DNA from: an alpha proteobacterium MED-G09 | GTDB lineage: Bacteria > Pseudomonadota > Alphaproteobacteria > MED-G09 | Assembly (NCBI GenBank): GCA_905182015.1 | Contig: CAJIZT010000012.1 | Location: 1 to 48,656, forward strand | Length of the DNA: 48,656 bases | Reading direction: 5' to 3' | Shown here: piece after piece, positions 1 to 48,656 of the stretch | Position numbering within the stretch: position 1 is the stretch's first letter | Layout of the letters: the number at the start of each line of letters is the position of its first letter | Notes under the pieces: generated by a model | What the model was told of the DNA's origin: nothing | Databases searched by the model: none | The model's input: the letters and a program-made list of their open reading frames with translations, nothing else | Translations under genes and position numbers: made by a program

Positions 1-1466
1 TTGCAGCAGGGGTATCAAAGGCAAAGGCAGATCACGTTACCATTTCAGGATTTGAAGGCGGTACTGGCGCAAGCCCTTTAACATCAATTAAAAATGCTGG
101 AAGCCCCTGGGAGTTAGGTCTTGCAGAAACGCATCAGACACTTGTTATAAACGGCCTAAGGTCAAGGATTACAGTTCAAGCAGATGGTGGGCTTAAAACT
201 GGACGTGATGTTGTTATAGCCGCCCTTTTAGGTGCTGATGAATTTGGCTTTTCCACCGCCCCACTTATTGCCTCAGGTTGCATAATGATGAGAAAATGTC
301 ATTTAAATACTTGCCCAGTTGGCATAGCAACGCAAGACCCGGAGCTAAGGAAACTCTTTAATGGACAGCCAGAAGATGTAATTAATTTTTTCTTTTTTGT
401 AGCTGAAGAAGTTAGGTCCTACATGAGTCAGTTGGGATTTAAGAGTTTCAATGAAATGATTGGTCAAAGTCAGTATTTAAACACAAATAAAGCTATTGAT
501 CACTGGAAAGCTGAAGGATTGGATTTTTCTAAACTATTTTTTAAGCCAGATCCATGGAAAGGTGATCTATTATATAAAAATAAAGAACAAGAACACGATA
601 TTTATAATGTTTTAGATAGAAAGCTGATTGAAGAGGCCAAGCTATCTTTAGAAAGCTCTAAGCCCGTAAAAATTAAATCTAAAATTAAGAATACTAATAG
701 GTCGACTGGAGCAATGCTTTCAGGTGAAGTAGCAAAAAAATATGGCCATAAAGGCCTTCCTGATGAAACGATTAATATTAAATTAACAGGAACTGCTGGT
801 CAGAGTTTTGGGGCCTTCCTTGCAAAAGGAATATCTCTTGATCTTCAAGGTGAAGGTAATGATTATGTTGGAAAGGGGCTTTCAGGAGGAAGGATTGCTA
901 TCTACCCACCACAGAATTCTAAAATTACCCCAGAAGAAAATATTATAGTCGGGAATACTGTCCTCTATGGAGGCATAGCAGGTGAATGTTACTTCAACGG
1001 AATCGCTGGAGAAAGATTTGCTGTTAGAAACTCCGGCGCAACTGCAATTGTTGAAGGTACGGGAGATCATTGTTGTGAATATATGACCGGAGGAATAGTT
1101 GTTGTTCTCGGCGAGGTTGGAAGAAATTTTGGGGCAGGAATGTCCGGTGGCATAGCTTACGTTCTAGATGAAAAAGATAACTTTAATAAATTATATAATT
1201 CCGAAATGATTGAATTAGAAAAGATCGAGAATAATGAGGATGTTATCTTAAGCGACAATCTACTAATGCACGACAAAGAAAGGTTAAAGACTCTTATTCA
1301 AAATCATTATAGATACACGAACAGCCCTAAAGCAAAAAATATCTTAGATAATTTTAATAATTATTTACCAAAATTTATAAAAATAATGCCAACAGAATAT
1401 AAAAAAGTGCTTACTAAGATGTTCGCAAAAGACGAAACATCTGAAAATTATCAGAGGGGTAATTAA
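1..1466 (+). CDS. gltB: Glutamate synthase large subunit, 3' part (5' end outside window)
   Basis: NADPH-dependent glutamate synthase (GOGAT) large subunit, which makes glutamate from glutamine and 2-oxoglutarate. The frame is open from base 3 through the left edge, so the N-terminal amidotransferase domain is missing. The first ~100 codons carry the FMN-barrel signature ([10 protein letters not shown], then [12 protein letters not shown] and KTGRDV). They are followed by the cysteine cluster [15 protein letters not shown] (C-x5-C-x4-C), which in this family binds the 3Fe-4S cluster. The C-terminal part holds the Gly-rich beta-helix domain (for example [14 protein letters not shown] and [10 protein letters not shown]). 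The stop lies 2 nt before gltD, whose ribosome binding site AGAGGGG (1453-1459) is inside the end of this gene. The two are therefore a tight operon. Confidence 0.97.
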
Positions 1467-1468
1467 GA

Positions 1469-2890
1469 ATGGGAAAACCAACAGGATTTATGGAAATAGA
1501 AAAAGTTGATAGAGGGTACAAACCTGTATCAGATAGAATTTCAAATTATAAAGAATTTGTTATTCCTCTTTCGAAAGAAGAGACCGTAAAGCAAGCTGCG
1601 CGATGTATGGATTGCGGTGTTCCTTATTGCCAGTCAGGATGCCCAGTTAATAATCAAATACCAGACTGGAATGACTTAGTCTATTCTAGTGACTGGAAAG
1701 GCGCATTAGAAAACCTTCACTCAACAAATAATTTTCCTGAGTTTACAGGGAAAATATGCCCGGCCCCTTGTGAGTCTTCTTGTACATTAAATCTTTATGA
1801 AGAACCCGTTTCAATTAAAACAATCGAGTGTGCCATTGTTGATCGAGGCTTTGAAGAGGGTTGGATAAAACCTCAGAAAATTAATAAAAAAACAGGAAAA
1901 AAAGTTGCAGTAATTGGAGCTGGGCCTGCTGGCCTTTCTTGTGCGCAACAATTAATACGCGGTGGACACGAAGTAACTGTTTATGAAAAGAACAACAAGG
2001 CAGGAGGCTTGCTCCGTTATGGAATTCCTGACTTTAAGTTAGAAAAAACAATAATAGATAGGCGTATAAAGCAAATCGAGGGTGAAGGAGTTACTTTTTC
2101 TTATGGAATTACTGTTGGTAAAGATATTTCAATTGATCAATTAAAAAATCAATACGATGCTATTGTTATGTCAGGTGGCTCAGAGTATCCTCGTGACCTT
2201 CCTGTAGAAGGTAGAGACCTGGAAGGTATTCATTTTGCAATGGACTTTTTGCCTCAGCAAAATAAACGTGTTTCGGCAGAAAAATATTCTACTAGTACAA
2301 AGGAAATATTGGCGACAGATAAAGATGTTGTAGTTATTGGAGGTGGTGACACTGGCTCTGATTGTATAGGAACATCAATTAGGCAAGGTGCTAATTCAGT
2401 TACTCAACTTGAAATCATGCCGATACCGCCTGAACAAGAAGATAAGGCTCTTACTTGGCCTAATTGGCCTCTAAAATTAAGAACATCCTCTAGTCAATCA
2501 GAGGGTGCGCTAAGAGATTTCTCAGTTATGACCACCAGCGTTTCAGGTAAGAACGGAAGATTGACTCAAATAAATTGTATAAAGGTTGATCACAAAATGA
2601 AACCCATTCCAAAATCCGAGTTTAGTTTAAAGGCGGATCTAATTTTATTAGCGATGGGATTTGTTCATCCTGTACACGAAGGAATGCTAAAAAATGCTAA
2701 TACAACGCTCGATAAAAGAGGCAATGTTGAAGCTAATACATTTGACTATAAAACCTCTGAAGATAAAATTTTTACCGCAGGAGATATGAGGAGAGGACAG
2801 TCATTGGTCGTTTGGGCTATTAGAGAAGGAAGACAGTGTGCAAGTTCCGTTGACTTATTCTTAACCGGCGAAAGAAATCTTCCAGTTTAG
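1469..2890 (+). CDS. gltD: Glutamate synthase small subunit
   Basis: Small (beta) subunit of NADPH glutamate synthase. It takes electrons from NADPH through FAD and Fe-S clusters and passes them to GltB. The 473 residues match the usual family length. The N-terminus has the two cysteine clusters typical of GltD ([14 protein letters not shown] and CPAPCESSC). The FAD Rossmann motif [10 protein letters not shown] follows near residue 150, and a second dinucleotide motif, [11 protein letters not shown], near residue 290. The C-terminal FAD-contact segment [17 protein letters not shown] is intact. ATG 1469 follows AGAGGGG at a 9-nt spacing. The TAG stop interlocks with the TAA stop of the convergent VWA gene (shared TTAG at 2887-2890), so no separate terminator fits between them. 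Confidence 0.97.
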
Positions 2891-4245
2891 ATATTTGATC
2901 TGAGCATTTCATCAACGACTCTCTCTAAATCAACAAGAGAACTGCAGACTTTATTTTTCGAAGAATAAGGTACAAATCGTAGCATCTCAGAATCACCTGT
3001 TCCCCACAATGATTTAGGTTCCGGATTTAAAAAAATTATTCTTTTTGATTTTTCTTGAATACTCTTAAGTATATCACACCTAGGGTCTCCATAATTTGAT
3101 CTTGCATCACCAAGGATAATAACGGTGGTCTTTCGATCAATATCATTTTCTAAAAACCCCTCTAGATCAGAAAAAGCTTGGCCATAATCAGTTGACCCAC
3201 CTCCGTTAATTAGTAAGGTTTCAGTTGCGGCAACCTCAATTTCCTTTGCCTCAAAAAGATCTGTAACTTCCCCAGCCTTGTTTGAAAAAGCAAAAGTACG
3301 AACATGCGGAAGTACTTCAGTAAGACTGTGTAAAAACATAAGGAAGAATCTGGAAACATTTGCGACTGAACCAGAAACATCGCAAAGCGCAACAATCTTA
3401 GGTCTGTCTACTTTTGTCTTCTTCCAAATAGTCTTAAATAATATACCATCATATTCTTGATTGGCTCTGATTGTCGATCTAACATCGAGAATGCCTCTCC
3501 TTGATTTTCTTTTTCTTCTTGAATGAACAGATATTAATTTTTTTGCCATTTTTTTAATTATTTTTGACATCAGTTTATAATCAGACCTATCGGCTTGAGT
3601 AAGCCGAATTTGTGATAGAGCATCTTCTCGTAATTGTCGTCCGGCATTAGTGGTTCTTAATTTAACTTGATTTTCAACATAGTCTCTAATTTCTAATCTA
3701 AGGCGCTCTCTAATCTCCTTTAACTCCTTCTCTCTTTCAGAATCCCCAGTTCGTGCGGCCAAAAAAATATCATTATTAAGTTTTTCAAGCCCCATTGAAT
3801 CAAATATCTTACGCGTAAACATACCTGTTTGAGTAAAAAGCCTTATTTCTGATAAATTTACTTCCCTTGCAGCCATGGCCATTAAGGTCATTAATGAATT
3901 TTTATCCGATTTTTTATATAATATTTCTAAGTCATCAGGTGAAGAGTTATTAAGTGAATCAATTCCCTCCTGAGCATCAGATATCTCTTCAATATTTTTT
4001 TCTTTTCCGGACATATTTTCAATATCCATATACCCTTCTTTAAAAAATTTATTAAAACAATCCTCAAATATTTCTTTCTCTCTTAAGTTTTTTGCAAGAG
4101 TTTGAGATAGTGAATTTTTTAATAATGATTTATCATTTAGTCCTGTAAAAGACACAACATGCATAGCGTCAATAGATTCAGCAGTTGAGATTCTTAAGTC
4201 AGAAGCCCTAAGGATGTGTATAAAGTCTCGTAAAAAATCAACCAT
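2887..4245 (-). CDS. VWA domain protein, CoxE-like partner of MoxR ATPase
   Basis: A 452-residue protein with a basic, charged linker (about 200-260) and a C-terminal von Willebrand A domain. The metal-ion-dependent adhesion site is intact: DVSGS at 289-293, Thr in GGGSTDYGQ near 350, and Asp in [10 protein letters not shown] near 378. It resembles CoxE-type VWA proteins encoded beside MoxR ATPases, which are thought to act together in maturation or metal loading of target enzymes. The ATG shares one base with the TAA stop of the upstream MoxR gene (TAATG), implying translational coupling. No cox or methanol-dehydrogenase gene lies nearby, so the client is unknown. Domain call is firm; function is inferred from family context. 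Confidence 0.88.
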
Positions 4246-5195
4246 TATTTATTTGGAGTTTTTATTAAACTATCAATTTCAGGGTCAGAGGCATCAATAT
4301 CAGATTGAAACTTTAATAAAACATTCAGAGTTTCTCGAACTAAGTTTGGTTCCAAAACTTTAATATTTAATAAAACCAATGCTTTTGCCCAATCAATTGT
4401 TTCAGAAACTGAAGGCACTTTTTTTAAATCAAGCTTTCTCAAATCTTGAACAAATGATACCAACTGCTTTCTTAGAGTATTATCGATATCCGGAACTCGT
4501 GAAATAATAATTTTTTCTTCTAATGCAGAATCAGGGAACGGTATATAAAGATGAAGACATCTTCTTTTTAAAGCGTCACCAATTTCTCTTGTATTGTTTG
4601 ACGTTAAAAAAACCATAGGTTTTACTTTTCCTTTTATCGTTCCAATTTCAGGAATAGAAACCTGATAATCAGAGAGTATCTCAAGAAGAAAAGCCTCAAA
4701 TTCATCGTCAGACTTATCGATTTCATCAATAAGTAATACTGCACCTTCTTCACTGTTAATGGCTTTTAATAAAGGTCTTGGTTCTAAAAATTTTTCAGAA
4801 AAAAATATGTCATCAAAATTATCTAGCTTTTCTATTGAAGATTCTAAGGTATCAGCTTTCGAAACAACACTATTTAGCTTATCTTTTAAAACTTGCGTGT
4901 AAAGTAATTGCTTTCCATACTTCCATTCATACAGGGCCTTAGATTCGTCGAGACCTTCATAACACTGAAGTCTTATTAGGGGTTTTTCCATCCATTCTGA
5001 AGTTGCTTTGGCTAGTTCAGTCTTTCCCACCCCTGGGGGGCCCTCTACTAATATCGGCTTTCCCAGGGATTGACTAAGGAATATAGCTGTTGCTATATGC
5101 GTATTACAAATATAACCCTTATCCTCAAAGCTTACCTGGATAGCCTCTATAGAGTCTTTTGCAAAAGTGTTGGACACCGATTTACTATCTGACAA
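4245..5195 (-). CDS. MoxR-family AAA+ ATPase
   Basis: A 316-residue ATPase of the MoxR type. Walker A is GPPGVGKT (52-59), Walker B LLIDEID (154-160), sensor 1 lies in LTSNNTREIG (Asn200) and the arginine pair is at 211-212. MoxR proteins are chaperone-like ATPases that usually work with a VWA protein encoded next door, as here. The chosen start is TTG 5195, because the minus strand has AAGGAG at 5207-5202, six bases upstream. No in-frame ATG precedes the conserved N-terminal region. The gene is divergent from the hydroxyacyl-CoA dehydrogenase fusion, with 75 bases between the start codons to carry both promoters. Confidence 0.92.
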   Translation of the reverse strand: MSDSKSVSNTFAKDSIEAIQVSFEDKGYICNTHIATAIFLSQSLGKPILVEGPPGVGKTELAKATSEWMEKPLIRLQCYEGLDESKALYEWKYGKQLLYTQVLKDKLNSVVSKADTLESSIEKLDNFDDIFFSEKFLEPRPLLKAINSEEGAVLLIDEIDKSDDEFEAFLLEILSDYQVSIPEIGTIKGKVKPMVFLTSNNTREIGDALKRRCLHLYIPFPDSALEEKIIISRVPDIDNTLRKQLVSFVQDLRKLDLKKVPSVSETIDWAKALVLLNIKVLEPNLVRETLNVLLKFQSDIDASDPEIDSLIKTPNK

Positions 5196-5228
5196 TAAAA
5201 TCTCCTTAATTAAGTTTTTTTTGAATGT

Positions 5229-5240
5229 AAGGTAGAATAT
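5229..5240 (+). promoter_or_regulatory. Repeated upstream motif, possible promoter -10 region (copy 1)
   Basis: The 12-mer AAGGTAGAATAT lies 30 nt upstream of ATG 5271 and recurs exactly at 21633-21644, 27 nt upstream of the dienoyl-CoA isomerase start. The inner TAGAAT could be a -10 hexamer (5/6 to TATAAT), but no good -35 sits at the usual distance. Both downstream genes encode beta-oxidation-type enzymes. Shared promoter or regulator site is inference. Confidence 0.35.
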
Positions 5241-5270
5241 ACTTATTTGTTCAACGTGAAAGGAAAAAGT

Positions 5271-7346
5271 ATGCCCAGTATTAATGATGTTACAAAATTA
5301 GATATTAAAGACAATATAGCTATATTAACTCTAAACTCACCTCCTGTGAATGCATTATCTTCATCTGTTAGAGAAGGGTTAAGCCTGGGAATAAAAGATG
5401 CGATACAGGATAATAATGTTGAAGCCATAGTTCTTATATGTGAAGGGAGAACGTTTATAGCCGGCGCAGATATTTCTGAGTTCGGGAAAATACCAAAAGG
5501 TCCATCTCTTTTTGAGGTTCAAGAGGGCATAGAAAATTCACCAAAACCTATTATTGCAGCCATTCATGGAACAGCTCTGGGTGGAGGGCTAGAAGTCGCG
5601 CTAACTTGTCATTACCGTATAGCTGTACCTTCTGCAAAATGTGGGCTTCCGGAAGTTAGTCTTGGTTTACTACCAGGTGCGGGGGGAACACAAAGGCTTC
5701 CAAGACTTGTTGGCGTCGAGCAAGCTTTGAAAATGGTTACAACTGGAATTCACCTTCCGTCTGATAAATGCTTAAAAAGTGGTCTGGTGGATGAAATTGC
5801 CGATGAAGGGAGGCTATTGGAGGACTCAGTTACTTTTGCAAAAAAAATTATATCCGAAAAAAGACCTTTAAAAAAAGTTCGAGAGCTTAATGAAAAAGTT
5901 ATAGCCGCAAGAGGGAACACCGATCTCTTTAGTAATTATAGAAAATCTATTGCAAGAAAAACAAGGGGATTTTTAGCGCCGGAGTATAATATTCAATGTA
6001 TTGAAGCTGCAGTTAATCAAACCTTTGATGAGGGTATTAAAATTGAAAGAGATTTATTCTTAAAGCTAATAAACGGAAATCAATCTGCCGCCCAAAGATA
6101 TTTCTTCTTCTCACAACGACAGGTAGCAAAAATCCCAGATGTCCCGAAGGAAACTGAAGTGTATTCAATTAAGGAGATTGGAATTATTGGTGCTGGCACG
6201 ATGGGGGGTGGCATTGCAATGAATTTCGCAAATGCAGGTCTTCCTGTAACTCTAGTTGAAAGAAATCAAGAACTTTTAGACAAAGGCATTGGAATTATAA
6301 GAAAAAATTATGAGAATACTGCTAATAAGGGAAGGATTTCAATTGAAGATGTAGAAAATAGAATGAACTTAATTAACGGTCAAGTTTCAATGGAATCTCT
6401 CTCTACTAAAGATTTAATAATTGAAGCTGTATTTGAAAATATGGATCTAAAAAAAGAAATATTCTCACAATTAAATACTGTAGCAAAAGAAGGTGCAATT
6501 TTAGCAACTAATACCTCTGGATTAGATATTAATGAAATTGCCTCAATTACCGATCGACCAGAAAATGTCATTGGATTACATTTCTTTAGTCCAGCTAACG
6601 TTATGAAGCTACTAGAAATTGTACGAGGTCAAAAAACATCTAAAAAGGTTATTTCTACATCAATGTTAATGGCAAAAACTATTGGGAAAACCGCTGCCCT
6701 TGTTGGAGTTTGCCCTGGATTTGTTGGTAATAGAATTCTTTCTCAAAGGCAAAGAGAGGCGAATAAACTAATACTTGAAGGAGCGTTGCCGTCGGATATT
6801 GATAATGCACTTTTTGATTTCGGTTTTCCAATGGGGCCTTTTGCAATGTCCGATTTAGCTGGATTAGATATAGGGTGGAATAAAGAAACATCCCGAGGGG
6901 AAACAATAAGAGAAAAGCTTTGTGAGGATGGAAGGTTAGGACAGAAATCAGGAAAAGGATTCTATATATATGATGAAAGTAGGAATAAATCTTCTGATCC
7001 TGAAGTAGAAAAATTAATAATAGACTTTTCAAAAAATAAACAAATCAAAAGGCGCATCATTGGAAATGAAGAGATTTTAGAAAGGTGCTTATATCCTATG
7101 ATTAATGAGGGATTTAAAATTCTTGAAGAGGGAATGGCCATCAGAGCCAGTGATATCGACATAATATGGATAAATGGTTATGGATGGCCAGTATATGAAG
7201 GTGGTCCAATGTTCTACGGAAATACAATAGGGTTTGAAAAAATTCTTGAGTGGTTGAGAAAGATGGAAAAAGAGCATGGTAGTGATTTTACACCATCGCC
7301 TTATTTAGAAAAAGTTGTTGAAGAAAAATTAAATATATTTAATTAA
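5271..7346 (+). CDS. Bifunctional enoyl-CoA hydratase / 3-hydroxyacyl-CoA dehydrogenase
   Basis: A fused beta-oxidation enzyme (FadB/FadJ or peroxisomal-bifunctional type) that hydrates enoyl-CoA and oxidises 3-hydroxyacyl-CoA with NAD. The N-terminal crotonase domain (about 1-190) has EGRTFIAGADISEFG, GTALGGGLEVAL and PEVSLGLLPGAGG, including both catalytic-type glutamates. The NAD domain starts near 303 (IGIIGAGTMGGGIA), and GLHFFSPANVMKLLE near 435 carries the catalytic His. The C-terminal dehydrogenase domain is complete. At about 691 residues it is full length. ATG 5271 is chosen over TTG 5247 because AAAGGA lies just upstream of it. No fadA-type partner is adjacent; a thiolase gene lies about 18 kb away at 25397. 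Confidence 0.93.
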   Translation: MPSINDVTKLDIKDNIAILTLNSPPVNALSSSVREGLSLGIKDAIQDNNVEAIVLICEGRTFIAGADISEFGKIPKGPSLFEVQEGIENSPKPIIAAIHGTALGGGLEVALTCHYRIAVPSAKCGLPEVSLGLLPGAGGTQRLPRLVGVEQALKMVTTGIHLPSDKCLKSGLVDEIADEGRLLEDSVTFAKKIISEKRPLKKVRELNEKVIAARGNTDLFSNYRKSIARKTRGFLAPEYNIQCIEAAVNQTFDEGIKIERDLFLKLINGNQSAAQRYFFFSQRQVAKIPDVPKETEVYSIKEIGIIGAGTMGGGIAMNFANAGLPVTLVERNQELLDKGIGIIRKNYENTANKGRISIEDVENRMNLINGQVSMESLSTKDLIIEAVFENMDLKKEIFSQLNTVAKEGAILATNTSGLDINEIASITDRPENVIGLHFFSPANVMKLLEIVRGQKTSKKVISTSMLMAKTIGKTAALVGVCPGFVGNRILSQRQREANKLILEGALPSDIDNALFDFGFPMGPFAMSDLAGLDIGWNKETSRGETIREKLCEDGRLGQKSGKGFYIYDESRNKSSDPEVEKLIIDFSKNKQIKRRIIGNEEILERCLYPMINEGFKILEEGMAIRASDIDIIWINGYGWPVYEGGPMFYGNTIGFEKILEWLRKMEKEHGSDFTPSPYLEKVVEEKLNIFN

Positions 7347-7370
7347 TGATTCAGATATTAATATATCTAA

Positions 7371-7398
7371 TTTCATAATTATTTTATTTTCTTATAAT
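7371..7398 (+). promoter_or_regulatory. Possible promoter for ugd
   Basis: A perfect TATAAT (7393-7398) lies 21 nt before the ugd start. The matching -35 position holds TTTCAT (7371-7376, 16-bp spacer), a poor match. The 73-bp gap is otherwise AT-rich with one AT-only inverted repeat (7353-7368). Perfect TATAAT can occur by chance in such DNA. Confidence 0.35.
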
Positions 7399-7419
7399 TA
7401 ATTTCTTTGAGGGACATAT

Positions 7420-8730
7420 ATGAATATTAGCATAATAGGATCTGGCTATGTAGGTTTAGTGACGGGGGTTTGTTTATCAGATGCTGGTCATACAGTGATG
7501 TGCCTTGATAAAGATAAGGGGAAGATAGCCAAGCTTAATAATGGTGAGATTCCAATTTTTGAACCAGGTTTAGGATCGCTTATACAAAAGAATATAGGAA
7601 AAAAAAATCTATTTTTTTCTTCTGAAATAAAGTCCTCTCTCAAAGAATCAAAAGTTATATTTATTGCCGTTGGAACACCGACAAGTCCTGATAGTGATCA
7701 TGCGGATTTATCACAAATTTATTCTTGCGCTGAAGAAATTTCTAATAACCTCCAGGATGATTGTACTATAATAATTAAATCAACTGTTCCTGTTGGAACT
7801 TGCGATAAAGTTGAAGAAATTATTTCATCAAAAAACTCTAATAAAAATTTTGATGTAGTTTCTAATCCAGAATTTTTAAGAGAGGGGTCTGCAATTAACG
7901 ATTTTGAGAACCCTGATAGAATTATTGTAGGAACTACAAACAAGAAATCGATTGATTTAATTAAAGATATATATAAACGACAAATAGATAAAAAATATCC
8001 AATTATCTTCACCTCAAGAAAGTCTTCTGAATTAATAAAATATGCAGGCAATTCTATGCTTGCTATGCGGATAATTTTTATTAATGAAATTGCTGATTTA
8101 TGTGAAAAAGTTGGAGCTGATGTAGGAGATATAGCTCATGGTATAGGATTGGATAAAAGAATAGGCCCTCACTTTCTTAGTGCTGGACCAGGTTTTGGCG
8201 GCTCTTGTTTCCCAAAAGATGCAAGGGCTTTAATTGAATCGGGAAAAGAATACAAAGCCCCCCAAAATCTCCTCAAGGCTGTTGTAGATGGTAATGAAAG
8301 ACGAAAATCAAACTTGGCAGACAGGATTATTAATATAGTGGGAGCGAAGAAGAGGGTTGGTATTTTAGGGGTTACCTTCAAAGCTAATACTGATGATATG
8401 CGTGAGGCACCTAGCCTTTCTATCATTCCAAAATTACTTGATAATGGTATTAGTGTTTCTATCTACGATCCAGAAGCTGGCCAGCAAGAAATAGAAGAGT
8501 TTTATGGAGCAGAATGGAAGTCAGACCCTTACTCTGTTGCAGAAAATTCAGATTGTTTAGTCATTCTTACAGAATGGGATGAATTTAAAGAACTAGATTT
8601 AAAAAAAATAAAGGATATTATGTCTCAACCTATTATAGTTGATTTCAGGAATATATTCTCTCTCAATAAAATGAAAGATTTAAATTTTGAATATCACTCA
8701 GTAGGCAGATGCACAATTAATACCAAATAG
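7420..8730 (+). CDS. ugd: UDP-glucose 6-dehydrogenase
   Basis: Oxidises UDP-glucose to UDP-glucuronate with two NAD, supplying uronic acid for envelope or exported polysaccharide. The N-terminus has the Rossmann motif IGSGYVGLVTG, and the catalytic cysteine is Cys263 in GPGFGGSCFPKD. The conserved NPEFLREGSA and the C-terminal GVTFKANTDDMREAPS are present. Length (436) is typical. ATG 7420 is preceded by GAGGGA (7409-7414). The kpsF/kdsD-type gene begins 9 nt after its stop, so the pair is probably one transcript for capsule or LPS sugar precursors. No glycosyltransferases or export genes are in the window. Confidence 0.95.
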   Translation: MNISIIGSGYVGLVTGVCLSDAGHTVMCLDKDKGKIAKLNNGEIPIFEPGLGSLIQKNIGKKNLFFSSEIKSSLKESKVIFIAVGTPTSPDSDHADLSQIYSCAEEISNNLQDDCTIIIKSTVPVGTCDKVEEIISSKNSNKNFDVVSNPEFLREGSAINDFENPDRIIVGTTNKKSIDLIKDIYKRQIDKKYPIIFTSRKSSELIKYAGNSMLAMRIIFINEIADLCEKVGADVGDIAHGIGLDKRIGPHFLSAGPGFGGSCFPKDARALIESGKEYKAPQNLLKAVVDGNERRKSNLADRIINIVGAKKRVGILGVTFKANTDDMREAPSLSIIPKLLDNGISVSIYDPEAGQQEIEEFYGAEWKSDPYSVAENSDCLVILTEWDEFKELDLKKIKDIMSQPIIVDFRNIFSLNKMKDLNFEYHSVGRCTINTK

Positions 8731-8739
8731 GTAATAAAT

Positions 8740-9690
8740 ATGAAAATTATTGAATCAGCTCAAAAAGCTCTTAACGATGAAATAAAGGGTTTATCTCTTT
8801 TGAAAGAATTTTTTAATTCTGATTTTGAAAATGCAGTAAATGCAATCTTTCAAACAAAAGGAAAGGTTGTTGTAACTGGTGTTGGAAAATCAGGTCATAT
8901 AGGAAGAAAAATTTCAGCAACACTCTCCTCCACAGGTACGCCTTCTTATTTTGTCCATCCGACTGAGGCAAGCCATGGTGATATGGGAATCATAGAAAAT
9001 AATGATATTATTTTTGCTATTTCTTGGTCTGGAGAAACAACAGAATTAGGAAATATAGTTAAGTATGCTCTTGAAAATAAAATTAAACTTATTGGCCTTT
9101 CATCCAACAAAGACAGTCACTTAGCAAAATCTTCAGATATTGCCCTTACCCTTCCTTTTGTTGAAGAGGCATGTCCGAATGGACTGGCTCCAACAACCTC
9201 CACAACTATGCAATTGGTTGTTGGTGATGCTCTTGCAATTTCCTTGCTAAATGTTAGGGATTTTAATAAAGATAACTTTAGATCCCTTCATCCTGGAGGG
9301 CAATTAGGTGCTGCTTTAGCAATTGTTGAGGATGTAATGCATTCGGGAGATTCTTTGCCCACAATAGAGGCGGGGAGCTTAATGTCAGAGGCATTAATTA
9401 GAATTTCTGAAAAAGGTTTCGGCTGTATTGGCATCGTTTCAAATAATCATTTAAAGGGCATAATTACTGATGGGGATCTGAGAAGACATATGGGGCCTAA
9501 AATATTAAATAATACAGTGGATTCAATTATGACAAAAGATCCACAGACTGTTACTTCTAAAGTTCTTGTTTCAGACGCTCTAAATTTAATTAATCAACTT
9601 GGAATTCAAGGTCTTTTTGTATCCAACAATAACAATAAGCCACTTGGGTTTGTTCATTTTCATGATTTAATTCGAATTATGAAGGGCTAA
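8740..9690 (+). CDS. kdsD: Arabinose-5-phosphate isomerase (KdsD/KpsF/GutQ family)
   Basis: Interconverts ribulose-5-phosphate and arabinose-5-phosphate, the first committed step to KDO for lipopolysaccharide or capsule. It has an N-terminal SIS domain (about 1-200) with TGVGKSGHIGRKISATLSST, and the conserved FVHPTEASHGDMG and SWSGET. Two CBS domains follow (about 205-316), giving the standard 316-residue layout. It lies 9 nt after ugd. Paralogues KdsD, KpsF and GutQ share this architecture; the neighbouring ugd favours a polysaccharide role, but the exact subtype cannot be told from sequence alone. Confidence 0.92.
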   Translation: MKIIESAQKALNDEIKGLSLLKEFFNSDFENAVNAIFQTKGKVVVTGVGKSGHIGRKISATLSSTGTPSYFVHPTEASHGDMGIIENNDIIFAISWSGETTELGNIVKYALENKIKLIGLSSNKDSHLAKSSDIALTLPFVEEACPNGLAPTTSTTMQLVVGDALAISLLNVRDFNKDNFRSLHPGGQLGAALAIVEDVMHSGDSLPTIEAGSLMSEALIRISEKGFGCIGIVSNNHLKGIITDGDLRRHMGPKILNNTVDSIMTKDPQTVTSKVLVSDALNLINQLGIQGLFVSNNNNKPLGFVHFHDLIRIMKG

Positions 9691-9775
9691 GTATTGACGG
9701 CTGTGCTAAAATTATATCTTTAATAAAATTAAACCCTACTGTAATCAAATAATAATAAAATCTGAAGAGAATCAC

Positions 9776-11842
9776 ATGAAATATTCTAATAAAATCTGCT
9801 TAACTTTTTTGTTTGCCATAACCTTATCATCGCTTTCTTGCCTTGATGTTAAAGCCAATTTAATCGATGAAATTGTTGTCACTGCATCAAAAACTGAGAG
9901 TAATATATTAACTACTCAAGGGAATATCGCTTCAATAGATGCTGAAGAAATAAAATTTTTAGGCTCGCATAACCCAGGTGAAATAATAAACAGACTTCCA
10001 GGTATTTATATTAGTCAAGGAAGTGGCCAAGAACACTTAACATCTATTCGATCACCCATTCTATCGGGCGGTGCTGGTGCTGGAAGTTTTTTATTCCTTG
10101 AAGATGGAATTCCTCTTAGGTCGCCGGGATTTGGAAATGTAAATGGATTAATGGAATCTATAATAGAGATTGGTGAAAGAGCCGAGATTGTAAGAGGTCC
10201 TGGGTCCACTCTCTATGGTTCAAATGCAATACATGGTCTTATGAATGTTATAACCCCTGCTCCATCAAATATTAAGAGCGGAAGTATTGGAACCCATTTT
10301 TCAAAATCTGAATTTATTATAGATGGTGATTATTCCCAACCAACAGAAAACGGAGGAATTCTTCTTAGTTTTTATTGGCGTGAGGATAATGGCCACAGTC
10401 ATAAGCATGGGCATGAAGATGAAGGTGAGTCTGAGGCTGATCAACCTCACTATGGTCAACAAAAATTCCTTTTTCGATGGGATCATACTAAGAACCTAAC
10501 TGATTATATCTTTACACTATCTGGAACTAATTTAAATCAAGAGACCATGGGGTATGTTAAGGGGTTTGAAGTATATAACGATGAAGAGATTAGTGAAACT
10601 AATCCAGATCCAGAAGCATATCGAGACACATACAGTATAAGATCGGCTTTAAAGATTATAAAAAATCTTCAAAATGCCACTTTGAGCATTACTCCCTTCA
10701 TACGTTATAACGATATGAACTTTAAAATGCATTTTCTTCCTGGAAAACCTCTAGAAGAAAATAGTCATCAAAGTATCGGAGTGCAAACGCTCTACATTAA
10801 AGAAATTAATAATTTAAACTTATACTTAGGAGGTGACATAGAGTTTACGGAAGGAAAATTAAGTGAATACCAAGACAGTCCCGATGTATCATTTGGTCCA
10901 AGGCTAGCTTATCCTAATGGCTCACACTATGACTATACTGTGGATAGCAGAGTCTTGTCTGTTTACTTAAATACTGAATGGCAAATAAATCTAAGGACTA
11001 TAATAACTGCTGGTATTCGAGCAGAAAATGTTGGATATGATTATAAAACAAATATTAAAGATGGAACAAGGGGAAGGATACAAGTTACTCCCAATCGATC
11101 AGATGATTATACTGATATCTCAATTAAAACGGCTATTTCTTATATGCTGAATGATAGTAATGCCCTTTTTGCAAATTTCTCAAGAGGAAATAGAGCTCCC
11201 CAAGTCACTGATTTATATAGAATACAAAGTAATCAAATTCCAGGTGGTGCAGATTCTGAAAAACTTGATAGTTTTGAAATCGGCCTTCGAGGATCGATTA
11301 GTAACCTTGAGTACGAATTAGTTGGATATACAATGGAAAAGGAGAATTATTTCTTTAGGGATTCCCAAGGTTTTAATGTTGAAAATGGTGAAACAGATCA
11401 TCAGGGTGTTGAATTAAGTTACTTTATAGATTTAGGAAGAAATTTTGAAATCTCAGGCTCTGCCAGTTTTTCTAAACATAAATATAATTTTGACCATACT
11501 CCTAATGGAATAAAAAATGGCAATATCATAGACTCAGCTCCAAAAAATCTTGCAAACACAAGGCTTTCTTATTTATTTTCAAAAGCTGGAAAGGTTGAAG
11601 CTGAGTGGGTAAAGGTTGGTGGATATCCTTTAGATGGGAAAAATTCTCATTTCTATGATGGGCATAATATATTTAACTTAAGGGTCCAAGGATCTTTAGG
11701 CGAAACAACTACAATTGCCTTTAAAGTTGCCAATTTAACTAATGAAAGATATGCTAATAGGGCGGATTTTGCTTTTGGTAGCTATAGATATTTTGCTGGA
11801 CATGAGAGAGAGTTTCATTTTTCATTAAATAAAACATTTTAA
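9776..11842 (+). CDS. TonB-dependent outer-membrane receptor with His-rich segment
   Basis: A 688-residue TonB-dependent receptor that imports a ligand across the outer membrane. It has a Sec signal peptide (residues 1 to about 27), a TonB-box-like DEIVVTAS (31-38), a plug domain to about 160 (with IVRGPGSTLYGSNAIHGLMN) and a beta-barrel ending in FHFSLNKTF, the usual terminal-Phe signature. A segment near 207-225 is unusually rich in His and acidic residues (His 207, 209, 211, 213, 225). Zinc receptors such as ZnuD have comparable His-rich loops, so a metal ligand is possible. The next gene, 22 nt downstream, encodes a small membrane protein with a His-rich tail. I found no convincing Zur or Fur site in the 85-bp upstream gap. 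Confidence 0.9.
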   Translation: MKYSNKICLTFLFAITLSSLSCLDVKANLIDEIVVTASKTESNILTTQGNIASIDAEEIKFLGSHNPGEIINRLPGIYISQGSGQEHLTSIRSPILSGGAGAGSFLFLEDGIPLRSPGFGNVNGLMESIIEIGERAEIVRGPGSTLYGSNAIHGLMNVITPAPSNIKSGSIGTHFSKSEFIIDGDYSQPTENGGILLSFYWREDNGHSHKHGHEDEGESEADQPHYGQQKFLFRWDHTKNLTDYIFTLSGTNLNQETMGYVKGFEVYNDEEISETNPDPEAYRDTYSIRSALKIIKNLQNATLSITPFIRYNDMNFKMHFLPGKPLEENSHQSIGVQTLYIKEINNLNLYLGGDIEFTEGKLSEYQDSPDVSFGPRLAYPNGSHYDYTVDSRVLSVYLNTEWQINLRTIITAGIRAENVGYDYKTNIKDGTRGRIQVTPNRSDDYTDISIKTAISYMLNDSNALFANFSRGNRAPQVTDLYRIQSNQIPGGADSEKLDSFEIGLRGSISNLEYELVGYTMEKENYFFRDSQGFNVENGETDHQGVELSYFIDLGRNFEISGSASFSKHKYNFDHTPNGIKNGNIIDSAPKNLANTRLSYLFSKAGKVEAEWVKVGGYPLDGKNSHFYDGHNIFNLRVQGSLGETTTIAFKVANLTNERYANRADFAFGSYRYFAGHEREFHFSLNKTF

Positions 11843-11864
11843 ATCTATTTCTTGGGAGAGATTA

Positions 11865-12245
11865 ATGGACGACTTAATAATAAATATTTTTGGGGTAGAT
11901 AACCAATTATCAAGAGGATTTATTTTTGGCCTCGTTCACGTGAGTATTATGCTATTAGGTTATTATTCGGGATTTAGTATTAATAGATTATTGAAAATAG
12001 CATCCAATGGCTATGTTGCAGGGATTATCGGAGCAGGGCTTGCCCATGTTGTGGCTGACTTAATTGCGGCCTTACTTGACTCCACAATGAGGCCTGCGAC
12101 GCTTGGCATAGTCCTTGGTGGCCTTTTACCTCTTCTTCTTGTTCCAATTCTTGAAAGGGTTGTTGTTAAAAGTAAACACCATGTTGTTGTTGGGGATCAC
12201 GAAGATGTTGAAAAAGACTTAAAGTCCCATCATCATAAAAATTAA
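11865..12245 (+). CDS. Small membrane protein with His-rich C-terminal tail, unknown
   Basis: I do not recognise this 126-residue protein. It shows about three hydrophobic segments (roughly 18-38, 47-70 and 78-98). A polar tail follows with clustered histidines ([11 protein letters not shown], then SHHHKN at the end). A Shine-Dalgarno sequence, GGGAGAG, precedes ATG 11865. It sits 22 nt after the TonB receptor and is probably co-transcribed. The His-rich tail and the His-rich receptor suggest a shared role in handling a transition metal; this is inference. Its TAA stop interlocks with the TAA of convergent msrA (TTAA at 12242-12245). Confidence 0.75.
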
Positions 12246-12868
12246 GATTTAAACTTAATTCCAATACCACCTATTCCACAATAGCCATTTGGATTCTTAG
12301 CCAAATATTGCTGGTGGTATTCTTCCGCATAATAAAAATCACCTGCATTATTTATTTCAGTAGTAATCGAGCCAATAGATTTTTTATTAAGGTTTGATTG
12401 GTAGGTTTTCTCTGAAGAGAGAGCTAAGCTATTTTGAATATCATCATGGGTATATATAGCAGATCGATACTGAGATCCCATATCATTACCTTGACGCATT
12501 CCTTGCGTTGGATTATGAGATTCCCAAAAAACCTTGAGTAGCTCTTCATATGATATTTGTCTTGAATCAAAAATAATACGCACAGCCTCTGTATGTCCTG
12601 TCATTCCTGAACATACTTCTTCATAAGTTGGGTTTGGTGTATATCCACCCATATAACCAACGGCTGTTGCATCAACACCACCCAGAGACCAAAAAATTCT
12701 TTCAGCACCCCAAAAACAACCTAAACCAAAATCAGCTACCTCCAAGTGATCTAAAAATGGTGGAATAATCTTATTGTTATTAACAAAGTGATTTTGGCTA
12801 GTAAATATCGCTTCATCTCTTCCAGGTAAAGCTCTATCGGGTTGAACTAAAAGTGATCGTATATCCAT
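12242..12868 (-). CDS. msrA: Peptide-methionine (S)-S-oxide reductase
   Basis: Repairs oxidised methionine in proteins and free methionine sulfoxide. It has the catalytic motif GCFWGAER with Cys51, the same number as in the E. coli enzyme, and conserved [18 protein letters not shown] and [17 protein letters not shown]. The 208-residue length and the N-terminal extension ending in ALPGRDE match the long E. coli-type MsrA. The C-terminus [14 protein letters not shown] keeps one recycling cysteine but lacks the second one found in E. coli, so resolution chemistry may be simpler. It lies 19 nt downstream of the kinase gene on the same strand. Confidence 0.96.
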
Positions 12869-12887
12869 AATTAATAGTACCTAAAAA

Positions 12888-13877
12888 TTAAACAGAGAAA
12901 CCTTCGTTTTTTGCTAATAATGCCAAATTATCTGAAGGCCTAGGGCCTAAGCGTCCAATAACCTGAGAAGAGCTAAAAGATCCAAGCTGAGCACACTCAT
13001 ATAGCCTTAAGTTATTCTTAAGCCCATAAAGAAATCCAGCAGCATATAAATCACCCGCCCCTGTAGTATCTAGAACTTTTTCACAAGGATAGGCTGCAAC
13101 TTCTTCAACCCCTTCAGAGGAAACTATTATCGAGCCCTGTGATCCACGAGTAATAACACACAAATTCATCTCATTATTTGCAGCAGATATAGCATCTGAA
13201 AGTATACTTGTTTCATAGAGCGACATAACCTCTTCTTCATTTCCAAAAACAATATCAGATATTTTTGTTAACTCTCTTATTTCAGATCGCCATTTTTCAA
13301 CACAAAAAGAATCTGATAAGCTTAGTACAGATTTTGTTCCAGCCTCTTTTGACACCTCATATGCTTTTTTACAGGATTCTTTAGCAATCGGTTCATCCCA
13401 TAAATATCCCTCCACATAAACGAACTCTGAATCTCCGATAGCCTTATAATTTATATCCTGTGGAGAGAGGTTTGAGGCTGCGCCAAGATAAGTTCTCATT
13501 GAACGCTCTGCATCAGGTGTAACATAAACTAGACACCGACCGGTTTCATCACCTGACTGGACAGCTGATGATACAAAGTCAACATTAGCCTCCTCTAAAT
13601 CTTTAATATAGAGCTGACCAAATTTATCATCCTTAACTCTACCTATATAGCTGCAACTTCCTCCCAGGAGAGAAAATCCAACAGCTGAGTTAGCCGCTGA
13701 TCCACCAGAGGCTATTAAAGTATTTTCCATATTATTCTGTAATTGCGATATTACATCTACTGATGTAGGTCTCCAAGAACCAACATCTATTTTTTGTTTC
13801 TTTAGAAATTCAAAGGAAACGTTTGATACAACATCGACAATTGCATTACCTATAAATAAACAATCGTATTTTTTCAT
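12888..13877 (-). CDS. PfkB-family carbohydrate/nucleoside kinase (adenosine kinase-like)
   Basis: A 329-residue ribokinase-fold kinase. It has the N-terminal GGSAANSAVGFSLLGG glycine motif and the C-terminal anion hole/catalytic signature DTTGAGDLYAAGF. The overall pattern resembles bacterial adenosine kinase-like PfkB proteins, which phosphorylate adenosine or related nucleosides, but substrate cannot be fixed by eye. The start is ATG 13877 (N-terminus MKKYDCLFIGNAIVD), preceded by GGGTGA. An open frame continues upstream, but those codons overlap the esterase gene and look non-coding. It lies 4 nt after the esterase stop and upstream of msrA. Confidence 0.88.
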   Translation of the reverse strand: MKKYDCLFIGNAIVDVVSNVSFEFLKKQKIDVGSWRPTSVDVISQLQNNMENTLIASGGSAANSAVGFSLLGGSCSYIGRVKDDKFGQLYIKDLEEANVDFVSSAVQSGDETGRCLVYVTPDAERSMRTYLGAASNLSPQDINYKAIGDSEFVYVEGYLWDEPIAKESCKKAYEVSKEAGTKSVLSLSDSFCVEKWRSEIRELTKISDIVFGNEEEVMSLYETSILSDAISAANNEMNLCVITRGSQGSIIVSSEGVEEVAAYPCEKVLDTTGAGDLYAAGFLYGLKNNLRLYECAQLGSFSSSQVIGRLGPRPSDNLALLAKNEGFSV

Positions 13878-13881
13878 TTTA

Positions 13882-15702
13882 TTAATCACCCAAACATGAA
13901 TTAGTTTTTTCTTTCCAGTCGTCAACCCAAGCATAAGCAATATTAAGAAATTTACACTTATCGGCAACCATTTTTGACCTAGGATCCTTATCAAATATCT
14001 CAACAAGATGTTTAATAGGAGCATAACTATTACTCATTCTTGGGCCACCAGAGGATAATGTATCCAGAATCATTATGCGAGAAGAATTTTGGCCTTTCAT
14101 TTTCCAATTCTCCCAAACGGGCAGGTGAGTATTGTTAATTGTTGATGGTTGCCCAGATCTTGCAAATTCTGCCCAATAGCTCATCATTGATAATGACAGT
14201 TTATCTCTCTCAATTAATCTTTTTTTATCGTACAAAAATGATGTTTGATCACCAAAATTAAAATCCCCCATTATAAAAGGGATTTCGAATGCGTGCGCCG
14301 CCCCTAGCAGAAGAGAGAAATCCATCCCAAATACCTTAGGCTCTTCATCCCAATCAAATCTATAAGAAAAAACATTATCTTGACCACTGTTCAAAACTAA
14401 ATCAGCCGGAGTGTCGAGGCCATTTGAACGCCAAGCCAAACTCTGATAATCAGATAAGATATCATAATAAAAAGCATCCTTTACTCTAAAAAAAATATTA
14501 AAAAAATTACTCACATACTCTTTATTAAAAAAGTTGAATAGTTTATTTTCATCTTTATTAATACCAAAAATGATTGGAACATCAGCATGTTTGTTTACAT
14601 CCGCAAGATTGTCCAGAATACCTTTTTTTGATATCGCAATATCATCACCTATCATTCTTGCTAAATCTCTTTGTTTACTCCAAAACTCGCCTTTATCTAT
14701 CCCGCTCATTAATTGAGCTGGGCTTAAAGACATAAGTTCCGACAGAACCGTACCCCCATTAAACGTTGATCTAATTAAACCCTTTCTATAAAGAACGTCT
14801 ATCCATTCTTCCGTTGTTACGTGATTATATTTATAATTATTTTGTAGACTCATATCACTACGATTAATTTTTTCAGCATCTTTAATGCTGGTTGTACTTG
14901 TTCCTCCAGATTGTGATATAGCTTTATTAAACAGCCCCTTCGCTAGACTCGAGGAATATAAAGCTATGACATTTTGGCCGCCTGCGCTTTCACCAAATAT
15001 TGTAACGTTATTAGGGTTTCCTCCAAAAAATTCAATATTTTTATTTATCCATTTAAGGGCCATTATTTGATCTAAAAGACCAAAATTAGAGGTGGCGTCA
15101 AACCCGTCTTGTTGGCGAATTAATGGATGAGAAAGCCACCCAAAAATTCCTAATCGATAGGATATACTAATAAATATAATATCCTCTGACTGAACAAATA
15201 CCTCTGGGTGGTACTCAGAAGGCATGCCAGTAGTATTTCCTCCCCCATGAATCCAAACCATCACAGGGAGTAATTTATTATTATTATTATTATTTTTTAC
15301 ACCTTTTTTAGGTGATGGAGCGTAAATGTTTAAGTATAGACAGTCCTCACTACCCACAATTTCGCCCGCCTTAACAAGCCCGTCTGCCGTAAGCGATGAT
15401 TGGAATTGAACGCAGGGATCTGAAAAAGAATTAGCCTCTTTTACGAATTCCCAGCTATTTATTTCTCTTGGTGCCTTCCACCGTAAATCAATAGTAGGCG
15501 GTTCTGCGTAAGGAATTCCTAACCATTTATGAATACCTAGTTTATCAATATAACCAACAACTGGTCCATTACCTGTTATCAGATGAGTTTCCTCTGATAA
15601 TAATTTTTTTGGAGCATCAACCTTTAAAAGGCTAATTGACTCACATCCATTTAAAAAAAGAATTATAAAAAATAGACAGCTTATTTTTATTATATTTTTC
15701 AT
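13882..15702 (-). CDS. Type-B carboxylesterase, predicted lipoprotein
   Basis: A 606-residue alpha/beta-hydrolase of the carboxylesterase/p-nitrobenzyl esterase family. The N-terminus is a lipoprotein signal with lipobox LNGC (Cys20), so it is probably membrane-anchored and exported. The nucleophile elbow GESAGG holds Ser239; the oxyanion segment IHGGGNTTG is near 151, and a His in GAAHAFEIPF is the likely catalytic base. SEDCLYLNIYAP is the family signature. A run of six asparagines (137-142) is encoded by a trinucleotide repeat. An ester substrate from the environment is likely; the natural substrate is unknown. It is first in the minus-strand run with the kinase and msrA. Confidence 0.9.
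   Translation of the reverse strand: MKNIIKISCLFFIILFLNGCESISLLKVDAPKKLLSEETHLITGNGPVVGYIDKLGIHKWLGIPYAEPPTIDLRWKAPREINSWEFVKEANSFSDPCVQFQSSLTADGLVKAGEIVGSEDCLYLNIYAPSPKKGVKNNNNNNKLLPVMVWIHGGGNTTGMPSEYHPEVFVQSEDIIFISISYRLGIFGWLSHPLIRQQDGFDATSNFGLLDQIMALKWINKNIEFFGGNPNNVTIFGESAGGQNVIALYSSSLAKGLFNKAISQSGGTSTTSIKDAEKINRSDMSLQNNYKYNHVTTEEWIDVLYRKGLIRSTFNGGTVLSELMSLSPAQLMSGIDKGEFWSKQRDLARMIGDDIAISKKGILDNLADVNKHADVPIIFGINKDENKLFNFFNKEYVSNFFNIFFRVKDAFYYDILSDYQSLAWRSNGLDTPADLVLNSGQDNVFSYRFDWDEEPKVFGMDFSLLLGAAHAFEIPFIMGDFNFGDQTSFLYDKKRLIERDKLSLSMMSYWAEFARSGQPSTINNTHLPVWENWKMKGQNSSRIMILDTLSSGGPRMSNSYAPIKHLVEIFDKDPRSKMVADKCKFLNIAYAWVDDWKEKTNSCLGD
15275..15292. repeat. TTA/AAT trinucleotide repeat, six units
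   Basis: Six perfect TTA units on the plus strand encode a six-asparagine run in the minus-strand esterase. Unit gain or loss would keep the reading frame and change only linker length. Confidence 0.85.
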
Positions 15703-15812
15703 TGACTAATGCTTACTACAATAAAACAATAATCAAAACTTTTTAAGTTATTTGAAAAATATTTTGTATTAGTAAAAAATTAAACTAGAATAGTTGTGCA
15801 AGGGGATTAATA

Positions 15813-16394
15813 ATGTCAGAAATAATTAATAAAGATCGCGCAACATATAAAACCATGGCTGCATCAACCAAAGAAGATTGGAAAATAATCTCAGGATACG
15901 CCAAGGATTTTAATAAAAATCTTTCGTATAGGATTTTAGATCATCTTAAACTTCTTAAGGACGATCATGGTGGATTTGCTGTAGACAGATTAGAACATAG
16001 CCTACAAACAGCTACTAGAGCTCATAAGGACGGAAGAGATGAAGAGTATATTGTGTGTGCCCTCCTTCATGATGTTGGCGATATGCTTGGTTCCCACAAT
16101 CACGCTGAAATTGGCGCTGCAATTTTAAAACCTTTTGTGTCTGAAAAAAATCATTGGATGTTGTATAATCATGGAATATTTCAAGGGTACTATTTTTTTG
16201 AGCATCTTGGATTGGATAATAAGATGCGTGACAAATATAAGGGTCACGAGTATTTCGAATACACAGCTCAATTCTGTCACTTGTACGATCAGTGCGCTTT
16301 TGATCCAGAATATGAATCAATACCTCTAAAAGAATTTGAACCAATGGTTCATAAAGTATTAAGTAAACCCAAGAGCTCTATCTACAAGCATTAA
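15813..16394 (+). CDS. HD-domain protein, PhnZ/TmpB-like (possible di-iron oxygenase)
   Basis: A 193-residue HD-fold protein. Ligand-type residues occur in the order His62 (LEHSLQ), His86-Asp87 (LLHDVGD), His97, His120 (NHGIFQGYYF) and Asp159 (YDQ). This fits the di-iron site of the PhnZ/MIOX-like HD oxygenases. PhnZ cleaves a C-P bond oxidatively and shares the LEHSLQ motif as I recall it. A plain HD phosphohydrolase is the alternative. No phosphonate gene (phnY, phnW) is nearby; the next gene is an MFS carrier. ATG 15813 follows AAGGGGA. The product is soluble, with no signal peptide. Confidence 0.72.
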   Translation: MSEIINKDRATYKTMAASTKEDWKIISGYAKDFNKNLSYRILDHLKLLKDDHGGFAVDRLEHSLQTATRAHKDGRDEEYIVCALLHDVGDMLGSHNHAEIGAAILKPFVSEKNHWMLYNHGIFQGYYFFEHLGLDNKMRDKYKGHEYFEYTAQFCHLYDQCAFDPEYESIPLKEFEPMVHKVLSKPKSSIYKH

Positions 16395-16425
16395 ATTTAT
16401 AAACCAAAAATCCTAGAGAAAACTC

Positions 16426-17724
16426 ATGCGCACTGAATCAAAAGATTCGTCAAAGATGGCTTGGATAGCTGTTTTTTTTATAACTACAGTCAATACTCTT
16501 TCTTTTGCAGACAGACAGTTGCCATCAATAATGATACCTGAATTAAAAGCAGATCTTCTGCTAAACGACACCCAGATTGGCTTTCTCTTTGGGACTGTCT
16601 TTGCTATCTTCTTTGGCTTGGCATCACTTGTATTTGGTATACTTGCTGATAAAGGGAATAAAAAAAGAATCTTATTTTGGACAATTCTTCTATGGGGTAT
16701 ATTAACTGGACTCTGTGGATTTGCTCAACAATTCTGGGACCTTATAATATTTCGAATTGGTGTCGGAGTTGGTGAAGCAGCTCTAGGGCCTATTGCCCTT
16801 GCAATCCTTGCAGGATTTTTTACCAAAGAAAAACTTCCCATTGCTTTAGGTATTTTTGGATCTGGACCATTTCTAGGGTCTGCATTAGCGGCGTGGGGTG
16901 GTGCAGCTGTTATTACAAATATATCAATTGCAAAGCCATTTCTTGGACCCCTATCTCATCTAGCTAATTGGCGCCTAACCTTTATTGTTTTTGCCTTATT
17001 GAGTTTAATGCTTGCCTTATTAATCAGATTCCTCCCTATGCCAAAAGAGGAAATAAAGATAAATAAAGATAATACTCCTGTATTACCATTCATAAAAAAG
17101 GCTTGGAAATTTTTTACATTACTCTTTGTTGGCGTAACAATGACAGGAATTATTGGTTATTCCGTCCTAGCTTGGGGAGTTGAAATGTTAGTAAGAGTGC
17201 ATGATCTTCCTAAAAGCTACGCCGGCCAAAACTTTGGTCTCTTTAATATAATTTTTGGTATCGGAGGTAGCTTGGGCTTTGGAATACTTGCAAGCTCCTA
17301 CATGTCTAAGGGAATAAAAAATGCAAATTTACTAATAGCACCTATAACTCTTTTTTTCTGCTGGCTGTCCTTGTTGCTATTTTCACTCTCAAATAGTTCA
17401 ACACTTGCTCAAATTGGTCTTATTGGATTGATATTTTTTATGTCGGCCGGGCCAGGTCTTTATGCCTCAGCAGTCCAAAATGCTTCTCCCGTAAATTTAA
17501 GAGCGAGAACGGCTTCTTTTTATTATATTAGTGCAAATGTTGTTGGTTTTGCCTTGGGACCTTTTGCCTTAGGTTTCTTAAATGACAATTTTTTTAATTA
17601 TGACGAAGGTATTCGTTATTCCTTGCTAACTCTTGGTATTATAGCATATCCAATTGCAGGACTTTGTTTTTGGTATGCCGCTAAATTAATTTTACCGCTA
17701 ATCAACGAAGCTGAAAGTAAATAA
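16426..17724 (+). CDS. MFS transporter, Spinster-like
   Basis: A 432-residue major facilitator with about 12 hydrophobic segments. The loop 2-3 motif appears as GILADKGNKKR near residue 75, and the TM1 motif NTLSFADRQLPSIMIPEL resembles the Spinster-type/organic-acid branch. TM4-5 has IGVGVGEAALGPIALAILAG. It probably moves a small organic anion or amphiphile across the inner membrane. It begins 31 nt after the HD gene and ends 12 nt before a crotonase, so it is likely part of one catabolic operon running to the dehalogenase. Confidence 0.88.
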   Translation: MRTESKDSSKMAWIAVFFITTVNTLSFADRQLPSIMIPELKADLLLNDTQIGFLFGTVFAIFFGLASLVFGILADKGNKKRILFWTILLWGILTGLCGFAQQFWDLIIFRIGVGVGEAALGPIALAILAGFFTKEKLPIALGIFGSGPFLGSALAAWGGAAVITNISIAKPFLGPLSHLANWRLTFIVFALLSLMLALLIRFLPMPKEEIKINKDNTPVLPFIKKAWKFFTLLFVGVTMTGIIGYSVLAWGVEMLVRVHDLPKSYAGQNFGLFNIIFGIGGSLGFGILASSYMSKGIKNANLLIAPITLFFCWLSLLLFSLSNSSTLAQIGLIGLIFFMSAGPGLYASAVQNASPVNLRARTASFYYISANVVGFALGPFALGFLNDNFFNYDEGIRYSLLTLGIIAYPIAGLCFWYAAKLILPLINEAESK

Positions 17725-17736
17725 GGAGAAATAAAA

Positions 17737-18522
17737 ATGGAATATAAAAACCTGAAATTTGAAGTTGAGAGTAATATTGGAAGAATAATTTTAAACAGGC
17801 CTGAGGCAGCTAATGCAATCACCGTGCCTTTAGTAAAAGAGTTATTGGATGTAGCCATCAAATGTGAGGCTGGAAAACCTATACGAGCATTAATACTTCA
17901 GGGCAAAGGTTCTATTTTTTGTGCGGGTGGTGATCTAAAGTTCATGACAGAACAGGATAACTTGCGGGAATCAATTTCTGAAATGATTGGTATTCTTCAT
18001 GTTGCCCTTTCAAAAATCGACCATCTTGATGCACCTTTAATAGGGGCAATAACTGGTACAGCTGCCGGAGCTGGATTATCTCTTGTCTCAGCTTGCGATA
18101 TGGTTATAGCTGGAAAGAGTGTAAAATTCACCTCAGCATACACTGCGGCCGGACTTACGCCCGATGGAAGCTCAACATTTCACCTACCAAGATCTATAGG
18201 TAAAAAAAGAACAATGGAGCTTATGTTAACAAACCGTGTCTTATCTGCTGATGAAGCTCTGGACTGGGGCTTAATTAATTCAGTAGTAGATGATGATGAT
18301 GTTATAAAAGAAGCCAATAAGCTGGCAGGAAGAATTGCACTTGGACCAACAAAAGCTTTCGGTGGTGTAAAGGAAATGATAAGGCAGAGCTTTTCAAACG
18401 GTCTTGAAACGCAAATGGAGCTTGAGTCTCAAATTTTTTCAGAACAATTAAAGGGTGAAGATGGGCCTGAGGGAATCAAAGCATTTACAGAAAAAAGAAG
18501 GCCTTCCTACAAAGGAAAATAA
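17737..18522 (+). CDS. Enoyl-CoA hydratase/isomerase family protein
   Basis: A 261-residue crotonase-fold protein. The oxyanion motifs are KGSIFCAGGDLKFM (about 61) and GTAAGAGLSLVSACD (about 107). The segment TAAGLTPDGSSTFHLPRSIG has Asp/Gly where classical hydratases have a catalytic Glu (GLIPGAGG type). It may therefore be an isomerase or another crotonase rather than a standard hydratase. AAGGAGA precedes ATG 17737. The stop is followed one base later by the TTG start of the dehalogenase, so translation is probably coupled. Confidence 0.88.
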   Translation: MEYKNLKFEVESNIGRIILNRPEAANAITVPLVKELLDVAIKCEAGKPIRALILQGKGSIFCAGGDLKFMTEQDNLRESISEMIGILHVALSKIDHLDAPLIGAITGTAAGAGLSLVSACDMVIAGKSVKFTSAYTAAGLTPDGSSTFHLPRSIGKKRTMELMLTNRVLSADEALDWGLINSVVDDDDVIKEANKLAGRIALGPTKAFGGVKEMIRQSFSNGLETQMELESQIFSEQLKGEDGPEGIKAFTEKRRPSYKGK

Positions 18523-18523
18523 A

Positions 18524-19402
18524 TTGAATAAAATTTCATCTGAGAAGCTATCAAAAAAATTTATAAAGGTATTTGATAAAAAAATTGCATACCATGAAGC
18601 TGGTGAGGGCGACCCAATCATCTTCCAGCATGGGAATCCTACATCATCATATTTATGGCGAAATATAATCCCCCATCTCTCTAAACAAGGAAGGTGTATT
18701 GCTATAGACCTTATTGGCATGGGCGATAGCGATAAACTCTCTAGCCCTCAGAAAGATTCTTATGATTTCAAAACTCATAAAAAATACTTTGATGAATGCT
18801 TAAAGAAATTAAATGTTAATAATAATGTTACTTTAGTTATACATGACTGGGGTTCAGCGCTAGGATTCTTATGGGCAAGCGAAAATTCAGAGAAAATTAA
18901 AGGTATTGCCTACATGGAGGCCATTGTTAAAGAATTATCTTGGAGTGATTGGGATAAAAATGCTAAATCAATTTTTCAAGGCTTTAGATCTGATGCTGGA
19001 GAAAATTTAATATTAAATAAAAATATCTTTGTTGAGGGTGTTCTTCCTGGTGCAATAATAAGAGATCTTGAAGAAGAGGAAATGAATATATATCGCGAAC
19101 CATTTATAGAAAAAGACTCTAGGCAGCCAACTCTTGATTGGCCAAGACAAATACCAATTGATGGAGAGCCAAAAAATATCTGCTCCTTGGTTAATGATTA
19201 TTCAGAGTGGATGTCTAAAAATACCCTACCTAAACTTTTCATTAATGCAGATCCAGGCTCAATATTGACTGGAAAACAAAGAGGATTTTGTAGAAAGTGG
19301 AAAAATCAAACGGAAAAAACTGTTCGAGGAGTTCATTTTATACAAGAGGACTCGCCTCATGAGATAGGCAAAATAATATCAAGCTGGTATAAAGAAATTT
19401 AG
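18524..19402 (+). CDS. Haloalkane dehalogenase, LinB/DhaA-like (HLD-II)
   Basis: Hydrolyses a carbon-halogen bond to an alcohol plus halide. Counted from TTG 18524, the catalytic pentad is Asn38 (HGNPTSSYLW), Asp108 and Trp109 (HDWGSALGF), Glu132 (YMEAI) and His271 (VHFIQEDSP). This is almost exactly LinB numbering (N38, D108, W109, E132, H272), and it supports both the family call and the TTG start. PTLDWPRQIPIDG and PKLFINADPG also match the subfamily. Length is 292, against 296 for LinB. AAAGGA (18511-18516) is 7 nt upstream. An in-frame ATG at 18455 lies inside the preceding gene and is rejected. Substrate cannot be predicted from sequence. Confidence 0.9.
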   Translation: MNKISSEKLSKKFIKVFDKKIAYHEAGEGDPIIFQHGNPTSSYLWRNIIPHLSKQGRCIAIDLIGMGDSDKLSSPQKDSYDFKTHKKYFDECLKKLNVNNNVTLVIHDWGSALGFLWASENSEKIKGIAYMEAIVKELSWSDWDKNAKSIFQGFRSDAGENLILNKNIFVEGVLPGAIIRDLEEEEMNIYREPFIEKDSRQPTLDWPRQIPIDGEPKNICSLVNDYSEWMSKNTLPKLFINADPGSILTGKQRGFCRKWKNQTEKTVRGVHFIQEDSPHEIGKIISSWYKEI

Positions 19403-19411
19403 AGAATCCTA

Positions 19412-20326
19412 ATGACTTTAAAGAAAAAACACCACAACTGGGGCGAAGGAAATGTATCTTATATAGAATGGGATAGGGATAAATCGCAGCCTGGATTTCA
19501 ATTTTGTCATGCGACAGGTTTTAACTCCCTTACCTACAGGAAACTACTGGACCCACTATCAGAATTTTTTCATATACGAGCAGAAGATGCTAGAGGTCAT
19601 GGTTTTACCGAGACTAAGGCAATTCCAGATCATATGTTTGATTGGAAAATCTACTGTGATGACTTAATTCGTTCCGTAGAAAGTTTTGCTGAAAATAAAG
19701 GAGGCCCAATCCTCCTTGGAGGACACTCCATGGGAGGAGCCTCAATTATGCAAGTTGCTGCCAAGAGACCTGACTTAGTATCGGGAATTGTTCTTCTTGA
19801 GCCAGTGTTAATATCAAATTTAAATCTTAGCGTCCTAAGACTTGTTAAGGCATTTCCTTTTATAAAATCATTTCCTGTTTTCAAAGAAATGACTTCGAGA
19901 GCAGAGAGTACATTAAAAAGAAGAAAAAAATTTCCCAGCAAGGAGATGATTTTTAAATCTTACTCGGGTCGAGGTGCTTTTTCAACTTGGAGTGATGATT
20001 TTTTAAAGGACTATATTAACGGCGGAACAAAAGAAATTAATGGTAATATTGAATTAACTTGCGATCCAAGCTGGGAGGCTGCAACCTTTTCTTCTTGGAG
20101 ACATAATGCAACCGATTCAATAAAGAAAATTTCCTGCCCAATCACTTTGCTTAGAGGGGAGATAGGATCCACTACCAAAGAAAGCGGGCTAAGGCTTTTA
20201 AAAGAGCAAGATCCATATGGAGTATTTAAGACCATAAAACATTCTTCACACTTCCTTCCGATGGAGTATCCAGAGGAGGTTCAAAAAGAAATATTAAAAA
20301 TAAAATTAAGAATTCAATTAACTTAA
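19412..20326 (+). CDS. Alpha/beta-fold hydrolase
   Basis: A 304-residue serine hydrolase. The nucleophile elbow is GGHSMGGASI (Ser about 106), and the terminal His is probably in KHSSHFLPMEYPEEV. An Asp before it (in LLRGEIG or nearby) is not clear. It begins 9 nt after the dehalogenase on the same strand. It could cleave an ester or carbon-carbon bond in the same pathway, but its own substrate is unknown. No signal peptide is seen, so it is cytoplasmic. Confidence 0.82.
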   Translation: MTLKKKHHNWGEGNVSYIEWDRDKSQPGFQFCHATGFNSLTYRKLLDPLSEFFHIRAEDARGHGFTETKAIPDHMFDWKIYCDDLIRSVESFAENKGGPILLGGHSMGGASIMQVAAKRPDLVSGIVLLEPVLISNLNLSVLRLVKAFPFIKSFPVFKEMTSRAESTLKRRKKFPSKEMIFKSYSGRGAFSTWSDDFLKDYINGGTKEINGNIELTCDPSWEAATFSSWRHNATDSIKKISCPITLLRGEIGSTTKESGLRLLKEQDPYGVFKTIKHSSHFLPMEYPEEVQKEILKIKLRIQLT

Positions 20327-20391
20327 TAATAAAATTAAAAAAAAATTCTTAATTTCCACTTCTTAAGATATGGTAATTCAAGAGGGATATT

Positions 20392-20733
20392 ATGGCTGAA
20401 CAAAATAACGCAGTAAAAGAGTTGGTAACAGAAAAACCAATAGTACCAAATCTACCAGAAACTAACACAAGCACTGAAGAGGTTCTGCTAGAAACTTTTA
20501 TTTCAGAAGATAATGCTTTACCTGAAATAATTTTAGAAAATAAAATAATCGAACCACCCAAGGTTAAACAAGGGAAAGAAATTCCTGCGACAGTATCTAG
20601 GTCGAATGAAGTTTTTGAGAAAAAAACCACTGCGGATAGTGTTGACTATATTTCAGGCCTTCAAGGATTTATTGTTCTGATTCTTATATGTATGATTGCC
20701 TTTGGAATCTCAAGACTTTTTAAGAAGAGTTAG
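20392..20733 (+). CDS. Tail-anchored membrane protein of unknown function
   Basis: Not recognised. A 113-residue protein with a polar, Glu/Pro/Thr-rich N-terminal part (1 to about 82). One hydrophobic segment follows (about 90-108, around FIVLILICMIAFGI) and ends in a basic tail RLFKKS. The topology suggests a tail-anchored inner-membrane protein with a flexible cytoplasmic arm. GAGGGA lies upstream of ATG 20392, supporting real translation. The stop TAG interlocks with the TAA of the convergent MaoC gene (TTAG at 20730-20733). Confidence 0.65.
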   Translation: MAEQNNAVKELVTEKPIVPNLPETNTSTEEVLLETFISEDNALPEIILENKIIEPPKVKQGKEIPATVSRSNEVFEKKTTADSVDYISGLQGFIVLILICMIAFGISRLFKKS

Positions 20734-21584
20734 CCCTTCAGAATACATTTACCATTATTTATAACCATCACATTTCTTTCTTTAACCCAAGAACGAAAAG
20801 ATATTTCTTTCCCGTCGACCCATATTTCAGTAGAGATTTTTTCACCAGGAAATACAGGTGAAGAAAACCTAACATCAAACTGAGTGATTAAAGAACTATC
20901 ATATTCACAAACTTCCTGAACAATTGACCGGCATGCTGTTCCATAGGTACATAACCCATGTAAGATAGGGGCTGGAAAACCTGCAGCCTCTGCTACATCT
21001 GGATCTGAATGAAGCGGGTTTCTGTCACCAGATAATCTGTAAAGAAGGGCCTGATCGGGATTAGTCTCTAACTCACTAATAATATCTGGCTCTCTGTCTG
21101 GAATTGGGTGAGGTTTAGGTGCTCCACTTTTTGGGCCTCCAAAACCACCATCGCCTCTAGCGAAAGTAGTACCGCCGAGTGTACATAAAAGTTTGCCAGT
21201 TTTTTTTTCTTTAATATCTACTTCGGTAACAAGAAGAGCACCTTTATCGGCACCCTTATCAATAACATGCGTTACCCTTGAATCTACTAAGATTTCTGCT
21301 GCAACAGGAAGCGGTTCAAAAATCTTCAATCTTTGCTCCCCATGAACAACCATTAAGTAATTTATTCCACTATCTCGCATATGACCTGCGCCCCAAGCTA
21401 CCACAGTCGCCATTGAAGGCATCGTTTTTAAACTCTTTTCATAAACAAAGTTCAATTCGTTTCGATTTAATGGATCTCTTCCAAATCCAACACCAAGAGC
21501 ATAAAGCATTGTATCGTTATCGGTATAAGAGTACTCAACGTCATTACTTTTTAACAACATAATTTTATCATAATCAATTGCCAT
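20730..21584 (-). CDS. MaoC-like hydratase-2 family enoyl-CoA hydratase
   Basis: A 284-residue double-hotdog protein of the peroxisomal-type (R)-specific enoyl-CoA hydratase 2 family. The C-terminal hotdog carries the hydratase-2 signature YRLSGDRNPLHSDP with the Asp/His pair, followed by FPAPILHGLCTYG. The N-terminal half (about 1-130) is the non-catalytic hotdog. It hydrates trans-2-enoyl-CoA to (R)-3-hydroxyacyl-CoA. Start ATG 21584 is preceded by AGGAG on the minus strand. It diverges from the dienoyl-CoA isomerase gene. Confidence 0.92.
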   Translation of the reverse strand: MAIDYDKIMLLKSNDVEYSYTDNDTMLYALGVGFGRDPLNRNELNFVYEKSLKTMPSMATVVAWGAGHMRDSGINYLMVVHGEQRLKIFEPLPVAAEILVDSRVTHVIDKGADKGALLVTEVDIKEKKTGKLLCTLGGTTFARGDGGFGGPKSGAPKPHPIPDREPDIISELETNPDQALLYRLSGDRNPLHSDPDVAEAAGFPAPILHGLCTYGTACRSIVQEVCEYDSSLITQFDVRFSSPVFPGEKISTEIWVDGKEISFRSWVKERNVMVINNGKCILKG

Positions 21585-21632
21585 GATTTTCTCCTAAAAA
21601 AATATAGAAAAACATGCTAATTAGTAAGTATC

Positions 21633-21644
21633 AAGGTAGAATAT
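21633..21644 (+). promoter_or_regulatory. Repeated upstream motif, possible promoter -10 region (copy 2)
   Basis: Exact second copy of AAGGTAGAATAT, 27 nt before ATG 21672 of the dienoyl-CoA isomerase; copy 1 is at 5229-5240. It lies in the divergent MaoC/isomerase gap. TAGAAT may be the -10 element. No convincing -35 is present. Confidence 0.35.
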
Positions 21645-21671
21645 TTAAAACTTAATAAAAGAGATGAATTT

Positions 21672-22541
21672 ATGGATAGTAAATTAACAGAAAAGAAATT
21701 TGAATGTTTCAAGATAAGCATTAAAGATAAAATTGCTCACATTCTTCTAAATCGGCCAGAAAAAATGAACAGTATGCCACCCTCTTTTTGGTCAGATCTA
21801 CCAAAAATTATTAATGAGATTGATCATGAGGCACTTGCTAGGGTTATTGTTATCTCGTCTACAGGAAAACATTTTAGTGCGGGGATGGATTTATCTGTAT
21901 TCGGTAAAGCTGATTCTGCTCAAAAAAAAGAGGCTGAAACAGGAAGGCAAAAGGCAAGTTTTTATAAAAACCTTCTAAGCCTTCAGGAGACATTTAATTG
22001 CATTGATAATTCAAGAATACCAGTCTTAATGGCAATCCAGGGAGGATGTATTGGCGGTGCAGTTGATTTTGCCTCAGCCTGTGATATTCGTTATTGTACT
22101 GAAGATGCCTTTTTCTGTATTCAGGAAATTAATATAGGGATGACAGCAGATGTCGGCACATTCCCAAGATTACCTCACCTTATACCTATCGGTATTGTAA
22201 AAGAATTAGCATTTACGGGACGGAGAATGTTTTCAAAGGAGGCAAAAGAGATTGGCCTAGTCAATAATATTTTCTCCTCCTCTGAAGAAATGCTCAAAGA
22301 AGTCATGTTGATTGCAAAGGAAATTGCTAAAAAATCTCCTCTAGCTATATGGGGTTCAAAAGAAGCCATTAATTTCACGCGAGGAAGAACAATAGAGGAA
22401 GGATTAAATCAAATAGCCTTGTGGCAAAGCGGAATGTATAATCCGCAAGTCGATATGATGGAAGCGTTAAGCTCTCAAGCAGAAAACAAAGACCCTGAGT
22501 TTGAAGACCTTTATCCATTAAAAAAAGATTTTGGACTTTAG
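21672..22541 (+). CDS. Delta3,5-Delta2,4-dienoyl-CoA isomerase-like crotonase
   Basis: A 289-residue crotonase that closely follows ECH1-type dienoyl-CoA isomerases. The segment GGCIGGAVDFASACDIRYC is followed by IQEINIGMTADVGTFPRLP. This keeps the three acidic residues used by the rat enzyme (Asp in GAVDFA, Glu in QEINIG, Asp in TADVGT). It shifts double bonds during breakdown of unsaturated fatty acids with odd-position double bonds. It diverges from the MaoC hydratase gene. The stop is 1 nt from the convergent protease stop. Confidence 0.88.
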   Translation: MDSKLTEKKFECFKISIKDKIAHILLNRPEKMNSMPPSFWSDLPKIINEIDHEALARVIVISSTGKHFSAGMDLSVFGKADSAQKKEAETGRQKASFYKNLLSLQETFNCIDNSRIPVLMAIQGGCIGGAVDFASACDIRYCTEDAFFCIQEINIGMTADVGTFPRLPHLIPIGIVKELAFTGRRMFSKEAKEIGLVNNIFSSSEEMLKEVMLIAKEIAKKSPLAIWGSKEAINFTRGRTIEEGLNQIALWQSGMYNPQVDMMEALSSQAENKDPEFEDLYPLKKDFGL

Positions 22542-22542
22542 T

Positions 22543-25023
22543 TTAGAAGGATATTTTTGTTGCTATGAATAAATTTGTATCAATATTTTTACTTTTGATA
22601 TGACCTTTATCTTTAATAATCGAAAGAGCTATTGATGTTTTTATAAAGTCTTTTTGATAAGACCATGATGATTCAAAGAAAACCTCCCTCCCAGATGGGT
22701 TCGCTGCGATTTCAATTAGATCAAAATTAACTATTCCATCAGGAGTTCTTCCTATTGGAAGATTTATTGTTATATTACCGCCTTCAATTCTTGGTTCTTG
22801 CTTTATCCTAAATGCTAAAATATCATTTTTGAAAATGAGACCTTCTTTAAAAATCCCTATATCAAAATTGCTTTCCAATATTTCGGAAATGTTTTGAATC
22901 AACTGATCTGCTTCCATTTGGCCTACCTTAGCTAAACTCAAGGTGCTAATTAACTTCCACTTTTTTTTCAAATCTACCTGTAAATTAAATGCAGAATATA
23001 TACTCTTCGAATCTTTTACCCCATCAAAAGCACCTCTAAACTTATTATTAGAAAATCCACTCTCGTGATTCATTAGACCAATAGAGTAGCTTATCTGATA
23101 TTTTTTTGACCTATGATTTTTAAGGGTAACTAAAAAACCATCGCTTTTTCCATCGCGCTGCACCACATGGATTGGCTTTAAAAACCAATCACTATTTCTA
23201 TAGGATCCAGAGAATATATTAAATTGTAACAATTTAGATTTAAAGTTCTGAGAAAATCCTAGATTAAATCCCTCTGATGAAGCTTTTGTCCAGGGAATCA
23301 AAAAAGCGTCTTTATCATTAAAGGCTTTTTGAGCCAATGAAGAGAATTTTTCAGATATAAGATTGTTTGACGGATTAATACCATAAGACAGAGAATACGT
23401 TTTTTTACCATGAGAATAATCTATTGCTGCATCATGGAGTCTATAACCGAATAAATCTTCGGAACCCGAGATCCTTTGCCATGACGATTTTGAGTTTAAG
23501 CCATCCGTAGTTTTATAATTATACTTTCTTTCATTGAAATGAAATAATCTTTCAGAGAGACCGAGCCGGGGAATTTCTTTTTTGAAAAAATTATTAGCGC
23601 TCACAAAGAAAGGAGCATCGAAAGCATCGAACATAGAAATTAGTTTACCTCTTAAGGCAATATCAATACTGTCTCCAAAAGATTTTTCTAATGTTACATT
23701 GGAAATAGAAACAGGTATTCCTTCCCCATTGACGCTTCCTCTTGCATAAAGAGATGATATTCCAACTGGAGAGGCTGCCGCACCTAAATCCAATAAGCCT
23801 TGTCCATATATTTCCTTATCAGAGTATTTGCCATTTTTATTTGCAGTATTAAAAAGTCTTTGTAGAATTTGATTCGGCGATAAGTTATCGCGAAATAATT
23901 CTGTTAAAACAGCTAACGAACCTGTCACGTAAGGTGCGGAAAAAGAGGTTCCATTCGCTAAAAGGTAGCCATCATTAGGGTTTTCCTTTAAATAACTCAA
24001 AACATTAGGATTAAACGACGCTTTTTCCTGCTCTGATAAAGAGTCGTATATATTATTAGGAATTGCCACAGGAATACCAACACCTGGAGCTGCAATACAA
24101 AAATCCTGGGCTACACCACACCTATTAGAAAAATCAGCAATCGTACCTTCTTTATCAACCGCAACAACAGCCACATTATTACTTCTTAGCTCAGGAAAAT
24201 AATAACCAAGGCCAGCTAACCAACCAGGGTTAAGTGCCTCAACCTTCTTTCCCGAAGTATCAGTAATTCCATTATAATTCCCAGCAGCCCAAACAAATAA
24301 AGTTTCTTGTTCTTCTGAAAAAACCTTGATCATTTTAGGAAAGTTTTTTTCAAGCGCCTCTTTACTTTGATCAGTAATTTGTCCTGTAAATCCAAAGCTA
24401 TTATTAATTACAGAGGTCTTTGATGATAACGATCTATAGGCCTTAGATTCTGAGCTATCAAAATATTCCCAAGTAAAACTTTCTATCGCAAGTGGTTCGT
24501 ATTCACCTTCAGCGGGAGGCGATCCTAGCTCAACAGATAAAAAGTATATTTGCGCATCATAGGCAACGCCATGGAGGTTCCCTCTTATATTGGAATTATC
24601 TTTACGTGCTGCTATAATTGAAGAAGTTGCTGACCCATGGAACTTTTGTAGCGGTGTTGGCTCCCTATTTCCAGAGTAAACAAACTTGCTATCCGGATGA
24701 AATTTATCTTTTTCAAGAAACTCGTGATGAGACCAATCAATGGCCTCATCGACCACACCAACAACTACATTTTTCCCTGAGGCACCAAGCGCATAAGATC
24801 CTGAAGCATTTATTGTATTGAGACCCCAATGTGTTTGGTATTCTAATGTCTCAAATTGCTCCTTAGGGGTATACACAAAACTACCAACGGATGAAGGATT
24901 GCTGCTTTCCTCTAGAGGTGTGTTAGAGATATTAGAGTTTTTACCACCCCCTCCACAGCCACTCAGAAAAAGCGATATCATTAATATCAAGGAAAGATTT
25001 AACTTCCGTTTAGAGTTAGTCAT
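22543..25023 (-). CDS. Subtilisin-family (S8) lipoprotein protease, possible autotransporter
   Basis: An 826-residue exported protease. The signal ends in lipobox LSGC (Cys23), followed by a run of glycines (24-27). The catalytic triad is Asp92 (VVDEAIDWSH), His129 (KFHGSATSS) and Ser360 (NGTSFSAP), with an oxyanion-type Asn in VINNSFG. After about residue 430 the protease fold ends. A ~390-residue region of alternating polar/hydrophobic strands follows, ending in FIATKISF with terminal Phe, as in outer-membrane barrels. This architecture recalls the lipoprotein autotransporter subtilisins NalP and SphB1. Barrel identity is inferred. Its start overlaps the stop of the small upstream gene by 8 nt (25016-25023), so the two are probably coupled. 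Confidence 0.86.
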   Translation of the reverse strand: MTNSKRKLNLSLILMISLFLSGCGGGGKNSNISNTPLEESSNPSSVGSFVYTPKEQFETLEYQTHWGLNTINASGSYALGASGKNVVVGVVDEAIDWSHHEFLEKDKFHPDSKFVYSGNREPTPLQKFHGSATSSIIAARKDNSNIRGNLHGVAYDAQIYFLSVELGSPPAEGEYEPLAIESFTWEYFDSSESKAYRSLSSKTSVINNSFGFTGQITDQSKEALEKNFPKMIKVFSEEQETLFVWAAGNYNGITDTSGKKVEALNPGWLAGLGYYFPELRSNNVAVVAVDKEGTIADFSNRCGVAQDFCIAAPGVGIPVAIPNNIYDSLSEQEKASFNPNVLSYLKENPNDGYLLANGTSFSAPYVTGSLAVLTELFRDNLSPNQILQRLFNTANKNGKYSDKEIYGQGLLDLGAAASPVGISSLYARGSVNGEGIPVSISNVTLEKSFGDSIDIALRGKLISMFDAFDAPFFVSANNFFKKEIPRLGLSERLFHFNERKYNYKTTDGLNSKSSWQRISGSEDLFGYRLHDAAIDYSHGKKTYSLSYGINPSNNLISEKFSSLAQKAFNDKDAFLIPWTKASSEGFNLGFSQNFKSKLLQFNIFSGSYRNSDWFLKPIHVVQRDGKSDGFLVTLKNHRSKKYQISYSIGLMNHESGFSNNKFRGAFDGVKDSKSIYSAFNLQVDLKKKWKLISTLSLAKVGQMEADQLIQNISEILESNFDIGIFKEGLIFKNDILAFRIKQEPRIEGGNITINLPIGRTPDGIVNFDLIEIAANPSGREVFFESSWSYQKDFIKTSIALSIIKDKGHIKSKNIDTNLFIATKISF

Positions 25024-25288
25024 TTTCTTTTATCCAAACAGCTGTTGCGCAGGCAATTATTTTATTATCAAAAATAATAGAAGTTTTTAAAAATAATGTA
25101 TCCTTACTTTTTTTTTCAACAATCGTTATAAAATTTAACAAATATTCCTCTGAATGATCCAATAAAGAACCTAAATCAATATTAATAGCTAAAGGCTGGG
25201 AATAATCTCTAAATTCTTCCTCTGCTATTTCCCGCATACTCTCAATTATCTTATTATAATAATTATGATTTTTAAGATTATTTGACAA
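25016..25288 (-). CDS. Small protein, possibly a shortened hotdog thioesterase fold
   Basis: A 90-residue protein with a TTG start (25288) and AAGGGG a few bases upstream. The C-terminal half (about 52-87: ITIVEKKSKDTLFLKTSI, then NKIIACATAVW) resembles the last strands of PaaI-type hotdog thioesterases. The N-terminal half lacks the long helix and catalytic region expected of a full ~130-residue domain. It may be a degenerate or minimal hotdog, or something unrelated. It overlaps the protease start, so translation is probably coupled. Confidence 0.5.
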   Translation of the reverse strand: MSNNLKNHNYYNKIIESMREIAEEEFRDYSQPLAINIDLGSLLDHSEEYLLNFITIVEKKSKDTLFLKTSIIFDNKIIACATAVWIKEND

Positions 25289-25396
25289 AGAAACCCCTTA
25301 TACTTATGACTTAATTTAATTCTTAAAAAAATAAAAGTGATTTATTTAAATTATTATTTAAAAGTTATTATAAATTTAATTCGATAGGAGATATTG

Positions 25397-26584
25397 ATGA
25401 TAAAAGAAGCAGTAATAGTTTCAACAGCTAGAACCGGATTAGCTAAATCAGGTCGGGGTGGATTTAATATAACTCACGGTGCAGCAATGGCTGGTCACGC
25501 GGTCAAACATTCTATTGAAAGGGCCAAACTAGAGCCCGGCGAAATTGAAGATGTTATTATGGGGTGTGGAACCCCTGAGGGCGCTACCGGTCAAAACGTT
25601 GGTAGATTAGCTGCTATTTGGGCTGGCTGTCCTGTTACGACATCGGGCGTTACTGTTAATAGGTTTTGTTCTTCCGGCCTTCAAACTATAGCAATGGCAG
25701 CGGGTAGAATTCTAAACGAAGGGGCGCAAGCAGTTGTTGGTGCGGGTGTTGAATCGATATCTTTAGTTCCAATGCAGGGTATTAATTTTAATAATATTAC
25801 AGAAGACAAACTAATGGAATCTCATCCTGCCCTATGGATGCCGATGATTGAAACTGCAGATATTGTTGCGAAGCGTTATAATATATCACGAGAAAGCCAG
25901 GATGAATATTCACTTCAAAGCCAACAAAGAACAGCAGCTGCTCAAGAGGCTGGCTTATTTAAGAATGAAATTGTTCCCATGAAAACTAAAATGAAGGTGG
26001 TAAACAAAGAGTCCGGTGAAGAAAGTGTAGAAGATTATATTGTTGATAAAGATGAATGTAATAGGCCCTCTACAACGCTTGGAGGTTTATCACAATTAAA
26101 ACCTATAAGGGGCGAAGAACACTTTATTACGGCAGGTAATGCATCTCAACTCTCCGATGGAGCAGCATCTGTTGTTGTAATGGATTCAAAGCTAGCAGAA
26201 CAAAAGGGGCTTGACCCTCTTGGCGCATTCAGGGGCTTTGCTGTCGCTGGCTGTGAACCAGATGAAATGGGCATAGGACCAGTTTATGCAATCCCTCGAT
26301 TGCTAGAAAGAAATAACCTAAGTGTTGATGATATCGATTTATGGGAGCTGAATGAAGCTTTTGCGAGCCAAGCCCTATATTGCCGAGACAAGCTTGGTAT
26401 AGATAATGAAAAACTAAATGTTAACGGTGGTTCAATATCAATAGGTCATCCATTTGGTATGACTGGAGCCCGACTGGTAGGTCACATCCTTCTGGAAGGA
26501 AAAAGAAGGAAAGCAAAAAATGTTGTTGTGACTATGTGTATCGGAGGTGGAATGGGAGCTGCTGGACTTTTTGAGGTATTTTAA
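25397..26584 (+). CDS. Acetyl-CoA acyltransferase (thiolase)
   Basis: A 395-residue thiolase that cleaves 3-ketoacyl-CoA (or condenses acetyl-CoA). The nucleophile is Cys91 in [10 protein letters not shown]. The C-terminus carries [27 protein letters not shown] (catalytic His) and the second cysteine in [27 protein letters not shown] fits the FadA/FadI-like degradative branch. ATG 25397 is chosen because AGGAG (25386-25390) lies 6 nt upstream; the in-frame TTG at 25394 is closer than usual. It is divergent from the small hotdog-like gene across a ~105-bp AT-rich gap. Its stop is one base from the convergent oxidoreductase stop. Confidence 0.94.
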
Positions 26585-26585
26585 C

Positions 26586-27617
26586 CTAAGGCTCTTTTGA
26601 GGTTTGAATTACTAGCTTGCCGTTATTTTCACCAGAAAATAATTTATTAACTGCTTCAGGGGCGTTTTCAATGCCCTCAACAACATCTACCTTAAATTTT
26701 ATTTTTCCTTCAGCAACCCAGCTCCCTAAATTTTCAAGGCTTTCTCCAAATCGATCTGCATAGTCTGAAACAAGAAACCCTTTAACTGTTAAGGTTTTCA
26801 TTAATATATTTCTATACATTTTAGGTCCTACTGAAGACCAGTCGTTGTACATAGAAATCAAACCGCAAACTGGAATCCTTCCAAATTTATTCATAAGAGT
26901 TAATGCCGCATCAAGAGTCTCGCCGCCAACATTATCGAAATAAATATCAATTCCATTGGTGCAAGTTTTTTTTAATGCCTCTAAAGCATTTTCTTTCTTA
27001 TAGTTAATGACATGATCAGCGCCCAATTCATTCTTTAACCAATCACACTTCTCATCAGATCCAGCTATCGCCACGACATTACACCCTTTTATTTTAGCAA
27101 TTTGACAAACTATTGATCCAACGGCTCCAGCTGCAGCAGACACCACAACCGTTTCACCGGGCTGGGGCTTTCCAATATCTAATAAGCCAAAATAAGCAGT
27201 TGGACCTGTAAAACCCAAGACAGATATAAAGGCGGTTAAAGGTAGGCCAGTATCTTTTGGAATTTTTATTATGTCAGATTCAGGAATAGTGAAGTACTCT
27301 TGCCAACCACCATGCATTCCACCTTGAACAACTTCACCAATATTTACACCTTCGACATTTGACTCCTCAACTACCGCTAAAGATCCGCCCGCCCTCATAA
27401 TATCACCTATCTCGACCGGCTCCATATACTGATCAACATCAGACATCCATATTCTGTTCGTTGGATCTAGAGAAAAATAAATCGTTCTTACTAAAACTTC
27501 ATTAGCTTTAATTTCTGGAATCACATCATCTACCAGCTCCAGGTCTGTTGTTTTTATTTCTCCTAATGGCCGTTCTTTAAGGCGCCAAGATTTAAATGTT
27601 CTGTTTGAATGATTCAC
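26586..27617 (-). CDS. Zinc-free MDR NADPH oxidoreductase (CurA/leukotriene reductase-like), copy 1
   Basis: A 343-residue medium-chain reductase of the prostaglandin/leukotriene B4 reductase and CurA group. This group reduces alpha,beta-unsaturated carbonyls with NADPH. Signatures are FSLDPTNRIWM near 50, the Rossmann motif SAAAGAVGSIVCQIAK near 160, and IDIYFDNVGGETLD. There are no zinc ligands. The start is GTG 27617, with GAGGTG 6 nt upstream. A paralogue lies at 31326-32339 on the other side of nrdAB. The 333-bp region upstream belongs to nrdAB control. Confidence 0.9.
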   Translation of the reverse strand: MNHSNRTFKSWRLKERPLGEIKTTDLELVDDVIPEIKANEVLVRTIYFSLDPTNRIWMSDVDQYMEPVEIGDIMRAGGSLAVVEESNVEGVNIGEVVQGGMHGGWQEYFTIPESDIIKIPKDTGLPLTAFISVLGFTGPTAYFGLLDIGKPQPGETVVVSAAAGAVGSIVCQIAKIKGCNVVAIAGSDEKCDWLKNELGADHVINYKKENALEALKKTCTNGIDIYFDNVGGETLDAALTLMNKFGRIPVCGLISMYNDWSSVGPKMYRNILMKTLTVKGFLVSDYADRFGESLENLGSWVAEGKIKFKVDVVEGIENAPEAVNKLFSGENNGKLVIQTSKEP

Positions 27618-27726
27618 GCTAGCACCTCAATTTAAAATAATTTAACTTAACAGATGAAGACTCTTGAGTGTTTTAACTTAAAAGTCAAAAAAAAGAAAAA
27701 AAAATGCTTTTTTTAGTTTTTGGATA

Positions 27727-27763
27727 TTGACCTCTACAACGAACAGGCTACTATATTTTGTGT
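27727..27763 (+). promoter_or_regulatory. nrdAB promoter overlapped by NrdR box 1
   Basis: TTGACC (27727-27732, 5/6 to the -35 consensus) is followed either by TACTAT (27749-27754, 16-bp spacer) or by TATATT (27752-27757, 19-bp spacer) as -10. The -10 region is embedded in NrdR box 1 (27748-27763), as expected for a repressor that blocks RNA polymerase. The start of transcription would be near 27765, leaving a leader of about 185 nt before nrdA. Confidence 0.65.
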
Positions 27764-27794
27764 TAGGATATGTTTCATACTCTAGTTGTAGTAG
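27748..27794 (+). promoter_or_regulatory. Paired NrdR boxes (27748-27763 and 27779-27794)
   Basis: Box 1, CTACTATATTTTGTGT, matches the NrdR consensus acaCwAtATaTwGtgt at 13 of 16 positions. Box 2, ACTCTAGTTGTAGTAG, matches at 10 of 16 and begins exactly 31 bp later. That is three helical turns, the spacing known for NrdR sites. NrdR represses ribonucleotide reductase genes in response to (d)ATP. No nrdR gene is in the window. Box 2 alone would be weak; the spacing is what supports it. Confidence 0.7.
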
Positions 27795-27895
27795 CAAATA
27801 CTATAATCAGAAGATTAAGATCTAAAAGTATGTTTCATTTTGAACGTTATTTTAAATTGCCGTTACAAGCAATAATACAACTTATAAAGTTGTAC

Positions 27896-27922
27896 AGAGA
27901 GCCTGACTCTCTTTAAATCAGG
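27896..27922 (+). promoter_or_regulatory. Possible compact pseudoknot in nrdA leader
   Basis: AGAGAG (27896-27901) pairs with CTCTCT (27907-27912) around the loop CCTGA (27902-27906). That loop is exactly complementary to TCAGG (27918-27922). The result is a compact H-type pseudoknot, or two exclusive stems, ending about 28 nt before ATG 27951. With no nucleotide between the first strands the knot is sterically tight. No known riboswitch class matches. Confidence 0.35.
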
Positions 27923-27950
27923 TGGTAAGAAAGAAAAAAGGGATATATAA

Positions 27951-29963
27951 ATGCTTATGAGCAAACCAGAAAAAAAAATAAAAAATACTTCCAATCAAAA
28001 GAAGACTCCCACTCCTGTTATTTCTGGTTATACTAGCGAAGAAATGGAAGAAATTTACTCATTTGCGCAATCAAAAATTGGTGAAAAGCCGTCTTCAGAT
28101 CTCGCTAATGAGCCGCGAATGGATTTCCGAATAGCAGACAGAGCAGTTCAGCATTCTGATAAAGGTAACAGAGTTAAAATTGATCCCTCTAGAGATTCTC
28201 TTTTAACAGACTTTGGAATGGAAACGTTGGAAGATAGATACTTACTTCCGGGCGAGTCATTTCAAGATCTTTTTGCTCGAGTAGCATCTTTTTATGGAGA
28301 CAATGAAGAGCACTCTCAGAGATTATATGATTATATGTCACAATTATGGTTCATGCCCTCCACACCAATCCTTTCAAATGGCGGAACAGGTCGAGGCCTT
28401 CCTATCTCATGCTTTCTAAATGAGGCAAATGATAGTTTGGGAGGAATAGTTGATCTTTGGACTGAAAATGTTTGGTTAGCTTCTAAGGGCGGGGGTATCG
28501 GTTCTTATTGGGGGAACCTTAGGTCTATTGGAGAACCAATAGGTGGTGTAGGAAAAACAAGTGGCATTGTACCCTTTATTAGAGTGATGGATTCATTAAC
28601 TCTTGCCATTAGCCAAGGGTCTCTTCGAAGAGGTTCGGCAGCTGTATATCTACCTATTGATCATCCCGAAATAGAAGAATTTATAGAAATAAGAAGACCA
28701 ACTGGCGGAGACCCTAACCGTAAGGCTCTTAACCTTCACCACGGCATACAGATTACTGATGCTTTTATGAGAGCTGTAGAAGAAAATGTTGATTGGGACC
28801 TAAGAAGCCCACACGATCAGTCAGTTCAAAAAACTGTATCAGCACGTTCTCTTTGGATCAGAATGCTAACAGCTAGAATTGAAACTGGTGAGCCTTATCT
28901 TGTTTATAAGGATACTGTAAATAATCTAAGGCCGGAACATCAAAAATTAGCAGGTTTAGAAATAAAAACTTCAAATCTATGTAGTGAAATCACTCTTCCG
29001 ACAGGAATTGATCATCACGGTGAAAACAGAACTGCGGTTTGTTGTCTGTCTTCTGTTAACTTAGAAAAGTTTTTTGAATGGGAAAATGATAAGGACTTTA
29101 TACCAGACATTATGCGTTTTTTAGATAATGTCCTTCAAGACTTCATTGATAATGCTCCAGATACAATGAAAAGTGCTGCATACGCAGCAATGCGTGAGCG
29201 ATCCGTTGGATTAGGCGTTATGGGTTTACATTCATTTTTTCAAGCCAATAATGTACCGTGGGAAAGCGCAGTCGCTAAATCCTGGAATAAAAAAATGTTT
29301 TCTCATATAAAATCACAAGCTGATCAGGCTTCACTTGATTTAGCAAAAGAAAAGGGTCCGTGCCCAGATGCTGAAGAGTATGGCATCATGGAACGTTTTT
29401 CTAATAAAACAGCCGTTGCCCCAACTGCATCTATCTCAATAATATGCGGCGGATCAAGCCCAGGGATTGAACCAATTGCAGCAAATGTCTTTGCGCATAA
29501 GACATTGTCAGGGACTTTTACAGTTCGTAATCGACACCTTAAGATTATGCTTAAAGAGAAAAAACAAGATAATGATGAGGTTTGGCTATCGATCTTATCA
29601 AATCGTGGGTCAGTCCAGCACCTTGATTTCTTGTCGGATCTTGAAAAAGATGTTTACAAGACTGCTTTTGAAATTGATCAGAGATGGCTCATTGATTTAG
29701 CTGGTGATAGGGCTAAAATGATAGATCAGGCTCAGTCTTTAAATGTATTCCTACCTGCTGATAGTGATAAATCTTATCTACATGAGGTACATTATTCTGC
29801 ATGGAAAAAAGGCGTGAAGAGTCTGTATTATTGTCGCTCTCTCTCCCTGCAAAGAGCTGAAAATTCTTCAAATCAACCAAGCCGGATTGAAGTTAAAACA
29901 TTAAACGAAGTTGCGGCCGAGTCTAATCCTAATGATTATGACGAGTGTCTAGCCTGCCAATAA
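27951..29963 (+). CDS. nrdA: Class I ribonucleotide reductase alpha subunit without ATP cone
   Basis: Reduces ribonucleotides to deoxyribonucleotides together with NrdB. Active-site residues are all visible: Cys154 (PISCFLNEAND), Asn342-Leu-Cys344-Ser-Glu346 (radical Cys and Glu), Cys364/365 (AVCCLSSVN), the tyrosine pair in SLYYCRSL, and the C-terminal shuttle cysteines 666 and 669 (ECLACQ). At 670 residues it is shorter than the ~760-residue E. coli enzyme. The N-terminus is a low-complexity lysine-rich stretch rather than an ATP cone, so the overall-activity (dATP inhibition) site appears absent. AAGGGA (27938-27943) serves ATG 27951; ATG 27957 is an alternative. nrdB starts 9 nt downstream. 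Confidence 0.95.
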   Translation: MLMSKPEKKIKNTSNQKKTPTPVISGYTSEEMEEIYSFAQSKIGEKPSSDLANEPRMDFRIADRAVQHSDKGNRVKIDPSRDSLLTDFGMETLEDRYLLPGESFQDLFARVASFYGDNEEHSQRLYDYMSQLWFMPSTPILSNGGTGRGLPISCFLNEANDSLGGIVDLWTENVWLASKGGGIGSYWGNLRSIGEPIGGVGKTSGIVPFIRVMDSLTLAISQGSLRRGSAAVYLPIDHPEIEEFIEIRRPTGGDPNRKALNLHHGIQITDAFMRAVEENVDWDLRSPHDQSVQKTVSARSLWIRMLTARIETGEPYLVYKDTVNNLRPEHQKLAGLEIKTSNLCSEITLPTGIDHHGENRTAVCCLSSVNLEKFFEWENDKDFIPDIMRFLDNVLQDFIDNAPDTMKSAAYAAMRERSVGLGVMGLHSFFQANNVPWESAVAKSWNKKMFSHIKSQADQASLDLAKEKGPCPDAEEYGIMERFSNKTAVAPTASISIICGGSSPGIEPIAANVFAHKTLSGTFTVRNRHLKIMLKEKKQDNDEVWLSILSNRGSVQHLDFLSDLEKDVYKTAFEIDQRWLIDLAGDRAKMIDQAQSLNVFLPADSDKSYLHEVHYSAWKKGVKSLYYCRSLSLQRAENSSNQPSRIEVKTLNEVAAESNPNDYDECLACQ

Positions 29964-29972
29964 GGAATAATT

Positions 29973-30947
29973 ATGTCACTTCTTGAAGAAAGATTAGTAT
30001 ACAAGCCTTTTAAATATCCATGGGCCTACGAAGCATGGCTAAAACAGCAAAGAATCCATTGGTTACCAGAGGAAGTTCCTTTGGCTGAAGACGTTAAGGA
30101 TTGGGAAAAGAATTTAACCCCTCCAGAAAAAAATCTTTTGACCCAGATATTTCGTTTTTTTGTTCAAGCAGATGTAGAAGTTAACAATTGCTATATGAAG
30201 CATTATTCAAGGGTTTTTAAGCCAACTGAAGTTCAAATGATGCTTGGCGCCTTCTCGAATACGGAAACCATTCATATAGCTGCATATAGCCATTTACTGG
30301 ATACTATTGGAATGGCAGAAACTGAATATAGTGCATTTCTTGAATATGAAGCTATGAAAAATAAGTTCGATTATATGCGTCTATGGGGTGTTGATACAAA
30401 AGAAGACATAGCTAAGACTCTTGCTGTTTTTGGAGCATTTACAGAAGGCTTACAGCTTTTTGCTTCATTTGCTGTCCTAATGAATTTTCCGCGACAAAAT
30501 AGAATGAAGGGAATGGGGCAGATTGTAACATGGTCTGTTAGGGATGAAACTCTTCATACAGAGTCAGCTATTAAATTATTTAAAACCTTTGTAGAAGAGA
30601 ATCCAGAAGTCTGGAATGATAAAGTCCGAGAGGAAATTACAGAGGCTTGCTCTAAAGTCATAGAACATGAGGATGCATTTATTGATCTTGCCTTTGAGTT
30701 AGGCGGAGTTAAGGGTATGGAAGCTTCTGAGGTTAAGCAATATATAAGGTACATAGCTAATAGGAGGCTGTCACAACTAGGTCTTCCCCATCTTTATGAT
30801 GTTGAAAAAAATCCTCTCCCATGGATGGATGAGATGTTAAATGCTGTTGAACATACAAACTTCTTTGAAGGTAGATCTACTGAATACTCAAGAGCTGCAA
30901 CAACTGGAAGCTGGTCTAAAACATTTGAAGGTGCATTTGGATCATAG
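29973..30947 (+). CDS. nrdB: Class I ribonucleotide reductase beta subunit
   Basis: Houses the dimetal-tyrosyl radical cofactor for NrdA. All expected ligands are present: Asp67, Glu98, His101, Glu158, Glu192 and His195. The radical tyrosine is Tyr105 at the canonical His+4 position, so this is a tyrosyl-radical enzyme and not a Tyr-less type. A C-terminal Tyr in TEYSRAAT could serve radical transfer. At 324 residues it is normal for short R2 proteins. AAGGAA precedes ATG 29973. Metal identity (Fe or Mn) cannot be read from sequence. Confidence 0.96.
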   Translation: MSLLEERLVYKPFKYPWAYEAWLKQQRIHWLPEEVPLAEDVKDWEKNLTPPEKNLLTQIFRFFVQADVEVNNCYMKHYSRVFKPTEVQMMLGAFSNTETIHIAAYSHLLDTIGMAETEYSAFLEYEAMKNKFDYMRLWGVDTKEDIAKTLAVFGAFTEGLQLFASFAVLMNFPRQNRMKGMGQIVTWSVRDETLHTESAIKLFKTFVEENPEVWNDKVREEITEACSKVIEHEDAFIDLAFELGGVKGMEASEVKQYIRYIANRRLSQLGLPHLYDVEKNPLPWMDEMLNAVEHTNFFEGRSTEYSRAATTGSWSKTFEGAFGS

Positions 30948-30957
30948 CCTTATTTAG

Positions 30958-31302
30958 CTAAGACCGTTTACCATCAAAAATACAAACGAAATATAATTCA
31001 TCATCGCTTGTATTAGAAACCTTGTGGTACACATCATCCTCAACTAGAATAATATCACCCTTAGTTACAGAAAAATTCTTTTCATCGTTATTTGGGTAAA
31101 CTAATGTCATTTCACCTGAACCTCTTGCAAAAATATAAACCTCTTCTTGGCCGCTATGTTTGTGTCCGCTTGTTGAATGTCCAGGGTTAAGACTTGTGCT
31201 ACTTAATACTAAATTCTCCAATGAATTATTATCAATAACTTGATACCGTTCATCTTCCTTGACGATTACACCGCTTACATCAAAATTACCAGAAAGCTTC
31301 AT
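30958..31302 (-). CDS. Small cupin-domain protein
   Basis: A 114-residue single cupin. Motif 1 appears as GHKHSGQEEVYIFARGSGEM (two His and Glu as metal ligands) and motif 2 as GDIILVEDDVYHKV with the third His. Such proteins bind a divalent metal and may act as isomerases, dioxygenases or sensors; no specific role can be assigned. AAGGAA precedes ATG 31302. It ends 10 nt from the convergent nrdB stop and lies 23 nt downstream of the MDR oxidoreductase on the same strand, so the two are probably co-transcribed. Confidence 0.85.
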   Translation of the reverse strand: MKLSGNFDVSGVIVKEDERYQVIDNNSLENLVLSSTSLNPGHSTSGHKHSGQEEVYIFARGSGEMTLVYPNNDEKNFSVTKGDIILVEDDVYHKVSNTSDDELYFVCIFDGKRS

Positions 31303-31325
31303 TCAATTTCCTTAATAAAAATTTA

Positions 31326-32339
31326 TTATAATTTAACTAAAGTTTTACCGATGTTTTCACCAGTAAAAATCTTTTTGTAAGACACAAGAACATTTTCCAA
31401 GCCTTCAGTTATATCCGCTTTAAATTTTAAAGACCCATCCTTATACCATTCGGATAAAAGTGATTCAATTCTTGGACCGTCCTTAAGAAAATCTGGGCAG
31501 AAAAATCCTGTTATTGTAGCTCTTTTCATTAAGAGTTGATCAAAGTTACTTGGTCCAGGAAGACGCGCACCCTTTTCATTGTATTGAGCCAATAACCCAC
31601 ATAATGGAATTCTCGCATTTAAAGCAAGGTTTGCCATAACTGTGTTAAGAATATCACCCGCTACATTGTCAAAATAAATATCAACACCTTCGGGGCAGTA
31701 TTTTTTTAACGCTAAATCTAAATTTTCAGTTTTATAATTAATAGCAACATCAAAACCTAAATCATCAATAAGCCAATCGCACTTTTTCTGACTTCCTGCC
31801 AGCCCAATAACTCTACAGCCAGCTCTCTTTGCTATTTGACCTGCTAACGAACCTGTCGCCCCTGCAGCTGCAGAAACAAGAAAATTTTCACCTGGTTTGG
31901 GCTTTCCAACTTCCATAACTCCAACATAAGCAGTCCAGCCATTCAGTCCCAGAGCGGATAGGTAAGCCTCCTCATGATCAAGTCCGCCTTCTAAGACAAG
32001 AAAAGATTCTGTATCAACATTTGCATAATCAGCCCATTCACCAAAACCCCTAACTAAATCTCCTTCTTTGAAATTAGGATTAGAAGACTTAGATACCTCC
32101 GCAAGGCAGACACCAACCATTGATGCTCCAATCTCTATTGGGGGTTGATAAGAATCTTGACGATCACTCATCCACATCCTTGTACCGGCGTCCATCGAAA
32201 TAATCTTTAACTTTATCTGAATTTGTCCATCTGCCGGATCTAAAAGATCCTCATCGATTAATGATAAAGCGCTTTCAAAATTTGTACCTTCCGGACGTCC
32301 AATAAGCTTCCATACTCTTCTTTTCATTTTATCACCCAT
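31326..32339 (-). CDS. Zinc-free MDR NADPH oxidoreductase, copy 2
   Basis: A 337-residue paralogue of the protein at 26586-27617, with the same landmarks: ISMDAGTRMWMSD near 50, SAAAGATGSLAGQIAK near 155 and VDIYFDNVAGDILN. Similarity is spread over the whole length but is clearly not recent. It probably reduces a conjugated ketone, aldehyde or enoyl compound with NADPH. ATG 32339 has no clear ribosome binding site. The in-frame ATG at 32327 has GGGTGA just upstream and may be the true start (MKRRVWKL). Confidence 0.88.
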   Translation of the reverse strand: MGDKMKRRVWKLIGRPEGTNFESALSLIDEDLLDPADGQIQIKLKIISMDAGTRMWMSDRQDSYQPPIEIGASMVGVCLAEVSKSSNPNFKEGDLVRGFGEWADYANVDTESFLVLEGGLDHEEAYLSALGLNGWTAYVGVMEVGKPKPGENFLVSAAAGATGSLAGQIAKRAGCRVIGLAGSQKKCDWLIDDLGFDVAINYKTENLDLALKKYCPEGVDIYFDNVAGDILNTVMANLALNARIPLCGLLAQYNEKGARLPGPSNFDQLLMKRATITGFFCPDFLKDGPRIESLLSEWYKDGSLKFKADITEGLENVLVSYKKIFTGENIGKTLVKL

Positions 32340-32545
32340 TAGTTAATACCAAGCATCGTTTAGCTTTTGATCTTTCAAATACCCACCCTGACTTTCATCA
32401 TATTTTCTTTATTACATTATCCGATGAAACAATCGACTGAAATATTTTTGTTCACTAAAAAAATTCCACGTTGCTAGTACTTTTTGACTAAATTCCTTTA
32501 TTTGTAATTTTAAATATAAGATTTTTAATATTTATTATCATAAAA

Positions 32546-32580
32546 AATAAAAAGCCACCAAACAGAAGTTTGGTGGCTCG
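32546..32580 (-). terminator. Rho-independent terminator of metY
   Basis: A perfect 11-bp stem (32553-32563 with 32568-32578) closes an AGAA loop on the plus strand. On the minus strand it is followed by a T-rich tract. It lies 26 nt beyond the metY stop and is the strongest terminator in the window. The rest of the gap 32340-32545 is AT-rich, with no feature I can support. Confidence 0.93.
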
Positions 32581-32605
32581 ATTCTTTAAAAAATTAAATA
32601 TTTAG

Positions 32606-33898
32606 TTATGCTTTATCAAGAGCTTGTGACAAATCAGCTAAAATATCATCTATATGCTCAATACCTATAGAGAGGCGAACATATCCAGGTGTAACACCTG
32701 ACGCTATTTGCTGTTCCTCTGATAGCTGGCTGTGGGTAGTACTTGAAGGATGAATTGCCAAACTTCTAGCATCCCCAATATTTGCAACGTGATAAAGAAG
32801 CTCCAATGAATCAATAAACTTTTTACCTGATTCAACTCCTCCCGATAACTCAAAGCCAACCAGTCCACTGTAACCACCCTTAAGATAGTCATCTGCTCTT
32901 TTTCTTACTTCACCAGTCTGAAGGCCAGGATAAATTACTTTACTAACTTTGTTATGTTTCTCTAAAAATTCTGAAACACTTTGTGCGTTTCTAGAATGTT
33001 CTCTTATTCTTAAAGGCAATGTTTCTAAACCTTGAATAAATTGGAAAGCATTCATTGGACTCATTGCCCCGCCAAGATCTCTTAGAATTGTCGTTCTTGC
33101 CTTAAGAATGTAAGCAATAGGGCCTAGTGGTGCCGCAGCAACAGTGAAGATTGCTCCGTGATATGACGGATCAGGCGTGTTTAGTGCAGGCTGTCTATCA
33201 CCCGCGCCTGCCCAATCAAAATTACCTCCGTCAACAATTAAACCACCAATCGAAGTACCGTGACCTCCAATGTACTTAGTTGATGAATACACAATAACTG
33301 CTGCCCCGTGCTCAAAAGGCTTACACAAAATAGGCGCAGCTGTATTATCAACGATTAGAGGGATGCCAAACTTTCGCCCAATATCAGAGACTTCCTTGAT
33401 AGGAAAAACTTCAAGCTTTGGGTTTGGTAATGTTTCTCCAAAATATGCACGTGTTTTATCATCAGTAGCTTCAGCAAAAGCATTTGGGTCCTTCGGGTCT
33501 ACGAAACGTACCTCTATGCCCATATCTTTAAATACATTGTTTAATTGATTATAAGTGCCACCATAAAGGTCGGTTGATGAAACAATATTATCACCTACCT
33601 TAGCAATATTTTGCAAAGCATAAGCTGTTGCTGTTTGTCCTGACGCCACAGCAAGTGCCGCCGCCCCACCTTCAAGTGCAGCAATTCTTTTCTCTAAAAC
33701 ATCACAAGTAGGATTCATTATTCTGGAATAAATATTACCCAGCTCAGATAATGCAAAAAGATTTGATGCATGCTCTGTTGAATCAAATTGATAGCTTGTT
33801 GTTTGATGAATTGGCACTGCTACTGAATTTGTTGTTGGATCCGATCTCCAACCAGCATGAAGTGCAATAGTTTCTGGATTTTTACTTTCTGTGGTCAT
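32606..33898 (-). CDS. metY: O-acetylhomoserine sulfhydrylase
   Basis: A PLP enzyme that makes homocysteine directly from O-acetylhomoserine and sulfide, the step before methionine. The PLP lysine lies in YSSTKYIGGHGTSIGG. The N-terminus ETIALHAGWRSDPTTNSVAVP and length (430) are typical of MetY, which is longer than MetB/MetC. ATG 33898 has a strong site, GGAG at 33908-33905, that lies within a predicted switchable hairpin. The leader contains a SAM-II riboswitch, so expression should fall when S-adenosylmethionine is plentiful. The enzyme feeds homocysteine to the beta-synthase/gamma-lyase pair at 40309-42864. Confidence 0.95.
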   Translation of the reverse strand: MTTESKNPETIALHAGWRSDPTTNSVAVPIHQTTSYQFDSTEHASNLFALSELGNIYSRIMNPTCDVLEKRIAALEGGAAALAVASGQTATAYALQNIAKVGDNIVSSTDLYGGTYNQLNNVFKDMGIEVRFVDPKDPNAFAEATDDKTRAYFGETLPNPKLEVFPIKEVSDIGRKFGIPLIVDNTAAPILCKPFEHGAAVIVYSSTKYIGGHGTSIGGLIVDGGNFDWAGAGDRQPALNTPDPSYHGAIFTVAAAPLGPIAYILKARTTILRDLGGAMSPMNAFQFIQGLETLPLRIREHSRNAQSVSEFLEKHNKVSKVIYPGLQTGEVRKRADDYLKGGYSGLVGFELSGGVESGKKFIDSLELLYHVANIGDARSLAIHPSSTTHSQLSEEQQIASGVTPGYVRLSIGIEHIDDILADLSQALDKA

Positions 33899-33954
33899 TT
33901 TTATCTCCTTTTTTGCTGAGAGATAAAAAACCCAGATTTATCCGAGTATCTCCC
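33899..33954 (-). promoter_or_regulatory. Expression platform of metY riboswitch (SD-sequestering hairpin)
   Basis: On the minus strand TTTTATCTCT (33928-33919) can pair with GGAGATAAAA (33908-33899): ten pairs with one G-U, loop of ten. This buries the Shine-Dalgarno GGAG. The same TATCTCT segment can instead pair upstream with GGGAGATA (33954-33947), eight pairs, freeing the site. The two are mutually exclusive. Pairings were found by eye without energy calculation. Confidence 0.6.
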
Positions 33955-33960
33955 AGTCAT

Positions 33961-34016
33961 TTTTAGCTATTTTTTTAACGTGGCCGCAAGCCGACTGGCT
34001 CAAATCACCACGCCCT
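33961..34016 (-). promoter_or_regulatory. SAM-II (SAM_alpha) riboswitch aptamer
   Basis: Read on the minus strand, the leader contains CGTGGTGATTTGAG (from 34012), then CGGCTTGCGGCCACGTTAAA and ending in TAGCTAAAA (33961). This is the conserved SAM-II pattern: P1 CGTGG/CCACG, the GATTT loop, CTTGC next to the stem, an A-rich bridge and the 3' GCTAAA that forms the pseudoknot. A small extra hairpin AGCC/GGCT fills the variable loop. It ends about 60 nt before metY. SAM-II occurs mostly in Alphaproteobacteria upstream of methionine genes, which fits. Confidence 0.9.
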
Positions 34017-34059
34017 TTAATTAAGGTAAGGTAAACTTACATTTGTTAATTAGGAAAGT

Positions 34060-35349
34060 CTAGTAATTTTTATTAAGGTCGCGCAACGCCGAATACACCA
34101 ATGTTTGTGCTTGAGGTCTAATTGGATATCTCCCTGAGGGAATAAGTTGTGTAAGTAAAATTGAAAAAATATTTTCTTTTGAGTCTATCCAAAAAAATGT
34201 GCTAGCCATGCCACCCCATGAAATAGTCCCAGCGGACATAGGGGATGAAGCCTTGACAGGATCAATTAATGGTGAAAACCCTAACCCAAAACCAGCTCCA
34301 TCATATCTGACCTCAGAAAAACTTTTATCACCCATATCACTGAGTGTTTGATTTCCAGGAAGGTGATTCTTGCGCATAAATTCAATAGTCATAGGACTTA
34401 AGAGCTGATTTCCCATGAAAAAACCATTATTTAATATCATTTGACAAAAATTTGCATAATCAGCCAATGTTGAACAAAGCCCCCCGCCTCCAGAAAGAAA
34501 TCTTCTTGGTCTTGAGTAGGAGTCCTCTCCGCCCTTAAAGGAACGCTTAAGACGGTTTCCTCCATTTGACACAAGCTCTTGATAACAGTCAACAAATCGA
34601 TCATGCTTTTCTTCTGGAACAAAAAAGTCTGTATCGATCATACCTAGAGGGGTAAATATATTTTTATTAAAAAATGTATCAAGATTCTCACCCGAAACAA
34701 CCTCAATCAACCTTCCGAGTATATCAGTTGCAATTGAGTAATTCCACTGTGACCCCGGATCAAATAATAGGGGTAAGGAAGCAGCAGTATTAGAAAATTC
34801 ATCTAGATTCATTTCTTTTTTAGTTTCAGAATTCTTTGCAGATGCAATTCCACTCGTTCCATATAGTCCAGTAACAGGGTGACCAGTCATAAAGCCATAA
34901 GTTAATCCAGCTGTATGAGTTAATAAATCCTTAATCAGAATTGGCTGAGAAGGTGAACGAACTTTAAAATTCTCAATTGTTCCACCGTCCCAAACCTTAA
35001 CCTCCTTGAATTCAGGAAGGTACTTAGAAACCTCATGCTCTAATCGTAATAAACCTCTTTCATATAACATCATTATTGCAACTGAGGTTATAGGTTTAGT
35101 CATAGAAAAAAATCTATAAATAGAATTATATTGGAGGGGCGTCTTATCCTCAACACTAGAAAATCCTTGGGATGACAAATGAGCAATTTCGTTATTCCGC
35201 GACACTAGCAAGGTAAAATTAGGAAGCTTTCCCTTTTCTAAATAAGAAGAAAAATAATGAGGTATATGGGCCAGCTTTTCACTATCAAAGCCTAAATCAA
35301 ACTCATTCTTACTATTTTGCTTATATTCTTGTATTTTTTTTTGATACAT
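34060..35349 (-). CDS. Serine hydrolase of the class C beta-lactamase/esterase fold
   Basis: A 429-residue serine hydrolase. The nucleophile motif is Ser82-Met-Thr-Lys85 (FFSMTKPIT). The second motif is WNYSIATD, with Tyr as general base but Ile where Asn is common (YSN). HTAGLTYG is another family hallmark. Proteins of this family are mostly esterases or peptidases rather than true beta-lactamases, and no signal peptide is evident, so it is probably a cytoplasmic esterase. It starts 4 nt after the stop of the FMN dehydrogenase, with no clear ribosome binding site, suggesting coupled translation. Confidence 0.85.
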   Translation of the reverse strand: MYQKKIQEYKQNSKNEFDLGFDSEKLAHIPHYFSSYLEKGKLPNFTLLVSRNNEIAHLSSQGFSSVEDKTPLQYNSIYRFFSMTKPITSVAIMMLYERGLLRLEHEVSKYLPEFKEVKVWDGGTIENFKVRSPSQPILIKDLLTHTAGLTYGFMTGHPVTGLYGTSGIASAKNSETKKEMNLDEFSNTAASLPLLFDPGSQWNYSIATDILGRLIEVVSGENLDTFFNKNIFTPLGMIDTDFFVPEEKHDRFVDCYQELVSNGGNRLKRSFKGGEDSYSRPRRFLSGGGGLCSTLADYANFCQMILNNGFFMGNQLLSPMTIEFMRKNHLPGNQTLSDMGDKSFSEVRYDGAGFGLGFSPLIDPVKASSPMSAGTISWGGMASTFFWIDSKENIFSILLTQLIPSGRYPIRPQAQTLVYSALRDLNKNY

Positions 35350-35353
35350 ATTT

Positions 35354-36520
35354 TTATTCTATATTCTCTATAAAAGATTTGCTTAAACGTATGTGCCTTC
35401 TTTTAACATCCTTGATACTCTTACAGCCCAGTAATTGAAGGGTTCTTTTTACTTCAGAAGCCAAAACGTCGACAACGATTCCAACGCCTTTTTCTCCTTT
35501 AGCTGCCAAGCCATAAACCCAAGGCCTTCCAATTAAACAGGCATCCGCTCCAAGAGCGACTGCCTTCACTATGTCTGACCCCCTCCTAATGCCGCCGTCA
35601 ATAAGTATCTCAACTCGCCCGTTAACTCTTTTAGAGATTTCCGGAAGCACATCTAATGGAGCTGGCGCTCCATCTAATTGACGTCCACCGTGATTAGAGA
35701 TCACAATTGCAGAGGCTCCAATTTCTATAGCCCTCTCTGCATCGTCTGCTGTCATCAGGCCTTTAATAGCAAAAGGACCATTCCACAAAGAAGCAATTTC
35801 TTTAGCTTCCTCCCAAGTCACAGAAGGATCAAACTGTTCGTTTATATATGTCATTATATTTGTTAATTTTTGTTTTTTTCCATCAAGGCTGTTTTCTACA
35901 TTTGCAAAGCTAATTCTTTTACCAAAAATAAAATTCCACCACCAAGATGGGTGAAGCGCCGCATCGATTATTGAAGATAGTGTAAGTCTGGGGGGCACCG
36001 TCATACCAGTCCTAAGGTCTCTTTCGCGCTTACCTCCGACAGGTGCGTCCACTGTTAGCATTATCGCCTTATAACCACTTTTTTTACACCTCTTAACAAA
36101 GTCATAACTTATTGAACGATTTTTCCAAATATACATTTGAAACCATACAGGGCCATTAGCAGCCTTGGCATAATCCTCAATATTAGTAGTGGCTATAGAT
36201 GACAGAGTTGATGGAAACCCTCTTTTAGCAGCTGCTCTAGCAACGGCTGGCTCTCCAGCGTGATGAAAAAGGTAGGAAATAGCAGTTGGCCCTAAAGCAA
36301 ACGGATAAGGCATATCTGTCCCTAAAATATTCACTTTTGTATCAACCTCGGAGACATCAACAAGTACATCAGGAATTAACCTCCACTTAAGATAGGCATT
36401 TCTATTTTCATTTTTGGTAATTTCATCTTCCGATGCACCATCAGCATAATCAAATACTGCTCGTGGAACTCTTTTTTTTGCTAAAAGTCTTAAGTCATCA
36501 ATATTATAGTATTTGGTCAA
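35354..36520 (-). CDS. FMN-dependent alpha-hydroxyacid dehydrogenase (LldD-like)
   Basis: A 388-residue member of the L-lactate dehydrogenase/glycolate oxidase family, which oxidises an L-2-hydroxyacid to a 2-oxoacid. FMN and active-site segments are present: YPFALGPTAISYLFH, WFQMYIWKNR, LTVDAPVGGKRERD, SNHGGRQLDGAPAP (catalytic His and Arg) and IDGGIRRGSDIVKA. The start is TTG 36520, with GGAAG five bases upstream. It lies 26 nt downstream of the alcohol dehydrogenase gene and 4 nt before the serine hydrolase. It may act on lactate or another hydroxyacid. Confidence 0.91.
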   Translation of the reverse strand: MTKYYNIDDLRLLAKKRVPRAVFDYADGASEDEITKNENRNAYLKWRLIPDVLVDVSEVDTKVNILGTDMPYPFALGPTAISYLFHHAGEPAVARAAAKRGFPSTLSSIATTNIEDYAKAANGPVWFQMYIWKNRSISYDFVKRCKKSGYKAIMLTVDAPVGGKRERDLRTGMTVPPRLTLSSIIDAALHPSWWWNFIFGKRISFANVENSLDGKKQKLTNIMTYINEQFDPSVTWEEAKEIASLWNGPFAIKGLMTADDAERAIEIGASAIVISNHGGRQLDGAPAPLDVLPEISKRVNGRVEILIDGGIRRGSDIVKAVALGADACLIGRPWVYGLAAKGEKGVGIVVDVLASEVKRTLQLLGCKSIKDVKRRHIRLSKSFIENIE

Positions 36521-36546
36521 TTTATCTTCCGTTTTAATTCTGTAAG

Positions 36547-37488
36547 TTAGATATTTATATCTAGAACAACCTTTATTGACCCAGATTTTCTGTCACCGGC
36601 AACATTAAAGGCCTCAACAGCAGAATCAATAGGAAATCTATGAGTAATAATTTTTGAAGCTAAGTCAGGAAGGTCAAAAAGCATCTTTGCGGCTATATCA
36701 ATATCTCTTCCTTCAGCACCAAGGCCATAGCATCGTGATGTAAAATATGAAGCCTCTTTATTGACTGCAGCTATACCCGGAATCTTAATATCCTCCCAAC
36801 CTACCGCAAGGCCGATAATTTTACCTTGAGGCTTTAATAGCTCAACACAAGTTTGAATTGCATCAGGTGACCCCACGCAATCGACAACTCTATCATAAAC
36901 ACCAGAAGGTTCCTTAACATTGCAAAGTTGAGCTGCTTCCATCTGATGCTCATATCGCGCATGCAGATCAACCTCACACCCCATAGCTTTTGCTGCAAAA
37001 ACAGCACATTGTCCTATAGAGCCTCCGCCCACAACTGCAACTCTATGCCTAGGACGAGTCCCAGTAATAACATATCCGTGAACAGCCACAGCAATTGGTT
37101 CAACAAGGCACGCAGTTTTTGGGTTAATTTTTTGATCTAACTTAACAATACAGTGTTCTGAAACTATGATCTGCTCCGCCATACCACCATCAGCCGTTAA
37201 ACCTAGTAATTCTGCTTTATCAGCCGCACATAAATTATAACTCCCAGATTCACATTGAAGGCATTTTCCACAATACTTTAGAGGCTCCACCGCTACCAAA
37301 GTTCCATCAGATAATCGTCCAGACATTTCGTGTCCGGCGATGTGAGACAGGTGGACCTTGTTATTCAACATATGCATATCAGTGCCGCAAATCCCACATG
37401 AATCAATATTTACTAAAACCCCTTCGCCGGAAGGTTTGGGGACATCTAAAATATTTATTATGCCTTCTGAATAATTTACCGCTTTCAT
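36547..37488 (-). CDS. Zinc-dependent medium-chain alcohol/polyol dehydrogenase
   Basis: A 313-residue MDR dehydrogenase. The catalytic zinc motif is CGICGTDMHM followed by HIAGHE, and the structural zinc loop CGKCLQCESGSYNLC has four cysteines. The NAD domain has VAVVGGGSIGQCAVFAAKAMG. It is slightly shorter than the usual 340-350. It probably oxidises a secondary alcohol or polyol to a ketone. AAGGA precedes ATG 37488. It heads the minus-strand run and is divergent (77 bp) from the Baeyer-Villiger monooxygenase gene, so both could share control. Confidence 0.9.
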   Translation of the reverse strand: MKAVNYSEGIINILDVPKPSGEGVLVNIDSCGICGTDMHMLNNKVHLSHIAGHEMSGRLSDGTLVAVEPLKYCGKCLQCESGSYNLCAADKAELLGLTADGGMAEQIIVSEHCIVKLDQKINPKTACLVEPIAVAVHGYVITGTRPRHRVAVVGGGSIGQCAVFAAKAMGCEVDLHARYEHQMEAAQLCNVKEPSGVYDRVVDCVGSPDAIQTCVELLKPQGKIIGLAVGWEDIKIPGIAAVNKEASYFTSRCYGLGAEGRDIDIAAKMLFDLPDLASKIITHRFPIDSAVEAFNVAGDRKSGSIKVVLDINI

Positions 37489-37565
37489 TGAAAATCCTTT
37501 TTAATTTTTAGTCACAATAATATATTTTTCTTGCAAATTCACTTCTTAAAGATAATCTTTCAAAT

Positions 37566-39095
37566 ATGAATGACAATAGCAATCGAATATATGATTCAAT
37601 TATTCTTGGTGCAGGCATTTCAGGAATAGGTATGGGCGTTAATTTGTTAAAAGCAAATATTTCCTCATTCTTAATTTTAGAAAAAAAGGGATCAGTTGGC
37701 GGTACTTGGCGAGATAATACATACCCAGGGCTGTGTTGTGATGTAACATCTCATTTTTATTCTTACTCGTTTGAGCTAAACTCAGATTGGTCTAAAAAAT
37801 ATCCCGAACAATATGAGATCCTAAATTATTTAGAAAAAGTAGCCGATAAATATAAAATAAAACCACATATAAAATTCAACACTGAGGTACTGAAGGCGGA
37901 ATTTGATTCTGAAGAAAATTTATGGCTCATTCACGACTCCAATAATAGAATATTTAAAGCAAAAACTCTTGTAAGTGGATTAGGTCAATTAAATAGACCT
38001 AAATATCCGAAATTTGAAGGATCAGAAAATTTTAAAGGTCACTCCTTTCATAGCGCTGAATGGGACCATAACTATGATCTTAAGGGAAAAAAAGTTGGTG
38101 TTATCGGAACTGGACCGAGCGCTATCGGGTTCATTCCTAAAATAGCTAATAAGGTTGATAAATTAGTAATATTTCAAAGAACACCCAATTGGATAGTACC
38201 TAAACCTGACCGTAAATTTAGTAGCAGCGAAAAATGGATGTTCCGTAATATACCTTTTATTGGAAGATTATATAGATTTTATGAATATATAATGGCTGAA
38301 AGATTATATTTTGCCTTCTCAATGAAAGAAAAAAAAATCTTCAATATTTGGGAGGGTATAGTCTCTAGATTGACAACAGGATTTAAACTTAAAAGTATGA
38401 AGTCAATGTATCTATTAGGTCAAAAAATGTTACTTGACGAACAAATTTCTGAAGAATCTTTAAAGAAAAAATTAACACCAGATTACCCTGTTGGGTGTAA
38501 GCGAGTAATACCAACAAATGATTTTTATCCGGCGCTTGAAAGAGAGAATGTTCTTCTTGAAACAAATTTGATTTCCAGTTTTACCAGTGATTCCATTCTC
38601 ACAAAGGCTGGAAAAAAACACAATATCGATGTAATTATTTATGGAACAGGGTTTGAGGCTAATATATTTATTTCTCCAGTAAAAATTACCGGTCTTGACA
38701 ATAAAAGCTTGGAAAGTGTTTGGCAAAAAGGTGCAGAGGCTTATCGGGGCGTTATGGTGCCTGATTTTCCTAATTTTTTTATGTGTTACGGACCTAATAC
38801 TAATACTGGACATGTTTCTATTATCTTTATGATTGAGGCACAAATAAAATACATTATTAAGTGTATCCAGCACTTAAAAGGAAAGAATCTAAAATATATC
38901 GATGTTAAGAAAAAATCTATGACCGAATACAATGATTATATTCAGAAGAGATTATCTACAACTGTCTGGGCTGCAGGCTGTGCTAGTTGGTACAAGACAT
39001 CTGAAGGAAAAATAATAAATAATTTTCCTGGATTTGGATTTGAATACTATCACATGATGACAAAATCCACATTCAAAGATATTGATGAGAAATAG
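37566..39095 (+). CDS. Baeyer-Villiger-type flavin monooxygenase
   Basis: A 509-residue class B flavoprotein monooxygenase, which inserts oxygen next to a carbonyl to give an ester or lactone, using NADPH and O2. The Baeyer-Villiger fingerprint FxGxxxHxxxW is exact at Phe156-Gly158-His162-Trp166. It has two Rossmann motifs: GAGISG (15-20) for FAD and VGVIGTGPSAIGF (about 176) for NADPH. GGTWRDNTYPGLCCDV is the usual FAD-proximal segment. No clear ribosome binding site precedes ATG 37566. The second flavin monooxygenase starts 8 nt after its stop. Substrate unknown. Confidence 0.9.
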   Translation: MNDNSNRIYDSIILGAGISGIGMGVNLLKANISSFLILEKKGSVGGTWRDNTYPGLCCDVTSHFYSYSFELNSDWSKKYPEQYEILNYLEKVADKYKIKPHIKFNTEVLKAEFDSEENLWLIHDSNNRIFKAKTLVSGLGQLNRPKYPKFEGSENFKGHSFHSAEWDHNYDLKGKKVGVIGTGPSAIGFIPKIANKVDKLVIFQRTPNWIVPKPDRKFSSSEKWMFRNIPFIGRLYRFYEYIMAERLYFAFSMKEKKIFNIWEGIVSRLTTGFKLKSMKSMYLLGQKMLLDEQISEESLKKKLTPDYPVGCKRVIPTNDFYPALERENVLLETNLISSFTSDSILTKAGKKHNIDVIIYGTGFEANIFISPVKITGLDNKSLESVWQKGAEAYRGVMVPDFPNFFMCYGPNTNTGHVSIIFMIEAQIKYIIKCIQHLKGKNLKYIDVKKKSMTEYNDYIQKRLSTTVWAAGCASWYKTSEGKIINNFPGFGFEYYHMMTKSTFKDIDEK

Positions 39096-39103
39096 GTAGC
39101 CAC

Positions 39104-40306
39104 ATGGAAAACAAACCAATTATTATAATTGGTGCTGGTATTAGTGGATTAACACTATGCCTCACCTTATTAAAAAATGGCTATAACACCCTTTTGTTTG
39201 AAAAAGAAAGTGAAATTGATCAAAGGGGTGCTGGTATTAACATTAGCCCCAATGGAAATGCAATATTATATAATTTAGGGCTAAAAGATAAAATCACTAA
39301 CCTTGCCAGTAAACCGACCTCAATTGAATTAAGGACATTTCGAAAAGGCATAATAGTTGCAAAACAAAATTTAAATGAAAGCTGCGAGAAGTTTTTTAAT
39401 TATCCATTCCTTCAAATGCAACGCAAAGATATTATTAATATCCTAAAGGCCGAAATATTTTCAATTAATCCAGGGGTAATCTTTACCGACCATACATTTG
39501 AAAGTTACTCTGAAAAAGAGAGTTCAATTTTAGCATATTTTAATAACCAAAAAACTATAGAAGGCTCAATGATAGTTGGGTGTGATGGGATTAATTCATC
39601 TGTCAGAAAGATAATGCTACCAGAATCTGAGGTAAGATTTTCTGGGATTGTTGCGTGGAGGGGATTAGTGGATCTTCAAAAACTCTCTAAATCGACAAGA
39701 GAGATGTCGACCACTGTTTGGATGGGAAGGAATTCTCATTTTGTTCATTACCCAATAAAAAAAAATAAATTCTTAAATTTTATAGGAACGATAAAAAAAG
39801 AAAAATGGGAAGATAACTCCTGGCATCAAGAAGGTACTAAAGAGGAATTACAGAATGATTTTAAGGGATGGAATAAAACTGTAATAGAAATAATCAGTAA
39901 TATAGAAAAACCAAATAAATGGGGTTTATTTGAAAGAAGCCCTCTTCCTCGATGGATCTCTAAACGTGCCGTTATTATTGGTGATGCGTCCCATCCAATG
40001 TCACCATCATACGGTCAAGGCGCTAACGCAGCCATGGAGGATTCTATCGTTTTATTTCGATCAATAGATGAATCTAAAAACAATACACAACAGGCCTTGG
40101 AAAAATTTCAAAGGAATAGAAAGAGACGCTCTGATAATTTACAAAAATCTTCAAAATTTAATACAAGTTTATTTCACTTACAAAATCCAATTTTAAAATT
40201 AATTATCTATTCAGGCCTATACATTCTAAGTCACCTAATTCCATTTATTTTAATAAAGTCTAGATGGGTTTATAAGTACAATGCCTTTAAGGTAAAATTA
40301 AAATAA
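39104..40306 (+). CDS. FAD-dependent aromatic-type monooxygenase (PF01494 family)
   Basis: A 400-residue class A flavin monooxygenase of the salicylate hydroxylase type. It has N-terminal GAGISGLTLCLTLLKNG, the ribose-binding GAGINISPNGNAIL, and the second FAD motif VIIGDASHPMSPSYGQGANA with the GD pair near residue 290. The last ~40 residues are hydrophobic (LIIYSGLYILSHLIPFILI), suggesting membrane contact. It may hydroxylate an aromatic or cyclic compound. AGGTAG precedes ATG 39104. It is probably co-transcribed with the Baeyer-Villiger gene. Convergent with the gamma-lyase gene at a 2-nt gap. Confidence 0.88.
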   Translation: MENKPIIIIGAGISGLTLCLTLLKNGYNTLLFEKESEIDQRGAGINISPNGNAILYNLGLKDKITNLASKPTSIELRTFRKGIIVAKQNLNESCEKFFNYPFLQMQRKDIINILKAEIFSINPGVIFTDHTFESYSEKESSILAYFNNQKTIEGSMIVGCDGINSSVRKIMLPESEVRFSGIVAWRGLVDLQKLSKSTREMSTTVWMGRNSHFVHYPIKKNKFLNFIGTIKKEKWEDNSWHQEGTKEELQNDFKGWNKTVIEIISNIEKPNKWGLFERSPLPRWISKRAVIIGDASHPMSPSYGQGANAAMEDSIVLFRSIDESKNNTQQALEKFQRNRKRRSDNLQKSSKFNTSLFHLQNPILKLIIYSGLYILSHLIPFILIKSRWVYKYNAFKVKLK

Positions 40307-40308
40307 AT

Positions 40309-41469
40309 TTACCCCAAAGCTTGCTTTAAATCATTTATTAAATCTTCGGCAGTTTCAATGCCAACAGAAAGTCGGATAAGTCCGTCATCAATCCCTAGGG
40401 ATTCACGAGTTTCTTTTGGAATAGATGCGTGGGTCATAATAGCGGGGTGTTCAGCTAAACTTTCAGCACCACCCAGACTTTCTGCTAAAGTAAAAACCTC
40501 TAAATTTTCCAATACTTTTTTAGCATGCGGAAGTCCGCCAGAAACAATAAATGTAACCATTCCACCAAATAATTTCATTTGTTTTTTAGCAATATCATGT
40601 TCTGGATGACTTTTAAGTCCGGGATATATTGTCTTAGATACCAATGCATGATCCTCAAGAAATTCGGCGACAAGCTGTGCGTTTTCAGAATGTTTTTGCA
40701 TCCTTATTGATAGAGTTTTTAAGCTTCTTAAGAGAAGAAAGCTATCAAAAGGTCCTAGCATACCTCCACTTGCATTTATAAGATACGCAAGCCTTTCTGA
40801 GAGGTCGGATCGACTCTTCGATGTCACCGCCAACCCGGCAACAACATCAGAGTGACCTCCAATATATTTAGTTGCTGAATGCATAACAATATCAAACCCT
40901 AGCTCAAGAGGTTGCTGAATCCGAGGAGATGAAAAAGTGTTGTCACAAACCTTAATGATATTTTTTTGATTAATTGCAGAAGATACCTCTTCTAAATCAG
41001 TAATTTTTAAAAGAGGGTTTGATGGGGTTTCTAACCAAAGCATTTTTGTATTAGGCTTAACCGCATCTACAATATTAGAGGTTTTAGAAAAATCAACAAA
41101 ACTAAATTCTAGGGCTGATGTTCTTTTTCTTACATCTTCCATCAATCTATAAGTGCCTCCATACAGATCATCAGAGGCAATTATATGATCACCTGAATCT
41201 AATAGTTCGAGAATGGTTGAAGTTGTAGCCATTCCAGATGCAAATCCAAAGCCTTTATCTCCGCCTTCTAGACTAGCAATACAATCCTCTAAGGCCTTTC
41301 TAGTAGGGTTCGATGTCCTCGAGTACTCATACCCTTTATGAACACCTGGGCTCTCTTGAGCATATGTTGAGGTTGCATATATTGGTGTCATAACGGCGCC
41401 TGTTACAGGATCATTTTTTTGTCCTGCGTGGATAGCTCTTGTATCAAATCCTTTTTTATCTTTACTCAT
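40309..41469 (-). CDS. Cystathionine gamma-lyase / gamma-synthase
   Basis: A 386-residue PLP enzyme of the Cys/Met metabolism family, with N-terminal DTRAIHAGQKNDPVTGAV and the PLP lysine in MHSATKYIGGHSDVVAGL. MetB, MetC and gamma-lyase are hard to separate by eye. Coupling 9 nt downstream of cystathionine beta-synthase suggests gamma-lyase activity, splitting cystathionine to cysteine (reverse transsulfuration). AAGGGG precedes ATG 41469. It is distinct from the longer MetY at 32606. Confidence 0.9.
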   Translation of the reverse strand: MSKDKKGFDTRAIHAGQKNDPVTGAVMTPIYATSTYAQESPGVHKGYEYSRTSNPTRKALEDCIASLEGGDKGFGFASGMATTSTILELLDSGDHIIASDDLYGGTYRLMEDVRKRTSALEFSFVDFSKTSNIVDAVKPNTKMLWLETPSNPLLKITDLEEVSSAINQKNIIKVCDNTFSSPRIQQPLELGFDIVMHSATKYIGGHSDVVAGLAVTSKSRSDLSERLAYLINASGGMLGPFDSFLLLRSLKTLSIRMQKHSENAQLVAEFLEDHALVSKTIYPGLKSHPEHDIAKKQMKLFGGMVTFIVSGGLPHAKKVLENLEVFTLAESLGGAESLAEHPAIMTHASIPKETRESLGIDDGLIRLSVGIETAEDLINDLKQALG

Positions 41470-41478
41470 ACTTACCCC

Positions 41479-42864
41479 TTAAATATTCTTTTTTAAATAT
41501 GCCAATAAATCAACTTTTGTTATAATTCCTATAAAAGTATTATTTTCCATAACTATAGCAAAGTTACTCTTGTCAATAAGCGATGAAAGATCACTTATTG
41601 AGGAATTACAGTCTATTTGATGAAGATCAGAAGACATCGCTACATTGACGAGACTAGAAAATCCACCTTTATTTTCAGTACAATGCCTTAATATCTCATC
41701 CTCAGTAATAGTTCCTACTATTTCATCGCTATCTAATACGGGCAGTTGAGAAACATCTGAATTTCTCATCCTATTGTAAGCTATCAAAACGGTGTCATCC
41801 TCTTTTACGCTAATAATCTGTTTTTGATCAGCCCTCATAACAATAAGATCGCTTAGGTCATTTTTTAAGTTTCTATTGTTTAAGCCATTATTACTTAACC
41901 AGGCATCATCAAATGCTTTTGAAAGATATTTATTTCCAGTATCACAAATTAATGAAACCACTCTTTTAGGTTCCTTTTGTGCCCTACACCACTCAATTGC
42001 TCCAGCAACTAAAGTTCCCGCCGATGAACCAGCAAGTATGCCTTCCTTTTTTAATAAAATCTCTAAAGTTTCAAAAGCTTTTTGATCTGGGATTGTTATC
42101 GCGTCATCTATATAGGATAGATTCAAAACATCAGGAATAAAATCCTCACCTATGCCCTCAACAAGCCATGAACCTCCACTGTATGAATACGAACCCTTTT
42201 TAACTGCATCGAAAATAATAGAACCTTCAGGATCTGCAGCAACGATTTGTGTTTTAGGTGAAACGCTTTTGAGAAATTTTCCAACTCCCGATAAAGTTCC
42301 GCCTGAACCAACGCCAGCAACAAATGCATCGATATTGTGATCCATTTGTTTCCATATTTCAGGTCCAGTAGTTTTTTCATGGGCTAAGGCATTTGCGGGA
42401 TTACCGAACTGATTAGCGTAAAATGCTCCGGGGGTTTCCTTAACTATTTTTTCAGCTATATTATGATAATATTCAGGATCTTCCTTGGATACATCAGACC
42501 TTGTAAAGACTACTTCAGTGCCCATTGCCTTCAAATGTAATATTTTTTCACGGCTCATTTTGTCGGGAATAACTAAAACAACTCTATAGCCCTTTAGGAT
42601 TCCCACTAAAGCAAGCCCAATTCCTGTATTCCCGGCAGTTGCCTCAACAATTGTTCCGCCGGGCTTTAAAATTCCATCCTTTTCAGCTTGCTCAATAATT
42701 GAAATCGCAACCCTATCTTTAATAGAACCCCCTGGATTTTGAGACTCCATCTTAACAAACAACCTGCATACACCAACATCAATATTCTTTATTTCTAAAA
42801 GTGGTGTATTACCAATCATCTCTAATAGAGAGTTGTTTATATCCGGTAATGGTAGCTTATCCAT
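41479..42864 (-). CDS. Cystathionine beta-synthase with CBS-domain pair
   Basis: A 461-residue fold-type II PLP enzyme that joins serine and homocysteine to cystathionine. The PLP lysine is in NPGGSIKDRVA (near 47). The phosphate loop is GSGGTLSGVG, and the substrate loop is ATAGNTGIGLA. Residues about 335-461 form two CBS motifs, giving a layout like the eukaryotic enzyme but without its heme region. A plain cysteine synthase is less likely because of the CBS tail and the gamma-lyase neighbour. AGGA lies just before ATG 42864. tRNA-Arg ends only 20 nt upstream with no terminator between. Confidence 0.9.
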   Translation of the reverse strand: MDKLPLPDINNSLLEMIGNTPLLEIKNIDVGVCRLFVKMESQNPGGSIKDRVAISIIEQAEKDGILKPGGTIVEATAGNTGIGLALVGILKGYRVVLVIPDKMSREKILHLKAMGTEVVFTRSDVSKEDPEYYHNIAEKIVKETPGAFYANQFGNPANALAHEKTTGPEIWKQMDHNIDAFVAGVGSGGTLSGVGKFLKSVSPKTQIVAADPEGSIIFDAVKKGSYSYSGGSWLVEGIGEDFIPDVLNLSYIDDAITIPDQKAFETLEILLKKEGILAGSSAGTLVAGAIEWCRAQKEPKRVVSLICDTGNKYLSKAFDDAWLSNNGLNNRNLKNDLSDLIVMRADQKQIISVKEDDTVLIAYNRMRNSDVSQLPVLDSDEIVGTITEDEILRHCTENKGGFSSLVNVAMSSDLHQIDCNSSISDLSSLIDKSNFAIVMENNTFIGIITKVDLLAYLKKNI

Positions 42865-42884
42865 AGTCCTAACCTCAATATTCT

Positions 42885-42961
42885 TGGCGGTCCCTAGAGG
42901 ATTCGAACCTCTGACACCTGGTTTCGAAGACCAGTGCTCTATCCAGCTGAGCTAAGGGACC
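42885..42961 (-). tRNA. tRNA-Arg (anticodon TCG)
   Basis: The minus strand folds as a full cloverleaf of 77 nt. The acceptor stem GGTCCCT/AGGGACC has seven pairs. The D arm is GCTC/GAGC, the anticodon stem CTGGT/ACCAG with loop CTTCGAA, and the T arm AGAGG/CCTCT with loop TTCGAAT. The discriminator is G and CCA is encoded. Loop positions 34-36 read TCG, which decodes CGA (arginine). A possible -10 TATGAT lies at 42998-42993. The 3' end is 20 nt from the cystathionine beta-synthase start. Confidence 0.96.
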
Positions 42962-43021
42962 AAAATTCTTTAACTCTAAACGTCAATACAATATCATAAC
43001 TTTTGTAGCCAGATAAAACAT

Positions 43022-43073
43022 AAAAAAAAGCCCAGGAATTAAAAATGAATACACACCTTTAAATCATGGGCTT
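43022..43073 (-). terminator. Terminator downstream of first cold-shock gene
   Basis: On the minus strand AAGCCCA (43073-43067) pairs with TGGGCTT (43034-43028), and pairing continues inward as an imperfect stem. It is followed directly by a T8 tract (43029-43022). It lies 25 nt past the cold-shock stop and separates that gene from tRNA-Arg. Confidence 0.78.
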
Positions 43074-43098
43074 AATCTAAAATTTTAAATTAATAAAA

Positions 43099-43326
43099 TT
43101 ATTCAGAAGATTCTTCTTTAGCATCTGCTGCTTTAAGATCAGCAGCTGCCATTTTTCCTCTGTTTTCAATGAGTTCGAAGCTCACTCTATCACCTTCATC
43201 AAGATTTCCTAAACCGGACTCTTGAACTGCAGTAACGTGAACGAACACATCATTTTGGCCATCATCAGGCTCGATAAAACCGAAGCCTTTGTTAGCATTA
43301 AACCATTTAACTGTTCCTGTTGGCAT
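43099..43326 (-). CDS. Cold-shock domain protein (CspA family), copy 1
   Basis: A 75-residue single cold-shock domain that binds single-stranded RNA/DNA and melts RNA structure. RNP1 is KGFGFIEP and RNP2 is VFVHVTAV. An acidic/alanine-rich tail follows the domain. AAAAGGAG precedes ATG 43326. The 166-bp region upstream is long enough for the extended 5' leader typical of csp mRNAs, and contains TTGTTA...TAACAA (43389-43418). A terminator follows at 43022-43073, so it is probably monocistronic. Confidence 0.96.
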
Positions 43327-43492
43327 TATATTCTCCTTTTAAATAATTAACCATTTTTAAAAAAACAAAATTCCTAGAGAGTTCATAATTGTTATCTTGT
43401 TAAACTTAAACCTAACAATCGAAAAGAAATGCAAATTCGCAATTCTTAAATACACTTAGGACTTACTTAAAAAGAAATTATAATTTAGAAAA

Positions 43493-43726
43493 TTATTCAG
43501 ATATTTCAGATGCTTGATCATTATCAACTTTTGATAATTTCTCTGCACCCAGTCTTCCTCTATTTTCAACGAGGTCAAAGCTCATCTTATCTCCTTCATT
43601 AAGAATTTCTAAACCAGAATCCTTAACAGCAGAAATATGAACAAAGACATCATTCTCACCATCATCCGGTTCAATAAAGCCGAAACCTTTCCGACCATTA
43701 AACCATTTAACTTTACCTGTAGGCAT
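43493..43726 (-). CDS. Cold-shock domain protein (CspA family), copy 2
   Basis: A 77-residue cold-shock domain, near-identical to copy 1 over its first 28 residues but diverged in the second half and tail. RNP1 KGFGFIEP and RNP2 VFVHISAV are present. ATG 43726 is chosen because GGAG sits 8 nt upstream and the N-terminus [11 protein letters not shown] matches the family. A longer in-frame start at 43753 would add nine residues without homology. It is divergent from trhO over an AT-rich ~140-bp gap with no firm regulatory site. Confidence 0.95.
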
Positions 43727-43868
43727 ATTGTTTACTCCATTAGAATACTTCATATACCAAAATTAGGTTATAAGGCAATAAAAAAAATAAATAATTGAAT
43801 CTAATAAATAAATTAAAAAATTAATTTTTTTTAAGAAAAGATTCTAAAAATGTTTTAAAAGATTAAAA

Positions 43869-44804
43869 ATGATAACTAATGATAAAATCTTAGTAGCAAC
43901 ATTATATAAATTTGTTGAGATTCATAATCTTGAATCACTTCAGGATGATCTATATGCAATATGCAATAAGAATAATATTCTGGGTACTATTCTAATTGCT
44001 CACGAAGGAATAAACGGAACGATATCAGCTCAACCAAAGGAGATAGAAAATGTCCTATCATCCCTAAGGAGCGATAAGAGATTCTCAAATATTGAAATTA
44101 AATACTCAACAACTAACGAGCAGCCATTTCATAGAATGAAAGTTAGGCCAAAAAAAGAAATCGTTACAATAGGCAGACCTGAGATTAACCCAAATAAAAT
44201 TTCTGGCACTTATGTTAAGCCAGAGAATTGGAATGCTATTATTTCTGACCCTAATATTGTCTTGATTGATACAAGGAATAAATATGAAACAAAGATTGGT
44301 TCATTTAAGAATGCAATCGACCCTATGACAAGCTCATTTCGAGAGTTCCCTGGATGGGTAAAAAAATTTAAGGAAACAGAAGGCAATGAAAATAAAAAAA
44401 TTGCAATGTTTTGTACTGGAGGAATAAGATGCGAAAAAGCATCTTCTTTAATGAAAGAGGAAGGATTTAATGAAGTATTTCATCTTCAAGGGGGTATTCT
44501 AAAGTACTTAGAGGAAGTAGAAAATTCTAAAAGTCTCTGGGAGGGAGAATGCTTTGTATTTGATCAAAGAGTGTGTCTAACAGAAAATCTTGAAGTTGGT
44601 TCCTATAAAATGTGTTTTGCGTGTAGAATGCCAATTACAGACGAGGAAATGCAAGACACACATTATAAAGAGGGTATTAGTTGCGTCTATTGCCATGATA
44701 AAACTACACAGGAAAAGAAGGAAAGTTTTGAATCACGGCAAAAACAAATTGAATTAGCAAAGCAAAGGGGTAAAAAGCATCTTGGAGGAAAGCAAAAAAA
44801 ATAA
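43869..44804 (+). CDS. trhO: tRNA uridine-34 5-hydroxylase, rhodanese family
   Basis: A 311-residue YceA/TrhO protein, which hydroxylates U34 of certain tRNAs on the way to cmo5U. An N-terminal acylphosphatase-like domain (IAHEGINGTIS) is followed by a rhodanese domain with active Cys182 in FCTGGIRCEKASS. A C-terminal cysteine cluster CFACRMP...CVYCHD may bind metal. Length is typical. No obvious Shine-Dalgarno precedes ATG 43869. The end overlaps the next gene by 23 nt and passes over an A8 run (44794-44801) just after a GGAGG (44784-44788). Confidence 0.93.
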   Translation: MITNDKILVATLYKFVEIHNLESLQDDLYAICNKNNILGTILIAHEGINGTISAQPKEIENVLSSLRSDKRFSNIEIKYSTTNEQPFHRMKVRPKKEIVTIGRPEINPNKISGTYVKPENWNAIISDPNIVLIDTRNKYETKIGSFKNAIDPMTSSFREFPGWVKKFKETEGNENKKIAMFCTGGIRCEKASSLMKEEGFNEVFHLQGGILKYLEEVENSKSLWEGECFVFDQRVCLTENLEVGSYKMCFACRMPITDEEMQDTHYKEGISCVYCHDKTTQEKKESFESRQKQIELAKQRGKKHLGGKQKK

Positions 44805-45435
44805 ACCAATTCTCTACTCTTTTCGAAGATGTCCATACGCCATGCGTGCAAGAATGGCCGTTAAAATTAGTAATCAAGAAGTTGAATTAAGGGAAGTTCT
44901 TCTTCGTGAAAAACCTCAATCTATGATTGATATATCATCGAAGGGAACTGTCCCGGTTCTTCAATTGGCGCCCAATCAAGTTATTGATGAAAGCTTAGAT
45001 GTAATTAAATGGGCTTTAAGTTTAAACGATCCATTTAATTGGAAAAGATCATCAGATGCAGAAAAATCAAAAGAGTTTATAGAGATGAACGACGGTGACT
45101 TTAAACATCACCTTGATAGATACAAGTATTCCAAAAGATATGAAAATGAAGATCCCGAGCACCATAAAGAGAAGTGTTTATCTTTTATTAACGAAATTGA
45201 AAAAGAGTTAAACAATTCAAGATTTCTATATGACAATAATATTTCTTCTTTAGATATTTCTATATTACCTTTCGTTCGTCAATTTAGAGCTGCTGACATG
45301 CAATGGTTTGATTCGCTGGACAAGCCGAACATTAAAATGTGGTTAAATAATTTCCTTGAATCCGACCTTTTCAAAAGTATCATGATGAAATACCCGCAAT
45401 GGAAAGAGGGTGACGAAAAAATAATTTTCCCTTAG
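44782..45435 (+). CDS. Glutathione S-transferase-like protein
   Basis: A 217-residue thioredoxin-fold GST-like protein. The N-terminal strand and active-site region are ILYSFRRCPYAMRARM (Cys in the catalytic position, as in omega-type GSTs), followed by the GTVPVL cis-Pro motif and DESLDVIKWA. The helical C-terminal domain spans about 85-217. The only start that keeps the first strand is TTG 44782, inside trhO, with AAAGGGG 11 nt upstream. The reading frame is +1 relative to trhO. Function may be thiol transfer or dehydroascorbate/glutathionyl reduction; not certain. Confidence 0.85.
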   Translation: MEESKKNKPILYSFRRCPYAMRARMAVKISNQEVELREVLLREKPQSMIDISSKGTVPVLQLAPNQVIDESLDVIKWALSLNDPFNWKRSSDAEKSKEFIEMNDGDFKHHLDRYKYSKRYENEDPEHHKEKCLSFINEIEKELNNSRFLYDNNISSLDISILPFVRQFRAADMQWFDSLDKPNIKMWLNNFLESDLFKSIMMKYPQWKEGDEKIIFP

Positions 45436-45467
45436 TGTAAAATTATAACAATAATAAAGGCTCAGAT

Positions 45468-46355
45468 ATGTTAAAAAAATTAAATCACTTCTCGCCTGAA
45501 GAATTTGAAGCTGAAAAACACCCTTTTACAATTAAACGTCTTTCTACAACTATTGGCGCTGAGATACATGATATTGATTTAAGAAAAGATCTTTCTCAAG
45601 AGGAAAGAGATCATATTTATAATGCCCTACTAACATACAAAGTGATCTTTTTTCGTGATCAAGATATTACAACCGAGGAACACCTAAGATTTGGTCAATA
45701 TTTTGGAGAATTAGAAATCCATCCTTTTGCGCCTCTTGGTACAAATAGAGATGACCATCCAGAAGTTCTTCGAATTACCCATAATGAAAAAAATAAGCCA
45801 AAAGAAAATGCTTGGCATTCTGATGTCACTTGGCGTTTAGAGCCATCCCTTGGATCAATCTTAAGAATGTTGGAAACTCCATCTGTTGGAGGTGATACCT
45901 TGTTTGCAAATATGGAGTCAGCCTATGAAAATCTTCCTGACGCAATTAAAGAAAAAATTGATGGTACTTATGCCGTCCATGACTTTGCAGTTTTTCGAAA
46001 GAGGCTTGAGAAACAAGGAAAGACTCCTGAGGAAATAGAGGCTTTTAACAAAAAGTTTCCAAAGCCAACGCATCCTGTTGTTAGAACCCATCCCGATACA
46101 GGAAAAAAATCTATATATGTAAATGTAGCCTTTACAACCCATATTGAAGGATTCTCCGATGAAGATTCAAGGTTGATGCTTAACTACTTATACAATCAAT
46201 CTACAATCCCTGAATATCAATGTCGTTTTAAATGGGAAGAAAATTCTATAGCCTTTTGGGATAACAGAGTATGCCAACATTATGCCACCGGTGATTATTG
46301 GCCTGCAACTCGAAGAGTTGAGCGTGTGACAGTCGTTGGGAGTAAACCGGTTTAA
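45468..46355 (+). CDS. TauD/TfdA-family 2-oxoglutarate-dependent dioxygenase
   Basis: A 295-residue Fe(II)/2-oxoglutarate dioxygenase. The metal triad is His117-x-Asp119 (AWHSDVTW) and His271 (CQHYATGD). Arg282, 11 residues later, fits the 2-oxoglutarate-binding Arg, as in TauD. The N-terminus TIGAEIHDIDL matches the taurine/2,4-D dioxygenase group. It could desulfonate taurine, cleave an aryloxyalkanoate or act on another acid. No tauABC or sulfonate genes are adjacent, so the substrate is open. AAGG precedes ATG 45468. Confidence 0.92.
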   Translation: MLKKLNHFSPEEFEAEKHPFTIKRLSTTIGAEIHDIDLRKDLSQEERDHIYNALLTYKVIFFRDQDITTEEHLRFGQYFGELEIHPFAPLGTNRDDHPEVLRITHNEKNKPKENAWHSDVTWRLEPSLGSILRMLETPSVGGDTLFANMESAYENLPDAIKEKIDGTYAVHDFAVFRKRLEKQGKTPEEIEAFNKKFPKPTHPVVRTHPDTGKKSIYVNVAFTTHIEGFSDEDSRLMLNYLYNQSTIPEYQCRFKWEENSIAFWDNRVCQHYATGDYWPATRRVERVTVVGSKPV

Positions 46356-46357
46356 TT

Positions 46358-48656
46358 ATGGCTGATTATAATGGAACAGATGAAGACGATATAATTGATG
46401 CATCAGAATTAGATTCTGATATAGGGAATATATATCCCGGAAAAGGTAATGATACTGTTACCAATGCTACCAGCAAACACACTATTGTAACAGGACCAGG
46501 CGAGGATACAATTTCTGGAACAAAAACAAGTTATGCACTTTGGAACGCTAATCAAGGTGTAATAATTAACTTAAAAGAAGGTTGGTCTGAAGATGGATTT
46601 GGAACCAGAGATAATGTTTCAGGAATTGAAACAATACATGGAACTCGCTTTGGGGACACTTTTTACGGCACAGAAAATTATGAGAAATTTTTTGCTAATG
46701 GTGGCGATAATATTCTTAATATGGGCGGAGGAGATGACAGAGTTTCCTATGCAAGCGGCAATTCAAAAGATTACACTGTTACTTTAGTAGGAGATGAAAT
46801 CCATGTAACTGGCCCTACAACAAAGGATATTATCATTGGTGGTAGGTATGTCGAGTTCATGGCTGATAATAAAATAATCGATACTGATTATTTTAAGCAA
46901 CCAATAACCTCTACATTTATCAAAACTGTTTATAGTTTTGATGATGAGACAACAGTACCAACTTATATTTATTCTGGAGAAACAAAAGGTGGAGGGTTCG
47001 CGAGCTGGTTTCCCCAATCTGCTGCTCTTTTAGATTTAAATAACGATAGTATTGAAGATTTAATAATTCCTATGAACAAAGGATATGGAAGCGGGACAGA
47101 TACTTCAACACCTTTCATTGCTTTAAGCTCAGGAAACGGAACTCTTTCTTACGATGATGATATCAACTTAATTATGCCAACAACCACCGGAGCTAGGCGT
47201 ACAGAAAAAATTAAACTAGCAAGCACAGATTTAACAGCTATTGTTACAGCAGCACACGATACCGATCTAGAAACTAATAGAAATAATCCAGATAGTATTG
47301 TGCCTGAAGCAGAACTACTAATTATCCTACCCAAAGGATCGTCCATCCAACAATCAGATATAATTTCAACTCTTCCAGATGCAAATGATGATAGCCCATA
47401 TGATGTTGATGCTCATGCAATGGCTGTTGGAGACATTAATGGCGATGGTTTAGATGATATTTTTGTAGGACATGGTTGGGATACAAATCAAGGCCAACAA
47501 GGCTATGCCCTGATTCAACAAACTGATGGAAGTTTTGCTGTTGATAAGAGTTCTTTTTATTCAGAAATAGTAAATTACAATAGCCATATGCTATTAGATG
47601 TGGCCCTAGTAGATGTTAATAATGATGGATATGATGATATTATAGGAGGCTACGATGGAGATGTTACCTCCCCTATCTTTCTCAACGATAACGGTACTTT
47701 TAGTAAAAATAACATTATAACATTGCCCGATTCTTATTATGGCGCAGGAAATCAAATGCATATGAAAACTATGCCGGCAGATTTTGATCAAGATGGCGAT
47801 ATAGATTTAGCTATTTTATGGACTACAGCCAATCCAGTTTATGCAGGAAACTACATTCAAATCAATTTAAATGACGGACAAGGAAATTATACAGATGTAA
47901 CTAATCTTATCCCTGGAAATGCCTTCCAAGATGCTTATCAGCCAAAACTCACATGGGTTGAGCCTTGGCAAATGATTGATGTAAATTTTGACGGTCATAT
48001 AGATATAGCGGGCTCGAGGAGCGATGTTAATGGTAACTATACAGTTGATCCAGTTGTTTACTTTAATGATGGATCCGGGAGATTTGAAATAGGTCAAATT
48101 GGTTCACCAACCTCAGCAAAGGGGAAGCCATATGCTTGGGGTGATTTTGATCAAGATCAAAAAATAGAATATATAACTTTTACTGCAGAGCCAAATGCAT
48201 CATTTACATCACAAAAGATTAGTTTTCATCTTTTTGAAATAGATAATAAAATTGGAACAGGACCAAATTTTTCAAATACAACAGCTGATCAAGGTGCTCC
48301 TGGTTTTAACGAAAGATATTATCTTAATGAGAATGCTACTGCTCGAGAAGCGGTAACGGCTGGGGCCTATGATAACGGCCTTGCTCATTACCTTGCAGAA
48401 GGAAAAGATTCTGAATTAAAAACGTTTGCAGCTTTTACAAAAGTTCATGGATATTCTGGTAATGACACTATTATTCTTCGTGAAGGTAACGAGACGGCTT
48501 ATGGCTATGCAGGAGATGATAGCATTGAGGGTGGTGCTGGTAATGATACAATTGATGGTGGAACAGGTCTTGATACAGCCATTTATAAAGATGCATCTTC
48601 AAACTATGAGCTAACAGCTAACGACGATGGAACACTAAGTGTTGTTCACTCCTCTT
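46358..48656 (+). CDS. RTX / FG-GAP repeat secreted protein, 5' part (continues past window)
   Basis: An open frame of 766 codons from ATG 46358 to the right edge. Acidic Gly/Asp repeats near the start (GKGNDTV, GPGEDTI, GGGDDRV) and again near the end (YSGNDTI, GYAGDDSIEGGAGNDTIDGG) fit calcium-binding RTX repeats. Between them are six FG-GAP/VCBS-like blades (DLNNDSIEDLI, DINGDGLDDIFVG, DVNNDGYDDIIGG, DFDQDGDIDLAI, DVNFDGHIDIAGS, DFDQDQKIEYI). An RYYLNEN...LAHYLAEG segment like those in type I-secreted proteins follows. No signal peptide, as expected for type I export. It begins 2 nt after the dioxygenase stop with no clear ribosome binding site. Confidence 0.9.
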   Translation, partial: MADYNGTDEDDIIDASELDSDIGNIYPGKGNDTVTNATSKHTIVTGPGEDTISGTKTSYALWNANQGVIINLKEGWSEDGFGTRDNVSGIETIHGTRFGDTFYGTENYEKFFANGGDNILNMGGGDDRVSYASGNSKDYTVTLVGDEIHVTGPTTKDIIIGGRYVEFMADNKIIDTDYFKQPITSTFIKTVYSFDDETTVPTYIYSGETKGGGFASWFPQSAALLDLNNDSIEDLIIPMNKGYGSGTDTSTPFIALSSGNGTLSYDDDINLIMPTTTGARRTEKIKLASTDLTAIVTAAHDTDLETNRNNPDSIVPEAELLIILPKGSSIQQSDIISTLPDANDDSPYDVDAHAMAVGDINGDGLDDIFVGHGWDTNQGQQGYALIQQTDGSFAVDKSSFYSEIVNYNSHMLLDVALVDVNNDGYDDIIGGYDGDVTSPIFLNDNGTFSKNNIITLPDSYYGAGNQMHMKTMPADFDQDGDIDLAILWTTANPVYAGNYIQINLNDGQGNYTDVTNLIPGNAFQDAYQPKLTWVEPWQMIDVNFDGHIDIAGSRSDVNGNYTVDPVVYFNDGSGRFEIGQIGSPTSAKGKPYAWGDFDQDQKIEYITFTAEPNASFTSQKISFHLFEIDNKIGTGPNFSNTTADQGAPGFNERYYLNENATAREAVTAGAYDNGLAHYLAEGKDSELKTFAAFTKVHGYSGNDTIILREGNETAYGYAGDDSIEGGAGNDTIDGGTGLDTAIYKDASSNYELTANDDGTLSVVHSS

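Follow-up and report, generated by a model that had tools for sequence, protein, structure and literature searches.

The window analysed here is a 48,656-nucleotide contig (CAJIZT010000012.1, assembly GCA_905182015.1) of the alphaproteobacterium MED-G09, whose genome amounts to 1.35 Mb in 12 contigs. Its minus strand carries metY, and the encoded O-acetylhomoserine aminocarboxypropyltransferase/sulfhydrylase matches TIGR01326 with 604.6 bits (cut-off 495.1) as well as PF01053. A SAM-II aptamer lies upstream of this methionine/SAM pathway gene (Table 1): the RF00521 covariance model is matched over its full length (model positions 1–79) at 66.5 bits, against a gathering score of 36 (E = 7.1e-13, or 4.6e-15 when the organism's own genome was searched). 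An earlier sequence-only reading had proposed a SAM-II riboswitch upstream of metY and had named the Rfam model as a check; both the class of the aptamer and the identity of the gene were borne out. This is the one riboswitch match within the window. The genome holds a single SAM-II match above the cut-off and one weak match on another contig, and its only SAM-V-like match also lies on another contig. A consensus scan found no sigma-70-like promoter upstream of the aptamer.

Table 1. Features of metY and its leader, in window coordinates (RNA-sense sequences, 5' to 3').
Feature	Position	Strand	Elements	Basis
SAM-II riboswitch aptamer (RF00521 SAM_alpha)	33942..34021	minus	full-length	covariance-model match
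P1	33979..34012	minus	CGUGGU 34012-34007 with GCCACG 33984-33979	covariance-model match, alignment
Possible ligand-free hairpin	33989..34000	minus	AGCC-AGUC-GGCU	MFE, consensus fold
P2 pseudoknot	33953..33998	minus	CCAGUC 33998-33993 with GACUGG 33958-33953	pairing, alignment
Anti-sequester helix (ON state)	33916..33956	minus	CUGGGAGAUA 33956-33947 with UAUCUCUCAG 33925-33916, 10 pairs	alignment, folding
Possible antiterminator	33942..33956	minus	CUGGG 33956-33952 with CUCGG 33946-33942	alignment, folding
Terminator-like hairpin	33925..33946	minus	CUCGGA-UAAA-UCUGGG 33946-33931, then UUUUUU 33930-33925	sequence, alignment, folding
RBS-sequestering hairpin (OFF state)	33899..33928	minus	UUUUAUCUCU 33928-33919 with GGAGAUAAAA 33908-33899, 10 pairs	alignment, folding
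Shine-Dalgarno (SD)	33904..33908	minus	GGAGA	sequence
metY	32606..33898	minus	430 aa; start at 33898	TIGR01326, PF01053

The aptamer contains the conserved SAM-II core (GAUUUG, GCUUGC and GCUAAA), together with a P1 stem, the loop of which carries the GAUUUG motif, and the P2 pseudoknot. On these sequence features it is unambiguously an authentic SAM-II riboswitch, for which SAM binding is predicted. A short hairpin inside the P1 loop (AGCC-AGUC-GGCU) could possibly hide the 5' strand of P2 in the ligand-free state; it appears in the minimum free energy (MFE) structures of the four family members examined and has standard pairs in all 14 leaders of the alignment described below. Hairpins of the form AGCC-NNNN-GGCU were also recognised by eye in many, perhaps most, other alphaproteobacterial SAM-II sequences.

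Between the aptamer and the start codon, two mutually exclusive hairpins at the ribosome binding site (RBS) had been proposed, and the pairings were found where they had been placed. One joins an anti-RBS segment to the SD region through ten pairs, all of them standard in 14 of 14 leaders. The other, in which the same segment pairs with an upstream partner, likewise exists and comprises ten pairs (CUGGGAGAUA/UAUCUCUCAG) rather than the eight originally counted. A further contact (ACTGG with CCAGT in the DNA), which had been taken for an additional interaction, turned out to be the P2 pseudoknot that defines the class. The CUGG motif is common to P2 and the anti-sequester helix, and four of the ten pairs of that helix use nucleotides occupied in P2; a SAM-stabilised P2 would therefore remove these four pairs and free the anti-RBS strand (UAUCUCU) to pair with the Shine-Dalgarno sequence, which corresponds to OFF logic. 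Nested inside the anti-sequester helix, between its two arms, is a feature missing from the earlier description: a terminator-like hairpin followed by a U-tract.

We aligned 14 leaders from a single family, spanning two genera; these are all the members of that family with the aptamer, and the whole arrangement is conserved in each of them. P1 shows a compensatory, both-sided change between the genera (C-G in nine relatives, U-A in five), while P2 has standard pairs throughout, with G-U variants at two pairs. The sequestering hairpin is paired in 100% of alignment cells, with three one-sided changes, and the Shine-Dalgarno sequence of the second genus is GGAGG. The ten-pair helix is paired in 96.4% of cells, with one-sided variation at two pairs and a G x G opposition at one pair in the second genus. 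The hairpins are kept in relatives. The sequence-only reading had stated that a lack of compensatory changes in either hairpin would count against it, and in the strict sense they are lacking: among the 14 leaders no both-sided change falls in either RBS hairpin, and such changes are confined to P1 and the inner terminator stem. Because the family is so similar in sequence, this absence carries little weight. RNAalifold, applied to the platform alone, picked the anti-sequester helix with the inner hairpin and added almost no covariation. The alignment is consistent with both RBS hairpins without proving them; the compensatory evidence for them is weak.

Folding of the leader with its start codon gave a probability of 0.974 that the SD is fully open when the 3' strand of P2 is free, and of 0.0002 when that strand is occupied. 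The same computation for the 13 other family members gave 0.47–0.98 and at most 0.002, respectively, and P2 occupancy lowered SD exposure in 14 of 14 members (leader-only construct). When the spacer was shuffled 3000 times, only 2 versions equalled the free/occupied ratio of the native sequence, indicating that the arrangement is more than chance, and dinucleotide shuffles of seven leaders of the same genus reached the switch in 0 of 60 cases each. In the four species examined, the leader adopts the ON structure as its unconstrained MFE. Conversion to the OFF structure costs 10.8–12.3 kcal/mol, and a six-pair P2 hairpin by itself contributes −8.2 to −8.8 kcal/mol; in this model the cost would have to be paid by P2 together with SAM. 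In a series of increasing transcript lengths, the ten-pair helix became the MFE structure once approximately position 33917 had been transcribed, before the SD exists, an order of events that favours ON by default.

These results depend on the length of RNA that is folded. In this species, including 12–40 nucleotides of the open reading frame brought the probability of an open SD with P2 free down to about 0.02 or less, as the 3' half of the terminator can then pair with codons 2–5; with 50 nucleotides it was 0.6. The contrast between free and occupied states was also largely lost in several relatives when 30 nucleotides of the frame were included. With the aptamer left unconstrained, SD exposure was low (0.01–0.5) in most members, since the core sequence AUCGCU pairs weakly with the SD.

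A survey of 82 alphaproteobacterial SAM-II leaders, in which start codons were chosen by rule and may be wrong for some leaders outside the family, placed all 12 of the surveyed family members among the top 14 by P2-dependent SD ratio. Three other leaders with high scores (L158, L006 and L007) were judged unconvincing after folding. In a leader from another alphaproteobacterial family (L005), UUCUCCAGAA, which follows P2 and precedes a terminator, pairs with UUUUCUGGAGG, which holds the SD. The resulting anti-SD/SD helix has the terminator in its loop, and P2 has a computed effect there opposite to the one in the window.

The inner hairpin and its U-tract most likely also form a putative intrinsic terminator. 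The stem and a run of six or seven U residues are kept in 14 of 14 leaders, and the closing pair occurs in all six standard types (A-U, G-C, G-U, U-A, U-G and C-G), and three species show G x G at this position. The remaining 13 members of the family have a stronger hairpin, CCCGG(N)...(N)CCGGG and then U7, whereas two C-to-U changes in the species of the window have produced two G-U pairs; its hairpin energy of about −7.8 kcal/mol is the weakest of the 14, against −11.8 to −19.3 in the relatives. This species may be losing a terminator layer while retaining an RBS layer. A possible antiterminator shares the P2 3' strand and the 5' strand of the terminator, and its five pairs are present in all 14 leaders; all of its columns are constrained by other helices, and its conservation is therefore no independent evidence. 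In all species the antiterminator was computed to be less stable than the terminator, and antitermination would consequently need to be kinetic.

We consider it fairly probable that a single SAM-II aptamer represses metY at high SAM through a nested terminator and RBS switch, with CUGGGAGAUA, on the aptamer's 3' edge, serving as the shared switch element. At low SAM the 3' strand of P2 would be free to pair with the downstream UAUCUCUCAG; the ten-pair helix, with the inner hairpin as its cap, would form once its 3' half had been transcribed, and the SD would stay open. At high SAM, CUGG would be held in P2, and the ten-pair helix would lose four pairs, among them those of its G-C end. UUUUAUCUCU would then pair with GGAGAUAAAA and hide the SD. 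P2 formation would also release the terminator from the five-pair CUGGG/CUCGG antiterminator, such that one aptamer would bring about repression at both transcription and translation, each at high SAM. The analysis shows the elements in the sequence, the extent to which relatives keep them and the computed response to P2 occupancy; that SAM binds here, that the switch runs in this direction in vivo and that the terminator is active are points that we infer. OFF logic acting through the RBS seems to us quite likely; SAM-dependent termination is an even call for the family and a poorer one for this species.

A switch acting on translation alone, in which the inner hairpin and U-tract serve just to cap the anti-sequester helix and to provide the sequestering helix with its 5' arm, and termination is not regulated, appears unlikely, albeit with points in its favour. 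The sequestering helix includes the U-tract as well, which pairs in the OFF hairpin with AAAA beside the SD, and the conservation of the tract thus has a second explanation besides a terminator; moreover, erosion in this species has affected the terminator stem but has left the RBS switch intact. However, the hairpin of the relatives resembles a textbook terminator (CCCGGGUAAACCCGGG plus U7 or CCCGGCAGAUGCCGGG plus U7), and it stands at the position where many other SAM-II leaders have terminator-like hairpins. We regard as improbable the converse possibility, that regulation rests with the terminator alone, the anti-RBS segment having arisen incidentally where a purine-rich SD lies close to a strand rich in pyrimidines. 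Terminators are indeed common in SAM-II leaders, many of which use one for regulation (PMC1273637), and most of the 82 surveyed leaders show no P2-dependent SD switch. Against this, the switch is rare under shuffling, both of the spacer here and of the seven same-genus leaders, and both genera keep, 3' of the U-tract, the ten-pair complement, a segment with no role in a terminator. Finally, the suggestion of the sequence-only reading that aptamer folding would expose the RBS, or that the platform is paradoxical, is very hard to credit: apart from the low default SD exposure obtained with long reading frames nothing supportive was found, P2 occupancy removes anti-sequester pairs and hides the SD rather than freeing it, SAM repression is what would be expected of a methionine-pathway gene, and the apparent paradox is a bookkeeping error, resolved by counting the pseudoknot of the aptamer itself.

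The proposed dual platform can be compared with several known systems. Terminator-type SAM-II riboswitches (Sinorhizobium meliloti metZ, PMC9373788; Agrobacterium metA; RF00521) have the same aptamer, P1, P2 and conserved core, a terminator just after P2, a methionine-pathway gene and OFF logic, whereas the metY leader adds a pair of RBS-directed hairpins and nests its terminator-like hairpin in the anti-sequester helix. In S. meliloti metA, as proposed here, a single SAM-II aptamer hides the SD when bound to SAM and a terminator is present; there, however, the SD is located at the P2 pseudoknot itself, and the separate downstream terminator, between AUG1 and AUG2, is SAM-independent, not being predicted to respond to SAM (PMC9373788). 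The SD of metY is instead ~45 nucleotides past P2, and a separate anti-SD strand would hide it. As is proposed for metY, tandem SAM-II/SAM-V and double SAM-II riboswitches (PMC9481103) place a terminator first and an RBS device second, with the same ligand and coherent repression, but use two aptamers where the metY leader has one. The Bacillus thuringiensis Bc1 c-di-GMP-I riboswitch (PMC11218506) combines one aptamer with a terminator and RBS occlusion involving a poly-U tract, but belongs to a different ligand class and acts incoherently, whereas the metY leader is predicted to be coherent.

A literature search in which subscription journals were thinly covered found no SAM-II leader that combines a single aptamer with a terminator lying inside an anti-sequester helix, nor any work linking a SAM-II riboswitch with an anti-Shine-Dalgarno (other wordings may exist), and we take this as a weak sign of novelty. 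Any novelty is confined to the layout of the platform, which is compact and probably dual; the aptamer and its OFF logic are ordinary. If the proposal is true, a terminator nested within an anti-sequester helix allows one compact aptamer to deliver the bi-mechanism SAM response known from tandem riboswitches. The strong and weak terminators of the two genera would then offer a natural series for a shift from a transcriptional to a translational platform.

Other SAM-riboswitch-like loci were also observed. The weak SAM-II-like aptamer of this genome (31.2 bits, below the cut-off; plus strand, L002:1501-1575, G000:C5:60636-60710) has an intact core (GUGAUUUGA...GCUAAA) and P1, and a P2 of three pairs only. 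It is located directly upstream of a gene for an alkane 1-monooxygenase-like membrane enzyme (PDB 8sbb, E = 2.5e-29; PF00487), an unusual target for a SAM riboswitch, and the next gene encodes an apparent 2Fe-2S ferredoxin. Matches occur in four species of the genus (L002, L117, L118 and L119). A SAM-V-like riboswitch (minus strand, L120:1501-1568, G000:C7:179766-179833; also L206–L215) was found in 17 of 18 genomes of the family, with scores of 33–45 bits, near the cut-off of 41. Its CACUAAAGAGAGG adjoins the start of a gene for an OmpW-family outer-membrane protein, which in most copies is followed by an acyltransferase-like gene whose only Pfam match is to the alpha/beta hydrolases. We presume this second gene to be MetX-like, in which case the element and its neighbours would place a porin-like gene in a putative SAM-controlled methionine operon.
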